A stretch of 64,000 nt of DNA from Chromohalobacter nigrandesensis. GTDB taxonomy: Bacteria; Pseudomonadota; Gammaproteobacteria; Pseudomonadales; Halomonadaceae. A model generated the notes under the pieces. The model saw nothing but the letters and a program-made list of their open reading frames with translations. It had not been told where the DNA came from and ran no database searches. Positions 1 to 64,000 of the stretch are shown here, piece after piece (position 1 is the stretch's first letter; every line of letters starts with the position of its first letter). Where the stretch lies: NCBI RefSeq assembly GCF_023061285.1, contig NZ_JAKGAM010000008.1, positions 62,001 through 126,000 on the forward strand, read 5' to 3'. The position numbers and the translations under genes are program-made.

Positions 1-36
1 TTGCGTTTTAGGCACTTTTGTATTTCAGGATCTCAC

Positions 37-2775
37 ATGCTCAATACTATTGTACGTAAGCTGATCGGCTCGAAGAACGAGCGGGAAGTCAAACGCATGC
101 GCAAGGCCACCGAGGCCATCAACGCGCTGGAGCCCACGTTCGAGTCTCTCGATGATGCCGCGCTGTCGGCAAAGACCCGCGAATTCCGCAAGCGCCTGGA
201 ATCGGGTGAATCCATTGACAAGATACTTCCCGAAGCTTTCGCCGTGGTGCGCGAGGCGAGTAAACGCGTGATGGGAATGCGTCACTTCGATGTACAGATG
301 GTCGGCGGGATGACACTGCACGAAGGGCGCATCGCCGAGATGAAAACCGGTGAGGGCAAGACCCTGGTCGGGACCCTGTCGGTCTATCTCAATGCGTTGC
401 CCGGCAAGGGCGTACACGTAGTGACAGTCAATGACTATCTGGCGAGTCGTGATGCCGAGTGGATGCGCCCTCTCTACGAATTTCTCGACCTCAGCGTGGG
501 TACGATCTACTCAGGCCAGGCCTCGCCCCAGAAGCGTGAAGCCTACGCCTGCGATATCACTTACGGGACCAACAACGAATTCGGCTTCGACTATCTGCGC
601 GACAACATGGCGTTTTCACTGGATGACAAGGTCCAGCGGGCGCTGCACTACGCGATCATCGACGAGGTCGACTCGATTCTCATCGATGAGGCGCGCACGC
701 CGCTGATCATTTCCGGCCCGGTCGAAGAAAACGTCGAACTTTATCGGCGTATCAATCAGCTTTCCCTGGGGCTCGAAGAGTGCAGCGACGAAGAGGACCC
801 CACCAGCGGGGACTTTATCCTCGATGAGAAACAAAAGCAGGTGGAACTGACGGAAACCGGTCACCAGAAACTTGAAGGGATACTGAGAGAGTCGGAGCTT
901 CTGGGCGCGGACGACTCGCTGTACTCGGCTCAGAATCTGGGGCTTCTGCAGCATGTGCATTCGGCGTTGCGCGCGCGCTATCTCTATCATCGCGACGTCG
1001 ATTACATCGTTAACAACGATGAAGTGGTCATCGTCGACGAGCATACCGGGCGTAGCATGCCCGGTCGCCGCTGGTCCGAGGGGCTGCACCAAGCGGTCGA
1101 GGCGAAGGAAAGCGTGACGATTCAGAAAGAGAGTCAGACGCTGGCCTCGACGACTTTCCAGAATTACTTCCGTCTGTATGACAAGCTCTCGGGGATGACG
1201 GGGACCGCCGATACCGAAGCCTTCGAGTTCCGCCAGATCTACGGGCTGGATGTCATGGTGATTCCCACCAACCGCCCGTTGGTCCGTGTGGACCACAACG
1301 ATCTGGTCTACATGAGCAGCGAGGAGAAATTCGAAGCCATCATCGACGACGTCAAGACGCAACGCGAAGCGGGGCGTCCCGTCTTGGTGGGCACGGCGTC
1401 GATCGAAACCTCCGAATACCTCGCCCAGCTGATGCGGCAGTATCAGATGCCGCACAATGTGCTTAACGCCAAGCAGCACCAGAGCGAAGCGGAAATCATC
1501 GCCCAGGCGGGCCAGCCCGGTGCTGTGACCATCGCCACCAACATGGCTGGACGCGGTACTGATATCGTGCTGGGCGGTAACTGGGAAGCCGAAGCGGCGG
1601 CTCTCGATGACCCTTCCGAAGATCAGATCGCGGCCCTCAAGGCGGCATGGCAGGAACGCCACGATGCTGTACTGGAGGCGGGAGGGCTCCACGTGATTGG
1701 CTCCGAGCGCCACGAATCGCGGCGTATCGACAATCAGTTGCGTGGGCGTTCCGGTCGTCAGGGCGATCCGGGCTCAACGCGCTTCTTCCTCTCGCTGGAA
1801 GATAACCTCATGCGGTTGTTCGGCTCCGATCGGGTGCAGCGGTTGATGAATGCTCTGGGCCTGGAGCATGGCGAGGCGATCGAGCACAAGATGGTGTCCA
1901 ACGCCGTCGAGCGTGCCCAGAAAAAGGTCGAGGGCCGCAACTTCGATATCCGCAAGCAGTTGCTCGAATACGATGACGTCTCCAACGATCAACGCCGTGT
2001 CGTCTATCAGCAACGCGATGAGGTGCTCGCCACGGATGATCTCTCATCCAATATCGCCGAGATTCGCGAGCAGGTCCTGTCCGAAGCCATCACTAGTTAT
2101 GTGCCGGCCCAGAGTCTGGCCGAGCAGTGGGATCTTCCCGGGTTGCAGGATTATCTCAGGCAGGAGTTCAACCTCGATGTGCCCTTGGTGCAATGGGCCG
2201 AGGAAGACGAACACTTCCATGAAGAATTGCTGCGTGAACGTCTGCACGATCAGCATCGCGGCCTCTTTGCCAGCAAGGCCGAGGCGGTCGGGCCGGAGCT
2301 GATGCGTCGTTTCGAGAAGCAGGTCATGTTGCAGGTCCTCGATACGCGCTGGAAGGAGCATCTGCAGCACATGGACCATCTGCGTCGCGGGATCCATCTG
2401 CGTGGTTATGCACAGAAGAATCCCAAGCAGGAATACAAGCGTGAAGCCTTCGAACTCTTCCAAACGCTGCTGGCGAATATCAAGCACGATGTCATTCGCA
2501 TCCTGAGTCATGTGCAAGTGCGGCGTCAGGAGGAAGTCGATGAGCTGGAACGTGAGCGGCGTGCCACGCTGGAACGCGAACGCGCGGTCAGCCAGCCGGT
2601 TCATGAAGACGCTGTGGCCTCGGCCGAGGCGGTTGCCGCCGAAGGCGAGGAGCGTACTGGTGACGAAGACGACGGACAGCCGGTGCGCCGCGAAGGTCCC
2701 AAGGTGGGTCGCAACGACCTGTGCCATTGCGGCTCTGGCAAGAAATACAAGCATTGCCACGGCAAGTTGAGCTGA
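37..2775 (+). CDS. secA: Preprotein translocase ATPase SecA
   Basis: This is the motor ATPase that drives unfolded preproteins through SecYEG at the inner membrane. The Walker A motif (GEGKT) ends near residue 109, and the DEVD Walker B box with a following DEAR motif lies near residues 209-219. The C-terminus carries the zinc-binding SEC-C motif C896-x-C898-x8-C907-H908, which contacts SecB and phospholipid. The 912 residues match the usual proteobacterial length of about 900. The frame stays open to the window edge, but the ATG at 37 is preceded by an AGGA-like ribosome site (25-30) and gives the canonical N-terminus [12 protein letters not shown], so I chose it. argJ follows after a short gap, as in Pseudomonas. 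Confidence 0.97.
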
Positions 2776-2806
2776 GTTCGGCGAACGTGGCGTGAGGAGA
2801 AGCGAC

Positions 2807-4015
2807 ATGGCGGTGGGAGAAGCGAGTTTTCCGGCGATGCCGGCCATCGAAGGCATTCGCCTGGGAGCGGCGATGGCGGGCATCAAAACATCAGGACGCC
2901 ATGATCTGGTGGTGATCGAGTTACCCGAGGCGACGACGCTGGTGGCGGCGTTTACGCGCAATGCATTTTGCGCGGCGCCGGTTCATGTAGCGCGACGCCA
3001 TCTCGAGACGGCCAAGCCTCGTTATCTGCTGGTCAATACCGGTAATGCCAATGCCGGCACTGGTGAGCAGGGCATGCGCGATGCCGAGACGAGTTGTCAA
3101 GCGTTGGGCGAGCTGGCAGGGGTCGCCGTGCAGTCTGTCTTGCCGTTTTCGACCGGAGTGATCGGCGAGCTCCTGCCGGTGAATCGGCTATGCGATGCCT
3201 TGCCGCAGGCAATTGCCGCGTTGTCGGCGGATGGCTGGCAGACGGCGGCCGAAGGCATTCTGACGACGGATACGCGTGCCAAGGGGGCCACGAGGTGTCT
3301 CGAGATCGACGGCCAGTCGGTGACGATCAACGGCATCGCCAAGGGCTCGGGCATGATCAAGCCCGATATGGCGACGATGCTGAGCTTCGTCTTCACCGAT
3401 GCCGCTATCGATGACGCGCGTCTGCAAGTACTGCTGCGGTGTGCCGTCGATGACTCCTTCAACTGCATCACCGTAGACTCGGATACCTCGACCAATGACG
3501 CCTGCACATTGGCTGCCACTGGACGCGGCGCTCGCATCGACACCCCCGATCAAGAGGCTCGCTTTGCTGCGGGATTGACCGAGGTGCTGGTAGAATTGGC
3601 GCAGGCCATCATTCGTGACGCCGAGGGCGCGACCAAGTTCGTTACCCTCACGGTCGAAGGGGCAACGACTCGCCAGGAAGCGTTGGACGTTGCCTTTACC
3701 GTGGCGCATTCGCCATTGGTGAAAACGGCGCTTTATGCCAGTGATGCCAATTGGGGACGCATACTGGCAGCAGTCGGGCGTGCGCCGGTACCCGACCTGG
3801 ATGTATCGCGTATCGCGATCGATCTCGGGGACGTGCCGCTCGTCGAGCGTGGCGGCCGCGCTGGCTCTTATACCGAGGAGGCAGGCAGCGCGGTCATGGC
3901 CGAGCCCGAGATCACGATCCGTATCCATCTGGGGCGCGGCGATGTTGCGGCGACGGTCTGGACGTCGGACCTGTCACACGATTATGTCTCCATCAATGCC
4001 GACTACCGTAGTTGA
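2807..4015 (+). CDS. argJ: Bifunctional glutamate N-acetyltransferase / amino-acid acetyltransferase ArgJ
   Basis: ArgJ recycles the acetyl group from N-acetylornithine to glutamate in the cyclic arginine pathway and may also act as N-acetylglutamate synthase. The precursor cleaves itself before the threonine of the MATML motif (Thr at about residue 190), which becomes the N-terminal nucleophile of the beta chain. The 402 residues are family-typical. A GTG at 2792 is in frame, but the ATG at 2807 has a GAGGAGA ribosome site at the right distance and is preferred. A small GC-rich hairpin (4064-4083) separates it from the next gene. argF and argG lie elsewhere in this window. Confidence 0.95.
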   Translation: MAVGEASFPAMPAIEGIRLGAAMAGIKTSGRHDLVVIELPEATTLVAAFTRNAFCAAPVHVARRHLETAKPRYLLVNTGNANAGTGEQGMRDAETSCQALGELAGVAVQSVLPFSTGVIGELLPVNRLCDALPQAIAALSADGWQTAAEGILTTDTRAKGATRCLEIDGQSVTINGIAKGSGMIKPDMATMLSFVFTDAAIDDARLQVLLRCAVDDSFNCITVDSDTSTNDACTLAATGRGARIDTPDQEARFAAGLTEVLVELAQAIIRDAEGATKFVTLTVEGATTRQEALDVAFTVAHSPLVKTALYASDANWGRILAAVGRAPVPDLDVSRIAIDLGDVPLVERGGRAGSYTEEAGSAVMAEPEITIRIHLGRGDVAATVWTSDLSHDYVSINADYRS

Positions 4016-4110
4016 GTGCGAGCCTAAATACGGCTAGCCGAGTGCGGATGGCAGCAGCGATAAGCGGACCGGCTTCGGTCCGCGGATCATGAACAGTCAG
4101 TCAAGGTGAA

Positions 4111-5064
4111 ATGACCAACATGGTGAAGAGAAGGGTACACGTAGCGGCGGCTGCCATCATTCGCGAGGATGGTCATGTGCTACTGGCACGCCGTCCCTCG
4201 ATCGTCGATCAGGGTGGGCTATGGGAATTTCCGGGGGGCAAACTGGCACCCTACGAAACCGGTTATGAAGCGCTCAGGCGTGAGCTCCGCGAAGAGTTGG
4301 GCATCGAGATCCTGCGCGCTCAACCGCTCATTCGCGTTCACCATGAATATGCCGATAAGCGTATTTTGCTCGATGTCTGGCAAGTGCACGATTTCGAGGG
4401 CGAGCCCTTCGGTCGCGAGGGCCAGGCGGTGCGCTGGGTGCCACAGGCGGAGCTTAATAATTACCCGTTCCCGGAAGCCAATCATCCGATCTTGCGGGCG
4501 GTGTGTCTGCCGCACGAGTATCTGATCAGTGACGAGGAAGCCGACGACACGGTGTTTCTCGACAAGCTCGAACGTGCCCTGCGCGACGATAGCGTCCGTC
4601 TGGTGCAGCTACGGGCCAAGACACTGGATGAGAGTGCCTATCTAAAGCGTGCCGAACAAGCGTTGGCACTCTGCCGGCGTTACGAGGCACGCCTGATTCT
4701 CAATGGCGACCCCGCGCTGCTCGACAGCATCGATGCCGATGGCATTCATCTGCCCAGTCGTGTTCTGATGGCGCTCAAGCATCGTCCCATCGCCGATGAT
4801 AAATGGCTGGGGGCATCGACGCACGATCCCCAACAGCTCGAACAGGCGGCTGCTATTGGTTGCGACTTCGTGACGTTCTCGCCGGTGCGCGTGACGCCAA
4901 GTCACCCAGGCGCTGCGCCCGTCGGCTGGCACGACTTTCAGCAACTGGTGGAGACGTCGGGCATGCCGGTCTATGCGCTGGGCGGCGTCACACGGGACGA
5001 TATCGACCAGGCGCGTGCAGTGGGCGCTCAAGGGATCGCGACGATTCGCGATCTCTGGAAATAA
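4111..5064 (+). CDS. mutT: MutT-like Nudix hydrolase fused to a ThiE-like (thiamine monophosphate synthase) domain
   Basis: The N-terminal 135 or so residues form a Nudix domain that likely hydrolyses 8-oxo-dGTP: the Nudix box GGKLAPYETGYEALRRELRE continues into EELGI. Residues from about 145 onward form a TIM-barrel segment of the ThiE/TenI superfamily (for example VQLRAKT, GIHLPS, ALGGVT). The MutT-ThiE-like fusion is known in Pseudomonas and relatives, and the role of the second domain is unclear. Two starts are possible: the ATG at 4111 lies almost on top of an AAGGTGA ribosome site (4103-4109), while the ATG at 4120 has better spacing and gives MVKRRVHVAAAAI. The position after secA-argJ matches Pseudomonas. 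Confidence 0.92.
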   Translation: MTNMVKRRVHVAAAAIIREDGHVLLARRPSIVDQGGLWEFPGGKLAPYETGYEALRRELREELGIEILRAQPLIRVHHEYADKRILLDVWQVHDFEGEPFGREGQAVRWVPQAELNNYPFPEANHPILRAVCLPHEYLISDEEADDTVFLDKLERALRDDSVRLVQLRAKTLDESAYLKRAEQALALCRRYEARLILNGDPALLDSIDADGIHLPSRVLMALKHRPIADDKWLGASTHDPQQLEQAAAIGCDFVTFSPVRVTPSHPGAAPVGWHDFQQLVETSGMPVYALGGVTRDDIDQARAVGAQGIATIRDLWK

Positions 5065-5100
5065 CGCTCTCGAAGCATCGCGATAATGCGATATCGCTTA

Positions 5101-5131
5101 CCAACGGCTCGCCATCTTGGCGAGCCGTTGG
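5101..5131. terminator. Hairpin between convergent mutT and yacG
   Basis: A perfect 14-bp stem with a 3-nt loop (CCAACGGCTCGCCA and its complement) lies between the two convergent genes. The T-tract is weak (CGTTT), so termination strength is uncertain. The symmetry would allow use in both directions. Confidence 0.65.
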
Positions 5132-5145
5132 CGTTTATGCCCTTC

Positions 5146-5379
5146 CTATTGGCGTGGTTCGCCTCGCTCCAGATCGTCGATCAAGCGGTCGAGATCGGTT
5201 TCATCCATGGCGGGCTCGCCCGCGATACGATGGGATTCATCGGCCCAGGCGCCAAGGTCGAGCAAGCGGCAGCGCTTCGAGCAGAAGGGGCGATACGGGT
5301 TGTCGGTTGTCCAGGCGACCTTGGTGCGACACTGGGGACAGGCGACTTCAAGGGGGCGGTCTTGGGATGTCTCCGTCAT
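5146..5379 (-). CDS. yacG: DNA gyrase inhibitor / zinc ribbon protein YacG
   Basis: This small protein of about 77 residues binds zinc and, in E. coli, inhibits gyrase by binding GyrB. The CPQC and CSKRC cysteines (C-x2-C, 15 residues, C-x3-C) are intact, followed by the conserved RCRLLDLGAW stretch and an acidic tail. The frame extends 10 codons upstream, but the ATG at 5379 lies one base past the coaE stop and gives MTETSQDRP, so translation is probably coupled to coaE. E. coli has zapD between coaE and yacG; it is absent here. Confidence 0.92.
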   Translation of the reverse strand: MTETSQDRPLEVACPQCRTKVAWTTDNPYRPFCSKRCRLLDLGAWADESHRIAGEPAMDETDLDRLIDDLERGEPRQ

Positions 5380-5380
5380 G

Positions 5381-6019
5381 CTAAGGCGAGTGCTCCTGAT
5401 GAGTGCCATCGAATAGTTGCCGGTAACGCGCGTCGAGCTTGGCGACCTGCGCCTTCAGCGCCGTCATGTCGCCATGATTCTCGATCACGTCGTCGGCAAG
5501 CGCCAACCGCTCTTGGCGGGGCATCTGTGCTGCGAGGATAGCATGCGCCTGGGTCTCGCTCACTTCGTCGCGTGCCTGGGTACGTGTCACCTGCAGCGCT
5601 TCGGGGATATCGATCACCAAGCGACGGTCGACTAGCGAGATTTGGTCCGTCTCGAACAGCAGCGGTGACACCAGCAAGCCATAGGGCGCGTCGCCCTGGC
5701 GTATCGTCTCGAGCCGCTCGCGCAATCGCTGGCGGATGCGTGGATGCGTGACGCTTTCCAGCCACTGACGCTCGCCGTCATCGGCGAAGACAATGTCGCG
5801 CAAGGCACGACGTTGCAAGTGACCCTGGGCATCGAGCAGCGAGGAGCCGTAGCGTGCCACGATTTCATCCAGCGCGGGTTCGCCGGGCGCGACGATATCG
5901 CGTGCCACGAGGTCGGCATCGACCCAGGGAATGCCCAGTTCGGTGAACATGGCGGCGACGGTGGACTTGCCCGAGGCGATGCCACCGGTCACGCCGATGA
6001 TGGGGGCGGTGGATGTCAT
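5381..6019 (-). CDS. coaE: Dephospho-CoA kinase
   Basis: CoaE phosphorylates the 3'-hydroxyl of dephospho-CoA in the last step of coenzyme A synthesis. The P-loop GGIASGKST is near residues 11-19, followed by the conserved DADLVAR and the CoA-binding region. The 212 residues fit the family. The open frame runs 50 codons further upstream into the pilD end, but those residues are non-homologous and the ATG at 6019 (MTSTAPIIGVTGG) is the natural start. It follows pilD and precedes yacG on the same strand, the pilD-coaE-yacG order known from pseudomonads. Confidence 0.95.
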   Translation of the reverse strand: MTSTAPIIGVTGGIASGKSTVAAMFTELGIPWVDADLVARDIVAPGEPALDEIVARYGSSLLDAQGHLQRRALRDIVFADDGERQWLESVTHPRIRQRLRERLETIRQGDAPYGLLVSPLLFETDQISLVDRRLVIDIPEALQVTRTQARDEVSETQAHAILAAQMPRQERLALADDVIENHGDMTALKAQVAKLDARYRQLFDGTHQEHSP

Positions 6020-6029
6020 GGCAAATTCC

Positions 6030-6872
6030 TCATAAGCCGGTCCAGGCGCGTAGCGGTGCGCCGAAGAGTACCGCGATCCACCCGGCGAGAGCGAGAAAGG
6101 GGCCGAACGGCAACGGCATGCCGCGCAGGCGCGGCAGCGAGAGCTGCAGCAGCACCCCGATGATCGCACCCAGCCCGGCGGAGAGCATCAGTAGCATCGG
6201 CAGCATTGTCCAGCCGAACCAGGCGCCCAGCGCCGCCAGCAGCTTGAAGTCACCGTAGCCCATGCCTTCCTTCTTGGTCAGCCACTTGAACAGCCAGTAG
6301 AAGCTCCACAGCAGCAGATAGCCGGCCATGGCGCCGACGACGGCATTCTCGAGCATATAGGGCTGAAAGAAGAGCTGATAAAGCAGGCCGGCCCAGAGCA
6401 AAGGCAGCGTGATGATATCGGGCAGTAACTGGGTGCGCAGATCGATGACGGCCAGCACCAGCAACGCCAGGCACAGTCCGCTCCAGGCCAATGCCGCCCA
6501 GGTGGCGCCATGCACGATGATGACGCTCGCCATCAACAGACCCGCCATCAGCTCGATCAATGGGTACTGTACGCTGATGCGCGTCTGGCAATGCGCGCAG
6601 CGGCCACGGCGCTTGAACCAGCCGATGAGGGGCAGGTTGTCGTGCCAGGCGATCGGCTGGCGGCAACTTGGGCATTGCGAGCGCGGTGTGCACAGGTTGT
6701 AGCGCGCCACTTCCTCCTCGGGAAGCGCCAGTGAATCGCGTGCTTCCTGGCGCCATTGCTGCATCAGCATCACCGGCAGACGTACGATGACGACATTGAG
6801 AAAACTGCCCAGCAAGGCACCGAGGACGAACGCCATTACGGCCAGCCATGCTAAAGGGATATCGGCGAGCAA
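6030..6872 (-). CDS. pilD: Type IV prepilin peptidase / N-methyltransferase PilD
   Basis: This inner-membrane aspartyl peptidase cleaves the leader from type IV pilins and pseudopilins and methylates the new N-terminus. Two CxxC pairs (CPSCRQ and CAHCQ) form the cytoplasmic zinc site. The catalytic aspartates lie in AVIDLRTQLLPD and in the GYGDFKL (GxGD) motif, and six or more hydrophobic segments follow. The start appears to be TTG at 6872: an AGGAG sits 7 nt upstream, and the first in-frame ATG would remove 12 residues of the first membrane helix. Its substrate PilA is encoded divergently upstream of pilB. Confidence 0.95.
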   Translation of the reverse strand: MLADIPLAWLAVMAFVLGALLGSFLNVVIVRLPVMLMQQWRQEARDSLALPEEEVARYNLCTPRSQCPSCRQPIAWHDNLPLIGWFKRRGRCAHCQTRISVQYPLIELMAGLLMASVIIVHGATWAALAWSGLCLALLVLAVIDLRTQLLPDIITLPLLWAGLLYQLFFQPYMLENAVVGAMAGYLLLWSFYWLFKWLTKKEGMGYGDFKLLAALGAWFGWTMLPMLLMLSAGLGAIIGVLLQLSLPRLRGMPLPFGPFLALAGWIAVLFGAPLRAWTGL

Positions 6873-6951
6873 CGTGCCACTCCTGAAACGAACGCGCCCG
6901 GCGAAATGCCGGGGCGGATGAATGATAAACGTACCAACGTTCGAGGTCTGT

Positions 6952-8184
6952 CTAGATTGCCGAGCCCATCTCGAAGATCGGCAGATACATCGACACCACG
7001 AGGCCGCCGACCAGAACGCCCAGCACCACGATGATGAAGGGTTCGAGCAATGATGTCAGGGCGTCGACCTTGGTGTCGACGTCTTCTTCGTAGAAGTCCG
7101 CCACCTTGTTGAGCATCGCGTCCAGCGCGCCGGACTCTTCGCCGACCCCGATCATCTGCACTGCCAGGTTGGGAAAGCGTCCGGTGGCGCGCATGGCAAA
7201 GTTGAGTTGCTGGCCACTGGCGACGTGTTCACGCACCTCGTCGATGGCGCGCTGGTAGACGCGATTGCCGGTCGAGCCTGCTGCGGTATGCAGCGATTCG
7301 ACCAAGGGCACCCCGGCGCTGAAGGTCGTCGCCAGCGTTCGCGAGAAACGCGCCACCGACGACTTGTCGAGGATATCGCCGATCACCGGCAGGCGCAGCA
7401 TCAGCCCGTCGACGCGATAGGCGAAGCGCGGCGAGCGCCGTATGCCGAGACGTATCAGCAAGCCGGCAGCGATGAAGGCGCCCAGCAAGTGTGGCCAATA
7501 GGCCTGGACCCACGCCGAGAGATGAATGGTCAATTGCGTGAAGGCGGGCAGGTCGGCGCCGAAGCCGCGAAACAGGCTCTCGAATTGGGGGACGACCTTG
7601 ATCAGCAGCAGGGCGGTCACTCCCATGCCCACGAGCACGACGGCGGTGGGATAATAAAGCGCCTTGCGCACGCGGGCCCGCAGCGAGTCGATCTTTTCCT
7701 TGTAGCTGGCGACGCGCTCCAGCATGCGATCCAGCGAGCCGGACTGCTCGCCGGCTTCGACCATGTTGACGAACATGCGGTCGAAATGCTGCGGATGCTG
7801 TGACAACGCCTCAGAGAAGCTGGCACCGGCCGAGACTTCATTCATCAGTGTCTCGATGAGGTGATGCATGGCGGGGCGCTTGAGGCTTTCCGAGACCACG
7901 CTGAATGCCTGCAGCAAGGGGATGCCGGCACGGATCATGGTCGCCATCTGGCGCGCGAATAGAGTGATGTCCTGTGAACGTATGCGGCCGATGCCGAAGG
8001 GACTGCGCACGCGCTGAATGCGCTTGACGAGGATATTTTGACGCCCGAGCTCCTGACGGACGCCCATTTCGTCCGCAGCAACCAGTTCGCCTTGAATGGT
8101 CTCGCCGCGGGAATTCTTGCCCTTCCACCGCCAGCGGTGCAGGACGACGCGCCGAGGCGCCTTGCTGCGTGTCGCTACCGCCAT
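6952..8184 (-). CDS. pilC: Type IV pilus inner-membrane platform protein PilC
   Basis: PilC is the polytopic platform protein on which the PilB ATPase acts during pilus assembly. The two GspF/PilC cytoplasmic domains are visible as repeated segments: FARQMATMIRAGIPLLQAF in the first half and FSRTLATTFSAGVPLVESL in the second, each followed by a GEESG/GEQSG-type motif. Hydrophobic helices separate the two copies and end the protein. The 410 residues are usual. It lies 32 nt downstream of pilB in the pilB-pilC-pilD operon. Confidence 0.95.
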   Translation of the reverse strand: MAVATRSKAPRRVVLHRWRWKGKNSRGETIQGELVAADEMGVRQELGRQNILVKRIQRVRSPFGIGRIRSQDITLFARQMATMIRAGIPLLQAFSVVSESLKRPAMHHLIETLMNEVSAGASFSEALSQHPQHFDRMFVNMVEAGEQSGSLDRMLERVASYKEKIDSLRARVRKALYYPTAVVLVGMGVTALLLIKVVPQFESLFRGFGADLPAFTQLTIHLSAWVQAYWPHLLGAFIAAGLLIRLGIRRSPRFAYRVDGLMLRLPVIGDILDKSSVARFSRTLATTFSAGVPLVESLHTAAGSTGNRVYQRAIDEVREHVASGQQLNFAMRATGRFPNLAVQMIGVGEESGALDAMLNKVADFYEEDVDTKVDALTSLLEPFIIVVLGVLVGGLVVSMYLPIFEMGSAI

Positions 8185-8216
8185 GTCGTTGCCCTCATGT
8201 CACTTGCCCTGGTCGC

Positions 8217-9953
8217 TTATTCCAGCACCACGCGATTGATTTCCTCGAGGCTGGTAATGCCCGCAAGTACTTTGCTCAGACCGCTGCGCCGCAGATCGGG
8301 ATGGCCTTCTTGACGGGCCAGTTCGCCGAGTTCCAATGAATTGCCGTCGGCCATGATCAGTTTGCTCATGGCCTCGCTGACGGGGAGTACTTCGTAGAGA
8401 CCGACGCGCCCTTTGTAGCCGTGGGTGCATTGTGAACAGCCCGTGGCGTGATAGCAGGTCGCGGTCTCGATTTCTTCAGCCGTGAAGCCTGCATCGAGAA
8501 AGAGTTCCCGAGGCAGCTCGACGGGTGCCTTGCAATGGGGGCACAGCTGACGTACCAGGCGCTGGGCGACGATCAGGGTCACCGAGCTGGCAATGTTGTA
8601 GGCCGCAACCCCCATGTTGCGCAGTCGCGTCAGGGTTTCCGCCGCCGAGTTGGTGTGCAGTGTCGAGAGTACCAGGTGGCCGGTCTGCGCGGCCTTGACG
8701 GAGATCTCTGCGGTTTCCAGGTCGCGGACCTCGCCGACCATCACCACATCGGGATCCTGACGCAGGAAGGCGCGCAGCGCGCTGGCAAAATCCAGCCCGA
8801 TCTTGGGCAGCACATTGACCTGATTGATGCCGTCCAGCTTGAGTTCGACGGGGTCCTCGGCGGTGGCGATATTGCGCGCATCGGTATTGAGGATGTTGAG
8901 CCCGGTATACAGGGTCACGGTCTTGCCGCTACCGGTAGGGCCGGTGGCGAGTATCATCCCTTGCGGCTGCGCGAGCGCGTGTTCGAACAGCGCTTTCTGT
9001 GATTCGCTGAAGCCCAGTGCATCGATGCCTAGGCGCGTGGCGCCGGCATCCAGCAAACGCAGCACGATTTTTTCGCCGTGTACCGTGGGTAGCGTGCTGA
9101 CACGAAAGTCGATGGTGCGCGAGGCCGAGACACGCAGTTTGATGGCGCCATCCTGCGGCAAACGGCGCTCGGAGATATCCAGGCGCGACATGACCTTGAG
9201 GCGTGCCGACAGGCGCGCGCGCAGATTGAACGGCGGCCGCGCGACCTCGACCAGGATGCCGTCGATGCGAAAGCGGATGCGAAAGGTCGACTCATAAGGC
9301 TCGAAGTGGATATCCGAGGCGCCACGCCGCGCGGCATCGAGCATCATCTTGTGTACGAAGCGCACCACCGGGGCGTCGTCGTCATCGGTGTCGAGCCCTT
9401 CGTTGAGGGGCTCGACATCATCGAGATCGAGCGTCTCGAGTGCCTCGCTGGCATCGTCGAGAGCTTCGAGCATACCGTGCGTCTCGCGCTGGACGAGATA
9501 ACGCTCGATGGCCGGCTGCAACTGATCGGCGGCGACCAGCACGCCCTCGGCGGTAAGTCCGGTGGTGAACTGCAGTTCGTCGAGTTTGGCCAGCGTCGAG
9601 GGGTAGGGGATCGCCACGCTGATATGGCGCTCGCCACGCGCCAGCGGCAAGACCCCGAGACGACGAATCAACGTGTCGGACAGCCCCTCGCCGATGGGCA
9701 GGCGCTCGGGACTGACGGCCTCCAGGTCGACGAACGGCAGGCCATATTCCCACGCGGCACTCTGGGTGGCTTCGCGTGCGGGAACCCAATGTTGCTCGAT
9801 GACGTACTCGAGCACCGACTGATGCGTGTCGCGCACGGCCTCCATGGCACGCTGCGCCTTGGACTCCTCGAGCAGGCCTTCCGAGACCAAGCGCGCGGCG
9901 AGCCCTTTCAAGAGCGGTGCGCCGGGGGCGGTAGGAGATGAAGACGAATGCAT
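8217..9953 (-). CDS. pilB: Type IV pilus extension ATPase PilB
   Basis: PilB is the hexameric cytoplasmic ATPase that powers pilus extension. After the N-terminal GspE-N domain there is an arginine-rich NTPase core with Walker A GPTGSGKT at about residues 338-345, the Asp box (DPVEL), Walker B DPDVVMVGEVRD, and a C-terminal tetracysteine zinc site (CPHC ... CYHATGCSQC). The 578 residues are typical. It is transcribed away from pilA, across a 344-bp intergenic region. Confidence 0.96.
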   Translation of the reverse strand: MHSSSSPTAPGAPLLKGLAARLVSEGLLEESKAQRAMEAVRDTHQSVLEYVIEQHWVPAREATQSAAWEYGLPFVDLEAVSPERLPIGEGLSDTLIRRLGVLPLARGERHISVAIPYPSTLAKLDELQFTTGLTAEGVLVAADQLQPAIERYLVQRETHGMLEALDDASEALETLDLDDVEPLNEGLDTDDDDAPVVRFVHKMMLDAARRGASDIHFEPYESTFRIRFRIDGILVEVARPPFNLRARLSARLKVMSRLDISERRLPQDGAIKLRVSASRTIDFRVSTLPTVHGEKIVLRLLDAGATRLGIDALGFSESQKALFEHALAQPQGMILATGPTGSGKTVTLYTGLNILNTDARNIATAEDPVELKLDGINQVNVLPKIGLDFASALRAFLRQDPDVVMVGEVRDLETAEISVKAAQTGHLVLSTLHTNSAAETLTRLRNMGVAAYNIASSVTLIVAQRLVRQLCPHCKAPVELPRELFLDAGFTAEEIETATCYHATGCSQCTHGYKGRVGLYEVLPVSEAMSKLIMADGNSLELGELARQEGHPDLRRSGLSKVLAGITSLEEINRVVLE

Positions 9954-10083
9954 AAGCGTTCCGACACCAAAAGGAGTGACCAGGTGGGGTGGTCTCTACC
10001 CCGTGACTTCTCGCATCCTACCTCATGCATGACCGCCTTGGTGACCCTTGGTATGAGATATCTCGTCAATTAGAGTATGGGTA

Positions 10084-10089
10084 TATAAT
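10084..10089 (+). promoter_or_regulatory. Candidate -10 box for pilA
   Basis: A perfect TATAAT lies about 210 nt upstream of the pilA ATG within the AT-rich part of the spacer. No good -35 hexamer is found at 16-18 nt, so this is only a candidate. Confidence 0.3.
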
Positions 10090-10181
10090 CGGCCAAAAAT
10101 AGGCAAACTTTAACCTCAAGTATCTTGCCAGCATGAGAAGTGTAATTTAACGTAACAGTCAGGTGGCTGCCTTGCCGTCAG

Positions 10182-10207
10182 CCCGCGAGGCGCCGGCGCC
10201 TCGCGGG
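10182..10207. repeat. Perfect 26-bp GC-rich palindrome in the pilA leader
   Basis: CCCGCGAGGCGCC is followed immediately by its exact complement, giving 13-bp arms with no spacer, ending 90 nt before the pilA start. It has no T-tract, so it is not a standard terminator. It could be an operator, or an RNA hairpin protecting or regulating pilA mRNA. Confidence 0.85.
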
Positions 10208-10297
10208 AGCATCTGCAACGCGTTATCATCCGCCCGCGTCGGGCCCGCCCCACAGACGAACGACAGGGCATTCAACAAGGGATCACAGGAGAGCTTA

Positions 10298-10717
10298 ATG
10301 AAACGTCAACAACACGGTTTTACACTCATCGAACTAATGATCGTCGTCGCGATCATCGGCATCCTCGCCGCCATCGCGGTTCCGCAGTACCAGAACTACG
10401 TCGCACGCTCGGAAGTCAGCTCCGCACTCGCGACCCTCAAGTCACTGCAAACGCCAGCGGAACTGGCAGTGCAAGAAGGTGATACGCCGTCGTCTGCTTC
10501 CGACCTTGGGCTTTCGGATAATGCAGTTCAGAATGGTAAAATTACGGTTGATCAGTTCGGTGACGACAAAAAGCAACCGAAACTGACCTTTACGTTTGAT
10601 GATGAGGGTAACTTTTCAAGCGAAACTTTGACGCTTGAGCGTCAAGACGATGGAGGCTGGCAGTGCACAGCATCGAAGGATATTGACGACGATGTCGTGC
10701 CCGATAGCTGTGGCTAA
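10298..10717 (+). CDS. pilA: Type IV major pilin PilA
   Basis: This is the pilin subunit processed by PilD. The class III leader MKRQQHG is followed by FTLIELMIVVAIIGILAAIA, the standard N-methyl-Phe hydrophobic helix with Glu5 of the mature protein. The C-terminal disulfide pair is C123 and C138, bounding a 14-residue D-region, in a protein of 139 residues. The ATG at 10298 has a GGAG ribosome site; the frame upstream of it is not pilin-like. The second half of the gene is visibly AT-richer than its start, consistent with exchange of the variable pilin domain. Confidence 0.96.
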   Translation: MKRQQHGFTLIELMIVVAIIGILAAIAVPQYQNYVARSEVSSALATLKSLQTPAELAVQEGDTPSSASDLGLSDNAVQNGKITVDQFGDDKKQPKLTFTFDDEGNFSSETLTLERQDDGGWQCTASKDIDDDVVPDSCG

Positions 10718-10756
10718 CTCTAACTAAAGGATGGCTGAGAAGTTTCCTGGTAAGCC

Positions 10757-10782
10757 AAAGGCCGGCATTCGCCGGCCTTTTT
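10757..10782 (+). terminator. Intrinsic terminator of pilA
   Basis: A 10-bp stem (AAAGGCCGGC / GCCGGCCTTT) with an ATTC loop is followed by further T residues, 40 nt after the pilA stop. Confidence 0.9.
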
Positions 10783-10864
10783 AGTGTCTCGCTTGTGGAT
10801 TGTCTCTGAGGCCCTTCGTTCTTCTTCCTTCCCTCTTAAAACTTCCAGCTTCCAGCTTAAACCT

Positions 10865-11152
10865 TCAGTAAAGCGCCTTCCCTTCGTCGACGACTTCCTT
10901 CAACACTTCCAGAAACAGCCGGTCGGCTTCCGAGTGTTCGCTGGGGTCTTCGGGAATGTGCACGCTGGTGTTGTTCGAGATCTCGTTGGCGATGGTGGCC
11001 CACATCTGGCGGCTGTCGCCATCATCGCTGTAGCGCGCTCGGGCGATGACCAGGGATTGCTCGAGAATCGCCGGATCCTGCAGCAGTTTCTTGATGAATT
11101 CGCGCAGCTCGTTGATGATCCGGATTTTCTGCATTTCGGACGCGGAACTCAT
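10865..11152 (-). CDS. Conserved protein of unknown function, 95 aa
   Basis: This is a short, acidic, predominantly helical protein with no signal peptide or membrane segment. It begins MSSASEMQKIRIINELREF and contains the segment SRQMWATIANEISNN. The open frame continues far upstream, but the ATG at 11152 has a strong GGAGAGAG ribosome site and the upstream translation is Arg/Cys-rich and unlikely to be coding. I do not recognise the family and suggest no function. The gene lies between pilA (convergent) and the acyltransferase. Confidence 0.7.
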   Translation of the reverse strand: MSSASEMQKIRIINELREFIKKLLQDPAILEQSLVIARARYSDDGDSRQMWATIANEISNNTSVHIPEDPSEHSEADRLFLEVLKEVVDEGKALY

Positions 11153-11408
11153 GGGCTCTCTCCGTATGGCCGTATGGCCGTGTTGCCGTGTGGCGCATGC
11201 GGGAACGCGTGCCGTGCATTTACGGCGTCGCGAATCGACGCGCAGGACGATGTCGCGGACGATAGCACATCGTTGCGGCGGACGGCAGTAGGCCGCCACG
11301 CTGAATGGCGGCCGCAAGGTGCGCGAGTAGCGCGCCATGATAATGAGCGCCTAGAGATCCTCACCATGCTGGTGCTGTTGACGCCCACGTTCTGGCGGAA
11401 GTGACGCT

Positions 11409-12587
11409 TCAGGCGTCTTCCTCGATATATCCGGCACGGTTGAGGATGGGGTTGGCGTACTGGCGCAGCCACCAATGGCGCAGGTGGTCGGGCACCGTGG
11501 CCAGACGTGCCTCGAAGCGTTCGCGGTCGGCGTCGGTGACCTCGCTGAGATCGACCAGTTCTGGTGCCAGCCCCGTGGCTTCGAGCGCGAGTTGATGGCT
11601 GGGGAACATATGGTAGTTCGCCAGCACCTGACGATCGATTTCCTCGGTGACGGCTTCCGGAGTCGCGAAGTCGCTCCCCAGGGGCGTGCCGAAGGTCAGG
11701 CGGATACGTCCCTTGTGGCCTGTGATGCCGGCGACGATGGACTGAATATCCTCGAATTCGACCTTGTCGTAGCGGCCGGCCGTGTGGCGGGCGTACAGCT
11801 CGCGTGCCTTCTGCAGGTCGCAGGGATCGTATTCGTAGCTGATGGACACCGGCACCAGGCGCAGCTCGGATACCGCGGCGCCGATATCGGCCTCGCCGTC
11901 GTCCATGCGTTGGGCCATGCCCAGCATCTTGACGATAGCGGTGTCGGCGCGGTCGATGCCGTCCTTGGCGCGTCCTTCGCGCTCGGCGATCCAGATCGAG
12001 TGGTTGTCGGCGGTGATCGAATGACGGATATAGCGCGACAACGTCTGATAGGCCTGCAGCATCGCCCGCTTGCCCTTGGCCGAACGGGGCACGATGAAGC
12101 TCTTGTTGAGGCGCATCAGGTCATTGACGAACGGCTTCTGCAGCAGGTTGTCGCCGATCGCAATGCGCACGGTATTGCGACCTTCCTGGTAGAGCGCGTA
12201 ATTGACGAATGCCGGGTCCATGGCGATATCGCGATGATTGCCGATGAACAGACAGGCCTTGTCGGCGTCGAGGTGCTCGAGTCCCTCGACCTCGAAGGCA
12301 TCCGTGGTGGTGGCGATCATCCGCGCCATGTAGCGCGCGATGCGCTGCTGAAAGGCGGCGACGCTGTCGATGTTGCGCATTTCGTGTTGTAGCCCCAGGC
12401 GCGCGATGAAGCGCGCCATGGGCGGTGCGTAACGCGCTAGCCGGGGCAGGCGAAAATGCGTGATCGCATCGAGCAGTTCGTCGCAGTGGGCCAGGCGGTC
12501 GAGTACCTTCGCCACCTCGTCGTCGTGATAAGGACGAATGGCGTCGAAATCGTGGGGAGCGGTTTGGGGAGTCGGTGCGTGCGTCAT
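11409..12587 (-). CDS. Glycerolipid acyltransferase-like protein (PlsB/PlsC superfamily)
   Basis: This protein of about 390 residues probably transfers acyl groups onto a glycerol-phosphate or related lipid at the membrane. The core motif GNHRDIAMDPAFVNYALY resembles the PlsB active-site segment, but the histidine and aspartate are five residues apart (H-x5-D) instead of the usual H-x4-D. Further blocks (RIAIGDNLLQKP, FIVPRS, IWIAEREGRAKDG) match acyltransferase motifs II-III. It overlaps the rdgC stop by 4 nt (ATGA), so the two genes are translationally coupled. The substrate is unknown. Confidence 0.8.
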   Translation of the reverse strand: MTHAPTPQTAPHDFDAIRPYHDDEVAKVLDRLAHCDELLDAITHFRLPRLARYAPPMARFIARLGLQHEMRNIDSVAAFQQRIARYMARMIATTTDAFEVEGLEHLDADKACLFIGNHRDIAMDPAFVNYALYQEGRNTVRIAIGDNLLQKPFVNDLMRLNKSFIVPRSAKGKRAMLQAYQTLSRYIRHSITADNHSIWIAEREGRAKDGIDRADTAIVKMLGMAQRMDDGEADIGAAVSELRLVPVSISYEYDPCDLQKARELYARHTAGRYDKVEFEDIQSIVAGITGHKGRIRLTFGTPLGSDFATPEAVTEEIDRQVLANYHMFPSHQLALEATGLAPELVDLSEVTDADRERFEARLATVPDHLRHWWLRQYANPILNRAGYIEEDA

Positions 12588-13513
12588 GATGTAGGCGCTG
12601 CCGGGTCGGCTTCGCCGCCCAGCCAGTCGATGAGTTGTTCGATGAATCCAGAGAGCACTTGGGCCATGAGAGCGAAGTCCGTTTCCAGGCGTAGCGTGGG
12701 GTCGTCATCGTCTTCTTGTTGAGAAGCTTCGTCGAGCAAGGCGTCGGCGAAGCGCAGCGATTTGAGCGTCAGGTCGTCATGCAGGATCAGCGATAGCTGA
12801 TCTTCGACGTCCAGCGCCAAGCGACTGGCCTGACGCCCGCTGGCGAGCACACTTTGCACTTCTTCGCCGTCGAGGTCGATGCCGCGTGCGCGCCACACGC
12901 CATCGTCGCCATTGGCGTCTTTGAGCTCGACCTGATCGCCCAACTGCAGCCCCTCGGGACGCGAAGCGATATCCTCGAGCCAGGCGGTCATGCTGCGCGA
13001 GGGCAGTTGGCGCACGGCGAGTGGCGTGACTTTCAGCGACCCCAGCGACTGACGCAGCAGGTCCAGGGCGTCTTCGGCGCGGGCGCGGCTGGCGCAATTG
13101 ACACCGATGAGGCCGCGCCGAGTATCCCACCAAATATCAATGCGCTGGCTACGCGTGAAGGCGCGCGGCAAGAATTCCTCCACGACCTGTTCCTTGAGTG
13201 CCTGGCGTTCGCGGCGCGGCAACGGGCCACCTTCGGCGGCCTCGCGCTCGGCGGCACGTTCGTCGACTTCCTCACGCACCACCGAGGCCGGCAGCAGGCG
13301 CTCCTGGCGTAACAAAGACAGCAGGCGGTGGCCCTGGATCTCATGGGCGAGCTGTTGACCGTGGCGCCCCGCAGGGCGTTGCCAGCCGAGGCGCTTGCCT
13401 TCACTTGGCGACACCGGGCGAAAGGCGAAGGCCTCCAAGGCCGATTCGAGTGCCTCGAGCGCGATGGGCGTCGTGTCGTGCAGACGATAGAGATGCAAGT
13501 GCTTGAACCACAT
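12584..13513 (-). CDS. rdgC: Recombination-associated protein RdgC
   Basis: RdgC forms a ring-shaped dimer around double-stranded DNA and modulates RecA. The N-terminus (MWFKHLHLYRL), the SPSEGKRLGWQRP block and the central FLPRAFTRSQRIDIWWD segment are typical of the family, and the 309 residues are close to the usual 300. It is transcribed away from gyrA and overlaps the following acyltransferase gene by 4 nt. Confidence 0.95.
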   Translation of the reverse strand: MWFKHLHLYRLHDTTPIALEALESALEAFAFRPVSPSEGKRLGWQRPAGRHGQQLAHEIQGHRLLSLLRQERLLPASVVREEVDERAAEREAAEGGPLPRRERQALKEQVVEEFLPRAFTRSQRIDIWWDTRRGLIGVNCASRARAEDALDLLRQSLGSLKVTPLAVRQLPSRSMTAWLEDIASRPEGLQLGDQVELKDANGDDGVWRARGIDLDGEEVQSVLASGRQASRLALDVEDQLSLILHDDLTLKSLRFADALLDEASQQEDDDDPTLRLETDFALMAQVLSGFIEQLIDWLGGEADPAAPTS

Positions 13514-13865
13514 GGGCCTATTCCGTCACAAAGGGGCTCATTATGGCGAAACGCCAAGGCGGGTGCCACTCCCCCGGTCGGACGCGTTTATTCAACGGGG
13601 CGGGAGGGCGTGTATTTTCGCGCGCTTGCGTAATGGGCGCGATTGCATTGCCAAGCCTGCCGCATCGCCACGTGAAATGGTATGATGGCACGATTCGGGC
13701 CTCCTTGAGGTGGGCCCGCCATCGAAGCTCAATGATTGCTGTGACGGCCATTGGCGTCGAGCGCTGAAGAGTCGCCTGCGGGGTTTCGTGCTTCGCAAGG
13801 CCGCTGTTCGTTTCATTCAGTGCCATGACCGATGGTATGGCGCGGTGCAAAGGATTGAACGACCC
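13514..13865. other. Divergent intergenic region rdgC / gyrA
   Basis: These 352 bp lie between two divergent genes and hold their promoters. The frames crossing it are not protein-like. The only recognisable element is an extended -10 for gyrA (listed separately). Confidence 0.6.
13678..13686 (+). promoter_or_regulatory. Extended -10 promoter element upstream of gyrA
   Basis: TGG followed by TATGAT forms a TGn-extended -10 box, 180 nt upstream of the gyrA start and oriented toward it. The -35 region is poor, as is common with extended -10 promoters. Confidence 0.45.
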
Positions 13866-16562
13866 ATGGGTGAGATCGCCAGAGAAATTCTGCCAGTCAA
13901 TATCGAGGACGAACTCAAGCAGTCGTATCTCGATTACGCCATGAGCGTGATCATCGGCCGTGCGTTGCCGGATGTACGAGATGGCCTCAAGCCAGTGCAT
14001 CGGCGCGTATTGTTTGCCATGCATGAGCTCAGCAATGACTGGAACAAAGCCTACAAGAAATCGGCGCGTGTCGTGGGTGACGTGATCGGTAAATATCACC
14101 CGCACGGGGATAGTGCGGTCTACGACACTATTGTACGCATGGCGCAGACATTCTCGATGCGTTATGTGCTGGTCGATGGCCAGGGCAACTTCGGTTCCAT
14201 CGACGGCGACAGCGCGGCGGCCATGCGTTACACCGAGGTGCGCATGGCGCGGCTTGCCCATGAGCTTCTCGCCGATCTGGAAAAAGATACCGTCGACTGG
14301 GTCGACAACTACGACGGCACCGAACGCATTCCCGAGGTGCTGCCGACCAAGGTCCCTAACCTGCTGGTCAACGGGGCCTCGGGTATCGCCGTGGGCATGG
14401 CGACCAACATTCCGCCGCATAACATGCGCGAGGTGATCGATGGCTGTCTGGCGCTGATCGACGATTACACGCTCAGCATCGACGATCTCATGGCGTATAT
14501 TCCGGCCCCCGATTTCCCCACCGGCGGGATCATCAACGGGCGCGCGGGAATTCTCGATGCGTACCGTACCGGGCGCGGGCGCATCTATGTGCGGGCTCGC
14601 CATACCATTGAGCACCACGACAAGACCGGTCGCGATCACATCATCGTCACCGAACTGCCGTATCAGGTGAACAAGGCGCGTCTGATCGAGAAGATCGCCG
14701 AGCTGGTCAAGGACAAGCGTATCGACGGCATCGCCGAGCTGCGCGACGAGTCCGACAAGGAAGGCCTGCGGGTGGTGATCGAGGTCAAGCGCGGCGAGTC
14801 CGGCGAAGTGGTCGTCAACAACCTGTTCGCGCATACTCAACTGCAGACCGTGTTCGGCATCAATATGGTGGCGCTGGATAACGGCCAGCCGAAGATTCTC
14901 AATCTCAAGGAGATTCTCGAGGCGTTCATTCGCCACCGTCGTGAGGTGGTGACGCGGCGTACGCTGTTCGAGCTCAAGAAGGCGCGCGACCGTGGCCATA
15001 TCCTCGAAGGTCTGGCCGTGGCGATCTCCAACATCGACGATGTGATCGAGCTCATCAAAGCATCGCCCTCGGCGACCGAGGCCAAGGAAAAGCTGGTCGC
15101 GCGTGCCTGGCAACCGGGACAGGTCACCGGCATGCTCGAGCGCGCCGGGGCGACGTCCTGCAAGCCGGAAGATCTCGATGAAAGCTACGGACTCGCCGAC
15201 GACGAGCGTGAATATCGCCTGTCGCCGGCCCAGGCGCAGGCGATTCTGGAATTGCGCCTGCATCGTCTGACGGGGCTCGAAACCGAGAAGCTGCTCGACG
15301 AATATCTGTCGATCCTCAAGCGTATCGCCGAGCTCAACGAGATTCTCGCCTCGCCGGAGCGCCTGCTGGAAGTTATTCGCGAGGAACTTGGCGCGATTCG
15401 TGATCAGTACGGCAACGACCGCAAGACCGAGATCCAGGCCAGTCATCTGGATCTGACCATCGAGGATCTGATCAACGAAGAAGACATGGTGGTCACCATC
15501 TCGCGCAGCGGCTATGCCAAGACGCAGCCGCTTTCCGACTACCAGGCTCAGCGGCGTGGCGGGCGTGGCAAGTCGGCGACCACCATGAAGGACGAGGATA
15601 TCATCGAGCACCTGTTGGTCGCCTCGACGCATGACACCATGTTGCTGTTCTCCAATCGCGGCAAGGTCTACTGGCTCAAGGTCTACGAGATGCCCAACGC
15701 CAGTCGTGGTTCGCGGGGCAAGCCGCTGGTCAACATGCTGCCGCTGGATGATGGCGAGTCGATCAACGCCATCCTGTCGGTACGCGAATACCGCGACGAC
15801 TGCTATATCTTCTTCGCCACCGCCAAGGGTACCGTCAAGCGGACCTCGCTGGAGCAATTCTCGCGGCCGCGCAGCGTGGGCTTGATCGCCATCGACCTCG
15901 AAGAAGACGACCGTCTGGTCGGTGCCGCGATTACCTCCGGCAACGATCACGCGATGCTGTTCTCGTCCAACGGCAAGGCCATTCGCTTCGAGGAAGGCAA
16001 GGTGCGCGCCATGGGACGCACCGCGCGCGGGGTACGTGGCATGCGCCTGCAGGGCGACGCCGAGGTGATCAGCTTGATCATTCCGCAGTCGTTGACCATC
16101 GATGCCGAGGCCGACGACACCGATGGCGGCGCCGAAGGGGCGTCGGTCCAGACGGTGAGCGAAGACCAGGTCTATATCCTCACCGCCTCCGAGAATGGCT
16201 ACGGCAAGCGCACGCGTCTCGATGAGTTCCCGCTGCGTGGACGCGGTGGCCAAGGGGTGATCGCCATGCAGACATCGCGGCGCAACGGCGCCCTGGTGGC
16301 GGCGATTCAGGTCCGCGACAGCGATGAAATGATGCTGATCACCGACAAGGGCACGTTGGTGCGCACGCGGGTCGAGGAAATCTCGGTAAGCTCGCGCAAT
16401 ACCCAAGGGGTCACCCTGATTCGTACCGGTGAAGGCGAGCATCTGGTCGCCACGGTGCGGGTCGATGAGCCGGTCGAGGAATCAGCCCCTGATGAAGAAG
16501 GGGCAGTGGTCGACGAGGTGGCGCCCGCGCCGGATGACGACGCGGCACCACAAGGCGATTGA
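13866..16562 (+). CDS. gyrA: DNA gyrase subunit A
   Basis: GyrA is the breakage-reunion subunit of the type II topoisomerase that introduces negative supercoils. The catalytic tyrosine is Y122 (MRYTEVRM). The quinolone-resistance region [15 protein letters not shown] keeps S83 and D87, the drug-sensitive residues in E. coli numbering. The C-terminal half shows the repeated beta-pinwheel blades with the GyrA box QRRGGRGK, and the end is acidic. The 898 residues fit the family. The frame is open for another 52 codons upstream, but [17 protein letters not shown] is the canonical start. It heads the gyrA-serC-pheA-tyrA/aroA-cmk-rpsA cluster. Confidence 0.97.
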
Positions 16563-16617
16563 GTCTCAATGCGGCCGCTCCTCCGGGAGTGGTCGCTTTA
16601 CGTTTGGAATCACGCTG

Positions 16618-17703
16618 ATGACACGCAAGTTCAATTTCTGTGCCGGTCCAGCGGCACTTCCCGCCTCCGTGCTCGAGCGCGCCCGCGACGAGTTGCTCGA
16701 CTATCAGGGCCATGGCTTGTCGGTCATGGAAATGAGTCACCGCAGCGAGGCCTTCGCGGAGATCGCCGCGCGTGCCGAGCGCGACCTGCGTGCGCTGCTG
16801 GCCGTGCCGGACAATTATCGCGTGCTGTTCATGCAGGGCGGCGCCTCCAGCCAGTTCGCGATGGTGCCCTATAACCTGCTGGGGACGGGCGGTACGCCGA
16901 ACTATCTGTACACCGGTATCTGGGGCAAGAAGGCGATTGCCGAGGCACGTCATCTTGCCGGCGCGCACGTGGCGGCTTCCAGTGAGGCCAATGGACTGAC
17001 GGCGGTGCCGCGGCCCGATGACATCGCCTTGTCGTCGGATGCTGCCTATCTGCATTACACGGCCAATGAAACCATCGGGGGCCTGGCATTCGACTACATT
17101 CCCGAGGTCGGCGATGTACCGCTGGTATGCGATATGTCGTCGTCGATCCTCTCGGAGCCGCTGGATGTGTCCCGCTTCGGCGTCATCTATGCCGGGGCGC
17201 AGAAGAATATCGGCCCGGCGGGACTGACATTGGTCATCGTGCGTGACGACCTGCTCGAGCGCGCCTTGCCGAACACCCCGACCATGTTCAACTATCGGGT
17301 CATGGCCGAGAATGGCTCGATGTTCAATACGCCGCCGACGTATGCCTGGTATCTCGCGGGGCTGGTTTTCGACTGGTTGCGCCACGACATGGGCGGGGTC
17401 GAAGCGATGGACCGCCTCAACGCGCGCAAGTCCGAAAAGCTGTATGCGGCCATCGATACCAGCGACTTCTATTCCAACCCCATCGCCCTGGCCAATCGGT
17501 CGCGCATGAACGTGCCTTTCGTGCTGGCGGATGAGACGCTCAATGCTGCGTTCCTCAAAGATGCCGAGGCGGAAGGGCTGTTGAATCTCAAGGGCCACCG
17601 CAGCGTGGGCGGCATGCGGGCCAGCCTCTATAATGCGGTGCCGGAAGCTGCAGTGGATGCGCTGGTCGATTTCATGAGGGAGTTCGAACGACGCCATGGC
17701 TGA
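16618..17703 (+). CDS. serC: Phosphoserine aminotransferase
   Basis: SerC is a PLP enzyme that converts 3-phosphohydroxypyruvate to phosphoserine, and acts in pyridoxal phosphate synthesis in many proteobacteria. The N-terminus MTRKFNFCAGPAALP, the MEMSHRS block and the PLP-lysine motif GAQKNIGPAG are all present, with 361 residues. The ATG at 16618 is the homologous start; 63 further upstream codons belong to the gyrA end read in another frame. Its last 8 nt overlap the pheA start. Confidence 0.96.
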   Translation: MTRKFNFCAGPAALPASVLERARDELLDYQGHGLSVMEMSHRSEAFAEIAARAERDLRALLAVPDNYRVLFMQGGASSQFAMVPYNLLGTGGTPNYLYTGIWGKKAIAEARHLAGAHVAASSEANGLTAVPRPDDIALSSDAAYLHYTANETIGGLAFDYIPEVGDVPLVCDMSSSILSEPLDVSRFGVIYAGAQKNIGPAGLTLVIVRDDLLERALPNTPTMFNYRVMAENGSMFNTPPTYAWYLAGLVFDWLRHDMGGVEAMDRLNARKSEKLYAAIDTSDFYSNPIALANRSRMNVPFVLADETLNAAFLKDAEAEGLLNLKGHRSVGGMRASLYNAVPEAAVDALVDFMREFERRHG

Positions 17704-18817
17704 TCACGATATGTCCGATCACGATGCCTCTATCACATCGGCCGACCTGCCGGCACTGCGCGAGCGAATCGATACGCTGGATAGCGAGATTCTCAAGCTG
17801 ATCAGCGAGCGCGCGCACTGCGCACAGCAGGTAGCGCAGGTGAAAACCGACAGCGACCCGCAGGCGACGTTCTATCGACCCGAGCGTGAGGCTCAGGTGC
17901 TGCGTCGCATCATGGCGCTCAACAAGGGCCCTCTCGATGACGAGGAAATGGCGCGCTTGTTTCGCGAGATCATGTCGGCATGCCTGGCGCTGGAGCGGCC
18001 GGTCAAGGTGGCCTATCTGGGCCCCGAGGGCACGTTTACTCAGCAGGCGGCGCTCAAGCATTTCGGCGACAGCGCGGTGAGCCTGCCGATGGCGGCCATC
18101 GATGAGGTCTTTCGCGAAGTGGAAGCGGGGGCCGCGCATTTTGGCGTGGTGCCGGTGGAAAACTCCACCGAGGGCATCGTCAATAGCACCCTGGATACCT
18201 TCATGGATGCCAGCCTGCGCATCTGTGGCGAAGTAGTGCTGCGCATTCATCATCATCTGCTGGTGTCCAGCAATACGCGCCGCGACAAGGTCTCGCGCAT
18301 TTATTCGCATCCCCAGTCCCTGGCGCAGTGCCGCAAGTGGTTGGACGCGCATTATCCCCATGCCGAGCGGGTGCCGGTGTCGTCCAATGCCGAGGCGGCG
18401 CGTCTGATCAAGAGCGAATGGCACAGTGCCGCGATTGCCGGCGATATGGCCGCCAAGCGTTACGAGCTCGAGAAGGTCGCCGAGAAGATCGAGGACCGTC
18501 CCGACAACTCGACACGCTTTTTGATTATCGGCCATCAGGACACGCCGGTCTCCGAGGATGACAAGACGTCCATTGTCGTGGCCATGCGCAATCAGCCCGG
18601 AGCGTTGCACGACCTACTCGAGCCGTTCCACCGCCACAAGATCGATCTGACGCGCGTCGAGACGCGGCCGTCACGCACCGGAATCTGGAATTACGTGTTC
18701 TTCATCGACTTCAAGGGCCATCGTGACGATCCGCAGGTCGCGGCGGTACTGGAAGAGATTACGTTGCGTGCTGCCGAGCTCAAGGTGCTGGGGTCCTACC
18801 CCGTGGGTGTGCTGTAA
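17696..18817 (+). CDS. pheA: Bifunctional chorismate mutase / prephenate dehydratase (P-protein)
   Basis: This enzyme converts chorismate to prephenate and then to phenylpyruvate in phenylalanine synthesis. Residues 15-105 are the AroQ chorismate mutase (LRERIDTLDSEILKLISER), 105-285 the prephenate dehydratase (LGPEGTFTQQAA, VENSTEGIVNSTLD, NSTRFLIIG), and the rest an ACT domain (KTSIVVAMRNQPGALHDLL, with the ESRP-like block ETRPSR) for phenylalanine feedback. The ATG at 17696 overlaps serC; a second ATG at 17711 (MSDHDAS) is an alternative start. The next gene begins immediately after its stop, with no hisC2 between. Confidence 0.96.
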   Translation: MADHDMSDHDASITSADLPALRERIDTLDSEILKLISERAHCAQQVAQVKTDSDPQATFYRPEREAQVLRRIMALNKGPLDDEEMARLFREIMSACLALERPVKVAYLGPEGTFTQQAALKHFGDSAVSLPMAAIDEVFREVEAGAAHFGVVPVENSTEGIVNSTLDTFMDASLRICGEVVLRIHHHLLVSSNTRRDKVSRIYSHPQSLAQCRKWLDAHYPHAERVPVSSNAEAARLIKSEWHSAAIAGDMAAKRYELEKVAEKIEDRPDNSTRFLIIGHQDTPVSEDDKTSIVVAMRNQPGALHDLLEPFHRHKIDLTRVETRPSRTGIWNYVFFIDFKGHRDDPQVAAVLEEITLRAAELKVLGSYPVGVL

Positions 18818-21070
18818 ATGTCGGAGCAGTCCTGTGCGCCGACCGAGCGCGGTATCCTCATCATCGGGTTGGGCCTGATCGGCGGCTCGCTGGCGGCGGC
18901 CTTGAAGGAAGCGGGCTTCGAGGGGCGGATTGTAGCCTGTGACCGTGATGCCGACGAAGTGGCGCGTGGCATCGATATGGGGCTGATCGATGCAGGCAGT
19001 ACCGAGCTGGCCCCTTGGGTGGCCGACAGCAGCTTGATCGTGCTGGCGGTGCCGGTGTTGGCGATGGAGGCCGTGCTGCGCGAGTTGGCGCCACATCTCG
19101 GCGATCAGGTGATCACCGATGTCGGCAGCACCAAGGGCGCCATCGAGGCGACGGTCGAACGCGTTTTCGGTGACATGCCGCCGCGCTTCGTACCAGGGCA
19201 TCCGATCGCGGGGTCCGAAAAAAGCGGCGTGACGGCGTCCAATCCCGCGCTTTATCGCCGCCATAAGGTGATACTGACGCCGCGCGACACTACCGATCCC
19301 GATGCCTTGGCGCGTGTGAGAGCGCTATGGGCGGCATGCGGGGCGCAACTGCTGGAAATGGACGTGGCACGTCACGATCAGGTCTTGGCGCGCACCAGTC
19401 ATCTCCCCCATTTGCTGGCGTTTTCGTTGGTCGACACTCTGGCACGTCAGGACGAGCGCCTGGAGATCTTTCGCTATGCGGCGGGGGGCTTTCGCGATTT
19501 CACGCGTATCGCCGGTAGCGACCCGGTCATGTGGCGCGATATCTTCAGTGCCAACCGCGAGGCGGTGCTGGGCGCACTGGATGAGTTCGAGGCGGGCGTT
19601 GCTCGTTTACGACGCGCCATGACCGACAATGATGGCGATGCCATGCTGGCGGTCTTCGATCGTGCCAGTCATGCGCGGCAGTATTTCGATACGCTTTTGA
19701 ACCAGACGAGTTATCAAGCGATGGAACAATGCAATATCCGTTACCGCGTGAGTCCCGGTGGCGATGTGCGCGGCCGGATCCGCGTGCCGGGAGACAAATC
19801 GATTTCGCATCGCTCGATCATGCTCGGTGCGCTTGCCGAAGGCGTGACCGAAGTGCATGGCTTCCTCGAGGGCGAGGATAGCCTGGCGACGCTGCAGGCG
19901 TTTCGTGACATGGGCGTGGCCATCGAAGGTCCGCACCAGGGGCGCGTGACCATCCATGGCGTCGGCTTGCATGGCCTGACGGCGCCTGCCGGCCCCCTTT
20001 ATGTGGGCAATTCAGGTACGGCCATGCGTCTGTTCGCCGGCTTGCTGGCCGGGCAGGCCTTCGATACCGAATTGACCGGCGATGTGTCGCTCAACAAGCG
20101 GCCGATGGGTCGGGTGGCCGATCCGCTGCGCGAGATGGGCGCGGTGATCGAAACCGCCGAGGGCGGCCGGCCGCCGCTGACGATTCGCGGCGGCCAGGAC
20201 CTTCGCGGCATTCGTTATGACATGCCCATGGCGAGCGCCCAGGTGAAGTCCTGCCTGTTGCTCGCAGGGCTCTATGCCGAGGGTGAGACGCGGGTGCGTG
20301 AGCCGGCACCGACGCGCGATCACACCGAGCGCATGCTCAACGGCTTCGGTTATGCGGTGCAGCGCGCCGCTGACGAGGCCTGGCTACAGGGCGGCGGGCG
20401 TTTGACGGCGGCGCCCATCGACGTGCCGTCGGATATTTCGTCGGCGGCGTTCTATCTGGTGGCGGCGGCCATTACGCCCGGTTCGGATCTGCTCCTGGAG
20501 CATGTGGGTACCAATCCGACGCGTATCGGGGTCATCAATATCCTCAAGGCCATGGGCGCCGATCTTGAATTGCTCAATCCTCGGGAAGTCGGCGGTGAGC
20601 CGGTCGCCGATATTCGCGTTCGCCATGCGCCGCTCAAGGGGATCGATATTCCCGTGGATCAGGTGCCACTGGCCATCGACGAGTTTCCCGTGCTGTTCAT
20701 TGCTGCGGCCAATGCCGAAGGCGTGACACGCTTGCGAGGCGCGGAAGAATTGCGCGTCAAGGAATCCGATCGCATCCAGGCGATGGCCGATGGCCTGGCG
20801 ATCCTGGGTGTCGAGAATACCGTCCATCCCGATGGCATCGACATCGTCGGTCGCGCCGACGCCAGCGATACGCATGTCGCGCATTATCGCGGCGGGCATG
20901 TCGATAGCCTGGGTGATCATCGCATTGCCATGGCCTTCGCCATTGCCGCCTTGCGTGCCGAGGGTGAGATCGCCATCGATGACTGCGCCAATGTAACTAC
21001 GTCCTTCCCGGGGTTCGTTGACCTGGCGCGTCGCGTGGGCCTGTCGCTCGAAGAACAGGAGGTTTCATGA
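18818..21070 (+). CDS. tyrA-aroA: TyrA-AroA fusion: prephenate/arogenate dehydrogenase and EPSP synthase
   Basis: This is one 750-residue polypeptide with two shikimate/tyrosine pathway activities. Residues 1-300 are a NAD(P)-dependent TyrA with the Rossmann motif [19 protein letters not shown] and the DVGSTKGAI and [11 protein letters not shown] blocks. Residues from about 305 are a complete AroA (EPSP synthase): [35 protein letters not shown], and the C-terminal LRVKESDRI and [11 protein letters not shown]. The fusion is known in pseudomonads and some other gammaproteobacteria. The start codon abuts the pheA stop, and the stop overlaps cmk by 4 nt. Confidence 0.95.
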
Positions 21071-21765
21071 GCTTGTCGCACGATGAAGTGCCCGTACTGA
21101 CCGTCGACGGGCCAGGCGGCGCAGGCAAGGGGACGGTCAGTCGCTTGATTGCCGAGCGGTTGGGCTGGCACTTGCTGGACTCCGGTGCGCTGTATCGTCT
21201 CACCGCGCTGGCGGCACTCAAGCACGGCCTGGTGCTGGACGATGAAGCCGCGTTGGCGACGTGTGCCGAAACCTTGGATGTCCGCTTCGTGGCGTGCGAT
21301 GGCGAAACGCGTATCGAGCTGGAAGGCCATGACGTGAGTGGCGACATTCGTACCGAACAGGTCGGCGACGTTGCTTCTCAGATAGCCTCGTTGCCTCGGG
21401 TGCGTGATGCGCTGTTGACGCGCCAGCGTGACTTTCGCGATATGCCGGGACTGGTAGCGGATGGGCGAGATATGGGGACGGTGGTATTCCCCCAGGCGTC
21501 CCTGAAAGTCTATCTGACGGCTTCGGCGGAAGAGCGGGCGCGGCGACGCCATGAACAGTTGCTGAATGCCGGTCGGGATGCTAATCTAACGAGTCTTCTA
21601 GAGGAAATTAAGGCTCGTGACGCGCGCGATATGCAGCGTGCCGTAGCGCCACTCAAGCCGGCAGACGATGCCGTCTTGTTGGATAGTACGAGTCTTGCGA
21701 TACCGGACGTGGTGGAGTGTATCGAAAGGCTGCTCAGTGCACGTGGGCTCGGCCTCCCGAACTGA
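21067..21765 (+). CDS. cmk: Cytidylate kinase
   Basis: Cmk phosphorylates CMP and dCMP to their diphosphates. The P-loop [20 protein letters not shown] is near residues 14-33, followed by LLDSGALYR, the [13 protein letters not shown] block and the [11 protein letters not shown] motif. The 232 residues are usual. The start overlaps the aroA stop (ATGA), as in the conserved aroA-cmk-rpsA order. The last third uses a few less common codons (CTA, TTA) but shows no sign of damage. Confidence 0.96.
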
Positions 21766-21959
21766 GTAGCTGGGGTGAAACGGGCACCCATCCGGAGACC
21801 CTGGCCAGACGTCATGACGTGTGCGGGCGATAATTGAGAGCCTTCGCAGGTCGAACCAGCGCCAACGTCCCCAGGGATATGTAGGAAAGGCCCGCGCTTG
21901 CTGGTGGTGCGGAGAATGAGCGGCCTGGCCGCTATTAACGTTGATCACGTAGGAACAAC

Positions 21960-23639
21960 ATGAGCGAAAGCTTTGCTGAACTGTTCGAACAGTCTCTCCA
22001 GGACATCAATATGGAACCCGGTGCCATCGTCATGGCAACCGTGGTCGATATCGAAGGTGACTGGATTACCGTCAACGCGGGTCTGAAGTCCGAGGGGCAA
22101 ATCCCCGTGGCGCAGTTCCGTGATGACAATGGCGAATTGACCATCTCCGTGGGAGATGAAGTCAAGGTTGCCCTTGAAGCCGTTGAAGACGGCTTCGGCG
22201 AGACGCGTCTGTCTCGCGAAAAGGCCAAGCGTGCCGAGGCCTGGAAAGAGCTGGAAGCGGCCTTCGAGAAGGACGAAATCGTCAAGGGCGTGATCAACGG
22301 CAAGGTCAAGGGCGGCTTCACGGTCGAAGTTTCTTCCATCCGCGCGTTCCTGCCCGGTTCTCTCGTCGACGTCCGTCCGGTACGCGATACTGCTCACCTA
22401 GAGCACAAAGAGCTGGACTTCAAGGTCATCAAGCTCGATCCCAAGCGTAACAACGTCGTTGTCTCTCGCCGTGCCGTTCTTGAGGCCGAGAACAGCGCCG
22501 AGCGTGAAGCGCTGCTGTCCACGCTTCAAGAAGGTCAGCAGATCGACGGTATCGTCAAGAACCTCACCGACTACGGTGCGTTCGTCGACTTGGGCGGCGT
22601 CGATGGCCTGCTGCACATCACCGACATGGCGTGGAAGCGCATCAAGCATCCCAGCGAGATTGTGGCCGTTGGTGATGAGGTCAACGTCAAGGTGCTCAAG
22701 TTCGATCGCGAGCGCAACCGTGTGTCTCTCGGCTTGAAGCAGCTGGGTGAAGATCCGTGGGTCAACATCAAGGATCGTTATCCGGAAAATACCCGCGTCA
22801 ATGCTCGCGTCACCAACCTGACCGACTACGGCTGCTTTGCTGAGCTCGAGGAAGGTGTCGAAGGCTTGGTTCACGTCTCGGAAATGGACTGGACCAACAA
22901 GAACATCCATCCCTCGAAGGTCGTGCAGGTCGGCGATGACGTGGAAGTCATGGTGCTGGATATCGACGAAGAACGTCGTCGTATCTCCTTGGGTATCAAG
23001 CAGTGCACCACCAATCCGTGGGAAGATTTCAGCGCGCGCTATAACAAGGGCGACCGCGTCTCGGGCACCATCAAGTCAATCACCGACTTCGGTATCTTCA
23101 TCGGTCTGGAAGGTGGTATTGACGGTCTGGTTCACCTGTCCGATATCTCTTGGAGCGAAACCGGCGAAGAAGCCGTGCGTAATTTCAAGAAGGGCGATGA
23201 AGCCGAAGCGGTCATTCTCTCGATCGATCCGGAACGCGAGCGTATCTCGCTCGGTATCAAGCAGCTCGAAACCGATCCGGTTTCCGAGTACTTGGCCGTC
23301 AACGACAAGGGCGCCATCGTCACCGGTCGCGTTGTCGAAGTCGATGCCAAGGAAGCACATGTCGAGTTGGCGACTGATGTTGTAGCCGTACTCAAGGCCT
23401 CCGAGATCAGCCCTGATCGCGTCGAAGATGCACGCAACGCGCTCAACGAAGGCGATAGCGTCGAAGCCAAGATCGTCGGTGTCGATCGCAAAAACCGTGC
23501 GATCAACCTGTCGGTCAAGGCGAAAGACCAGGTCGATACACGCCGTGCGATGGGCAAACTGCGCGATCAGGAAGCTGAGCCGCAGAAAGGCCCGACCACC
23601 ATCGGTGATCTGATCAAGCAGCAGATGGGCGGCGAATAA
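21960..23639 (+). CDS. rpsA: 30S ribosomal protein S1
   Basis: S1 binds mRNA and the 30S subunit and is needed for translation initiation on most mRNAs. Six S1 (OB-fold) repeats are visible: two N-terminal ribosome-binding repeats, then four RNA-binding ones, each with a YGxF or FGIF-type motif followed by GLVHVSEM or GLLHITDM. The 559 residues are exact for the family. The start has an AGGA site. The 194-nt leader downstream of cmk has no gene and probably contains the rpsA promoter and autoregulatory structure. In most relatives ihfB follows; here a terminator and trmJ do. Confidence 0.97.
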
Positions 23640-23691
23640 GCCACGTCGCCGCTGCGTCTTCGACGCGGTGGCGGGTGCTTTATTGAGCCGT

Positions 23692-23725
23692 AAAAAAACC
23701 GCGCCTCTTCGAGGCGCGGTTTTTT
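23692..23725. terminator. Bidirectional intrinsic terminator between rpsA and trmJ
   Basis: The stem CCGCGCCTC / GAGGCGCGG with a TTC loop is flanked by an A-tract on one side and a T-tract on the other, so it can terminate both convergent genes. Confidence 0.92.
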
Positions 23726-23748
23726 GTGTCCGTCAGGCGGTATCTTGC

Positions 23749-24477
23749 TCAGGATCGACTGGTGTTTTCCAATGTCGTCAATACACCGCGCAGGATGGAG
23801 AGTTCCTTGCGAGTGGGTTGAGCGCGGGCGAAAAGTGCGCGTAGATGGTCTTCAGTGCGCGCATGAGGCTGAGTCAGAAACCCCGAGGAGGTCAGGGCCT
23901 GGTGCAGATGCGTTTCGAAGTGAGCCATCTGTTCGCGTGTCGGCAAGGCGGCCTGCTTGGATTTGGGCTGAGCGGCGATCGGTGTTTGGTGACGCCATGC
24001 ACGACGTACTTCGTAGGCGAGTATCTGCACGGCCTGTGCTAGATTGAGGACGCCGTAATCGGGGTTGGCGGGGATGCTGACCTGATGCGTGCAGTGCCGA
24101 ATTTCATCGTTGGTCAGTCCAGATCGCTCGCGACCGAAGACGAGTGCCACGGGGGCGTCATGCGCATACTCGACCATTTGGACGGCCATGGGCTCGGGGT
24201 CATCGAAATGGGGGAGGGGGAGGCTACGCAGACGGGCGCTGGCGCCGGCGACCTGGACGCAGTCCCCGACGGCTTGCGAAATGTGCGCGACGACGCGTGC
24301 GTTGTCGAGCACATCGGTCGCGCCAGCGGCGAGCCGAGTGGCCTCTTCATCGGGGAAACAGCGCGGATTGACCAATACCAGGTCGCTCAGGCCCATGGTT
24401 TTCATGGCGCGTGCGGCCTGGCCGATATTGCCGGGGTGGAATGTCTGAACGAGTACGATACGGATATTGGAGAGCAT
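23749..24477 (-). CDS. trmJ: tRNA (cytidine/uridine-2'-O-)-methyltransferase TrmJ
   Basis: TrmJ is a SPOUT-fold methyltransferase that modifies the 2'-hydroxyl of nucleotide 32 in the anticodon loop of several tRNAs. The N-terminus IRIVLVQTFHPGNIGQAARA, the FGRERSGLTNDE motif and the SAM-binding knot segment PANPDYGVLNLAQAVQ are all present. The 242 residues match E. coli TrmJ. In E. coli it sits by suhB/iscR; here it is next to rpsA and groEL. Confidence 0.93.
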   Translation of the reverse strand: MLSNIRIVLVQTFHPGNIGQAARAMKTMGLSDLVLVNPRCFPDEEATRLAAGATDVLDNARVVAHISQAVGDCVQVAGASARLRSLPLPHFDDPEPMAVQMVEYAHDAPVALVFGRERSGLTNDEIRHCTHQVSIPANPDYGVLNLAQAVQILAYEVRRAWRHQTPIAAQPKSKQAALPTREQMAHFETHLHQALTSSGFLTQPHARTEDHLRALFARAQPTRKELSILRGVLTTLENTSRS

Positions 24478-24560
24478 AGAACATCGCGATACAGTCGAAG
24501 GCAGGGCGATAGTGTACTTGGGCTACGGGCTACGCCAGGCTGATCTATACCCCGGACACG

Positions 24561-24591
24561 AAAAACCCCCGCCGGTTGCCCGGCAGGGGTT
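24561..24591 (-). terminator. Intrinsic terminator of groEL
   Basis: Read on the minus strand, a 12-bp stem (AACCCCTGCCGG, GCAA loop, one G-T pair) ends in a run of T residues, shortly after the groEL stop. Confidence 0.9.
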
Positions 24592-24628
24592 CGAGTCACG
24601 GGACAGTGCCCGGGAGTCTAGGCAGCGA

Positions 24629-26287
<1,659 letters not shown>

Positions 26288-26348
26288 TTAATGGCGCGAT
26301 CAAGTCGCGCAAACGTGAAACGAAAATATGACTGGTGAACGTCGTGAA

Positions 26349-26639
26349 TTACTCGGCAACGGCCAGAATATCGCTTTCGCTCATGATCAGGACTTCTTCA
26401 CCGTCGATTTTCTCTTTCTCGACGCCAAAGCCATCCTTGAAAATCACGGTATCACCCACCTTGACGTCCAGCGGGCGGACTTCGCCATTCTCGAGAATAC
26501 GGCCGTTACCGACAGCAAGGATTTCGCCGCGGGTCGGTTTCTCTTGAGCGTTACCCGGAAGCACGATGCCGCCAGCGGTCTTCTGTTCTTCTTCTGTGCG
26601 ACGGACAACGACGCGATCGTGCAAAGGACGGATTTTCAT
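26349..26639 (-). CDS. groS: Co-chaperonin GroES
   Basis: GroES is the 96-residue heptameric lid of the chaperonin. It begins [20 protein letters not shown] and includes the mobile loop ([15 protein letters not shown]) that docks on GroEL. The start has an AGGAGAACG ribosome site. The transcript probably begins at the heat-shock promoter upstream (26773-26800). The gene order fxsA-groES-groEL is the same as in E. coli. Confidence 0.98.
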
Positions 26640-26684
26640 TGCTCACGTTCTCCTGATGGTTCTATGGATCATAGGACAATCCCG

Positions 26685-26699
26685 TTGAGCCAAGCTCAA
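26685..26699. repeat. Short inverted repeat in the groES leader
   Basis: TTGAGC and GCTCAA are separated by CAA, 46 nt upstream of groES. It is not the CIRCE operator (TTAGCACTC-N9-GAGTGCTAA). It may be an operator or chance. Confidence 0.4.
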
Positions 26700-26772
26700 G
26701 GGCGAAGGCTGTGCCTTCTGTTTATAAGGCCGACGCATCAAGGCGTTACGGCCGAATCATCTGTTAGGGGCT

Positions 26773-26800
26773 TGATTGGGTCGACGTATCCACTTTCAAG
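26773..26800 (-). promoter_or_regulatory. Candidate sigma-32 (heat-shock) promoter for groESL
   Basis: On the minus strand CTTGAAA (26800-26794) is followed after 13 nt by CCCAATCA (26780-26773). This resembles the RpoH consensus CTTGAAA-N(11-16)-CCCCATnT. It lies about 134 nt upstream of groES, just after the fxsA stop, and points the right way. Confidence 0.5.
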
Positions 26801-26818
26801 GGCCCTCCATGAATTTTT

Positions 26819-27349
26819 TCAATGCCGGGAATCATCCTTCCCTATGTAGTCGCCTTCGATCGGTTGTTCGTCATTCGCCTGACTGTTTTGCGAGGTCTTG
26901 TCTTGCGAAGTCTTGTCCGTGCGCCGAGTGTGTTCGTGCCAATCACTATCCGCGGTTTTTTCCTGCGCCGTGCCACTGGCGCCCATGGTAAAAAAGCGGC
27001 TGCGCCATCCTCCGCGCTTTAGTCCTCGGCCCAGCAAGCGGCGGCTGCTCGGGATGAGACACAGCAGTCCCAAGCCATCCGACAAGAAGCCTGGGGTGAC
27101 CAGCAAGGCTCCGCCAAAGATCAAGGCGGCCCCGGTAATCAACTCGTCCGAGGGGATTTCTCCCTGGGCAAACCGGGCCTGGGCACGCTGCAGGGTCTGT
27201 ACCCCTTCGCGTCGAATCAGGTGAAGGCCCAGTGCCCCGGATAGCAGCACCAATGCCAGCGTCGGAAGCAGACCGATCTGTCCGCCTATGGCGAACAGCA
27301 CCACGAAATCGAGTAGTCCGAAAAGCGTAATGAAAAGTAACAGTGGCAT
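26819..27349 (-). CDS. fxsA: FxsA family membrane protein
   Basis: FxsA is a small cytoplasmic-membrane protein that in E. coli relieves F-plasmid exclusion of phage T7; its cellular role is not settled. The first 105 or so residues are strongly hydrophobic with the family motifs (LFGLLDFVVLF, GALGLHLIRREG, GALLVTPGFLSDGLG), followed by a charged, Gln/Ser/Asp-rich cytoplasmic tail. The open frame runs 120 codons further upstream, but the ATG at 27349 has a GGAG site and gives MPLLLFITLFG. It lies upstream of groES, the E. coli arrangement. Confidence 0.9.
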   Translation of the reverse strand: MPLLLFITLFGLLDFVVLFAIGGQIGLLPTLALVLLSGALGLHLIRREGVQTLQRAQARFAQGEIPSDELITGAALIFGGALLVTPGFLSDGLGLLCLIPSSRRLLGRGLKRGGWRSRFFTMGASGTAQEKTADSDWHEHTRRTDKTSQDKTSQNSQANDEQPIEGDYIGKDDSRH

Positions 27350-27457
27350 GGCGGCTCCGTGTGATCTCGACTTCCCAGTAGATGGTGGCATGCGTGTGAA
27401 TTGCAAGGGAAACGAGGCGCTGATGCAAGCGTGTTGTGATCCCTGCGTGGAGACGCC

Positions 27458-27824
27458 ATGCGGTTTGATGGAACCGTGGTAGGTATAACGGGAGGCGTCA
27501 TCGTCAAAGTCACGAGCCTCTCGCGTGCCGGCAACATGGGGCAGGGTAATTACAGTGCCTCCAAGGCAGGGGGCGGCGTTGACGGTCACCTGGGCGAAGG
27601 AGCTGGCGCACCAAGGCATCCGTGTAGCGGCGGTAGCGCCGGGATTCATCGAAACCGAAATGACGGCGTCCATGCGTGCCGAAGTCCTCGAGAAAATCAG
27701 CAAGGGCATTCCCTTGGGATACCTGGGACAGCCGTGCGATATCGCCTCGAGCGTGCGTTATATCGTGGAAAACGACTACTTCACGGGACGGGTGCTGGAA
27801 TGCGATGGCGGGCTGAGGATCTAG
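27458..27824 (+). pseudogene. Remnant of a short-chain dehydrogenase/reductase (FabG-like)
   Basis: The piece begins like an SDR (MRFDGTVVGITGG) but then jumps directly to the catalytic region (IVKVTSLSRAGNMGQGNYSASKAG), so about 110 residues are missing. At 27572 a loss of 2 nt (or an equivalent shift) moves the frame. The rest continues in another frame as ALTVTWAKELAHQGIRVAAV, through IETEMTASMR to the family C-terminus TGRVLECDGGLRI. The YxxxK motif is in the first frame and the C-terminus in the second. It resembles 3-oxoacyl-ACP or acetoacetyl-CoA reductases. It cannot make a functional SDR. Confidence 0.85.
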
Positions 27825-27854
27825 TGACGCGTCGATATTTAGACGACCCCTGAC

Positions 27855-27906
27855 GCCGGTCGAAAAGACGCTCGCCGGATGCCGGTCGAAAAGACGCTCG
27901 CCGGAT
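27855..27906. repeat. Perfect 26-bp tandem duplication
   Basis: The unit GCCGGTCGAAAAGACGCTCG plus CCGGAT occurs twice in direct tandem with no mismatch, between the SDR remnant and the comEA-like gene. Each copy contains one arm (GACGCTCGC) of the comEA-like terminator plus its T-tract. Confidence 0.95.
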
Positions 27907-27923
27907 GCTCCCGTGCGAGCGTC
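27893..27923 (-). terminator. Terminator of the ComEA-like gene, with a duplicated 3' arm
   Basis: On the minus strand GACGCTCGC (27923-27915) pairs with GCGAGCGTC (27901-27893) across a 13-nt loop and is followed by TTTT. Because of the 26-bp duplication a second 3' arm with its own TTTT exists at 27875-27867, giving two alternative hairpins. Confidence 0.7.
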
Positions 27924-27934
27924 GGTAGCGTAGC

Positions 27935-28207
27935 TCAGAACGTGACACGATCGCCCAGGTCCTGCACCGTTCCTTCAGCGATACCTTTGACGCGGGTCAG
28001 GTCGTCGAGCGAGGCGAAAGGTCCATTCGCCTCGCGATCCTCGATGATCGCCTGTGCCTTGACGTCGCCGATGCCCGGTAGTTCGGTCAGTGCTTCAACA
28101 GAGGCATGATTGATGTCGATAGGCGCGGAGGCGTCTTCCTGGGCGACCGCGAGGGTAGTGACACTCAGTGCCAGCGTCAGTAGGGCACAGCTAAGTAAAT
28201 TTTTCAT
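27935..28207 (-). CDS. ComEA-like secreted helix-hairpin-helix protein
   Basis: A 90-residue protein with an N-terminal signal peptide (MKNLLSCALLTLALSVTTLA, cleavage likely after VAQ). It is followed by a tandem helix-hairpin-helix unit (INHASVEALTELPGIGDVKA ... LDDLTRVKGIAEG) that binds DNA without sequence preference. In naturally competent bacteria periplasmic ComEA pulls in DNA taken up by type IV pili, and a pilus operon is present in this window. Such short proteins are also common in bacteria with no proven competence. The AT-rich 221-bp region upstream holds its promoter. Confidence 0.88.
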   Translation of the reverse strand: MKNLLSCALLTLALSVTTLAVAQEDASAPIDINHASVEALTELPGIGDVKAQAIIEDREANGPFASLDDLTRVKGIAEGTVQDLGDRVTF

Positions 28208-28389
28208 GCGACCACTCCTTTAGGTATATCTTATTGAGAGATTTAACCTTACTCAGATTTCCATGTTCGCAATGTCATCTATATAGGACGTTTTTTGTAA
28301 GCTAATGACTACAATATAAAATAACTCTTATTGAATCTCGGGCAGTCGGAATACTCACAAGGTGCTAGGTCGCGACGCGGGGGCGGCGG

Positions 28390-28395
28390 TATAAT
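28390..28395 (+). promoter_or_regulatory. Candidate -10 box for pyrF
   Basis: A perfect TATAAT lies 33 nt upstream of the pyrF start codon, near the end of an AT-rich spacer. The -35 region is weak. Confidence 0.4.
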
Positions 28396-28428
28396 GCCGT
28401 CGTCATCATATTGCTTGCAGGAGACATC

Positions 28429-29130
28429 ATGCCGCGCCCCGACACGCCGTTGATCATCGCTCTCGATTACCCTGATCTCGACCAAGCGCTTGCCATGGCC
28501 GACCGGTTGGACCCCGCACGCTGCCGGGTCAAGGTTGGCAAAGAGCTATTCACGCGCAGTGGCCCGCGGGTACTTGAGGTACTGCATGCACGTGGCTTCG
28601 AGGTGTTTCTGGATCTCAAGTTTCACGATATTCCCAATACGGTGGCGGGCGCCGTCGAGGTGGCGGCGGATCATGGCGTGTGGATGGTTAACGTCCACGC
28701 CGGTGGCGGGCGGCGCATGATGGAAGCAGCCAGAGAGCGGCTCGAGAATCGCCGGCTCTCCACGCATCTGATTGCAGTCACTGTTCTGACCAGTATGGCG
28801 CGTGAGGATCTCGCCGAGATTGGCGTCGACGACGAGCCGTTGAGTCAGGTCGAGCGTTTGGCGGCGCTAGCGCAACGTAGCGGCATGGATGGGGTAGTGT
28901 GTTCGGCGCAGGAAGCAAGGGCGTTACGCGCGCTATGTGGCGAATCTTTCTTGAAGATCACACCGGGCATACGACCTAGCACTTCGAATGGCGATGACCA
29001 GCGCCGTACGTTGACCCCGGCCCAGGCTTTGGGGGCGGGGAGCACGCATCTGGTGATCGGTCGACCGGTGACGCAAGCCTTGGACCCGATGGCGGCATTG
29101 GGCGCTATCGAGCACGAGCTTGACCGCTAG
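28429..29130 (+). CDS. pyrF: Orotidine 5'-phosphate decarboxylase
   Basis: PyrF makes UMP from OMP, the last step of pyrimidine synthesis. The catalytic motif [13 protein letters not shown] and the phosphate-binding block ITPGIRP are present, with the VIGRPVT end of the TIM barrel. The 233 residues are usual. The ATG at 28429 follows a CAGGAG site. It is convergent with lapB; in E. coli pyrF lies downstream of lapB in the same direction. Confidence 0.96.
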
Positions 29131-29133
29131 TGA

Positions 29134-30318
29134 CTATTCGCCTTCCAGTCCGGTGATGGGTTTGGTGGTACCCCAGCTTTGGCAGCGCGGACATTGCCAG
29201 TGCAATTGGGCGCTGCCGAAACCGCAGCGATCACAGCGATGCCGGGGACGTGCTGCGAGTAGCTTCTGGGTATGCTGTTTGAGTAGCAACAGGCGCTCGC
29301 GGTCGCCATGGTCCTCGCCGATCAGGTAGAGGTCCATGAGGTAATCGACACCCCGCAAGCTGGGGTGCGCTTGAAGCTGCTCGCTGATCAATTCGATGGC
29401 GGCGTCCTGACCCTCGGTATTGAGTCGGGAAGCCGCCAGCATGATCACTACGCTGGTATAGTGCGTTTCTTGTAATTTCGCGTCCAGGAATGCACGCCAG
29501 CCCGCTTCGTCCTGCAGACGCCGATACGCCTCATGCAAGGGGTCGAGTATGACGGGAAGGAAGCCGGGGTCTTGCTCGGGGATGCGGCTGAGGTGGCGGA
29601 TGACCGCCTTGTAATGCCCGGTGTCGCGTTCGAGTTCAGCGAGCAACCACGTGGCTCGGATACAGCATTCATCGATCGATAGGGCCTGACGCAGACGCTT
29701 GCGGGCCACGCTGGGGCTCGCATTGTGCCGATCCTGTTGGGCGAGTTCGCAAAGCCAGTGAGCGGCTGCGCGCTTGATATCGGCATCCTGGCGGATGAGC
29801 TGCGGTGTGGCGACATCCAGCGCCTGTTGCCACTCCTTCTCTCGCTGTAGTAGATCGACCAGCAAGCGTTTGGCAGCGTCGCGCATCCCTTCGTCGGGAG
29901 TGTCCTTCACCAGTGTTTGCAGCAGGCGTTCGGCGCGATCGAGCAATCCCAGGTTCAGGAAATCCCGTGACAATTCCAGTTGCACGAGCCCGCCTTGATA
30001 AGACGTCAGTGTCGGGCGCGCCAATAGATTCTGATGAATCTTGACAGCGCGGTCGGCCTCACCGCGCGAACGAAACAGGTTACCCAGTGCGATGTGTGTC
30101 TCGATGGTATCGCTGTTGACCTCGAGCGCTTGTACAAACGTCTCGATAGCCTGATCCGGCTGCTCGTTGAGCAGATGATTGAGACCAATGAAATAGTCTC
30201 TGGGCAACGACACTTCGGGAGATAGGCGTTCGCGAACGCGACGGCGCTCGCGACGTCCGAGCCACCAGCCGATGGCAATCGCCGCGACCAATAGGCCAAG
30301 CAGCAGTGGATCAAGCAT
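29134..30318 (-). CDS. lapB: Lipopolysaccharide assembly protein LapB (YciM)
   Basis: LapB is a membrane-anchored cytoplasmic TPR protein that controls LPS synthesis by promoting FtsH degradation of LpxC. It has a single N-terminal membrane helix (MLDPLLLGLLVAAIAIGWWL), a basic segment, about nine TPR-like repeats, and a C-terminal rubredoxin-like metal site (CDRCGFG ... CPRCQSW). The 394 residues match the family. Its ATG directly follows the lapA stop. It ends only 3 nt from the convergent pyrF stop, with no visible terminator. Confidence 0.94.
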   Translation of the reverse strand: MLDPLLLGLLVAAIAIGWWLGRRERRRVRERLSPEVSLPRDYFIGLNHLLNEQPDQAIETFVQALEVNSDTIETHIALGNLFRSRGEADRAVKIHQNLLARPTLTSYQGGLVQLELSRDFLNLGLLDRAERLLQTLVKDTPDEGMRDAAKRLLVDLLQREKEWQQALDVATPQLIRQDADIKRAAAHWLCELAQQDRHNASPSVARKRLRQALSIDECCIRATWLLAELERDTGHYKAVIRHLSRIPEQDPGFLPVILDPLHEAYRRLQDEAGWRAFLDAKLQETHYTSVVIMLAASRLNTEGQDAAIELISEQLQAHPSLRGVDYLMDLYLIGEDHGDRERLLLLKQHTQKLLAARPRHRCDRCGFGSAQLHWQCPRCQSWGTTKPITGLEGE

Positions 30319-30624
30319 TCAGGGGGCTTCCTTGAACTCCTGGGTGCGTAGCCGATCCAGTTCCTTGCGTTGCTGTTGATTGTGGCGTTGGGCACGGGTC
30401 AGGAGCGTGCGTAGTCGTAGGTAGATGCCGGTCATGGCCAGCATGCCGAGAATCACGCCGCAGGCCAGCGATATCAGCAGCCAAAGAGACAGTGAAGCGG
30501 GTGGTAGTTCGACCCATATCAAGTCGAGCGGCATGGCTTGTTGGTTGTTGACGGCAAACAGGATGCCGAGCAACAGGACGACCAGCAAGATTATGGCCAG
30601 CACGACACCTTTAAACCAACGCAT
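30319..30624 (-). CDS. lapA: Lipopolysaccharide assembly protein LapA
   Basis: A 101-residue inner-membrane protein with two hydrophobic helices (GVVLAIILLVVLLLGILFAV and SLWLLISLACGVILGMLAMT), a DUF1049 domain and a coiled, charged C-terminal tail. It acts with LapB in LPS biogenesis. The ihfB-lapA-lapB order is conserved in gammaproteobacteria. Confidence 0.9.
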   Translation of the reverse strand: MRWFKGVVLAIILLVVLLLGILFAVNNQQAMPLDLIWVELPPASLSLWLLISLACGVILGMLAMTGIYLRLRTLLTRAQRHNQQQRKELDRLRTQEFKEAP

Positions 30625-30665
30625 GGGCAGGTTCCTTTTGCATGGAGATTGGTGCCCCGGGGGCT

Positions 30666-30962
30666 TCAGTAGCCGAGTGCACGGCTGGCGTTGACCTGTT
30701 CTCGCAACTCCTTGCCGGGCTTGAAATGCGGCACGAACTTGCCCTGCAGGTCGACGGGGTCGCCGGTTTTGGGGTTGCGTCCGGTCCGGGGTTCCCGAAA
30801 GTGTAGGGAGAAGCTGCCGAACCCGCGAATTTCGACACGCCCGCCGCTGGAAAGCGAGTGGGTGATGTCTTCGAGGATGAGCTTGACCGCTGCCTCTACC
30901 TCTTTAGCCGACAGCTCGGGCTGCCGAATGGCAATCTGTTCAATCAACTCGGACTTGGTCAT
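30666..30962 (-). CDS. ihfB: Integration host factor subunit beta
   Basis: IHF-beta pairs with IHF-alpha to bend DNA sharply at specific sites, affecting transcription, replication and recombination. The sequence starts [11 protein letters not shown] and contains the HU/IHF signature ([20 protein letters not shown], with the intercalating proline in NPKTGDPV). The 98 residues fit. In relatives it follows rpsA; here it lies 7 kb away in the opposite direction. Confidence 0.97.
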
Positions 30963-31186
30963 CGAATGTCTCCAAGCGACTTTGCCGCTCGCTGCACAGG
31001 GGCAATAAAGCGACCACGGTATTGTTGTGAATTCAGCATACTGCTCAAACCTTGATAAAACAACGCACTAGCACATTGCAAGTCAATCTTAGCCGGTTTT
31101 GAACAAGGAGTGGAAACGATGTGTCTCGCCAAGTCCTCGGGTATACTCGTCATCTATTCATGTCATGACATCGCTTGGGAGTCTCC

Positions 31187-31465
31187 ATGCAGGACGATGT
31201 AACCATCAAACGGCTTTACTGGCACTCGCGGCGTGGCATGTGGGAGCTGGATCTACTGCTGATCCCGTTTCTCGAACATTGCTACCCCCAGCTCGATGAG
31301 GCGGACAAAGTCCGTTATCAGTCACTGATAGAGCAGGAAGACCAGGATCTCTTCATCTGGTTGATGCGCCGAGAGTGGCCTGCCGACGCCGAGTTCCGGC
31401 GCATCGTCCAGATGATCGTCGATTATGCCGAAACCACTTCCAACGATCAGTATCGTACCCTCTAG
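31187..31465 (+). CDS. sdhE: FAD assembly factor SdhE (YgfY)
   Basis: SdhE helps attach FAD covalently to succinate dehydrogenase and related flavoproteins. The RGM(W)E motif (RRGMWELDLLL) is intact, and the 92 residues fit the family. The frame begins 4 codons earlier, but the ATG at 31187 has a GGGAG site. A TATACT -10-like box lies at 31142-31147. Its 3' end overlaps ygfX by 41 nt. Confidence 0.92.
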   Translation: MQDDVTIKRLYWHSRRGMWELDLLLIPFLEHCYPQLDEADKVRYQSLIEQEDQDLFIWLMRREWPADAEFRRIVQMIVDYAETTSNDQYRTL

Positions 31466-31832
31466 GCTCGGCTTGGCGCTCCATGCACTCGTCTGGGGAT
31501 TGGTGAGTGGCTTGGTGCTCATGCTGAGTACATGGTGGCTGACGTCTGCAGTAGCGCTTAGTGGTGCGGCACTGGTGGGCTACTGGTGGCGTGGCCAGCG
31601 GCGCTGGGAACTACGGGAGCGGCTCGACGGGGAACACGCCACCTGGGAGTGGCGTGAGGCTTCTGGGCAGTGGCAGCACGCCGCGCCGATACCACTGTGT
31701 ATCGGCGCGTGGTTGATCGGATTGCGCGTCGGTCGCCGTATCATTTGGCTGTGGCCGGATAGTGCGGCGCCCACTTCGCGTCGTTGGCTGCGTATACGAT
31801 GGCTGGAGGCAATGCCGTCGGGGCGGCACTGA
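31425..31832 (+). CDS. YgfX/CptA-family membrane protein
   Basis: A 135-residue protein with two tightly spaced hydrophobic helices near the N-terminus (LALHALVWGLVSGLVLMLS and TSAVALSGAALVGYWW) and a basic, Trp/Arg-rich C-terminus. The size, topology and place directly after sdhE match YgfX (CptA), proposed to interact with SdhE or to affect FtsZ/MreB in E. coli. The 41-nt overlap with sdhE is large. A later non-ATG start is possible but would shorten the N-terminus before the first helix. Confidence 0.75.
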   Translation: MPKPLPTISIVPSRLGLALHALVWGLVSGLVLMLSTWWLTSAVALSGAALVGYWWRGQRRWELRERLDGEHATWEWREASGQWQHAAPIPLCIGAWLIGLRVGRRIIWLWPDSAAPTSRRWLRIRWLEAMPSGRH

Positions 31833-31868
31833 TGCGCATCAGGACTGACGCTCACCGCTATCTCGGCG

Positions 31869-33041
31869 TCAGCGTGGGTCATCATCGCTGTGCTCCGGGG
31901 CATCCCGCGATGTATCCAGCGGCATCGCCAGACGGTCGCGAATCAGGGTGTGACGCGAGGCACGACGACGCAGGCGGGCGCTGGGCAGACGGTCGAGCGT
32001 TTGCAAGGTGTCGATGAGCGCCTGAGTTAGACGGGCCAGCTCGCGATTGAGCCACAAATAGCCGCTCGGACTGAACAGGACGCGGTCGTTTTCACCGCGT
32101 GCCTCCAGGGCGGCTTGTGCATGGCGCTGTAAGTCGAAGGCGACCACCGTGATGTCGATGGTCTGCCCCGTGCGCACCTGGAACGCCAGGCTGCCGAGCG
32201 CGCGCGCTAAGCGGTGCTGTTCGTCACGCAAGCCATCGAGTTCGGCGATGATGTCGTGACCGGCCCGCGTGGCCCAGTGGGTTTCCAGGAGCAGCTCGAT
32301 CGTCGACAGCATGCGTCGTTCCAGTGACAGAATGCGTTCCAGATCGTCGCGATGCAGACGGCGCTCGCTATGGATGGCATCCACCAGGCCGCGTTGCTTG
32401 ACCAGTTGATCCGTCGTGCTCTTCAGTAATTGATGTGTATCGACGTCGTCATGCTGTGTCGCATTGGTGTGCGCATGGTACAGGCGCGCTAGCTTGTCGA
32501 GATTGTCGGCGAGCAGAAAGCGTAATAAATCGGTGGCCTTCTGGGGCAGGATGAACAAGGTGGCGAGGATGCCGATGCTCGTCCCGATCAGTACGTCGAA
32601 GGCGCGCCACAGGGCGATCCCCAAATCTTGGTGGCCGTCACCCACCACCATCAGCAAGGTCACGCCGAACATCAGCGCGCTATAGCCATAGCGCGTGGCG
32701 AACGTGGTGTGTGTGGCGACTGCGATACCGATCAATGTCCAGGCCGGTATCACCCACGGTGCCGGGGCGGGAATCAACACCAGCAAGATGCCCCAGATCG
32801 CGCCGAGCACCGTGCCTAGAAGGCGTTGTCCCCCTTTGTCGATGACACCGCCGATATGCGGCAGATTGCCCATGACCATCATCGTGCTGACTAGCGCCCA
32901 ACTGCCATGAGGAATCTGCAGGGCCAGAATGACGGCGAAGGTGATCGCCAGCGCCAGCGAGGTACGCAGGACGTGCAGTCGATGGCGGTAGCGGTAGATG
33001 AAGTACGGATCGCGCAGACGAGTGGGCGACATCACGCTCAT
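31869..33041 (-). CDS. FUSC-family membrane protein (aromatic acid exporter-like)
   Basis: A 390-residue protein with six to seven hydrophobic helices in the first 170 residues, containing the FUSC-type segments SWALVSTMMVMGNLPHIGG and QRLLGTVLGAIWGI, then a long helical cytoplasmic domain. It is about half the length of AaeB/YccS proteins and lacks the second membrane block, as in shorter FUSC members. It may export aromatic acids or other small compounds, but the substrate is unknown. It overlaps the upstream small membrane gene by 4 nt. Confidence 0.8.
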   Translation of the reverse strand: MSVMSPTRLRDPYFIYRYRHRLHVLRTSLALAITFAVILALQIPHGSWALVSTMMVMGNLPHIGGVIDKGGQRLLGTVLGAIWGILLVLIPAPAPWVIPAWTLIGIAVATHTTFATRYGYSALMFGVTLLMVVGDGHQDLGIALWRAFDVLIGTSIGILATLFILPQKATDLLRFLLADNLDKLARLYHAHTNATQHDDVDTHQLLKSTTDQLVKQRGLVDAIHSERRLHRDDLERILSLERRMLSTIELLLETHWATRAGHDIIAELDGLRDEQHRLARALGSLAFQVRTGQTIDITVVAFDLQRHAQAALEARGENDRVLFSPSGYLWLNRELARLTQALIDTLQTLDRLPSARLRRRASRHTLIRDRLAMPLDTSRDAPEHSDDDPR

Positions 33042-33304
33042 GACGCTCCGTGTCGGTGTCCGGCAGGCGCTTTGGCTTTAGCGCGCGCCAATGTGGCCGC
33101 ATGTACCAGGCTTGCCGTCCACAGTACGAGGAGTAGCAGCAACCAGATGAAGCCTAGCCAGCGAATGGGGATCATCATCAGCGCCATCAGAGCGATGAAC
33201 CCGCCCAGCCACAGTGCGGCCCAACCCCAGCGGCGCAGGAACAGGTGACCCAGGCCCGGCAACAGGAAGGCGAGCAAGAGCGTGATGAAGAGGCGATGGC
33301 GCAT
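33038..33304 (-). CDS. Small membrane protein, unknown function
   Basis: An 88-residue, very hydrophobic protein with two or three membrane helices (ITLLLAFLLPGLGHLFL, ALWLGGFIALMALMM and IWLLLLLVLWTASLVHA). The GLGHLFLRRWG motif resembles short TM2-like or signal-peptide-related membrane proteins. The ATG at 33304 has a GGAG site; the open frame extends 11 codons upstream. It ends in an ATGA overlap with the FUSC gene, so they likely form one unit. I do not know its function. Confidence 0.7.
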   Translation of the reverse strand: MRHRLFITLLLAFLLPGLGHLFLRRWGWAALWLGGFIALMALMMIPIRWLGFIWLLLLLVLWTASLVHAATLARAKAKAPAGHRHGAS

Positions 33305-33478
33305 GGGAACTCCGTTCGTCGTGGTCAGGGCATTCATGCTGGCGTGTCATGATACAGCGTCTCGAGTGTCGGCGCGGAGCATCGTTGGCGCTTGGTGACG
33401 ATGTGGTCGTCAAATGGGCGGCGAAGAGTCGCTCCAGTGCGCCTGCATCGAGAATCCACCATGTGGGCGATGAATCCA

Positions 33479-35443
33479 TCAAGTCTCACCTTTTTTCGTG
33501 GTGGCTTTTCGAGGCGTGGTGCGTTTTCGGGTGCGCCGCTGCGTGGTCGACGGTTTGTCGCTTGCGCTGCGCTTGGCGTTGCGGCGCTTACCTCGCGATG
33601 GTGCGGTGGGTTCGGCGCCGCCCGGCGTGGCCAGGGCCTGGCGCATGCGTTCGGCGTCCGCCTGGCTCAGTAGTTGGTGAACATCACCCACCAGAGTGTC
33701 GAGGAACGCGTTCGCATCGGCATGGCCCTCGGCGATCTCGGCCAGGCGCTGCTCCCAGAGGGCCGTGCGCTCGGGGCGCGTGGCGGTATCCGGCAAGGCC
33801 TGAATCAGCGCGCGGCCGGTCCGTGTGGTACGCAGTGCGCCTTGCTGGCGAATCACGTAACCACGCGTGATGAGCGTTTCCAGAATGCCGGCACGTGTCG
33901 CCTCGGTGCCCAGTCCGTCGGTGTCGCGCAGGGTACGACGCACCGCGTCATCGTCGACGTAGCGGGCGATGTTCATCATCGCCTTGATCAGGCTGGCGTC
34001 GGAGAACGGCTCCGGCGGGCGCGTCTGACGATCCTCCACGCCGCACGCCTGGACCCGCGCGGTTTCGCCTTCGCGCAACGCGGGCAGCGGCGGTGCTTCA
34101 TCGCGGGTGGTAAATAGCGGCTTCCATCCGGCGACGAGTATCTCGCTGCCCTGGGCGCGAAAACACTCACCGAGAATCGAGAACTCGGCCTTGACGTCGC
34201 GCGTTTCCAGCGGTGGGTAGAATTGTGCCAGTACGTTGCGGGCGATCAGCCGGAAGACGTTGGCCTCATCATTGGACAGGCGGGCCGCATCGAAAGGGCG
34301 TCCGGTGGGCGCCAGTGCGTGGTGGGCGCCGACTTGCTTGTCGTTCCAGGCGCGTGAGCGGCGGCTGAAGTCCGCGCCGCGCAGCCAACCAGCAAGGGTG
34401 TCGTCAGAGGCGCAGGCCGCAGAAAGTGTCTGCTTCGCCGCAGTGAAATGCCCTTCGGGCAGGTAGCGACAGTCGGAACGTGGATAGGTGATGAGCTGAT
34501 GACGCTCGTATAGCGTCTGGCAGATATCCAGTACACGCTTGGCCGGTAGCTTGTAACGGCGTGCGGCATCGACCTGCAACGCCGATAGCGAATACGGCAG
34601 CGGGGCCGTCTGGGATTTTTTCTTGGTTTGCAGAGCACTCAAGTGCCCCTCGGTACCGGGTAGGCGCGCCGCGAGTGTCTCGGCCGGCTCGCGCGCCAAC
34701 AGCCGTCCCTGGTCGTCGAGCGGATGCGGCGGCTGCGGTTGCCACCAGGCGCGTAGCGTGCCGTGTTCGACGCCAAGATCCGCCCACAGGGTATAAAAGG
34801 GGCGTGAGACGAAGCGCTCGATCTCCAGGTCGCGGCGCACGATGAGCCCCAACACGGGGGTCTGCACACGTCCCACCGACAGCACACCCGAGTAGCCTGC
34901 TTGGCGGCCGGTCAAGGTCCAGGCGCGCGACAGGTTGATGCCATACAGCCAGTCGGCGCGTGAGCGTGCCTCGGCGGCTGCGAAAAGTGACTGATAGCGC
35001 GCGTTGTCTTCGAGGCGTTGCAGTGCCTGTTGCACGGCGGGGCGGTTGAGATCGCTGATCAACAATCGCGACATCGGGCCGCGCCAGCCTAGGCGTTCGA
35101 TGACCTGCTGCACCAGCAATTGCCCTTCGCGGTCCGGGTCGCCGGCATGCACCACGCTATCGGCGCGCTTGAGCAGTTTACGAATTACGGCCAACTGTGC
35201 ACGGGCCTTGGGGCGCGGTATGAGTTGCCATTGCTTTGGCACGATGGGTAAATCGTCAAGGCGCCATTGCTTATAGCGTGTGTCGTAGGCGTCGGGTGGC
35301 GCCTGCTCGAGAAGATGCCCGACGCACCAGCTGATGCAGGTGTCCGCGCATTCGAGATAGCCGTCCTGACGTTGCGCCTTGGCGGGCAAGGCCTCGGCGA
35401 TGGCGCGTGCCAGACTGGGTTTTTCGGCGACGATCAGGCGCAT
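33479..35443 (-). CDS. topB: DNA topoisomerase III
   Basis: A type IA topoisomerase that decatenates DNA during replication and recombination. It starts MRLIVAEKPSLARAIAEALP (TOPRIM) with the DPDREGQ acidic triad, and has the catalytic tyrosine in ITYPRSDCRYLP (about residue 320). The C-terminal tail is a Lys/Arg/Thr-rich, poorly structured extension instead of zinc fingers. The 654 residues match E. coli TopB. Two inverted repeats lie just upstream (35464-35510). Confidence 0.95.
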   Translation of the reverse strand: MRLIVAEKPSLARAIAEALPAKAQRQDGYLECADTCISWCVGHLLEQAPPDAYDTRYKQWRLDDLPIVPKQWQLIPRPKARAQLAVIRKLLKRADSVVHAGDPDREGQLLVQQVIERLGWRGPMSRLLISDLNRPAVQQALQRLEDNARYQSLFAAAEARSRADWLYGINLSRAWTLTGRQAGYSGVLSVGRVQTPVLGLIVRRDLEIERFVSRPFYTLWADLGVEHGTLRAWWQPQPPHPLDDQGRLLAREPAETLAARLPGTEGHLSALQTKKKSQTAPLPYSLSALQVDAARRYKLPAKRVLDICQTLYERHQLITYPRSDCRYLPEGHFTAAKQTLSAACASDDTLAGWLRGADFSRRSRAWNDKQVGAHHALAPTGRPFDAARLSNDEANVFRLIARNVLAQFYPPLETRDVKAEFSILGECFRAQGSEILVAGWKPLFTTRDEAPPLPALREGETARVQACGVEDRQTRPPEPFSDASLIKAMMNIARYVDDDAVRRTLRDTDGLGTEATRAGILETLITRGYVIRQQGALRTTRTGRALIQALPDTATRPERTALWEQRLAEIAEGHADANAFLDTLVGDVHQLLSQADAERMRQALATPGGAEPTAPSRGKRRNAKRSASDKPSTTQRRTRKRTTPRKATTKKGET

Positions 35444-35463
35444 GGCGTTAGACGATCCAGCAT

Positions 35464-35510
35464 GAACATGGCGCTTATTCTGCCATGTTCGACCCGGTGT
35501 GTGGGTCGAA
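35464..35510. repeat. Two overlapping inverted repeats upstream of topB
   Basis: GAACATGGC / GCCATGTTC (35464-35472 and 35482-35490, 9-nt loop) overlaps TTCGACCC / GGGTCGAA (35488-35495 and 35503-35510, 7-nt loop). They share TTC, so only one hairpin can form fully at a time. They lie between the unknown membrane protein gene and topB, both on the minus strand, and lack T-tracts. Confidence 0.75.
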
Positions 35511-35544
35511 TCGGCGCAGTGCGCAGCCAGTTTTGGGACAGTAT

Positions 35545-37464
35545 CTAGCGGTTTCCGAAGAGACGCCGCGCACGCACCAAGGCGCGATACCAGTCGCGAT
35601 GGGGTTTTCCCACGGCCGGGGGGCGATGACTGAGAAAGCTGATGTTGCGCGCGTCGCCGCGTCCCGTCAGGTTGATGTTGGAGAGCATCTGCAACGTGCT
35701 GTCACGGGCGCCGTACTGGCGTTTGAGAAACTCGATGGCCGCAGGTTCGAGTTCCACGCGATAGTGGCGTACCAATGCCAACGCCAACGATTCCGCCGCG
35801 CGTGACAGTTCGGTATCCACTTCACGGACCATCGAGGCCCCCAGCGCGGCCTTGGCGGCCGCCGACAGGTTGGGCTCGATCTGGCCGAAATCGGCGGCGT
35901 TGGAGCTATTGATGGCCCGCTGGGTGGCGGGTTGCGATAGCCCCACGTGAGGTTCGAGCGCGAGGAATATCTCGATGGCCAGGCGCTTGGCAGCATCCAC
36001 GCCGACGCCGAGCTGGGTCTCGCGGTGCGCGCCGCGCCACACTTTGTGATGGCGCGACGTGATGCCCGTCTGGTTCAAGTAGCGGGCGAGATGCTTGCAG
36101 ACCCGCGCCTTGGCTTCATCATCCAGTGCAATGGTGCGTTCGCGGATGCGTAATCCTCGGCGCCCCGGTCCCAGGCGCAGACGCGTCGTTTCATCGGACA
36201 GGCTGGCGGTGATGCGTTCCCAGCGATCCACGGATTTGAGCAGCTGAGCGTGACTGCGACCCACCTGCTCGTAGGCGCTGGAAACGCTCTTGTAGAGCTG
36301 GATGGCGTTGGCGAGGATATCCGCCTTGGTGCGCAGCGCGCGTTTGCGCTCTTCCTGGCCAGCCTCCACTGCCTGGGCGAGATGCACGATCTGCTCGGCC
36401 AGCGCGTTCATTGCCTGGACCGAGCGCTCCAGCAACAGTTCGGCGCGCAGCCCCGAGGCACTGTCTTCGACCAGGGTGCCGGATTGTTCGGCAAGATAGA
36501 CGTTGAGTGCCTTGAGACGCGAGAGGCCGGTCGCTTGCGCGATGCGCTGGCGTGCGCGTGCCTCTTCCAGATTGTCGAATGCCTGAGCGAGGCGCCAGCG
36601 GCCTCGATACTCGAACGAGAGTACCGGAATCTTGCGCCCGCTGATCAGCTCGAAGGCCAGAATCACCATCTCTTCGACATCCTGAAGGGTCATCAGCAGG
36701 TCGTTGTCCTGCTCGATGGCCGCCATGACGCGTTCGATGAAGTTCTCGTCGCGTGGCACACCCTGGTGTAGGTCGGGGGCGCGCCCTTCGAAACGTTCGC
36801 GCAGCAGGTGCGTGGCGATGGGTGCGACATCGTAGAGGGCGTTGAACTGGGGTTCCAGCGTCTCGCGGTATTGGGTGATGAGATCGCGGATGCGGGCGTG
36901 CAAGCCGACCCGGCGGTAGACGTCGATCTGACCGATGAGGCGTGCACTTTCACGATCGTTAAGGAGTTCGATGGCTGCCAACTCGACGCCTGCCGGCGAG
37001 AGATCATGCTTGCGCAGCAACATGGCGGCGGCTTCGCGGCGCCGGGCATCGCCCTCAAGACTTTCGACGATCAGGTCGCGGGTGACCAGCAGTAGCTCGG
37101 GCAAGGTCTTGATGACCTGCTCGATCTGCCCGGATGTCTTCTCGGCCTTGCGTCCCTGAGTGAGATGGTAGCCGAGGTTGGCCAGAATCCCCGCAGCGCC
37201 GGTAATCACCGTGTAGGAAATGAAGAAGACGTAGTTTTCCGTGGTCGGTGCCTTGCCGTAACCCAGCAGGTAGCCCCCCCAGGCGCCGAGCAGCGTCACC
37301 GGACCGGCCGTCCATAGGATCTGCATCAGACTGACCGACCAGGGCACCTTCTCGACGGCTGCGGTGATGCGCCGGATTTCGTTGCGTCCTTCGCGTTCGA
37401 GGCGGACCTGTGAGGTTTCTTGAGCGGGCGATGCTTTACGCTGAAACGGCAACGGCAGGAGCAC
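35545..37464 (-). CDS. Large unrecognised two-helix membrane protein
   Basis: I do not recognise this 639-residue protein. After a basic N-terminal segment there are two membrane helices (about residues 47-69 and 77-98, including TAGPVTLLGAWGGYLLGYG and VFFISYTVITGAAGILANL). A long, mostly helical, charged cytoplasmic region follows, with a possible coiled stretch around QAMNALAEQIVHLAQAVEAG. No catalytic motif stands out. No ATG fits: GTG at 37464 has an AAGGGA site 8 nt upstream, and the open frame continues upstream without homology-like sequence. It is divergent from the SEC-C/TPR gene and convergent with nothing; topB follows on the same strand. Confidence 0.75.
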   Translation of the reverse strand: MLLPLPFQRKASPAQETSQVRLEREGRNEIRRITAAVEKVPWSVSLMQILWTAGPVTLLGAWGGYLLGYGKAPTTENYVFFISYTVITGAAGILANLGYHLTQGRKAEKTSGQIEQVIKTLPELLLVTRDLIVESLEGDARRREAAAMLLRKHDLSPAGVELAAIELLNDRESARLIGQIDVYRRVGLHARIRDLITQYRETLEPQFNALYDVAPIATHLLRERFEGRAPDLHQGVPRDENFIERVMAAIEQDNDLLMTLQDVEEMVILAFELISGRKIPVLSFEYRGRWRLAQAFDNLEEARARQRIAQATGLSRLKALNVYLAEQSGTLVEDSASGLRAELLLERSVQAMNALAEQIVHLAQAVEAGQEERKRALRTKADILANAIQLYKSVSSAYEQVGRSHAQLLKSVDRWERITASLSDETTRLRLGPGRRGLRIRERTIALDDEAKARVCKHLARYLNQTGITSRHHKVWRGAHRETQLGVGVDAAKRLAIEIFLALEPHVGLSQPATQRAINSSNAADFGQIEPNLSAAAKAALGASMVREVDTELSRAAESLALALVRHYRVELEPAAIEFLKRQYGARDSTLQMLSNINLTGRGDARNISFLSHRPPAVGKPHRDWYRALVRARRLFGNR

Positions 37465-37603
37465 GATGACATCCCTTACATGGCGGGGTTCGGACAGTCG
37501 GCGACAATACCCGAAAAGTGCCACCGGTGCACCAAGCGGTGCCGCGGATGAGGGGCGCTCATCGGGCATGCTAGAATAAGGGGATTTTTTTAGGAGGGTC
37601 GCG

Positions 37604-39409
37604 ATGCTGGCCGCATGGGTGGAACAATTGCTGGGATACGCCAGCGGTGCGTTGAAGGCGATACGCGACAATGAGCATTATCCGGCGCTGATGACCTGGG
37701 CGCGTGACGAAGGAGTGGTGCGTGTCGGCGGTGACCTGAGCATGGCACAGGCCTTGGCGCCCTTGTTGTGGAACGAGACGCCGCTGGTGCGGCTGGACTT
37801 CGATCCCGAGCCCTTGGCGAGGCCGGGGCGCAACGAGCCCTGCTGGTGCGATTCGGGTCGCAAGACCAAGGAATGCTGCGGCGCGGTGACGCTGCCGGGG
37901 GCGGTACCCCCGCACTTGATGTGGATGCTGTCGCTCAAGGAATGGACGGGCGAGACGCTCAAGGCGGCTCTGGGAAGCGGCAAGGCGCCGGATCAGGCAC
38001 TGCTCGAGGCCGGTTTGATCGCTGCCGAAAGCGGTCAGCGCGGGCGCGCCCAGCAGATCCTCGAAAGTCTCTTCTCCAGCGAGCGTGACTGGTCGCGCCT
38101 GCCCGAGCAGGCCGAGCCGGCGTTTGAAATTCTCGTCGATCTCTATCAATCGCGCGGTTTTCATCGCAAGCGGGCGGCGTTACTTGATGAGGTCCTGGAG
38201 CGTGGCCCGACCTTTCTGCGCGGTGTGGCGCTCGAGCGCCTGTGCTTGATGCATCTCGACAGCGATGATCTGGCCAGTGCTCGGGAAGCCTTCGTGCGGG
38301 CTCAACAAACGCTGCCCGACTCGCCGACGTTGGCCTATATCGAGGCCATGCTGCTGCTGCACGAGGGCCATTCCGAAGAAGCTCGTTCTCGAGCGCATTT
38401 CTGGTGGCGGCGCCTCTCCAAGCGTTCCGATCTCGAAGCCGATCAGCTACAGTTTCTCGCCGACCTGGCCGCCAATCCCGAGGCGACCCTGGCCGAGCAG
38501 ATGATCAACTCCGAGGAAGATCTGGCCGAGCCGCTGGCGGCACTTGCCGCCTTGCTCGAGACCTTGGAGACGCCGCCTTGTCTGCAATTGTCGCGTACGC
38601 CGGAAGGCTACGTGGAATATCATGCTACGGCGCGTGAGGATACGGCCTTCGCGGCATGGTTCGAATATTTCAAGGTGACCATCGACGAAGATGCCGCGCT
38701 TAGTTTCGAGTCCGACCCCTGGGAAAATGCCGTAGAATGGCTGCCCGCCTTGTGTGCTCATCCCGAATGGCTGGGCTCGCCGGCGGTGATGGAGTCGCTG
38801 TGCCTGGCGTTGACCAGCCGTTTCGGAAGCCTGCCGTGGATGGCGGAGAGCTTCTTTGCACCGCTGGCGGCACGGTTCGAGGCGTGGCTATCACAACTCG
38901 AAACCCAGCAAGGGCCCTTCGCCTGGGATGACGCCGACAACGCCACCTTGCTGCGCTGCGCCTTGGCGCTGATCGTGGGAATGGAGCGTGGCGCTCGGCC
39001 GCGTTCGCGGCATCTCGCCGAACGGGTGCTCAAGCTCGATGCAGAAGATGACCTGGGGTTGCGTGAGCTGGTGCTCGATCAGTTGCTGCGTGAAGGGCGT
39101 GACGACGAGGCCGCCGAACTTAGCGCCACGCACGATGAAGAAGAGATGATCGGCGTGACCATGGCGCGGGTGCTCGCCTTGTATCGCCTAGCCCGGCGTG
39201 ATGAGGCTGACGCTGCGCTTTCCGTCGCCCAGCGGGCCAATCCCTACCTGGTGCCGATGCTGTGCGACGAGAAGCCGAAACCGGTCGCGCTGGCCGTCGA
39301 TGCGCCGGCGCCGGGTACGCGGGCCGAGGCGTGGCAATATCGCCAGTTGATGCGCGATCAGTGGATGGCGACGCCGGGCGCCATGGCATGGCTGGATGCT
39401 CGTCGTTGA
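37604..39409 (+). CDS. SEC-C zinc motif and TPR-repeat protein
   Basis: A 601-residue cytoplasmic protein. A SEC-C-type zinc knuckle lies near residues 75-92 (RPGRNEPCWCDSGRKTKECC), like the one at the C-terminus of SecA. The remainder is helical and TPR-like (repeated AxxLLExxLERG- and ALARExF-type helices) with many acidic residues. SEC-C domains often occur in proteins that bind SecB or other partners, but no function is established here. It is divergent from the unknown membrane protein gene, which suggests but does not prove a link. Confidence 0.8.
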   Translation: MLAAWVEQLLGYASGALKAIRDNEHYPALMTWARDEGVVRVGGDLSMAQALAPLLWNETPLVRLDFDPEPLARPGRNEPCWCDSGRKTKECCGAVTLPGAVPPHLMWMLSLKEWTGETLKAALGSGKAPDQALLEAGLIAAESGQRGRAQQILESLFSSERDWSRLPEQAEPAFEILVDLYQSRGFHRKRAALLDEVLERGPTFLRGVALERLCLMHLDSDDLASAREAFVRAQQTLPDSPTLAYIEAMLLLHEGHSEEARSRAHFWWRRLSKRSDLEADQLQFLADLAANPEATLAEQMINSEEDLAEPLAALAALLETLETPPCLQLSRTPEGYVEYHATAREDTAFAAWFEYFKVTIDEDAALSFESDPWENAVEWLPALCAHPEWLGSPAVMESLCLALTSRFGSLPWMAESFFAPLAARFEAWLSQLETQQGPFAWDDADNATLLRCALALIVGMERGARPRSRHLAERVLKLDAEDDLGLRELVLDQLLREGRDDEAAELSATHDEEEMIGVTMARVLALYRLARRDEADAALSVAQRANPYLVPMLCDEKPKPVALAVDAPAPGTRAEAWQYRQLMRDQWMATPGAMAWLDARR

Positions 39410-39450
39410 TAAGTCACCATGCGCGAGCGTGACAGCGTTGGATATCACGT

Positions 39451-40788
39451 TCAGCGCTGCGTGCGGGCGAGCCACAGCGCGAGTAGCACGGCAGGCACGC
39501 CCAAGGCCGCGCTGACGGTAAAGAAGCCGGTGTAGCCGACGCCATCCACCACCAGCCCCGAGAAGCCGCCGAGAAACTTGCCGGGTAGCGTCATCAGCGA
39601 TGAGAACAAGGCATACTGCGTTGCCGTGTAGGCACGTGAGGTCAGGCTCGAGAGAAAGGCGATGAACACCGTGCTCGCCAGACCATTGGCGAGGTTGTCG
39701 CTCATGATGGTCATGACCAGCATGGGGAAGCTGTGCCCCGCGTTGGCCAGGGCCACGAACATCAGGTTGGTGACGGCAGTCGCCAGGGCACCTGCCACCA
39801 GCATCCGCCCCAGTCCAAAGCGCACCACCAGCAGACCGCCGGCCACGCCGCCGAGAATGCTCATGGCGATACCGAATACCTTGGTCACATTGGCAATCTC
39901 GGAGAGGCTGAAGCCCAGGTCGATATACAGCGGGTTGGCCATCGCGGCCATCGCCAGGTCGCTGATGCGGTAGAGACCGATGAATAGCAAGAACCACAGG
40001 GCCGTGCGTCCGTGACGGGCGAAGAAATCGGTGAAGGGGCAGACAATGGCTCCGATAACCCAGGCGCCGAAACGTCGCCGTCGCCGAGACGTGTGTCGGT
40101 GCTGGTGCAGGAATGCGCGCACGCGTGGTTCATTGGCGAGCTGGGTACCAAGCGTCGAGCGCTGTGGCTCTGGCCTTACCAGGGTGGTGATGATGCCGAC
40201 CCCGACGAGCGCGGCCATGCACGCGTAGGCGACATGCCAGGAGGCCGCGTCGGCGATATAAAGCGCCCCGGCGCCCGCAGCGAGCAGCCCGCCGCGATAG
40301 CCGATGATATAGGTCGAGGCCATGGCGGCCTGCACGCTTTCCTCGGCGGATTCGATGCGATAGGCATCGATGACGATATCCTGCGTCGCCGCGCCGAACG
40401 CGACCAACAGGGCCAAGCCGGCGATGGGGATAAGGTGCGCGGGCGGCGAGAGGGCGGCCAGGCCGAGTAACCCTGCGGCGATCGTCAACTGGGCGCAGAG
40501 CATCCAACTGCGGCGTTGGCCGAACCAGCGGCCCAAGCCGGGTAGGGCGACACGGTCGACGATCGGCGCCCAGGCGATCTTGATCGAATAGAGGATGCCG
40601 ATCCAGGAAAAGAACCCGATGGCAGCGACATCCACGCCGACGTCGCGCAACCAGGCCGTGAGCGTCGAGAACACCAGCAGGAACGGTAGGCCGGCGGCGA
40701 AGCCGAGAAACAGCATGGTGATGACCGGTGCCTGCAGATAAACCGCCAAGGCGTCGCGCCAGCGGCGGTGTGCGACATCGTGAGTCAT
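39451..40788 (-). CDS. ampG: AmpG-like muropeptide permease (MFS)
   Basis: AmpG imports GlcNAc-anhydro-muropeptides released by cell-wall turnover and affects AmpC induction. The typical stretch GFAAGLPFLLVFSTLTAWL, the WAPIVDR block and the QDIVIDAYRIE motif near helix 4 are present. There are about 12-14 hydrophobic segments in 445 residues. The ATG at 40788 has a GGGAGG site; 14 upstream codons are not needed. Confidence 0.88.
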   Translation of the reverse strand: MTHDVAHRRWRDALAVYLQAPVITMLFLGFAAGLPFLLVFSTLTAWLRDVGVDVAAIGFFSWIGILYSIKIAWAPIVDRVALPGLGRWFGQRRSWMLCAQLTIAAGLLGLAALSPPAHLIPIAGLALLVAFGAATQDIVIDAYRIESAEESVQAAMASTYIIGYRGGLLAAGAGALYIADAASWHVAYACMAALVGVGIITTLVRPEPQRSTLGTQLANEPRVRAFLHQHRHTSRRRRRFGAWVIGAIVCPFTDFFARHGRTALWFLLFIGLYRISDLAMAAMANPLYIDLGFSLSEIANVTKVFGIAMSILGGVAGGLLVVRFGLGRMLVAGALATAVTNLMFVALANAGHSFPMLVMTIMSDNLANGLASTVFIAFLSSLTSRAYTATQYALFSSLMTLPGKFLGGFSGLVVDGVGYTGFFTVSAALGVPAVLLALWLARTQR

Positions 40789-40945
40789 CGGTTCCTCCCG
40801 TGAGCGAGCCGCCCGATGCGGCTCGGACATGAATCCGGCACAATGCTAGAATGCAGCGTTTGCACGGCAACGGCCCGCGCCCAGGCGTGTGTCGCCAACG
40901 CAGGTTGCGTACCGTGGCATACCCCGACGATGAAGGCCAGAGGAC

Positions 40946-41494
40946 ATGACCGATCAGCTCGATCCAAGCGCGTCTGACGACGCGGCCGCCTGCCCGCGCT
41001 GGTATGTGGTGCAGTGCAAGGGTGGGGAATCCTTCCGTGCCAGCGAGCATCTGACCAATCAAGGCTATCGTGTCTTCCATCCGGTACTCGAGGTACAGAA
41101 GAAGCGCCGCAACAAGTTGGTCTGGATCGCCGAACCCTTGTTTCCTCATTATTTGTTCATTCGCCTCGACCGGGTGGCCAGCAATTGGCGACCCATACGC
41201 TCCACCCGGGGCGTGTTGAGGCTAGTGGCGTTTGGTGACGAGCCGCTGCCGGTGCCGGACGCGCTGGTCGAGACGTTGGTCGCCCATTCCCAGCGCGATG
41301 AGACGCTGCGTGAAGCGGGCAACGTCTACTTTCGCCCCGGTGAAGTCGTCGAGATCACCGAAGGTCCCTTTCAGGCGCTCAAGGCCGTGTTCGAGACCCA
41401 GAAGGGCGAAGAGCGCGCCATCGTCCTGCTCAACATGCTGCATCATCAGCAGCGTCTCGAGTTGCCAGTGGGCGATCTGCGCCGCACCACATGA
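40946..41494 (+). CDS. rfaH: Transcription antitermination factor RfaH (NusG paralogue)
   Basis: RfaH is a specialised NusG paralogue that promotes elongation through long operons such as those for surface polysaccharides, usually via an ops element. The NGN domain (RWYVVQCKGGESFRASEHL, FPHYLFIRL, IRSTRGVLRLVAFG) is intact, and the C-terminal KOW-like segment (VEITEGPFQALKAVFE) can presumably refold. The N-terminus has about 15 extra acidic residues. It is transcribed divergently from ampG. Confidence 0.92.
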   Translation: MTDQLDPSASDDAAACPRWYVVQCKGGESFRASEHLTNQGYRVFHPVLEVQKKRRNKLVWIAEPLFPHYLFIRLDRVASNWRPIRSTRGVLRLVAFGDEPLPVPDALVETLVAHSQRDETLREAGNVYFRPGEVVEITEGPFQALKAVFETQKGEERAIVLLNMLHHQQRLELPVGDLRRTT

Positions 41495-41529
41495 CACGCC
41501 GCTCAATGCTGTAAAGACCAGGAGTTTTC

Positions 41530-42036
41530 ATGACCATCTCGCCGCAACACGTCGTTCGCTTGCATTATGTGTTGTGCGATTCATCAGGACATGTGCTCGA
41601 CGACTCGCGTCGACGCGATGAGCCGCTCGAATATCTGCATGGCCACGCCAATATCCTGCCGGGTCTGGAAACGGCGCTGGAGGGACTTCCCAGCGGCGCT
41701 ACCCGTGAGATCAACCTGACGCCGGAGGAGGCTTATGGGGCGCATGCCCCCGATCTCGTGCAGACGGTGGCGCGCACGGCCTTTCCCGGTGTCGAAGAGT
41801 TGTCACCAGGCATGCGCTTTCAGGCCGAAGGCCCCGACGGGCCGCGTACGGTAACCTTGATCGAGGCGGATGACACGCAGGTGAAGGTGGATGCCAATCA
41901 TCCGCTGGCGGGGCAGGCGCTGGTGTTTCGTGTCGAAATTCTCGATATCCGCCCGGCAAGACGCGCCGAACTTGCCAAGGGTCATCCCTTGGCGGCAGAC
42001 GTGACGGCGTCCGAGGTCGAGGATCGCAAGCAATAG
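41530..42036 (+). CDS. FKBP-type peptidyl-prolyl isomerase (SlyD/FkpB family)
   Basis: A 168-residue cytoplasmic PPIase of the SlyD/FkpB group. It has the start VVRLHYVLCDSSGHVLDDS, the flap-insert layout HANILPGLETALEGLPSGA, and the EEAYGAHAPDLVQTV segment typical of the insert-in-flap chaperone domain. The C-terminus lacks the long His/Cys metal-binding tail of E. coli SlyD. It lies 35 nt after rfaH, so co-transcription is possible. Confidence 0.92.
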   Translation: MTISPQHVVRLHYVLCDSSGHVLDDSRRRDEPLEYLHGHANILPGLETALEGLPSGATREINLTPEEAYGAHAPDLVQTVARTAFPGVEELSPGMRFQAEGPDGPRTVTLIEADDTQVKVDANHPLAGQALVFRVEILDIRPARRAELAKGHPLAADVTASEVEDRKQ

Positions 42037-42055
42037 CGGCTGCAACTTGGAGCGT

Positions 42056-44137
42056 CTATTCGGGCAGCGTCTTCTCCAGCCGGCGCAAAAATGCATCCAT
42101 CGGCTCAGGGAGTGCTAGATAGTAGCCTTGCAGGAAGTCGATGCCGCGTGCGCATAGATAGTCTTGCTGCGCTGAGTTTTCCACCCCTTCGGCGACCACC
42201 CGGAGTTCCAGTGCCTTGCCCAGGGCGATGATGGAACGCACCAATGGTGCATCGCAGCGCGGCGTGATGGCATCGACGAAGACCTTATCGATCTTGATCT
42301 CGTCGACGCGAAAATCCTGTAGATAGCGCAGCGACGAATAGCCCGTGCCGAAGTCGTCGAGGGCGAGCCGCACGCCGAGTGCACGCAGCGCATTGAGCCT
42401 GGCGGCGACACCTGGTGTGACGAGCAGCGATTCGACGACTTCCAGGATCAACCGCCGAGGCTCGAAAGCATGACGTTCGAGCAATTGTGTCAGGTGCGTA
42501 ATGAAAGCATCGTCATGCAGTTGTTGCACCGAGACGTTGACCGAGAGCGACAGTTCGCTGCCGTGCAGTGCACCACCGAGCAGGTCGCAAGCCTGGTCGA
42601 GTACCCATTGGCCCATGGGGCGAATCAGGCCGCTGTACTCGGCTTCGGCAATGAAACTGCCCGGCGCCAGCAGCCCTTCGCGTGGATGCTGCCAGCGTAA
42701 GAGCACTTCGGCGCCTGTCAGGCGTCCCGCAGGGTCGAACTGCCCCTGTAGATACAGACGAAATTGGCGTTCGTCGAGCGCGGTGCGCAGTTCGCGTGCC
42801 AGACGATTGAGGCGCTGCTCCCAATCGCTTAGTTGGCTAGTGTAGAACGCCAAGTGAGGCGGTGGTGTCTCGCGTGCGTGTTGCACCGCGAGTTCGGCGC
42901 GTTGTAACAGCGATTCGATATCCTGCGCGTCGAGCGGATAGCGTGCCACACCGGCATTGAAACGCAACTGGCTGGGCGTGCCGAAGATGCGCCAGCTATT
43001 GTCGCCCAGCGAGAGTAGTCGCGCCAGACAATAGCGGCGCAGCGACTCATCCGTTTGTCCCGGAATCGCGATCAACAGGCGATTGGCCGGGAGTCGGCCG
43101 ACGTGAATGCTGCCTTGCAACTCGGTCAGGCGTTCCTGGAGTTTTTCAGCTACCTGACGAATCGCTTCATCACCAGCCTGTTGGCCGAGTGTCTCGTTGA
43201 TATGACCGAGACCGCCCAGCCGCAGCACCAATAGGTGAAATGCTTCGTCGCGTTGTGTCAACGCTTGCAGGCGTTCGAGGAGTCCTCTCAATGTGGCCAG
43301 CCCAGAGACTTCGTCGTGATAGAGCTGGCGATACAGGTCATGCTCCACTTCGCGACGGCGCAAGGATTCCGAAAACTGGGAAAGCAATCCCGCGAATCCC
43401 ATGAGGGTGGTGATTTCATCGCCATGCCACTCGCGTGGCGTCGTCGACTCACAGCAGATTGCCCCGCGTAGCTCACCGCCGACGAAAATCCCCACGTCCA
43501 GCATGGCGTGAATACGATTGTTGCACAGGTAATGGTGCAGGCCGCTGAGGCGTTCGTCATGTTGAGCGTCGGACGTGACCAGGCAAGGGTTTTGCGTCAG
43601 TGACGCGAGATAGCCATCCAGTCCGCTGGGCGCCAGCCTGATGCCATTGAGTGCTTCAACGAGCGACATGCGGCAGGTCAGGGAGCGATCCTTGTCGAGG
43701 AACCATAGACTGGCACGCTCTGCGCCTAGAACCTCGGCGCTGGTGTCGAGCAAAGCACGCAGGAAGGCGTCTTCATCGAGGTCGCGCTGCAGTAGTTCGC
43801 GCATCCGGCGCCAGGCTTCCTGTTGATTGGCCTGGCGTTGTTGTGCTTGGAGGAGAGCTTCCCATTGCGTAATGTTGTGGCGTGTCTGTTGGGCCATGCG
43901 ATGTCGCAAAACCGCACCCATCAGCATCACCATGATCGTGATCGCCATCAACCAGGACAGGCGTTGCTCGAATAGCAGCGACGCCCCGATGGCGATCACG
44001 CTACCTACCGCAAACACGCGGAAAAGCACGCTGTTGCGGCGTTGTTCGTTACGCAAGCGTCGTAATTGGTCGACGGCATCAAGCGTCATGCGAGGCACCG
44101 ATGAGCGTCGAAGCGAAGATAAGTCGTCATGCGCCAT
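42056..44137 (-). CDS. GAF-GGDEF-EAL signalling protein with a degenerate GGDEF site
   Basis: Two N-terminal membrane helices (about residues 38-78) are followed by a GAF-like sensor domain (100-255), a GGDEF domain (265-430) and an EAL domain (440-690). The GGDEF active-site motif is replaced by LPANRL, so cyclic-di-GMP synthesis is unlikely. The EAL residues are kept: EVLLRWQHP, SVNVSVQQL, EVVES, LDDFGTGYSSL, KIDKVF and VAEGVE. So phosphodiesterase activity is plausible. An alternative start lies 16 codons in (ATG at 44089). It is convergent with the PPIase gene. Confidence 0.9.
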   Translation of the reverse strand: MAHDDLSSLRRSSVPRMTLDAVDQLRRLRNEQRRNSVLFRVFAVGSVIAIGASLLFEQRLSWLMAITIMVMLMGAVLRHRMAQQTRHNITQWEALLQAQQRQANQQEAWRRMRELLQRDLDEDAFLRALLDTSAEVLGAERASLWFLDKDRSLTCRMSLVEALNGIRLAPSGLDGYLASLTQNPCLVTSDAQHDERLSGLHHYLCNNRIHAMLDVGIFVGGELRGAICCESTTPREWHGDEITTLMGFAGLLSQFSESLRRREVEHDLYRQLYHDEVSGLATLRGLLERLQALTQRDEAFHLLVLRLGGLGHINETLGQQAGDEAIRQVAEKLQERLTELQGSIHVGRLPANRLLIAIPGQTDESLRRYCLARLLSLGDNSWRIFGTPSQLRFNAGVARYPLDAQDIESLLQRAELAVQHARETPPPHLAFYTSQLSDWEQRLNRLARELRTALDERQFRLYLQGQFDPAGRLTGAEVLLRWQHPREGLLAPGSFIAEAEYSGLIRPMGQWVLDQACDLLGGALHGSELSLSVNVSVQQLHDDAFITHLTQLLERHAFEPRRLILEVVESLLVTPGVAARLNALRALGVRLALDDFGTGYSSLRYLQDFRVDEIKIDKVFVDAITPRCDAPLVRSIIALGKALELRVVAEGVENSAQQDYLCARGIDFLQGYYLALPEPMDAFLRRLEKTLPE

Positions 44138-44294
44138 CCTATGCCATGTTGAAAAGGGCCTTGGCGCGTCGGCGTCACAATGCCGTCAAGCTCGGTGAAT
44201 TCGTTGTCATGAAGCGCGAAGGATCTAGGGCACGCTGTTGTGATTGGCCTCTAGCGTTATCTTGGCAGTGAATGCGGGTCGGGGGAAGCGTGTT

Positions 44295-44318
44295 CGGGGC
44301 ATGCCGTGGCATGCCCCG
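44295..44318 (-). terminator. Strong hairpin after proS
   Basis: CGGGGCATGCC / GGCATGCCCCG forms an 11-bp stem with a 2-nt loop, 7 nt beyond the proS stop on the minus strand. It lacks a T-tract, so it may be a stabilising hairpin instead of a true terminator. Confidence 0.5.
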
Positions 44319-44325
44319 GTGCGGG

Positions 44326-46047
44326 TCAAGAGGACAGACGTTGGCGCAGGAAGTCGAGCATCGTATCGGCGGGTACCATGGTGACCTCGCTATCGCGGCG
44401 TCCCTTGTATTCCAGCTCGCCGTTATCCAGCCCGCGCTCGCCGATCACGACACGATGGGGGATGCCAGTGAGCTCTTGGTCAGCGAATTTGACGCCGGGG
44501 CGCAGGTCGCGATCATCGATCAGCACGTCGACGCCAGCGTTGATAAGTTGCTGATAAAGGGTTTCGGCATACTCGCGAACACGCTCGGACTTGTGCGCGT
44601 TCATGGGTACCAGCGTGACTTCGAACGGGGCGATGGTATTCGGCCAGATGATGCCTGCGGCATCGTGGCTCTGCTCGATGGCGGCGGCGACGACACGGGT
44701 GACGCCAATGCCATAGCAGCCCATCAGCAAAGGCATTGCCTGGCCATTGTCGTCGAGCACGGTAGCGTTCATTGCCGTGGAATACTTGGTTCCCAACTGG
44801 AAGACGTGGCCGACTTCGATGCCGCGTGCGATGGCCAGTGTACCCTTGCCGTCCGGCGAGGGATCGCCCTCGACCACGTTACGCAGGTCAGCCACCTTGG
44901 GCAGGGCGACGTCGCGCTCCCAGTTGATGCCGAAATAGTGCTGGCCATCGATGTTGGCGCCGGCACCGAAGTCGCTCATCAGCGCCACGCTGCGGTCGAT
45001 GATCAATGGCATCTTCAGGTTGACCGGTCCCAATGAGCCGGGGCCGGCGCCCACCGCCTGGCGAATTTCCGCTTCACTGGCCATGGTCAGGGGCGCGGCA
45101 ACCTCGGGCAGGTTCTCGGCCTTGACCTCGTTGAGTTCGTGATCGCCACGCACCAGCAAGGCCACCAGGCCGTCTTCTGCAGCATGCACCATCAATGTCT
45201 TGAGGGTCTTCTCGATGGGCAGGCCATGCTGCTCGACCAAGGTGGCGATAGTACGCGCATGGGGTGTGTCGACCAGGCGCAGTTCTTCCTGGGGCGCGGC
45301 GCGCTCGGGCGTCTCCCCCAGCGGCACGGGGAGCGCCTCGGCTTTCTCCATGTTGGCGGCGTAGTCAGAAGACGTGGAGAATACCACTGCATCCTCGCCG
45401 GAATCGGCCAGCACCTGAAATTCGTGGGAACCCGTACCGCCGATGTCGCCGTTGTCGGCCTCGACGGCACGGAAATCCAGTCCCAGGCGCGTGAAGATGC
45501 GTATATAGGCGTCGTACATCGCATCGTAGGAGCGCTGCAGGCCGGCCTGGTCGATATCGAAGGAGTAGGCATCCTTCATGATGAACTCGCGGGCACGCAT
45601 GACGCCGAAGCGCGGACGCGTCTCGTCGCGGAACTTTGTCTGGATCTGGTAGAAGTTGGAGGGCACCTGCTTGTAGGAGCGTATTTCGTTACGCACCAGG
45701 TCGGTGATCACTTCCTCGTGCGTCGGGCCGTAGCAGAAATCGCGCTCGTGGCGGTCACGGATACGCAGCAGCAGGTTGCCGTATTGGTCCCAGCGTCCGG
45801 ACTCCTGCCACAATTCTGCCGGCTGGATCGCGGGCATCAGGACTTCCTGAGCACCGGCGCGGTTCATTTCCTCGCGCACGATGTTTTCGACCTTGCGAAG
45901 CGTGCGCAGCCCCAAGGGGAGCCAGGTATAGAGCCCCGAGCTCAGGCGGCGAATCATGCCCGCGCGCAGCATCAGCTGGTGGCTGACGATGTCGGCGTCG
46001 GCGGGTGTTTCCTTGAGGGTGGAGATCAATAATTGACTGGCGCGCAT
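44326..46047 (-). CDS. proS: Prolyl-tRNA synthetase
   Basis: This is a class II synthetase of bacterial type with an editing INS domain between motifs 2 and 3. [20 protein letters not shown] matches E. coli ProS, and motif 2 ([21 protein letters not shown]) is present. A TTG at 46053 is in frame, but the ATG at 46047 aligns with the E. coli start, so the protein has 573 residues. Confidence 0.96.
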
Positions 46048-46315
46048 GGACAAGCGGTTCCTTGGATTCGAGGCCTAACATCGCGTCGCTCTTAAGCGGC
46101 GCGGCAGATGGATGTATTGTACGGTTCAGGCGTGAACGCGGCAAAAGCGATATGGGTCGGTGCTTTCTGGAGCGACGAGGTGGACGTCGAGCTTGGTGAA
46201 GGCAGGCTCACGTTGCCGCGACGTTTGCGATATCCTTACGCGTGTAATGTCCGGCTGTTGGGTGGCGTAGTCTTGGCTCGAATAATGTATGTGAACAGGG
46301 TGAGAGGATAAAGTG

Positions 46316-46771
46316 ATGAGTGCCATGAATGATCGAAAAGTCTTCCAGGCTCGCCGCTGGATAGCAGCACTGACCATCGTGGTTACTACCACGACGCTGG
46401 CGGGATGCGGGACCGTGTTCTATCCCGAGCGCAAGGGGCAGCCCAGTGGGCGTATCGATCCCGCAGTGGCAGTCGCCGATGGCGTGGGCCTGCTGTTTTA
46501 CATCATCCCAGGTGTCGTCGCCTACGCTATCGACTTTTCCAATGGCACGATCTACCTGCCGAGTCGCGATACCGCGCAGGTGGATACGCTGCATTTCGAG
46601 GACGAATTGGATACGCAAACGCTCGAGTCGGTGCTGGCCGAACGCACGGGTGGATCAGTGCGTCTAGACGATGAACTCGTGCGCGTCGAACGGGTCGCTT
46701 CTCGTGATGAGGCGCTGGCGCTGGTGCGCATGTCAGGCACTTACGATAAAGAACGTCTTGCCTCGATGTAA
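46316..46771 (+). CDS. Predicted lipoprotein next to proS
   Basis: A 151-residue protein with a basic N-terminus, a hydrophobic stretch and a lipobox LAGC at about residues 27-30 (ALTIVVTTTTLAGC). After it comes a conserved-looking block (YPERKGQPSGRIDPAVA) and a hydrophobic segment (GVGLLFYIIPGVVAYAIDF), like the small lipoproteins divergent from proS in pseudomonads. A GTG lies one codon upstream, and the GAGAGG site fits the ATG at 46316. Function unknown. Confidence 0.8.
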   Translation: MSAMNDRKVFQARRWIAALTIVVTTTTLAGCGTVFYPERKGQPSGRIDPAVAVADGVGLLFYIIPGVVAYAIDFSNGTIYLPSRDTAQVDTLHFEDELDTQTLESVLAERTGGSVRLDDELVRVERVASRDEALALVRMSGTYDKERLASM

Positions 46772-46955
46772 GGACTTTGTTGGGGGATGAAGCAGTCTAG
46801 TGCGAGTTGCCTCACATGACTTTGATGAGTGTCATGCTACGAGGCAATTCGTGATCGGCATGAGAAAAACCAGACACGTAAACGCGAATATCAAACTGTT
46901 CTCAAAAAGGCTCTCACGCATACTGAACACTCGATTCAGACGCAGGGAGTCTACA

Positions 46956-47771
46956 ATGACATTACAATATAAAGCTTCTCGATTCGTGGCGCCGCCCGAG
47001 CACCCGACGCAAACCTATCGTTTGAGCAATATGTGCCTGCCAACGCCCTTGTCGGTAGGCGAGCTGGAAACGTTCAGCACCATCAGTCGCCAGGTATCGC
47101 CTTTGAGAAAGCGCCAAACGCTATTTGCACAAGGCGAAGAATTCAAGAGTCTGTATATCGTTCGTTGCGGAAGCTTGAAGCAAGTCTATCGTGACATCAC
47201 CAACGAAGAGCACATTACCCAGTTTTATTTGCCGGGCGAAGTAGTGGGCCTTGATGCCATTAGTAGTGGTTTTCATCCGGTAGCCACGCAGGCATTGGAA
47301 ACGACGTCCGTCTGCGAAATATTGCCTGAAGCGCTCGAAGAGCTTGCCCAGAAGAGACCGAGTGAGCTGGGCATGAACGGTTGTTTTCTACGGGTGATGA
47401 GTCGCGCATTGCATCAGGAGCGCATGATGGTGCGTCTATTTTTGAATAGAACGTCCGATGTGCGTTTGGCCAGCTTTCTGCTCGCCTTGTCGACACGCTT
47501 TAGACAACAGGGATATTCGCCGTTTAGCTTCCGCCTTTCCATGTCGCGTAGCGATATAGGCAATTATCTGGGGTTAGCGGTCGAGACGGTGAGTCGTCTA
47601 TTGGGACGTTTCCAGGACCTGGAGTTGCTCACGGCAAAGGGGCGAGAAATAAGAATCGACGATCTGGACGGGCTCATGGCGTTGGCGGATGGGCGTGGGC
47701 GTCAGTCCATCTGGCATACCCCGGTCACCTCGCCGAGCTCCAGACATCTCGCTGGTGTGTCGGCGCACTGA
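46956..47771 (+). CDS. CRP/FNR-family regulator lacking two FNR cluster cysteines
   Basis: This 271-residue protein aligns without gaps to FNR over the sensor N-terminus: C29 of E. coli FNR corresponds to C27 (NMCLPTPL), but C20 and C23 are replaced by T18 and Y21. The position of C122 is kept (SVCEILPEALEEL). The cAMP/FNR beta-barrel, dimer helix and HTH with the FNR recognition helix (ETVSRLLGRFQ) are intact, so DNA binding at FNR-like sites is likely. Loss of two [4Fe-4S] ligands argues against canonical oxygen sensing. Translation starts at 46956; the upstream codons in frame are not conserved. Confidence 0.9.
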   Translation: MTLQYKASRFVAPPEHPTQTYRLSNMCLPTPLSVGELETFSTISRQVSPLRKRQTLFAQGEEFKSLYIVRCGSLKQVYRDITNEEHITQFYLPGEVVGLDAISSGFHPVATQALETTSVCEILPEALEELAQKRPSELGMNGCFLRVMSRALHQERMMVRLFLNRTSDVRLASFLLALSTRFRQQGYSPFSFRLSMSRSDIGNYLGLAVETVSRLLGRFQDLELLTAKGREIRIDDLDGLMALADGRGRQSIWHTPVTSPSSRHLAGVSAH

Positions 47772-47861
47772 GACCAAGTGCGGGGTGGCCGCTATGTCGA
47801 CGCTTTAGAGAGTTACCGACAGAAATACGAATAGGAGAGGGCGCCAAGCGCTTTATTCTAC

Positions 47862-47948
47862 TGGTGCCCGGAGCCGGACTTGAACCGGCACGGTGTTACC
47901 ACCGAGAGATTTTAAGTCTCTTGCGTCTACCTATTTCGCCATCCGGGC
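47862..47948 (-). tRNA. tRNA-Leu (TAA)
   Basis: The full cloverleaf ends in an encoded CCA, with a long variable arm and anticodon loop CTTAAAA (anticodon TAA). The acceptor stem pairs GCCCGGA with TCCGGGC. It is the last tRNA of the gacA-uvrC-pgsA unit. Confidence 0.96.
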
Positions 47949-47981
47949 TAACGGATACGGAAGGGGAACACCGCAGAAAAA

Positions 47982-48055
47982 TGGAGGCTGGAGTCGGAAT
48001 CGAACCGGCGTACACGGAGTTGCAGTCCGCTGCATCACCACTCTGCCATCCAGCC
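47982..48055 (-). tRNA. tRNA-Cys (GCA)
   Basis: A 74-nt tRNA with acceptor stem GGCTGGA / TCCAGCC, anticodon GCA in loop CTGCAAC, and an encoded CCA end. It lies between the pseudo-tRNA and tRNA-Leu. Confidence 0.97.
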
Positions 48056-48092
48056 TTTTTGAACGCGTTGAAGAACGAGCAACGTTCGAGTT

Positions 48093-48170
48093 TGGAGCGG
48101 GAAACGAGATTCGACCGGGCTGGCGTTCCAGCTTGCGACCTTCATTAACCGTTCCAATACTACCAAGTTC
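48093..48170 (-). pseudogene. Degenerate tRNA-Gly copy
   Basis: On the minus strand the last 22 nt are identical to the 3' end of the neighbouring tRNA-Gly (TCGAATCTCGTTTCCCGCTC plus CA), but the 5' part has decayed. A TTGGTAG D-arm-like piece and a GGTCGCAAG segment are still recognisable, while no acceptor 5' strand pairs with the 3' end. It should not fold as a functional tRNA. Confidence 0.65.
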
Positions 48171-48245
48171 TGGAGCGGGAAACGAGATTCGAACTCGCGA
48201 CCCTCGCCTTGGCAAGGCGATGCTCTACCGCTGAGCTATTCCCGC
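48171..48245 (-). tRNA. tRNA-Gly (GCC)
   Basis: A 75-nt tRNA with acceptor stem GCGGGAA / TTCCCGC, anticodon GCC in loop TTGCCAA, T-arm GCGAG-TTCGAAT-CTCGT and an encoded CCA. It is the first tRNA downstream of pgsA, as in Pseudomonas. Confidence 0.97.
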
Positions 48246-48322
48246 CGAACTCGAGGACGTATTATAGGGATAAGTCTGTGAATGTCAAACGTTTATGCGC
48301 CTCTGCGAAGTAAAAAGCACGC

Positions 48323-48871
48323 TCACATGGAGCGCGTCAATTCCGGCCACGCCGCGCGCAGGTACTGGAACATCGACCATAGCGTCAGCGCGGCGGCGAC
48401 ATAGAGCAGAACGACGCCCAGGTTGGAGATCATCGTGCCAGGCGCGAAGCCGAGCAGCAGCAACAGCGAGACCATCTGCAGGGTAGTCTTGAGTTTCCCT
48501 ATCCAAGAGACGGCGACGCTACCACGCTTGCCGAGTTCCGCCATCCACTCGCGTAATGCCGAGATGACGATCTCTCGACCAATGATGACCAGGCCCGGCA
48601 GTGTCAGCCACACGGCGTCGAAACGCTCGATCAGTAGTGCGAGGGCGACGGCGACCATGAGCTTGTCTGCGACCGGGTCGAGAAAGGCGCCGAAAGGGGT
48701 GCTTTGATTCCAGCGACGAGCCAGGTAACCGTCGAGCCAGTCGGTCACGGCGGCAAGCCCAAACAACCCCGCACACAGGAGCATGCTCCAGGCATAAGGG
48801 AGATAGAAGGCGATCACCAGCAAGGGAATGAACACGATTCGAGCAAGCGTCAATAGGTTGGGGATGTTCAT
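48323..48871 (-). CDS. pgsA: CDP-diacylglycerol--glycerol-3-phosphate 3-phosphatidyltransferase
   Basis: PgsA makes phosphatidylglycerol phosphate, the committed step to phosphatidylglycerol and cardiolipin. It starts [19 protein letters not shown] and carries the CDP-alcohol transferase signature [10 protein letters not shown] ... [11 protein letters not shown]. Several hydrophobic helices and 182 residues fit the family. It follows uvrC and precedes tRNA-Gly. Confidence 0.96.
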
Positions 48872-48935
48872 CGCGCGATGTAAGTCCTGACTGGTGAATG
48901 AAGTCGTCGTGCCATTGTATCTTTCCGCTCATGGC

Positions 48936-50750
48936 TCATCCATGCAAGGCCTGATGAATGGTCGCGGCCATTTGCGCGCTGATGCCGGGAACGCGGGCCA
49001 GCTCATCGCGGCTGGCTTGGCGGACACCCTGGAGCCCGCCGAAGAAGCGCAACAACTCCCGGCGACGCTTGGGGCCGACACCGGGGATGTCCTGCAGGGT
49101 CGAGGTACGGCGCTGCTTGTCGCGTTGCTGGCGATGCCCGGTAATCGCAAAGCGGTGCGCCTCGTCGCGGATGTGTTGAATCAGATGCAAGCCAGGGGAG
49201 GCGCTATCGAGCGATAAGGCATTGTCGACGGTTTCCAGGAACAGCGTCTCGAGGCCGGGCTTGCGTGTCGTGCCCTTGGCGACGCCCAGCAAGTGCGTTC
49301 TCATGATGCCGACATCCTCGAGCACTTCGCGGGCCATGTTGAGCTGCCCCTTGCCGCCATCGACGATAAGCACGTCGGGCAGTTTGCTTTCGTCCTGCAT
49401 CAAGCGCTTGTAGCGACGTGTCAGCGCCTGGCGCATGGCCGCGTAATCGTCGCCTGCCGCGACGCCCTCGATATTGAAACGCCGATAATCGGATTTGACC
49501 GGTCCATCCTGATCGAACACCACGCACGAGGCGACGGTTGCTTCGCCGTGGCTATGGCTGATGTCGAAACACTCCAGGCGCGTGGGCGTCTCCTGCAGAT
49601 CGAGCGCCTCGCGTAAGGCATCGAAGCGTTTGGCCAACTGTGAGCGATTGGCCAACTGGCTGGTGAGGTGCTGTTCGGCATTGGTGCTGGCCAGACGCAA
49701 CCATTGTGCACGATGACCGCGTACCTGATGCGCCACACGGGTGCGTTTGCCGGCGCGTTCGGAGAGCGCGGCCTGGATGACATCGGCATCTACAAGCGGC
49801 AGGGCCGTGATGACCTCGCTGGGGATGTCGCGATCATGGCCCAGATAATAATGGCTAATGAATGCACCGAGCAGCTCCTCCGCCGTCAGGTCCAGGCCAT
49901 TTTGCGGCATGTGGTGGCGCGCGCCGAGCATGCGTCCGCCACGTACGCTCAGGGCACTGATGCAGACACCGCCCGGGCGCTCGGCGAGAGCAAAGATATC
50001 GGCATCGCCGTCGCCGGTGTCGACGATCTGACGCTCCTGCAGTCGGCGCAGTTGCTGAATCTGATCGCGAAGACGTCCTGCTTCCTCGAAGTCCAGTGCC
50101 TGGCTGGCGGCTTCCATGTCCTGGGTGAGTTGCGCGGTCACCTGTTCGCTGCGCCCTTCCAGGGACATGATGGCGTGATCGATGTCGCGCTGGTATTCCT
50201 CGTGGCCGATATAGCCGACACAGGGGGCGCTGCAGCGCTGTATCTGATATTGAAGGCAAGGTCGGGTGCGATGGGCGAAGACACTGTCCTCGCAATTGCG
50301 GATGCGAAATATTTTCTGCACCAACGAGAGGCTTTCGCGTACAGCGGTCGTGCTGGGGAAGGGGCCCAGGTAGCGGCCGTCGCCGTGTTTCCCACGCGCA
50401 CGTTTGAACTCGAGTGCCGGATAAGAGTGGCGATCCGAGACGAAGATGAACGGATAGGACTTATCATCGCGCAGGAGAATGTTGTACGGCGGTCGTTGCT
50501 CCTTGATGAGCGTCTGCTCGAGCAGCAGCGCCTCGGTCTCGGTGCGCGTAATGGTGACCTGAATATCCGCGATGCGGCCGACCAGGGCCTGCGTCTTGGT
50601 ATTGAGCGCACCGCGGAAATAACTGGCGAGACGTGCCTTGAGCCGCTTGGCCTTGCCTACATACAAGATTTCGCCGTCGGTATCCAGCATACGGTATACG
50701 CCGGGCGACTCGGAAACCGTCTTTAGGAAGTGCTTGGCATCGAAGCTCAT
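48936..50750 (-). CDS. uvrC: Excinuclease ABC subunit C
   Basis: UvrC makes both incisions in nucleotide excision repair. The N-terminal GIY-YIG nuclease domain (PGVYRMLDTDGEILYVGKAK), the UVR motif that binds UvrB, the C-terminal RNase H-like half (ECFDISHSHG) and the terminal helix-hairpin-helix are all present in 604 residues. It lies downstream of gacA, the conserved gacA-uvrC order. Confidence 0.96.
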   Translation of the reverse strand: MSFDAKHFLKTVSESPGVYRMLDTDGEILYVGKAKRLKARLASYFRGALNTKTQALVGRIADIQVTITRTETEALLLEQTLIKEQRPPYNILLRDDKSYPFIFVSDRHSYPALEFKRARGKHGDGRYLGPFPSTTAVRESLSLVQKIFRIRNCEDSVFAHRTRPCLQYQIQRCSAPCVGYIGHEEYQRDIDHAIMSLEGRSEQVTAQLTQDMEAASQALDFEEAGRLRDQIQQLRRLQERQIVDTGDGDADIFALAERPGGVCISALSVRGGRMLGARHHMPQNGLDLTAEELLGAFISHYYLGHDRDIPSEVITALPLVDADVIQAALSERAGKRTRVAHQVRGHRAQWLRLASTNAEQHLTSQLANRSQLAKRFDALREALDLQETPTRLECFDISHSHGEATVASCVVFDQDGPVKSDYRRFNIEGVAAGDDYAAMRQALTRRYKRLMQDESKLPDVLIVDGGKGQLNMAREVLEDVGIMRTHLLGVAKGTTRKPGLETLFLETVDNALSLDSASPGLHLIQHIRDEAHRFAITGHRQQRDKQRRTSTLQDIPGVGPKRRRELLRFFGGLQGVRQASRDELARVPGISAQMAATIHQALHG

Positions 50751-50845
50751 GGGCGCGGGACATTAGTTGAGTCGGTCATGCCCGCTAGTGTATCAAAGGG
50801 GAAGGGGTGCCGGAGCCCCGACTCGAAGCGCCGGCGACACCGATA

Positions 50846-51490
50846 TCAGGAAGCTTCGTAGCCGTCTATCAAGCCATAACGCAATCCCAGGTGGGTGAGC
50901 TCGACGTCGGATTGCACATTCAGTTTTTCGAAAATGCGATAACGATAGGTATTGACGGTCTTGGGGCTCAGGAAAAGCCGGTCGGAGATATCGCTGACCT
51001 TCTGGCAGTTGACGATCATCATCGCCACTTGCAGCTCGCGATGCGAAAGCTGGTCGAAGGGGTTGTCCTGTGAGCCGATCTTGGACAGCACGACCTTCTG
51101 GGCAATATCCGGGCTGATGTAGCGCTGCCCCCCGAAGATGGCGCGAATCGCGCGGACCATTTCATCGAGTTCCGTGCCCTTGCTGATGAACCCGGCGGCA
51201 CCGGCATCCATGAGACGCTGGGCAAACGCTTCTTCGAGGAATGCGGTCACGATCACGACCTTGATATCCGACATGCCGCGCATGATCTTGCGCGTGGCCT
51301 CGAGCCCACCGATACCGGGCATGCGTATATCCATCAAGACGATATCAGGGCGCAGTTCACGCGCCATGTTGACGGCTTCTTCGCCATCGACGGCTTCGGC
51401 GATAACGTGCAAACCGTCTTCGGAATCCAGCATTCGGGCAATACTGGTGCGCACCAGATGGTGATCATCAGCGACAAGAACCTTGATCAA
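50846..51490 (-). CDS. gacA: GacA/UvrY-type response regulator
   Basis: GacA is the response regulator partner of GacS, which activates small RNAs of the Rsm/Csr system. The receiver domain has phospho-acceptor D54 (DIVLMDIRMPG) and acidic D8-D9 and K pocket residues; a LuxR-type HTH ends the protein (LSHRELQVAMMI, LFLSPKTVNTYRYRIFEKL). There is no ATG at the conserved N-terminus: TTG at 51490 with AGGAG gives a 214-residue protein, the length and start type of GacA in Pseudomonas. Further upstream codons are not conserved. Confidence 0.93.
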   Translation of the reverse strand: MIKVLVADDHHLVRTSIARMLDSEDGLHVIAEAVDGEEAVNMARELRPDIVLMDIRMPGIGGLEATRKIMRGMSDIKVVIVTAFLEEAFAQRLMDAGAAGFISKGTELDEMVRAIRAIFGGQRYISPDIAQKVVLSKIGSQDNPFDQLSHRELQVAMMIVNCQKVSDISDRLFLSPKTVNTYRYRIFEKLNVQSDVELTHLGLRYGLIDGYEAS

Positions 51491-51806
51491 GGGAACTCCT
51501 GCAATCAATCGCCGGTTAAAGAAATAGTGGTCATGGCGGTCGTTTGTTCCGGCCATTATGTAACGCGTCAGCTCGATACGCTATGCAAAGCTCTCAATCA
51601 ACCTAACAGTAATATTGGCATTATGCTGCTATGGGTTTTGCACTTTCGTGCGCTGCTCGACGCCTGCGCCGAGAAGCCTGGTGCATGGTACGTATGCATT
51701 GACATGGATGGATGGTGGCCGTAATATATGTGGCGTTCCAAGGGCGCTATCGCGGATATATTCCTTGGGAAGTGGATAAACGCATCGCTCGATGCGCTAT
51801 CGATCT
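51491..51806. other. Intergenic region between gacA and tRNA-Ala
   Basis: 316 bp without a credible gene; it contains the gacA promoter (minus strand) and the promoter of tRNA-Ala. The AT-richer part is around 51590-51640. I see no further recognisable element. Confidence 0.6.
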
Positions 51807-51882
51807 GGGGCCTTAGCTCAGTTGGGAGAGCGCAACACTGGCAGTGTTGAGGTCAGCGGTTCGAACCCGCTAGGCTCCACCA
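51807..51882 (+). tRNA. tRNA-Ala (GGC)
   Basis: A 76-nt tRNA with acceptor stem GGGGCCT / AGGCTCC, D-arm GCTC / GAGC, anticodon loop CTGGCAG (anticodon GGC), T-loop TTCGAAC and an encoded ACCA end. Confidence 0.97.
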
Positions 51883-51900
51883 GATTCGCCTGATATCAAG

Positions 51901-51930
51901 TCGCCGACGCAATGCGTCGGCGGCTTTTTT
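51901..51930 (+). terminator. Terminator of tRNA-Ala
   Basis: The stem GCCGACGC / GCGTCGGC with an AAT loop is followed by GGC and six T residues, just after the tRNA. Confidence 0.88.
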
Positions 51931-51974
51931 GCGTGTGTTATTCAACGCCAAGGGGGCGCTTGCAGCATCTTCCC

Positions 51975-52148
51975 TCAAGGGCTGGCGGGGCCGCTGGCGC
52001 CGCATTCCAGACATCGATATTGCATGCCGTCCTCGGCATGGCGCTCTTCGAAGGCTTGCAGGCGCTCGTCGTCATTGATCGTCTCGCTGACGCTGCATGC
52101 CGGGCATTCGATGGTACGTTCGTTGTCGCGTTGTTCGATGAGAAACAT
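51975..52148 (-). CDS. Small zinc ribbon protein
   Basis: A 57-residue protein with two CxxC pairs (ECPACSV and YRCLECGASG), the arrangement of a zinc ribbon. The start MFLIEQRDNERT has an AGGAG site. No further domain is present. Such tiny zinc ribbons are often annotated as conserved hypothetical; the function is unknown. Confidence 0.65.
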   Translation of the reverse strand: MFLIEQRDNERTIECPACSVSETINDDERLQAFEERHAEDGMQYRCLECGASGPASP

Positions 52149-52515
52149 GCTGTTCTCCTGCCGTAGTCTCGACTCGATGAAAGGCATATCTGCCGCGCGA
52201 TGATGGCAAGGCGCGAAGCCTGTGAGCACGGAGCTCGTAAAGAGAAAAGTCGGCGTTTAGCGGGGCTGCGTCAACGTAGACATTGGCGACGCCTGGGTAG
52301 TAAAAAATCAACGTTCGCAAGGTGTTGGAAGCGCTAGCACGAGCGACGACCTCGTCAAGCGGGATATCGTGTGGTGCGGTGCCGTGGTAGTGAAGTTACA
52401 AAAAAGCAATCCCGCGGTAGGGGGGCGTCAGGCCAGAGAGGATATCGCAGAAATAAAGGAGACGATGCCGCCTGTGCGGCATCGTTTCTTGCGATGGTTG
52501 TGGCGTGTCGGTGGG
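52149..52515. other. Intergenic region between the zinc ribbon gene and argF
   Basis: 367 bp on the upstream side of the zinc ribbon gene and downstream of argF. It contains the argF hairpin (listed separately) and no convincing gene; the minus-strand frame at 52072-52320 begins with TTG and is not conserved-looking. Confidence 0.55.
52462..52485 (-). terminator. Candidate hairpin downstream of argF
   Basis: ACGATGCCGC / GCGGCATCGT forms a 10-bp stem with a 4-nt loop about 31 nt past the argF stop. On the minus strand only a broken T-rich stretch (CTCCTTTATTTC) follows, so termination is plausible but weak. Confidence 0.4.
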
Positions 52516-53436
52516 TTATTCGGCGACCTTGCCGAGCAGGAGAAATTCGATCAAGGCCTTCTGAGCGTGCAGGCGATTGCCGGCTTCCTGCCATACCACG
52601 GCCCGCGGGTCGTCGAGCAGAGTCGTGCTGATTTCCTCGCCGCGATGCGCGGGCAGGCAATGCAGAAACAGCGCACTATCGGCGGCGCGGTCGAGCAATG
52701 CCTCGGTGACCTGAAAGCCGGCGAAATCCCGCTCGCGCTTGGCCTGCTCCTCTTCCTGTCCCATCGAGGCCCACACGTCCGTGGTGATCAACTCTGCGCC
52801 TAGTACCGCCTGCTGAGGATCGTTCAATATCGCCACGCGGTTGCCGGCAGCCGCCACGAGATCGGCATCCGGTTCGTAACCCGGTGGGCAACAGACGCGC
52901 AGTTGAAAATCGAACTGCCGTGCGGCATTGATCCACGAATGGCACATGTTGTTGCCGTCGCCAATCCACACGGCGGTCTTGCCCTTCACCGACCCGCGGC
53001 ATTCGGTCCAGGTCATGACATCGGCCAGCAACTGGCAAGGATGATAGTCGTCGGTCAACGCGTTAATGACCGGGACCTGGCTGGCGGCGGCATATTCCTC
53101 GAGTCCGGCATGCGAGAAGGTGCGGATCATGACGATGTCCACCATCTCGGCGAGCACGCGAGCGGTATCGCCGATCGGTTCGCCGCGCCCGAGTTGCGTA
53201 TCGCGTGGTGAAAGGAAGAGCGCATGGCCGCCGAAATGCGCCATGGCGGTTTCGAAGGACACCCGCGTACGCGTCGAGGATTTCTCGAAAAACATCGCCA
53301 GGGTGCGATTGGCGAGGGGCGTATAGGTTGGCCCTTGTGCCTGGAGGCGGTTCTTGATCGTAATCGCGCGCTGAATGAGGTGGTTGAGTTCCTCGGATGA
53401 CAGATCGAGCAAGGTCAAGAAGTGGCGTGTGGCCAT
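52516..53436 (-). CDS. argF: Ornithine carbamoyltransferase
   Basis: ArgF forms citrulline from ornithine and carbamoyl phosphate in arginine synthesis. The carbamoyl phosphate motif ([11 protein letters not shown]), the DxxH-like [15 protein letters not shown] motif and the ornithine-binding [10 protein letters not shown] are all present, with 306 residues. It is separate from argJ and argG in this window. The upstream direct repeats (53452-53481) could take part in its control. Confidence 0.96.
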
Positions 53437-53776
53437 GGCGACGCTCCTTTTATATGTGATCCACTTTCATATGTGATCCACGGCATATCTCAGGGCGACG
53501 ACGCCCACCGACGAAAGCATGTGAGCGTAACAGCCAAGACGTGCCCCTGAGGCCCGGCTTTCTGCGACGCTCGGCCTTGCAAGGGCAACATGCGGGCCGT
53601 GCGGAAAGTCGACCATCCTAGCCAGGCTGCCGAGAAGGCGCAATTGTCGATATCAAGAGTGTCGGTGTTACGAGGGCTGTTTTCGGCGCTTGCCATCAGT
53701 AGAATGGAGGTACATTCACCCGACGTATTGCGGCGGTGCCGGCCAATGGCAATCCGCCCCGCGTGAGGAAACTGAG
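53437..53776. other. Divergent intergenic region argF / grxD
   Basis: 340 bp without a protein-like frame. Next to argF it holds a direct repeat (listed separately). No clear ArgR box (TGAAT-type half-sites) is seen. Confidence 0.55.
53452..53481. repeat. Direct repeat pair upstream of argF
   Basis: ATATGTGATCCAC occurs twice (53452-53464 and 53469-53481) with a 17-nt period, 15 nt upstream of the argF start on the minus strand (GTGGATCACATAT). It may be an operator or a duplicated promoter. It overlaps the likely ribosome-site region on the gene-proximal side. Confidence 0.85.
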
Positions 53777-54115
53777 ATGAGCACGACTCTCGAGAACATC
53801 CAGCAGCAAATCGGCGAAAACACGATTCTGCTCTACATGAAAGGCACGCCCCAGTTGCCGCAATGCGGCTTCTCCGCTCAGGCGGTACAGGCGGTCATGG
53901 CATGCGGTGAGCGTTTCGCCTTCGTCAATATTCTCGACAATCCGGACATTCGCGCCGAATTGCCCAAATACGCCAACTGGCCGACTTTCCCGCAGCTGTG
54001 GGTCAACGGCGAACTGGTCGGCGGCTGCGACATCATCGTGGAAATGCACGAAAGCGGTGAGTTGGAGAAGCTGATCAAGGAAGCCACGGCCAACGCCGAA
54101 ACCGAACAGGAATGA
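53777..54115 (+). CDS. grxD: Monothiol glutaredoxin GrxD
   Basis: GrxD binds and transfers [2Fe-2S] clusters, using glutathione. The CGFS motif starts at C30 in the context PQLPQCGFSAQAV, and the WPTFPQLWVNGELVGGCDI stretch with the cis-Pro and the glutathione site is typical. The 112 residues fit. The ATG at 53777 follows a GAGGAAA site; 29 in-frame codons upstream are not conserved. Confidence 0.95.
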   Translation: MSTTLENIQQQIGENTILLYMKGTPQLPQCGFSAQAVQAVMACGERFAFVNILDNPDIRAELPKYANWPTFPQLWVNGELVGGCDIIVEMHESGELEKLIKEATANAETEQE

Positions 54116-54159
54116 GGCCTTGAGCCGGGCGCCCTCCCTTGGGAAGGCGCTGGCGCATC

Positions 54160-54195
54160 AAAAAAGCCCTGCCGATAAACATCGGCAGGGCTTTT
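54160..54195. terminator. Bidirectional terminator between grxD and rnt
   Basis: AAAAGCCCTGCCGAT pairs with ATCGGCAGGGCTTTT across AAAC, with A and T flanks, between two convergent genes. Confidence 0.92.
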
Positions 54196-54228
54196 GTATG
54201 GGGGCCAAGCGAGTAACGATGTGCCGCG

Positions 54229-54894
54229 TCAGTCCTCGTCCATGCTTTGTTCCTTCTGGGCCAGCTCCCAGCCGCCGAGATCCTTGTAGCGATTGACCAT
54301 GGCACAGAATAACTCGGCGGTGCGTTCGGTATCGTAACGGGCCGAGTGTGCCGCGTCGTTATCGAAGTCGATGCCCGCCGCGCGGCAGGCGCGTGCCAGC
54401 ACGGTCTGGCCGTAGATCAAGCCACCGAGCGTGGCGGTATCGAAACACGAGAACGGGTGAAAAGGGTTGCGCTTGATGTCGTTGCGTTCGATAGCGGCAT
54501 TCAGGAAGCCCTGATCGAAAGCGGCGTTATGGCCGACCAGGATGGCGCGAGTGCACTGGTTGGCCTTGATCGCCTTGCGCACCGGCTTGAAGATTTCGCC
54601 CAGCGCGTCGTGCTCGTTCAGTGCCACTTGCTGTCGCAGTGGGCTATCCAGGTCGATGCCGGTGAAGTCGAGTGCGGCCTGCTCGATATTGGCCCCGTCG
54701 AAGGGTTTGACGTGGAAGGCGTGCGTGGCATCAGGCATCAGGTTGCCCAGCTCGTCCATGGTCAGCGTCACGGCAGCGATCTCGAGCAGGGCGTCGCTCT
54801 GGGCATTGAAGCCCCCGGTTTCCAGATCGACGACGACGGGGAGAAAGCCTCGGAAACGTTTAGCCATCAAATCGCGTGCCTGGCCGTCGCTCAT
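54229..54894 (-). CDS. rnt: Ribonuclease T
   Basis: RNase T trims the 3' ends of tRNA and other stable RNAs. It is a DEDDh exonuclease: D-x-E in [11 protein letters not shown] in [11 protein letters not shown] and H-x4-D in [14 protein letters not shown]. The 221 residues fit. The ATG at 54894 follows GGGAGC; the frame runs open far upstream (antisense to argG) and that part is not coding. Confidence 0.95.
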
Positions 54895-55026
54895 GCTTTT
54901 GCTCCCATCCCAATGCAGTCTCGATAGCGTCGCCACACCCGGGGCGGGGCGACAAAGTGGCCGCGAGTGTAGCATTTTCACCCCTCGACGTCCCGCCGCT
55001 TGGTGTTCGTCAGCCTCACTCGGCGC

Positions 55027-55032
55027 TATAAT
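55027..55032 (+). promoter_or_regulatory. Candidate -10 box for argG
   Basis: A perfect TATAAT lies 72 nt upstream of the argG start. The -35 region is weak and no ArgR box is evident. Confidence 0.4.
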
Positions 55033-55104
55033 CGAGGCACGTTTTCTCGCTGTGTTCGCGCAGCCGATCCATTCGATCAATATCCATCTTTTCAGGAGTC
55101 CCGC

Positions 55105-56325
<1,221 letters not shown>

Positions 56326-56395
56326 TCCGCATTCACTCGCGTCGAACGTCTCTCGGTCGGGCGGCGTGGAACGCATAGCAAGCGCAGGAGGCTTC

Positions 56396-56686
56396 ATGCT
56401 GAAACGACTCATCGAGGGCTTGTTTCGTAGCGGCGATGCCCATGACGAGGAGATGCCCGCGACGGACTACGAAGGGTATCTGATCACGCCGGATCCGCAG
56501 GATGTCGGCGGTCAGTATCGAGTCAGCGGTTGGATTCGCAAGCCCGTCGAGGGCGGCGAGACACATGAATACCGCTTCGAGCGTTCGGATATCGTTTCCA
56601 GCCGCGACGATTGTATCGCGTTGACGCTGCGCAAGGCACAGCGCTATATCGACGATATCGGCGACGCTATGTTCGAGGAACGCTGA
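56396..56686 (+). CDS. HlyU-family (PF10115-type) protein
   Basis: A 96-residue protein resembling the short proteobacterial HlyU family: YEGYLITPDPQDVGGQYRVS, FERSDIVSSRDDCIALTLRK and QRYIDDIGDAMF. The family name comes from a transcriptional activator, but the small family is not proven to bind DNA. The ATG at 56396 has a CAGGAG site. It lies 70 nt after argG. Confidence 0.85.
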   Translation: MLKRLIEGLFRSGDAHDEEMPATDYEGYLITPDPQDVGGQYRVSGWIRKPVEGGETHEYRFERSDIVSSRDDCIALTLRKAQRYIDDIGDAMFEER

Positions 56687-56855
56687 GCGCCGTTATCCAT
56701 TGCTATCGCGCACGTGAATGCCAACGCCACTATCTTTGGAGCTATGGTCTCTGGAGTAGTGGCGTTTTTTATTGTCAAGACGCTAGGTAATGAGCGCCAG
56801 GAACTCTCGCCCCATAGAGTGGGCCCAACCTTTTATAATCCCGATGGAGCCGCAC

Positions 56856-57530
56856 ATGATCACCGTGCATCACCTCGACAACTCTCGTTCGCTACGCATC
56901 GTCTGGCTGCTTGAGGCCTTGCAACAGGAATACGAACTCGTGACCCACCATCGTGACCCGCAGACATTGCTGGCACCGGAGAGCCTCAAGCGTCTTCATC
57001 CGCTCGGCAAAGCGCCGTTGATCGTCGACGAGGGGCTGACTGTGGCCGAGTCCGGGGCGATCATCGACTATCTGATCGAGCGCTATGACGATGGCCAACT
57101 GGCGCCAGCGGTGGGAACGCCTGCGCATCGTGATTATCGTTACTGGCTGCATTACGCCGAAGGCTCCGCGATGCCGCCGCTGGTGATGCATCTGATCTTT
57201 TCACGCCTGGGCAAGCCGCCGGTACCGGCTCTATTGCGCCCTGTGGCGGGCAAGTTGGGCCAGGGTGTGCAGGCCAAGTTTCTCGACCCCGAGATCGAGC
57301 GACATCTGGCGTTCTGGGAGTCGACGCTCGCCGAGCATGCATGGTTCGCCGGTCCAGATTTCACGGCGGCAGATATTCAGATGAGTTTCCCCGTACTGGC
57401 GGTCGAGTCACGGCGTGGCATCAAGGATTTTCCAGCCGTCGTCGACTGGTTGGCACGGGCACGTGCGCGGCCGGACTACCAGCGTGCCGTGGCACAGACC
57501 GGGGAATTGAATTTGAGTGCGACACGCTAG
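56856..57530 (+). CDS. Glutathione S-transferase family protein
   Basis: This is a 224-residue GST with an N-terminal thioredoxin fold (ITVHHLDNSRSLRIVWLLEA, LHPLGKAPLIVDEGLTVAES with the cis-Pro and GSH-binding ES) and an all-helical C-terminal domain ending in the F-x-AADIQMSFP block. The ATG at 56856 has a GGAG site, and 22 upstream codons in frame are not GST-like. Specific substrate unknown. Confidence 0.9.
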   Translation: MITVHHLDNSRSLRIVWLLEALQQEYELVTHHRDPQTLLAPESLKRLHPLGKAPLIVDEGLTVAESGAIIDYLIERYDDGQLAPAVGTPAHRDYRYWLHYAEGSAMPPLVMHLIFSRLGKPPVPALLRPVAGKLGQGVQAKFLDPEIERHLAFWESTLAEHAWFAGPDFTAADIQMSFPVLAVESRRGIKDFPAVVDWLARARARPDYQRAVAQTGELNLSATR

Positions 57531-57541
57531 AGGAGGCGATC

Positions 57542-57955
57542 ATGATGAGTCACTGGTGGGTGAAAGGGCTGGCACTCGGCGTGATGGCGTTGCCGATCAT
57601 CGCCGGCGCCCAGGAGGAACCGCGCGATGGCGGAGGTGACGATGGCTCCGGCGTGATGGCCTGCGATGCTCTACAGGATGAGATCGAAGCCAAGATTCGT
57701 GCCAATGGTGTCGAGGACTTCGAGCTCGATATTATCGCCAGTGAACGTGTCGACGAGGATGGCGTCCGCGAAGACGATGCCCTCGCTGGAGGCGACGTCG
57801 TGGGAAGCTGCGATGGCGGCACGCGCAAGGTGATCTATCGGCGCGGCGCCCAGGGAAGCGGGGCCATATCGTCCTCGGATACATCGCTGCCACCGTCCGA
57901 CGCGAGCGCCGAGCCAGGGAATGACGCTGCCGAGCGCGAGGATATAGGCGACTAG
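57542..57955 (+). CDS. Secreted DUF1161-like protein
   Basis: A 137-residue exported protein. A signal peptide (MMSHWWVKGLALGVMALPII, cleavage near AGA-QEE) is followed by an acidic region and the segment CDALQDEIEAKIRANGVEDF ... VVGSCDGGTRKVIYRR. This matches the DUF1161 pattern of two cysteines and a TKKI-type ending. The C-terminal 30 residues are Ser/Pro/Asp-rich and disordered. Function unknown. Confidence 0.8.
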   Translation: MMSHWWVKGLALGVMALPIIAGAQEEPRDGGGDDGSGVMACDALQDEIEAKIRANGVEDFELDIIASERVDEDGVREDDALAGGDVVGSCDGGTRKVIYRRGAQGSGAISSSDTSLPPSDASAEPGNDAAEREDIGD

Positions 57956-58040
57956 GGGGATGTAATCCCGCCTTTTGGCGGCCCGCTTCCGTCATTCCTC
58001 GGGCTTGGTTACCATGGCGTCTTTTATTCAGGGGGCGCAC

Positions 58041-59093
58041 GTGAAGGCCTTATTGCTTTCCGCCTACGCGGCCGTGAGTCATCGGCACTGGGCGGATGGA
58101 CTGCAGCAGCAGTTCCCCGAGATCGACTGGCGACGCCTGGAGTTGCCACCTCGACACTTTCCCTGGCGGATTCGCGGTAATCCGCTGACCTGGTTGGGTC
58201 AGGAAAGCGACTGTCTGCATGAGGACTACGATCTTGTCGTCGCCACCTCGATGGTCGATCTGGCGACCCTGGTGGGCTTGTGCCCCTCGCTGGCGCGTGC
58301 GCGCAAGGTCGTGTATTTCCACGAAAATCAGTTCGCTTATCCGCTTCCCAAGGGACAGCGCATTCGCGCCGAACCGTTGATGGTCAATCTTTACGCGGCC
58401 CTGGCGGCGGATGTCGTGGTCTTCAACAGCGCCTACAACCGCGATAGTTTGCTGAGCGGGGCGCGCGACTTCCTCAAGCGCATGCCCGAGCGTCTGCCGC
58501 TCGACGCCGTGCTGTCACGCGTGGCCGACAAGGCCGTGGTGCTTCCCGTGCCCTTGCCCGAGGAAACACCCAATTCTGCGCGCTCGGGACGGCGAATTCT
58601 GTGGAATCATCGCTGGGAATACGACAAGAATCCGGAGGCGTTCTTCACGGCACTGGAAACGTTGGCCAAGCACGGTATCGACTTCGAAGTGGCGGTGCTG
58701 GGGCAGCAGTTTCGCGATCAGCCGCCGGTCTTCGAGGCGTCGCGTGCGTGGCTGGGTGAGCGCGTCGTATGCTGGGGCGAGCAACCCGGCGATGTCTACC
58801 GAGAGATGCTTGACAGCGCCGATATCGTGGTATCCACGACCGACCATGAATTTCAGGGATTGGCGGTCATGGAGGCGGTAACGCAGGGGTGTGTGCCGCT
58901 GGTGCCAGACCGGCTGTGCTTTCCCGAGTATTACGCGCCGGCGTATCGCTACGCGGGCGATCAGGCCACACTCGAGGCCACGCTGGCGCAATGGCTGACG
59001 GATCCGGCATCGCGCCCGGCGCTGCCCGATGCGCGAGCCTGGCAATGGCCTGCGTGGCGCGAGGCGTATCGCGAGGTGCTCACGGGGGCGTGA
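58041..59093 (+). CDS. DUF3524 glycosyltransferase, tRNA-queuosine mannosyltransferase-like
   Basis: A 350-residue GT-B glycosyltransferase. The N-terminal half has the DUF3524 signature (ALLLSAYAAVSHRHWADGL, VVATSMVDLATLVGLCP, VVYFHENQFAYPLP), and the C-terminal half the GT4-like donor site (VSTTDHEFQGLAVMEAVTQG with the E-x7-E pattern). The vertebrate homologue GTDC1 is QTMAN, which mannosylates queuosine in tRNA-Asp. The bacterial substrate is inferred only. The GTG at 58041 with AGGGGG is a better start than the ATG at 58014 in frame. Confidence 0.82.
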   Translation: MKALLLSAYAAVSHRHWADGLQQQFPEIDWRRLELPPRHFPWRIRGNPLTWLGQESDCLHEDYDLVVATSMVDLATLVGLCPSLARARKVVYFHENQFAYPLPKGQRIRAEPLMVNLYAALAADVVVFNSAYNRDSLLSGARDFLKRMPERLPLDAVLSRVADKAVVLPVPLPEETPNSARSGRRILWNHRWEYDKNPEAFFTALETLAKHGIDFEVAVLGQQFRDQPPVFEASRAWLGERVVCWGEQPGDVYREMLDSADIVVSTTDHEFQGLAVMEAVTQGCVPLVPDRLCFPEYYAPAYRYAGDQATLEATLAQWLTDPASRPALPDARAWQWPAWREAYREVLTGA

Positions 59094-59118
59094 TGATGCA
59101 CGCATCACCACGCTGCCT

Positions 59119-59757
59119 TCATGCGATCTCGGTCTTGTCCTTGTACTCGCAGAGGTCCTCGATCACGCAACTTCCGCAGCGGGGCTTGCGCGCCACGCAA
59201 GTATAGCGCCCGTGTAGAATCAGCCAATGATGCGCGTCGTGCAGAAAGTCCTTGGGCACGTGGCGCATCAGCTTTTGTTCCACCTCCAGAACGTTCTTGC
59301 CCGGCGCGATCCGCGTGCGGTTGGCGACGCGAAAGATATGCGTGTCCACCGCCATGGTCGGCTGGCCGAAGGCGGTATTGAGGATCACGTTGGCGGTCTT
59401 GCGGCCGACCCCGGGCAGCGCTTCCAGCGCCTCTCGCGTATCGGGTACCTCGCCGCCGTGACGCTCGAGCAGCAGGTGGCAGGTTTTCATCAGGTTGTCG
59501 GCCTTGCTGTTGTAAAGGCCGATGGTCTTGATCTTGTCCTTGAGCCCGTCGAGTCCCAGGTCGAGGATGCCCTGCGGGGTGTTGGCGATGGGAAACAGGT
59601 GCGCGGTGGCCTTGTTAACGCCGACATCCGTGGCCTGGGCCGAGAGCAACACTGCCGTCAGTAGCTCGAACGACGTTTGCCAGTGCAGCTCCGTCGTCGG
59701 TGTCGGGTTGTTATCGCGTAGGCGCGAAAAGATCTCGTAGCGTTTTTGAGCGTTCAT
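59119..59757 (-). CDS. nth: Endonuclease III
   Basis: Nth is a DNA glycosylase/AP lyase for oxidised pyrimidines. The helix-hairpin-helix with the catalytic lysine (LPGVGRKTANVIL), the catalytic aspartate in VDTHIFRVANR, and the [4Fe-4S] motif C-x6-C-x2-C-x5-C (CVARKPRCGSCVIEDLC) are all intact. The 212 residues match E. coli. It starts 7 nt after the rnfB-like stop, so they are co-transcribed. Confidence 0.97.
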   Translation of the reverse strand: MNAQKRYEIFSRLRDNNPTPTTELHWQTSFELLTAVLLSAQATDVGVNKATAHLFPIANTPQGILDLGLDGLKDKIKTIGLYNSKADNLMKTCHLLLERHGGEVPDTREALEALPGVGRKTANVILNTAFGQPTMAVDTHIFRVANRTRIAPGKNVLEVEQKLMRHVPKDFLHDAHHWLILHGRYTCVARKPRCGSCVIEDLCEYKDKTEIA

Positions 59758-59764
59758 GGGCGAA

Positions 59765-60790
59765 TCAAGTCGATGAGGGAGAGTCGAGCGCGGCGCGTGC
59801 GGCGTCGAGCATGCGCTGGGCTTCGTCGACCTGGCCATACGCGGCCTCGAGGCTGGCGGCATCGCCATGGCGCTGGGCATGCGTGACTTGTTGGCGAGCC
59901 TTGCGCAGTGCCTGCTCGGCCGCCTTGACCGCCATGCGGCGATGGTGCGTGGCAGTGGTCTCGGCACGCGGTGCCTGTGCGTCGCCGAGTTGCCGGTCAA
60001 TATCCGTTAGACGCGCGGTCAGTGTCTCGGCGCGTTCATCGAGCGCTCGGCTTGCCTCGGCGTCCAGGTCGCCGCGCTGGCGTTGACGTTCCACGCGCTT
60101 GAGTCCGGCAACCAAGGTTGCCCGTGTCGCCTTGAGGGCCGTGGTATCCACGCTGGCGGTGTCGTCCTGTTGCGTCGATTGCGCAGGGGCCGTCTCACGC
60201 TTGGCTTTTGCCGCCACGGCCGCCTGGCGACGTTCGCGCTTGCGGCGTTTCTCCTCTGCCTGGCGGGCAAGGCGCTGCTGACGTGCCTCGTAGCGTTGGC
60301 GTCCCAGTGTGGCACGCTTGGTCAGGTAGGCGTCTTGCTGGGCCTGGGTACTTGCCGCGAGCCATTCGGGGTGCGGCAGAATGTCGATACAGTCCACGGG
60401 GCAGGGCGCGACACACAGCTCGCAGCCGGTACATTCGGACTCGATCACCGTATGCATCTGCTTGGCAGCGCCGAGGATGGCGTCTACCGGGCACGCCTGG
60501 ATGCACTTGGTGCAGCCGATGCACTCTGCCTCGCGAATGTACGCCACTTTCGGCGATTGCGCCGGTTCCGCGAGGGGTTGACGCGACTGGCCGGTCAGTT
60601 CGGCGAGTCGCACCATGGCGGCCTCGCCGCCGGGCGGGCACTTGTTGATCGCTTCACCCGCCGCGATGCCTTCGGCATAGGGGCGGCAACCGGGATGCCC
60701 GCACTTGCCGCATTGCGTCTGCGGCAATTCGGCGTCGATACGCTCGATGCTGATCTCGGCTACCAGATGATTTCCGAATGAACGGGACAA
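59765..60790 (-). CDS. Soluble RnfB-like iron-sulfur protein
   Basis: Residues 10-80 form the RnfB-type four-cysteine Fe-S domain ([20 protein letters not shown]), and residues 85-145 two [4Fe-4S] ferredoxin motifs ([32 protein letters not shown]). The N-terminal membrane helix of E. coli RsxB is absent, and the frame upstream is closed by a stop. A charged, coiled C-terminal tail of about 170 residues follows, rich in Arg/Ala/Gln. The start appears to be TTG at 60790. No other rnf gene is nearby, so its partner is unknown; rnfB-nth pairing is known in gammaproteobacteria. Confidence 0.85.
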
Positions 60791-60956
60791 ACGATGACTC
60801 CGGGGTCGAAGAATCCGCCATTATAAACCTTCATGATCGCTACCCCAACGCGAATGCGCGACCGCCGCCGCGGACTCACATGATGTCAACCATGCCTTGT
60901 TGCCAATGTGAGTGAGGAAAGAATGTTTTAAATTCCCCTCCATTACGCTATAAATG

Positions 60957-60975
60957 ATAACAGTTATCGTTATCA
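60957..60975. promoter_or_regulatory. Fur box upstream of the FecI-type sigma gene
   Basis: GATAACAGTTATCGTTATC matches the 19-bp Fur consensus GATAATGATAATCATTATC at about 14 positions. It overlaps a candidate promoter whose -10 box is TATAAA (60950-60955). It lies 41 nt upstream of the sigma factor start, consistent with iron repression of the locus. Confidence 0.85.
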
Positions 60976-61016
60976 TTGAAGGTCTTGATATCTCTACAAG
61001 GCAGGAGGCCGGGGCA

Positions 61017-61526
61017 GTGGATGCGTGTGAATGGAAAACTGAACTCAAGGATATCTTCGCCAACCACCGACCGCGACTTTGCTCCCTGGCAGCGAGAATC
61101 CTGGGACCGGATCAGGCAGACGATGTCGTGCAGGATGCCTATCTCAAGATTTCACAGGCGCACTCCGCCTTCGCCATCAAGCAGCCGTTGGCCTATGCCT
61201 GCCGCGTGGTGCGCAACCTGGCGATCGACCGGCAGCGGCGCTGCCAGTTCGAGTCGACCCTGTTCAGGGCAGAGGAGCAGGGCGCGGCGGTGGCCGCGCC
61301 GACAGGCTCTCCCGAAGCGATCGAGATCGATCGCGAGGAATTGGTGCGGGTCGCGCAGGCGCTGGACGAATTACCCGAGCGCACGCGTCGGGCCTTCGAG
61401 CTGTATCGCATGGGCGGACACACCCAACGTGACGTGGCCGAACAGCTAGGGGTATCCACCACACTGGTCAATTTCATGATCCGCGATGCGCTCAGTCACT
61501 GCCGGGATTCGTTGCACGCCGGTTGA
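61017..61526 (+). CDS. FecI-type ECF sigma factor
   Basis: A 169-residue extracytoplasmic-function sigma factor. The region 2 segment (DDVVQDAYLKISQAHSAF, then the NLAIDRQRR block) and region 4 HTH (HTQRDVAEQLGVSTTLVNF) match FecI-type iron-starvation sigmas. The GTG at 61017 has a strong AGGAGG site 8 nt upstream; the frame continues upstream through the Fur box and is not coding there. It probably transcribes the siderophore genes that follow. Confidence 0.92.
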   Translation: MDACEWKTELKDIFANHRPRLCSLAARILGPDQADDVVQDAYLKISQAHSAFAIKQPLAYACRVVRNLAIDRQRRCQFESTLFRAEEQGAAVAAPTGSPEAIEIDREELVRVAQALDELPERTRRAFELYRMGGHTQRDVAEQLGVSTTLVNFMIRDALSHCRDSLHAG

Positions 61527-61609
61527 TCCCAGCCGTCTCATCCTCATTCGCCGTTTTGTTACACTGGTTTCAAGGCCGTTGACAGGGCCGGCTACCTTGG
61601 TGAGACGTA

Positions 61610-61816
61610 ATGACGATAATGAACGATAACGATGCCCTCTGGCATACGGCGCTCGGCTGGCTCATGCGACAGCATGACAGCGACCTGGATGAGGCGGAGC
61701 GCGAGGCCCTGCATGCCTGGTTGGCGGCCTCCGCCGAGAATCGAGCGGCGTATCGAGAAGCCGAGCGATTATGGACGCTGACGGGCCTGATCCCGCCCGC
61801 TGATGAGCGTCACTGA
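61610..61816 (+). CDS. Stand-alone FecR N-terminal (DUF4880) domain
   Basis: A 68-residue protein that corresponds only to the cytoplasmic N-terminal domain of FecR-type anti-sigma regulators: ALGWLMRQHDSDLDEAEREA, LHAWLAASAENRAAYREAER, LWTL. It has no membrane helix or periplasmic sensor, and ends shortly after the conserved LW. FecR N-domains contact FecI-type sigmas, so it may bind the neighbouring sigma directly, but without the signal from an outer-membrane receptor. An ATG 9 nt further in (61619) is a possible start. Confidence 0.78.
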   Translation: MTIMNDNDALWHTALGWLMRQHDSDLDEAEREALHAWLAASAENRAAYREAERLWTLTGLIPPADERH

Positions 61817-61893
61817 CACTTTCCTGCCTAATTCGCCCCCCTTTCCCGCCGATCTCTTTTGGCCGATCGCTAAATTCCGATCTTCCTCACTCG

Positions 61894-61906
61894 TCATTTG
61901 AAATGA
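61894..61906. repeat. Perfect 13-bp palindrome in the mbtH leader
   Basis: TCATTT-G-AAATGA lies 51 nt upstream of mbtH. It overlaps the weak Fur-like site and might be part of an operator. Confidence 0.55.
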
Positions 61907-61918
61907 GAAGCAATCACA
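61904..61918. promoter_or_regulatory. Weak Fur-like site upstream of mbtH
   Basis: TGAGAAGCAATCACA resembles the 7-1-7 Fur arrangement on the left half (5 of 7) but poorly on the right (4 of 7). It may be a real but degenerate Fur site or chance. Confidence 0.3.
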
Positions 61919-61957
61919 TCCGCTTCTTTGCGTTCATGCAATGACGAGGTGAGCATC

Positions 61958-62203
61958 ATGACAAGCTGTTTCGATCGCGAGGACGGGGTTTTCCGCGTCC
62001 TGGTCAATCACGAAGAGCAGTACTCCCTGTGGCCAGAGTGGAAGGCGATTCCCGAGGGCTGGGCGGATACCGGTGTACTCGGCGACAAGGCAACCTGTCT
62101 CGACTACGTGGAGAAGACCTGGACCGACATGCGCCCGCTCTCGCTACGCCAGTGGATGGACGAGCAGCAAGCCGTTGAGGCGGAGCAGGCGGATGCAGGT
62201 TAA
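61958..62203 (+). CDS. MbtH-like protein
   Basis: MbtH-like proteins bind adenylation domains of nonribosomal peptide synthetases and support their activity. The signature [20 protein letters not shown] is followed by [10 protein letters not shown] in this 81-residue protein. It is strong evidence that an NRPS lies downstream. Its 3' end overlaps the thioesterase start by 11 nt. Confidence 0.95.
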
Positions 62204-62933
62204 GCGGTTGAAACTGCTCTGCCTGCCCTGTGCCGGCGCCAGCGCCACCATGTATCTACGCTGGAAGCGCCGGTTGCCCGCGTGGATCGAGGTGCACCCC
62301 GTCGAACTACCCGGGCGTGGAGAGCGCCTGAGTGAACCGTTCACCGACGACTTCGAAGCCCAGGTCGTGCGACTGTGCGAAGAGCAGGCGACGCGGTTGC
62401 GCGGCGACTTTGCCCTGTTCGGCCACAGCATGGGGGCGCTACTGGCTTACGGTATGGCGGTTCGCTTGCGCGATGTGGGGCGCCCTCAACCGCAGATGCT
62501 ATTCGTTTCGGGAAGCGCGGCACCCTCCATACGTGACCCTGAGCGATTGGCGGGTCTGGACAATGACGAAGCCCTGATCGCGGATTTGCGCCGACAGGGA
62601 GGCACGCCTGAGGAAGTGTTCGAAAGCCCTGAGCTGTTGCGCCTCACTCTCGACGCGTTGGCAGCAGACTATCGGCTTTGCCGACGTTTCCGCTATCGCG
62701 GTGGGCCGCCGCTCGACTATCCGCTACAGGCCTTCGCGGGGCACGACGACGATATCGAGCGCGAGCGCCTGGAGGCGTGGCGACGCGAAACGGGCGGGGC
62801 GTTTTCGCTGGACTGGTTAGAGGGAGGGCACTTCTTCATCCGCCACCAAGAGGGGAAAGTGCTGGCGACTATCGAACGGGCGCTGGCCCGACGGCTAGAG
62901 GAGGAGCCTCATGCAGCGCCTGCGGCTAGCTGA
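62193..62933 (+). CDS. Type II thioesterase of an NRPS locus
   Basis: A 246-residue alpha/beta hydrolase that removes wrong acyl or aminoacyl groups from NRPS carrier domains. It has the nucleophile motif GHSMG (serine at about residue 79), the start [17 protein letters not shown], and GGHFFI as the catalytic histidine block, like GrsT/TycF. The ATG at 62193 overlaps mbtH. Confidence 0.93.
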
Positions 62934-63579
62934 AAAGGCGCCCACGGGGCTCGAGGTCTGGTGCTTGGCGCTCGACTTGAACGCCCCGGTAGTCGATGAG
63001 GACTATCGACTGCTGAACCGAGCCGAGTGGCAGCGCGCCCAGCAGTTTCGACATCACGCCGATGTGGTGCGCACCGTGGCGACACGCGCTGCCCTGCGGC
63101 GGCGGCTATCGGCACACACCGGCGTGGCGGCAGACAAACTGGTGTTCACCCATAACGCCTACGGCAAACCACGGCTGAAAAGCGTTGATGGGCCTGCCTT
63201 CAATGTCTCGCATTCCGGTGATGTCGCCCTGATCGCGCTAGCTTCCGGTGGTGCGGTGGGGGTCGATATCGAGCGTCGTCGACCCGAAGCCGAGCTTGTG
63301 TCACTGAACGACCTGGTTCTCTCGCCGAGCGAGCGACGCACTCTCGATAGCGGCGGCGCCGTGTTGCCCTTCATCGAGCGCTGGGTGATTAAAGAAGCCG
63401 TGCTCAAAGCCTTGGGGCTGGGGATTGCCGACCATCTGCAGGCACTCTCGATCACTCCCTCATTAGGGCCGCCAACTACTTACCATCTTGAGCACTCGCT
63501 TAGCGTTTCATCACCTTTGCGCGCATGGCCGCTGCCGGCGCCGAGTGGCTATGCCGCCGCCCTGGGATATGTCGATTGA
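62911..63579 (+). CDS. Sfp-type 4'-phosphopantetheinyl transferase
   Basis: A 222-residue enzyme that loads phosphopantetheine onto carrier proteins. The Sfp/EntD motifs are intact: FNVSHSGDVALIALA, VGVDIE and WVIKEAVLKALG. The start overlaps the thioesterase by 23 nt. As this locus encodes its own PPTase, it probably activates the siderophore NRPS. Confidence 0.93.
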   Translation: MQRLRLAEKAPTGLEVWCLALDLNAPVVDEDYRLLNRAEWQRAQQFRHHADVVRTVATRAALRRRLSAHTGVAADKLVFTHNAYGKPRLKSVDGPAFNVSHSGDVALIALASGGAVGVDIERRRPEAELVSLNDLVLSPSERRTLDSGGAVLPFIERWVIKEAVLKALGLGIADHLQALSITPSLGPPTTYHLEHSLSVSSPLRAWPLPAPSGYAAALGYVD

Positions 63580-63654
63580 GGCTATATCGGTCCGAGCCAT
63601 GTTCACACCGCCCCAGGCTAACGCGGACGCAACGACTTTTCAGGAGATTCAACG

Positions 63655-64000
63655 ATGAATAGCCATAATGCAACATCAACACAACACACTACCGCCGACT
63701 TCGAGCGACAAGGACCTGCCGATTCGGAGCTACCCATTGTGATGTCGCCCGCTTACCCAGGGCAGCCGCTGTTGGAAGCCTTTGGCGATTTACGTGCTGA
63801 TATTGAGTCCCTGGTGACCAGAGGCGGCGGGGTGCTGCTAAGAGGCTTCAATGTCCCTACCGTTGACGATTTTCAGCAGTTTGCCGCAGCCTTTGGTCAT
63901 CCACTATTGAGTTATGAGTTCGCCTCAACGCCACGCTCAGCGGTGTCATCGGGCATTTATACCTCCACCGAATACCCCGCCCACCAACATATTCCCCTCC
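63655..64000 (+). CDS. TauD/SyrP-like Fe(II)/2-oxoglutarate dioxygenase (partial)
   Basis: Only the first 115 residues are in the window. The N-terminal segment (IESLVTRGGGVLLRGFNVPT, FQQFAAAFGHPLLSYEFAST, TSTEYPAHQHIPL) resembles TauD/TfdA-type dioxygenases such as SyrP, several of which beta-hydroxylate aspartate or other residues in siderophores. The HxD metal motif would begin at or after the window edge, so the active site cannot be checked. A CAGGAG site supports the ATG at 63655. Confidence 0.88.
   Translation, partial: MNSHNATSTQHTTADFERQGPADSELPIVMSPAYPGQPLLEAFGDLRADIESLVTRGGGVLLRGFNVPTVDDFQQFAAAFGHPLLSYEFASTPRSAVSSGIYTSTEYPAHQHIPL

Follow-up and report, generated by a model that had tools for sequence, protein, structure and literature searches.

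In this study, we report that an ECF sigma factor gene at the head of a siderophore locus of Chromohalobacter nigrandesensis is followed by a small gene encoding a stand-alone DUF4880 domain (the N-domain of FecR), and that this short gene is, judged by its pattern of conservation, a conserved gene under purifying selection and not a remnant. By analogy with published FecR-type fragments, the short protein is perhaps a co-expressed brake and holder of the adjoining sigma factor, a tentative reading to which we give close to an even chance. The DNA analysed, referred to here as the window, is a stretch of 64,000 nucleotides. Papers are cited from excerpts of their text.

The sigma gene and the short DUF4880 gene

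The sigma gene (61017..61526, forward strand) encodes 169 amino acids from a GTG start located behind AGGAGG, and its product contains the Pfam domains Sigma70_r2 and Sigma70_r4_2. When scanned from an in-frame upstream ATG at 60954, which adjoins the Fur-like box described below, it scored 204.8 bits against NCBIfam NF005448 (cut-off 190). The closest orthologue, in locus L038, is also 169 residues long. The initial annotation had called the protein a FecI sigma; it was confirmed as an ECF sigma factor, but shares only 29% identity with FecI of E. coli and is PvdS/OrbS-like (old ECF09) as judged by locus layout and promoter type. Its region 4.2 presumably resembles that of PvdS. One cysteine is present among its last 30 residues, and the C-terminal four-cysteine cluster of the OrbS type is absent. 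In one family genome (G256, L047:7285-7803) the orthologous sigma gene carries an early in-frame stop with loss of the last residues, and the short gene is intact.

The short gene lies 83 bp downstream on the same strand (61610..61816) and encodes 68 amino acids, or 65 from ATG 61619, the start common to its relatives; both frames exist as first described. A Pfam scan matched residues 14-54 to DUF4880 (PF16220, E 2.4e-12) with 46.9 bits, over the curated cut-off of 25, and found no other Pfam family in the protein. The highest Kyte-Doolittle value of any 19-residue segment was only -0.005, so the protein is without a membrane helix. The earlier description of a minimal regulator lacking a membrane or sensor domain therefore holds, DUF4880 being the only Pfam domain and no hydrophobic stretch being present. 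Inspection by eye of the 132-bp gap 3' of the short gene revealed no FecR remnant in any of its three forward frames.

A fold search was needed because a search of the PDB by sequence alone, with the short family as query, gave no match at E 1. The AlphaFold model consists of three helices (mean pLDDT 77.7), and its top PDB match in Foldseek was the cytoplasmic domain of PupR, 5cam_B (prob 0.85, E 2.0, TM 0.67/0.82). VIA-align likewise placed the PupR anti-sigma domain on top (Z 8.2, rmsd 1.6, 53/54 residues), against Z 4.3 for the next unrelated row, values to be read with the tool's warning that Z below 13 can arise by chance for small helical bundles. The PupR structures matched were 5cam and 5cos, and the short protein is predicted to adopt the three-helix fold of the PupR-type cytoplasmic domain. 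Alignment with FecR of E. coli MG1655 showed that FecR residues A16, W19, W39, G61 and P64 are kept in 14 of 14 sequences (FecR included), that the short proteins have W in place of L13 and Y, F or H in place of W50, and that the short protein extends to about FecR residue 70. The window protein contains no cysteine, and H22 is the one invariant histidine among 25 short proteins.

Conservation of the short gene in the Halomonadaceae

A profile search gave DUF4880 matches at E 0.001 in at least 60 of 275 Halomonadaceae genomes, where counts are lower bounds and the candidates of the window genome were all scored. Among the matches over the cut-off, at least 26 were open frames of fewer than 100 codons, the rest having 194 to 526 codons. 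Besides the window, 25 short loci were fetched, and in 24 of them the gene order is sigma factor, short protein, MbtH, thioesterase, phosphopantetheinyl transferase, as in the window. The other one (G190, locus L061), a weak short match of 24.8 bits with neither an adjoining sigma gene nor other genes of the locus, is the 26th short frame and was left out of the set of 25 loci used below. Searching with the sigma factor identified an orthologue in at least 26 of the 275 genomes at E 1.3e-48 or better, followed by a gap to 7.5e-32. The short gene adjoins the sigma gene in 25 of these 26 genomes; the 26th (G204) has a contig end 74 bp 3' of its sigma match. The short gene is also present in the same-genus genome G010 and in a named record of Chromohalobacter marismortui. 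For 10 of the 25 family genomes the short protein was the sole DUF4880 match among the scored candidates, while at least 15 hold further matches.

The length of the short protein is near-constant across the 25 loci and 20 columns are invariant among the 25 proteins, window included. In the tail C-terminal to the Pfam domain, L57, T58, G59, P62 and D65 are invariant, besides W55. The dN/dS of the window gene (Nei-Gojobori) was 0.10-0.29 against 23 of 24 relatives, the remaining comparison being saturated, and values among closer pairs ranged from 0.01 to 0.45.

A decayed or mis-sequenced fecR was rejected on the 25 loci, the dN/dS values and the near-constant frame length, and retains next to no probability. 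That full FecR proteins occur elsewhere in the family is the sole point in its favour; the 20 invariant columns, a dN/dS well below 1 and the single supported tree group described below all count against it. A premature end of the frame through sequencing error, which the initial annotation had named as a possible flaw, does not apply since the length is conserved in 25 loci. Its suggestion that the regulator could be decayed likewise runs against the purifying selection, the invariant linkage and the occurrence in both Halomonadaceae and Burkholderiales-type genomes.

Absence of the usual partners from the window genome

No second DUF4880 was found when all 132 first-look candidates of the window genome were scored, and a search of the whole genome for the FecR domain PF04773 found nothing at E 0.001. 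The sole STN domain sits in what reads as a PilQ-like secretin. Neither a membrane FecR nor a signalling receptor is therefore apparent in the genome. Thus neither a full fecR elsewhere nor a TonB receptor with a signalling extension, both of which had been proposed as things to look for, was found in the window genome, and stand-alone DUF4880 genes beside a sigma gene in siderophore loci, also proposed, were found in 25 family loci as well as in Burkholderiales-type loci.

Siderophore locus and promoter elements

Downstream of the short gene and on the same strand are genes for an MbtH-like NRPS accessory protein (61958..62203, or from GTG 61949; PF03621, E 4.4e-23), a type II thioesterase (62193..62933; PF00975, E 2.8e-44) and a 4'-phosphopantetheinyl transferase (62911..63579; PF01648, E 1e-12). 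These are followed by an open reading frame for a TauD/TfdA-like dioxygenase, a probable Asp beta-hydroxylase (63655..64000, running past the window), which was named by reading from its likeness to a cluster excerpted from PMC10291192 and to the annotated cluster in L164. Large NRPS frames are located beyond the window, 3' of the dioxygenase.

A Fur-box-like site, GATAACAGTTATCGTTATC (60956..60974, forward strand), is located 5' of the sigma gene, behind a TATAAAT -10-like element identified by eye. It agrees with the consensus at 14 of 19 positions, whereas 200 shuffles of the 300-bp region gave a mean of 10.3 and a maximum of 13. The earlier claim that the pair heads a siderophore locus with a Fur box is thus borne out in the form of a Fur-like box. 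The box is rated moderate, because a scan of the window for Fur boxes with up to three mismatches found none. Boxes exceeding their own shuffle maximum were obtained in three of 25 loci (window 14/19, L038 17/19, L041 14/19), and in the other 22 they did not exceed their shuffles. A scan of 60700-62300 found no sigma-70 promoter. The certainty of Fur control is lowered by these last two results; for the window genome, such control of the sigma gene is considered likely on the sequence of the box.

Between the short gene and mbtH lies the site TAAAT-N16-CGT (61871..61894, forward strand), which we take to be the iron-starvation promoter of PvdS and OrbS. Such a site was found within 330 bp 3' of the short gene, before mbtH, in all 25 loci, and its spacer was always 16, although 15-17 were allowed in the search. 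By chance, 0.67 sites would be expected in the window. The site at 61871..61894 was moreover the sole exact match in the genome to two extended promoter patterns, and it is a probable target of the adjoining sigma factor, the sigma and short genes both being upstream of it. When up to two mismatches were allowed, 43 and 31 matches were obtained against 27 and 32 in a backward control, and therefore no further target of the sigma factor in the genome could be named.

Occurrence outside the Halomonadaceae

Scanning named genomes with the family alignment identified the sigma and short gene pair in Methylibium, three Duganella, Halomonas (Halomonas llamarensis, L066, among the matches), Vreelandella, Billgrantia and Chromohalobacter; matches in Marinicaulis, Pseudomonas and a gammaproteobacterial MAG were all full-length. 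Among 294 genomes of the family of Duganella G642, at least 11 have a short-protein match with an E-value no higher than 4.8e-19, in frames of 82-107 codons. At least 13 weaker DUF4880 matches in this sample comprised 12 frames of 327-531 codons and one of 114 (G724). The latter (L129:9383-9727) runs into a hydrophobic stretch and is flanked by a sigma gene and a frame of receptor size; it differs from the short family and appears to be a genuine truncation of FecR of a different kind. Of 369 genomes sampled evenly across the class, at least eight had a match at E 1e-6, and since all of these besides G000 and G251 have frames of at least 320 codons, the short form is not a general feature of the class.

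All 15 distinct short loci outside the Halomonadaceae are in Burkholderiales-type genomes, and in 14 of them a sigma gene is next door. The exception is L127 (L127:9256-11156, G851), in which a short DUF4880 gene without a sigma gene of its own lies directly 3' of a full fecI-fecR pair. Plasmids of Eleftheria terrae and of a Variovorax carry sigma gene, short gene and mbtH, the Variovorax mbtH being identified by reading. Neighbouring genes include IucA/IucC siderophore synthetases in L081 and L121, NRPS in L123 and L124, mbtH in L124, a thioesterase in L125, and a TonB receptor and a PepSY protein in L126; the neighbours listed for L122 include no evident siderophore gene.

The strict pattern TAAAY-N16-CGT was present within 450 bp 3' of the short gene in seven of the 15 outside loci. 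Placed by eye, it is just 5' of the TonB receptor gene in L126 and near a receptor frame in L128, and in L127 it precedes a frame that resembles the L126 PepSY gene. Near-matches were seen by eye in L083 and L164, none was present in L080, and in L120 and L122 a match occurs only at a distance of several kb. In L164 (Eleftheria terrae, L164:6880-7270) the gap between short gene and mbtH also contains, by eye, a tandemly repeated 8-base unit, TGCATAGC.

Phylogenetic analysis

In a tree of 94 sigma factors, the 39 with a short partner formed one clade (support 98/80) that required one label change. The branches just outside it were given by the preceding sigma tree, in which two rows were mislabelled; they are L165 (Methylosinus), L166 (Azospirillum) and L167 (Azotobacter), the last together with L162. 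The L165 and L167 sigma factors are 53% and 47% identical, respectively, to that of the window, and no DUF4880 was found within the 10 kb fetched for each. The L166 sigma has a full FecR three genes away. The stretch L166:1366-5501, on an Azospirillum plasmid, holds together a full FecR, a siderophore receptor and a sigma factor 52% identical to that of the window, and is possibly an intermediate layout.

A tree of 82 DUF4880 domains, built on few columns, placed the 39 short domains in one group (support 100/98), together with the full-length L085 and L086 on a long branch. Its full-length rows came from similarity searches and not from a random draw, labels follow frame length, and of the 53 loci fetched, 43 yielded a complete FecR frame and ten were dropped. 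Because L085 and L086 fall inside the short group, two label changes are needed and the short domains were not recovered as strictly monophyletic, which lowers the certainty of a single origin. The simplest reading of the two trees is a probable single origin of the short domains and their partnered sigma factors.

Comparison with known systems

Like FecI-FecR-FecA of E. coli, the window pair combines an ECF sigma factor with an adjacent FecR N-domain protein in which W19 and W39 are kept; unlike it, the pair comes without a membrane helix, periplasmic FecR domain or STN receptor. With PvdS-FpvR of Pseudomonas aeruginosa it shares a peptide-siderophore iron-starvation sigma, the promoter consensus TAAAT-N16-CGT, and a DUF4880 protein near the length of FpvR1-67. 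As described in excerpts of PMC9249621 and PMC4256889, FpvR sits in the membrane and is gated by FpvA, whereas the fragment in the window is a gene of its own beside the sigma gene. The excerpted PMC8908255 reports for OrbS and MbaS of Burkholderia (old ECF09) that the sigma gene heads an NRPS siderophore locus, that orbS is repressed by Fur and that ECF09 genes are often beside mbtH; the same text describes both as lacking an adjacent anti-sigma factor, in contrast to the DUF4880 neighbour of the window sigma. OrbS also has the four-cysteine C-terminal cluster, an on-board shut-off device according to excerpts of PMC9023288, which is absent from the window sigma.

The siderophore cluster of Halomonas llamarensis is a locus of the same kind, in which, in the excerpted PMC10291192, 'DUF4880 domain-containing protein' appears as a name in the gene list. 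For Stutzerimonas, an ECFsigma-DUF4880 module has been described in which the two genes are likewise adjacent and lie ahead of a gene for a siderophore receptor, but which was counted as cell-surface signalling (PMC13037486, excerpts). DUF4880 also occurs in PMC11687729, the third of three open-licence papers found to mention it. In the potashchelin cluster, excerpts of PMC7100376 give orf11 a regulatory role and list orf13-15 as the genes for MbtH, thioesterase and transferase; orf12, between orf11 and orf13, may be the short DUF4880 gene. A search of open-licence papers, as distinct from subscription journals, returned no paper on the free-standing FecR N-domain as a topic, judged by titles and opening abstract lines among the matches listed.

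Possible function of the short protein

We propose that the short protein would be a soluble, free-standing FecR-type sigma-binding domain acting on the adjoining sigma factor. At low iron, Fur would leave the sigma promoter, the sigma factor and the short protein would be made together, and the sigma factor would direct transcription of the NRPS operon from the TAAAT-N16-CGT site. The short protein would bind the sigma factor in the cytoplasm, probably at region 4, without a membrane anchor, receptor or proteolysis step, would set the sigma level needed before the operon fires, and would quench left-over sigma after Fur has shut the promoter. Fur control, co-transcription, binding, its direction and the kinetics are steps that we infer. 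That the short protein binds the sigma factor in the cytoplasm without receptor input is the most likely reading.

The probabilities given to the main readings are based on gene linkage and on fragments described in the literature. A brake is slightly favoured over an activator, by analogy with FpvR1-67 on one side and FecR1-59/68 on the other. A 67-residue FpvR fragment binds and inactivates PvdS and FpvI (PMC9249621, excerpts), FpvR1-89 binds, inhibits and co-purifies with PvdS (PMC4256889, excerpts), and a Leptospira FecR-like N-domain alone is an anti-sigma factor in log phase (PMC13118517, excerpts). We lean to a brake because the sigma is PvdS/OrbS-like, OrbS and MbaS lack an adjacent anti-sigma factor, and FpvR1-67 inhibits PvdS. 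Since the OrbS cysteine cluster is missing, there would also be room for a separate shut-off device. Counted for a brake are the linkage in 25 of 26 genomes, the promoter-like site in 25 of 25 loci, the dN/dS, the PupR-like model, the missing partners, and sigma factors of like kind that have no partner (OrbS, MbaS, L165, L167). Counted against it are the activation of FecI by FecR fragments, the L127 short protein without its own sigma gene, and the fact that Fur-like boxes exceed their shuffles in only three of 25 loci; moreover, a brake without a release device would be odd.

The opposite direction, a pro-sigma role in a pathway that would be permanently switched on, is less probable than the brake but not far behind it. 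Here the free FecR N-domain, normally a product of proteolysis, would be needed for stability, folding or RNA polymerase binding of the sigma factor, and Fur alone would decide. Excerpts of PMC9249621 report that FecR fragments of 59, 61, 65, 68 and 116 residues induce fecA transcription without ferric citrate and that FiuR1-91 raises fiuA expression without ferrichrome. The short protein ends close to where such fragments do, near FecR residue 70, with A16, W19, W39, G61 and P64 kept in 14 of 14 sequences, and a dependence of the sigma factor on it would readily account for purifying selection having kept the short protein once the sensor was lost. However, the partnerless sigma factors and the inhibition of PvdS by the FpvR fragment speak against an activator, and of the four positions of induction-negative FecR mutants (L13, W19, W39 and W50; PMC9249621, excerpts) only W19 and W39 are kept. 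In its widest form, likewise doubtful, this reading is that a short-domain subfamily of Halomonadaceae and Burkholderiales-type genomes, probably of one origin, might encode the proteolysis fragment as a gene, an obligate partner of an active, Fur-fed sigma factor, with the pathway hard-wired in the cytoplasm.

It is unlikely that the short protein is a cytoplasmic sensor whose grip on the sigma factor is switched by a ligand such as iron, a siderophore or precursor, or a protease adaptor. The invariant tail columns extend beyond the Pfam domain, so that the tail probably does something, and excerpts of PMC9023288 report control of OrbS after translation by cytoplasmic iron; yet the window protein has no evident metal site, with no cysteine and H22 as the one invariant histidine, and G61 and P64 of the tail are also present in FecR itself. 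Service to another sigma factor or to a full FecR elsewhere in the genome is more improbable still, for although L127 and the further DUF4880 matches in at least 15 of 25 family genomes would fit it, the window genome is without a FecR domain or second DUF4880 and the linkage to the adjoining sigma gene is unbroken in the family.

Whether a free N-domain activates, as with FecR, or inhibits, as with FpvR, has so far been argued from engineered fragments. A natural gene that equals such a fragment makes the question testable on a natural protein pair (169 and 68 residues) for which a single target promoter is conserved. Sigma factors of siderophore loci of the mbtH type, a group described as lacking an anti-sigma factor, can thus have a small partner that is easily overlooked, and short-domain genes are found beside an iron-starvation sigma gene in siderophore loci of numerous halophiles and of some bacteria from soil.
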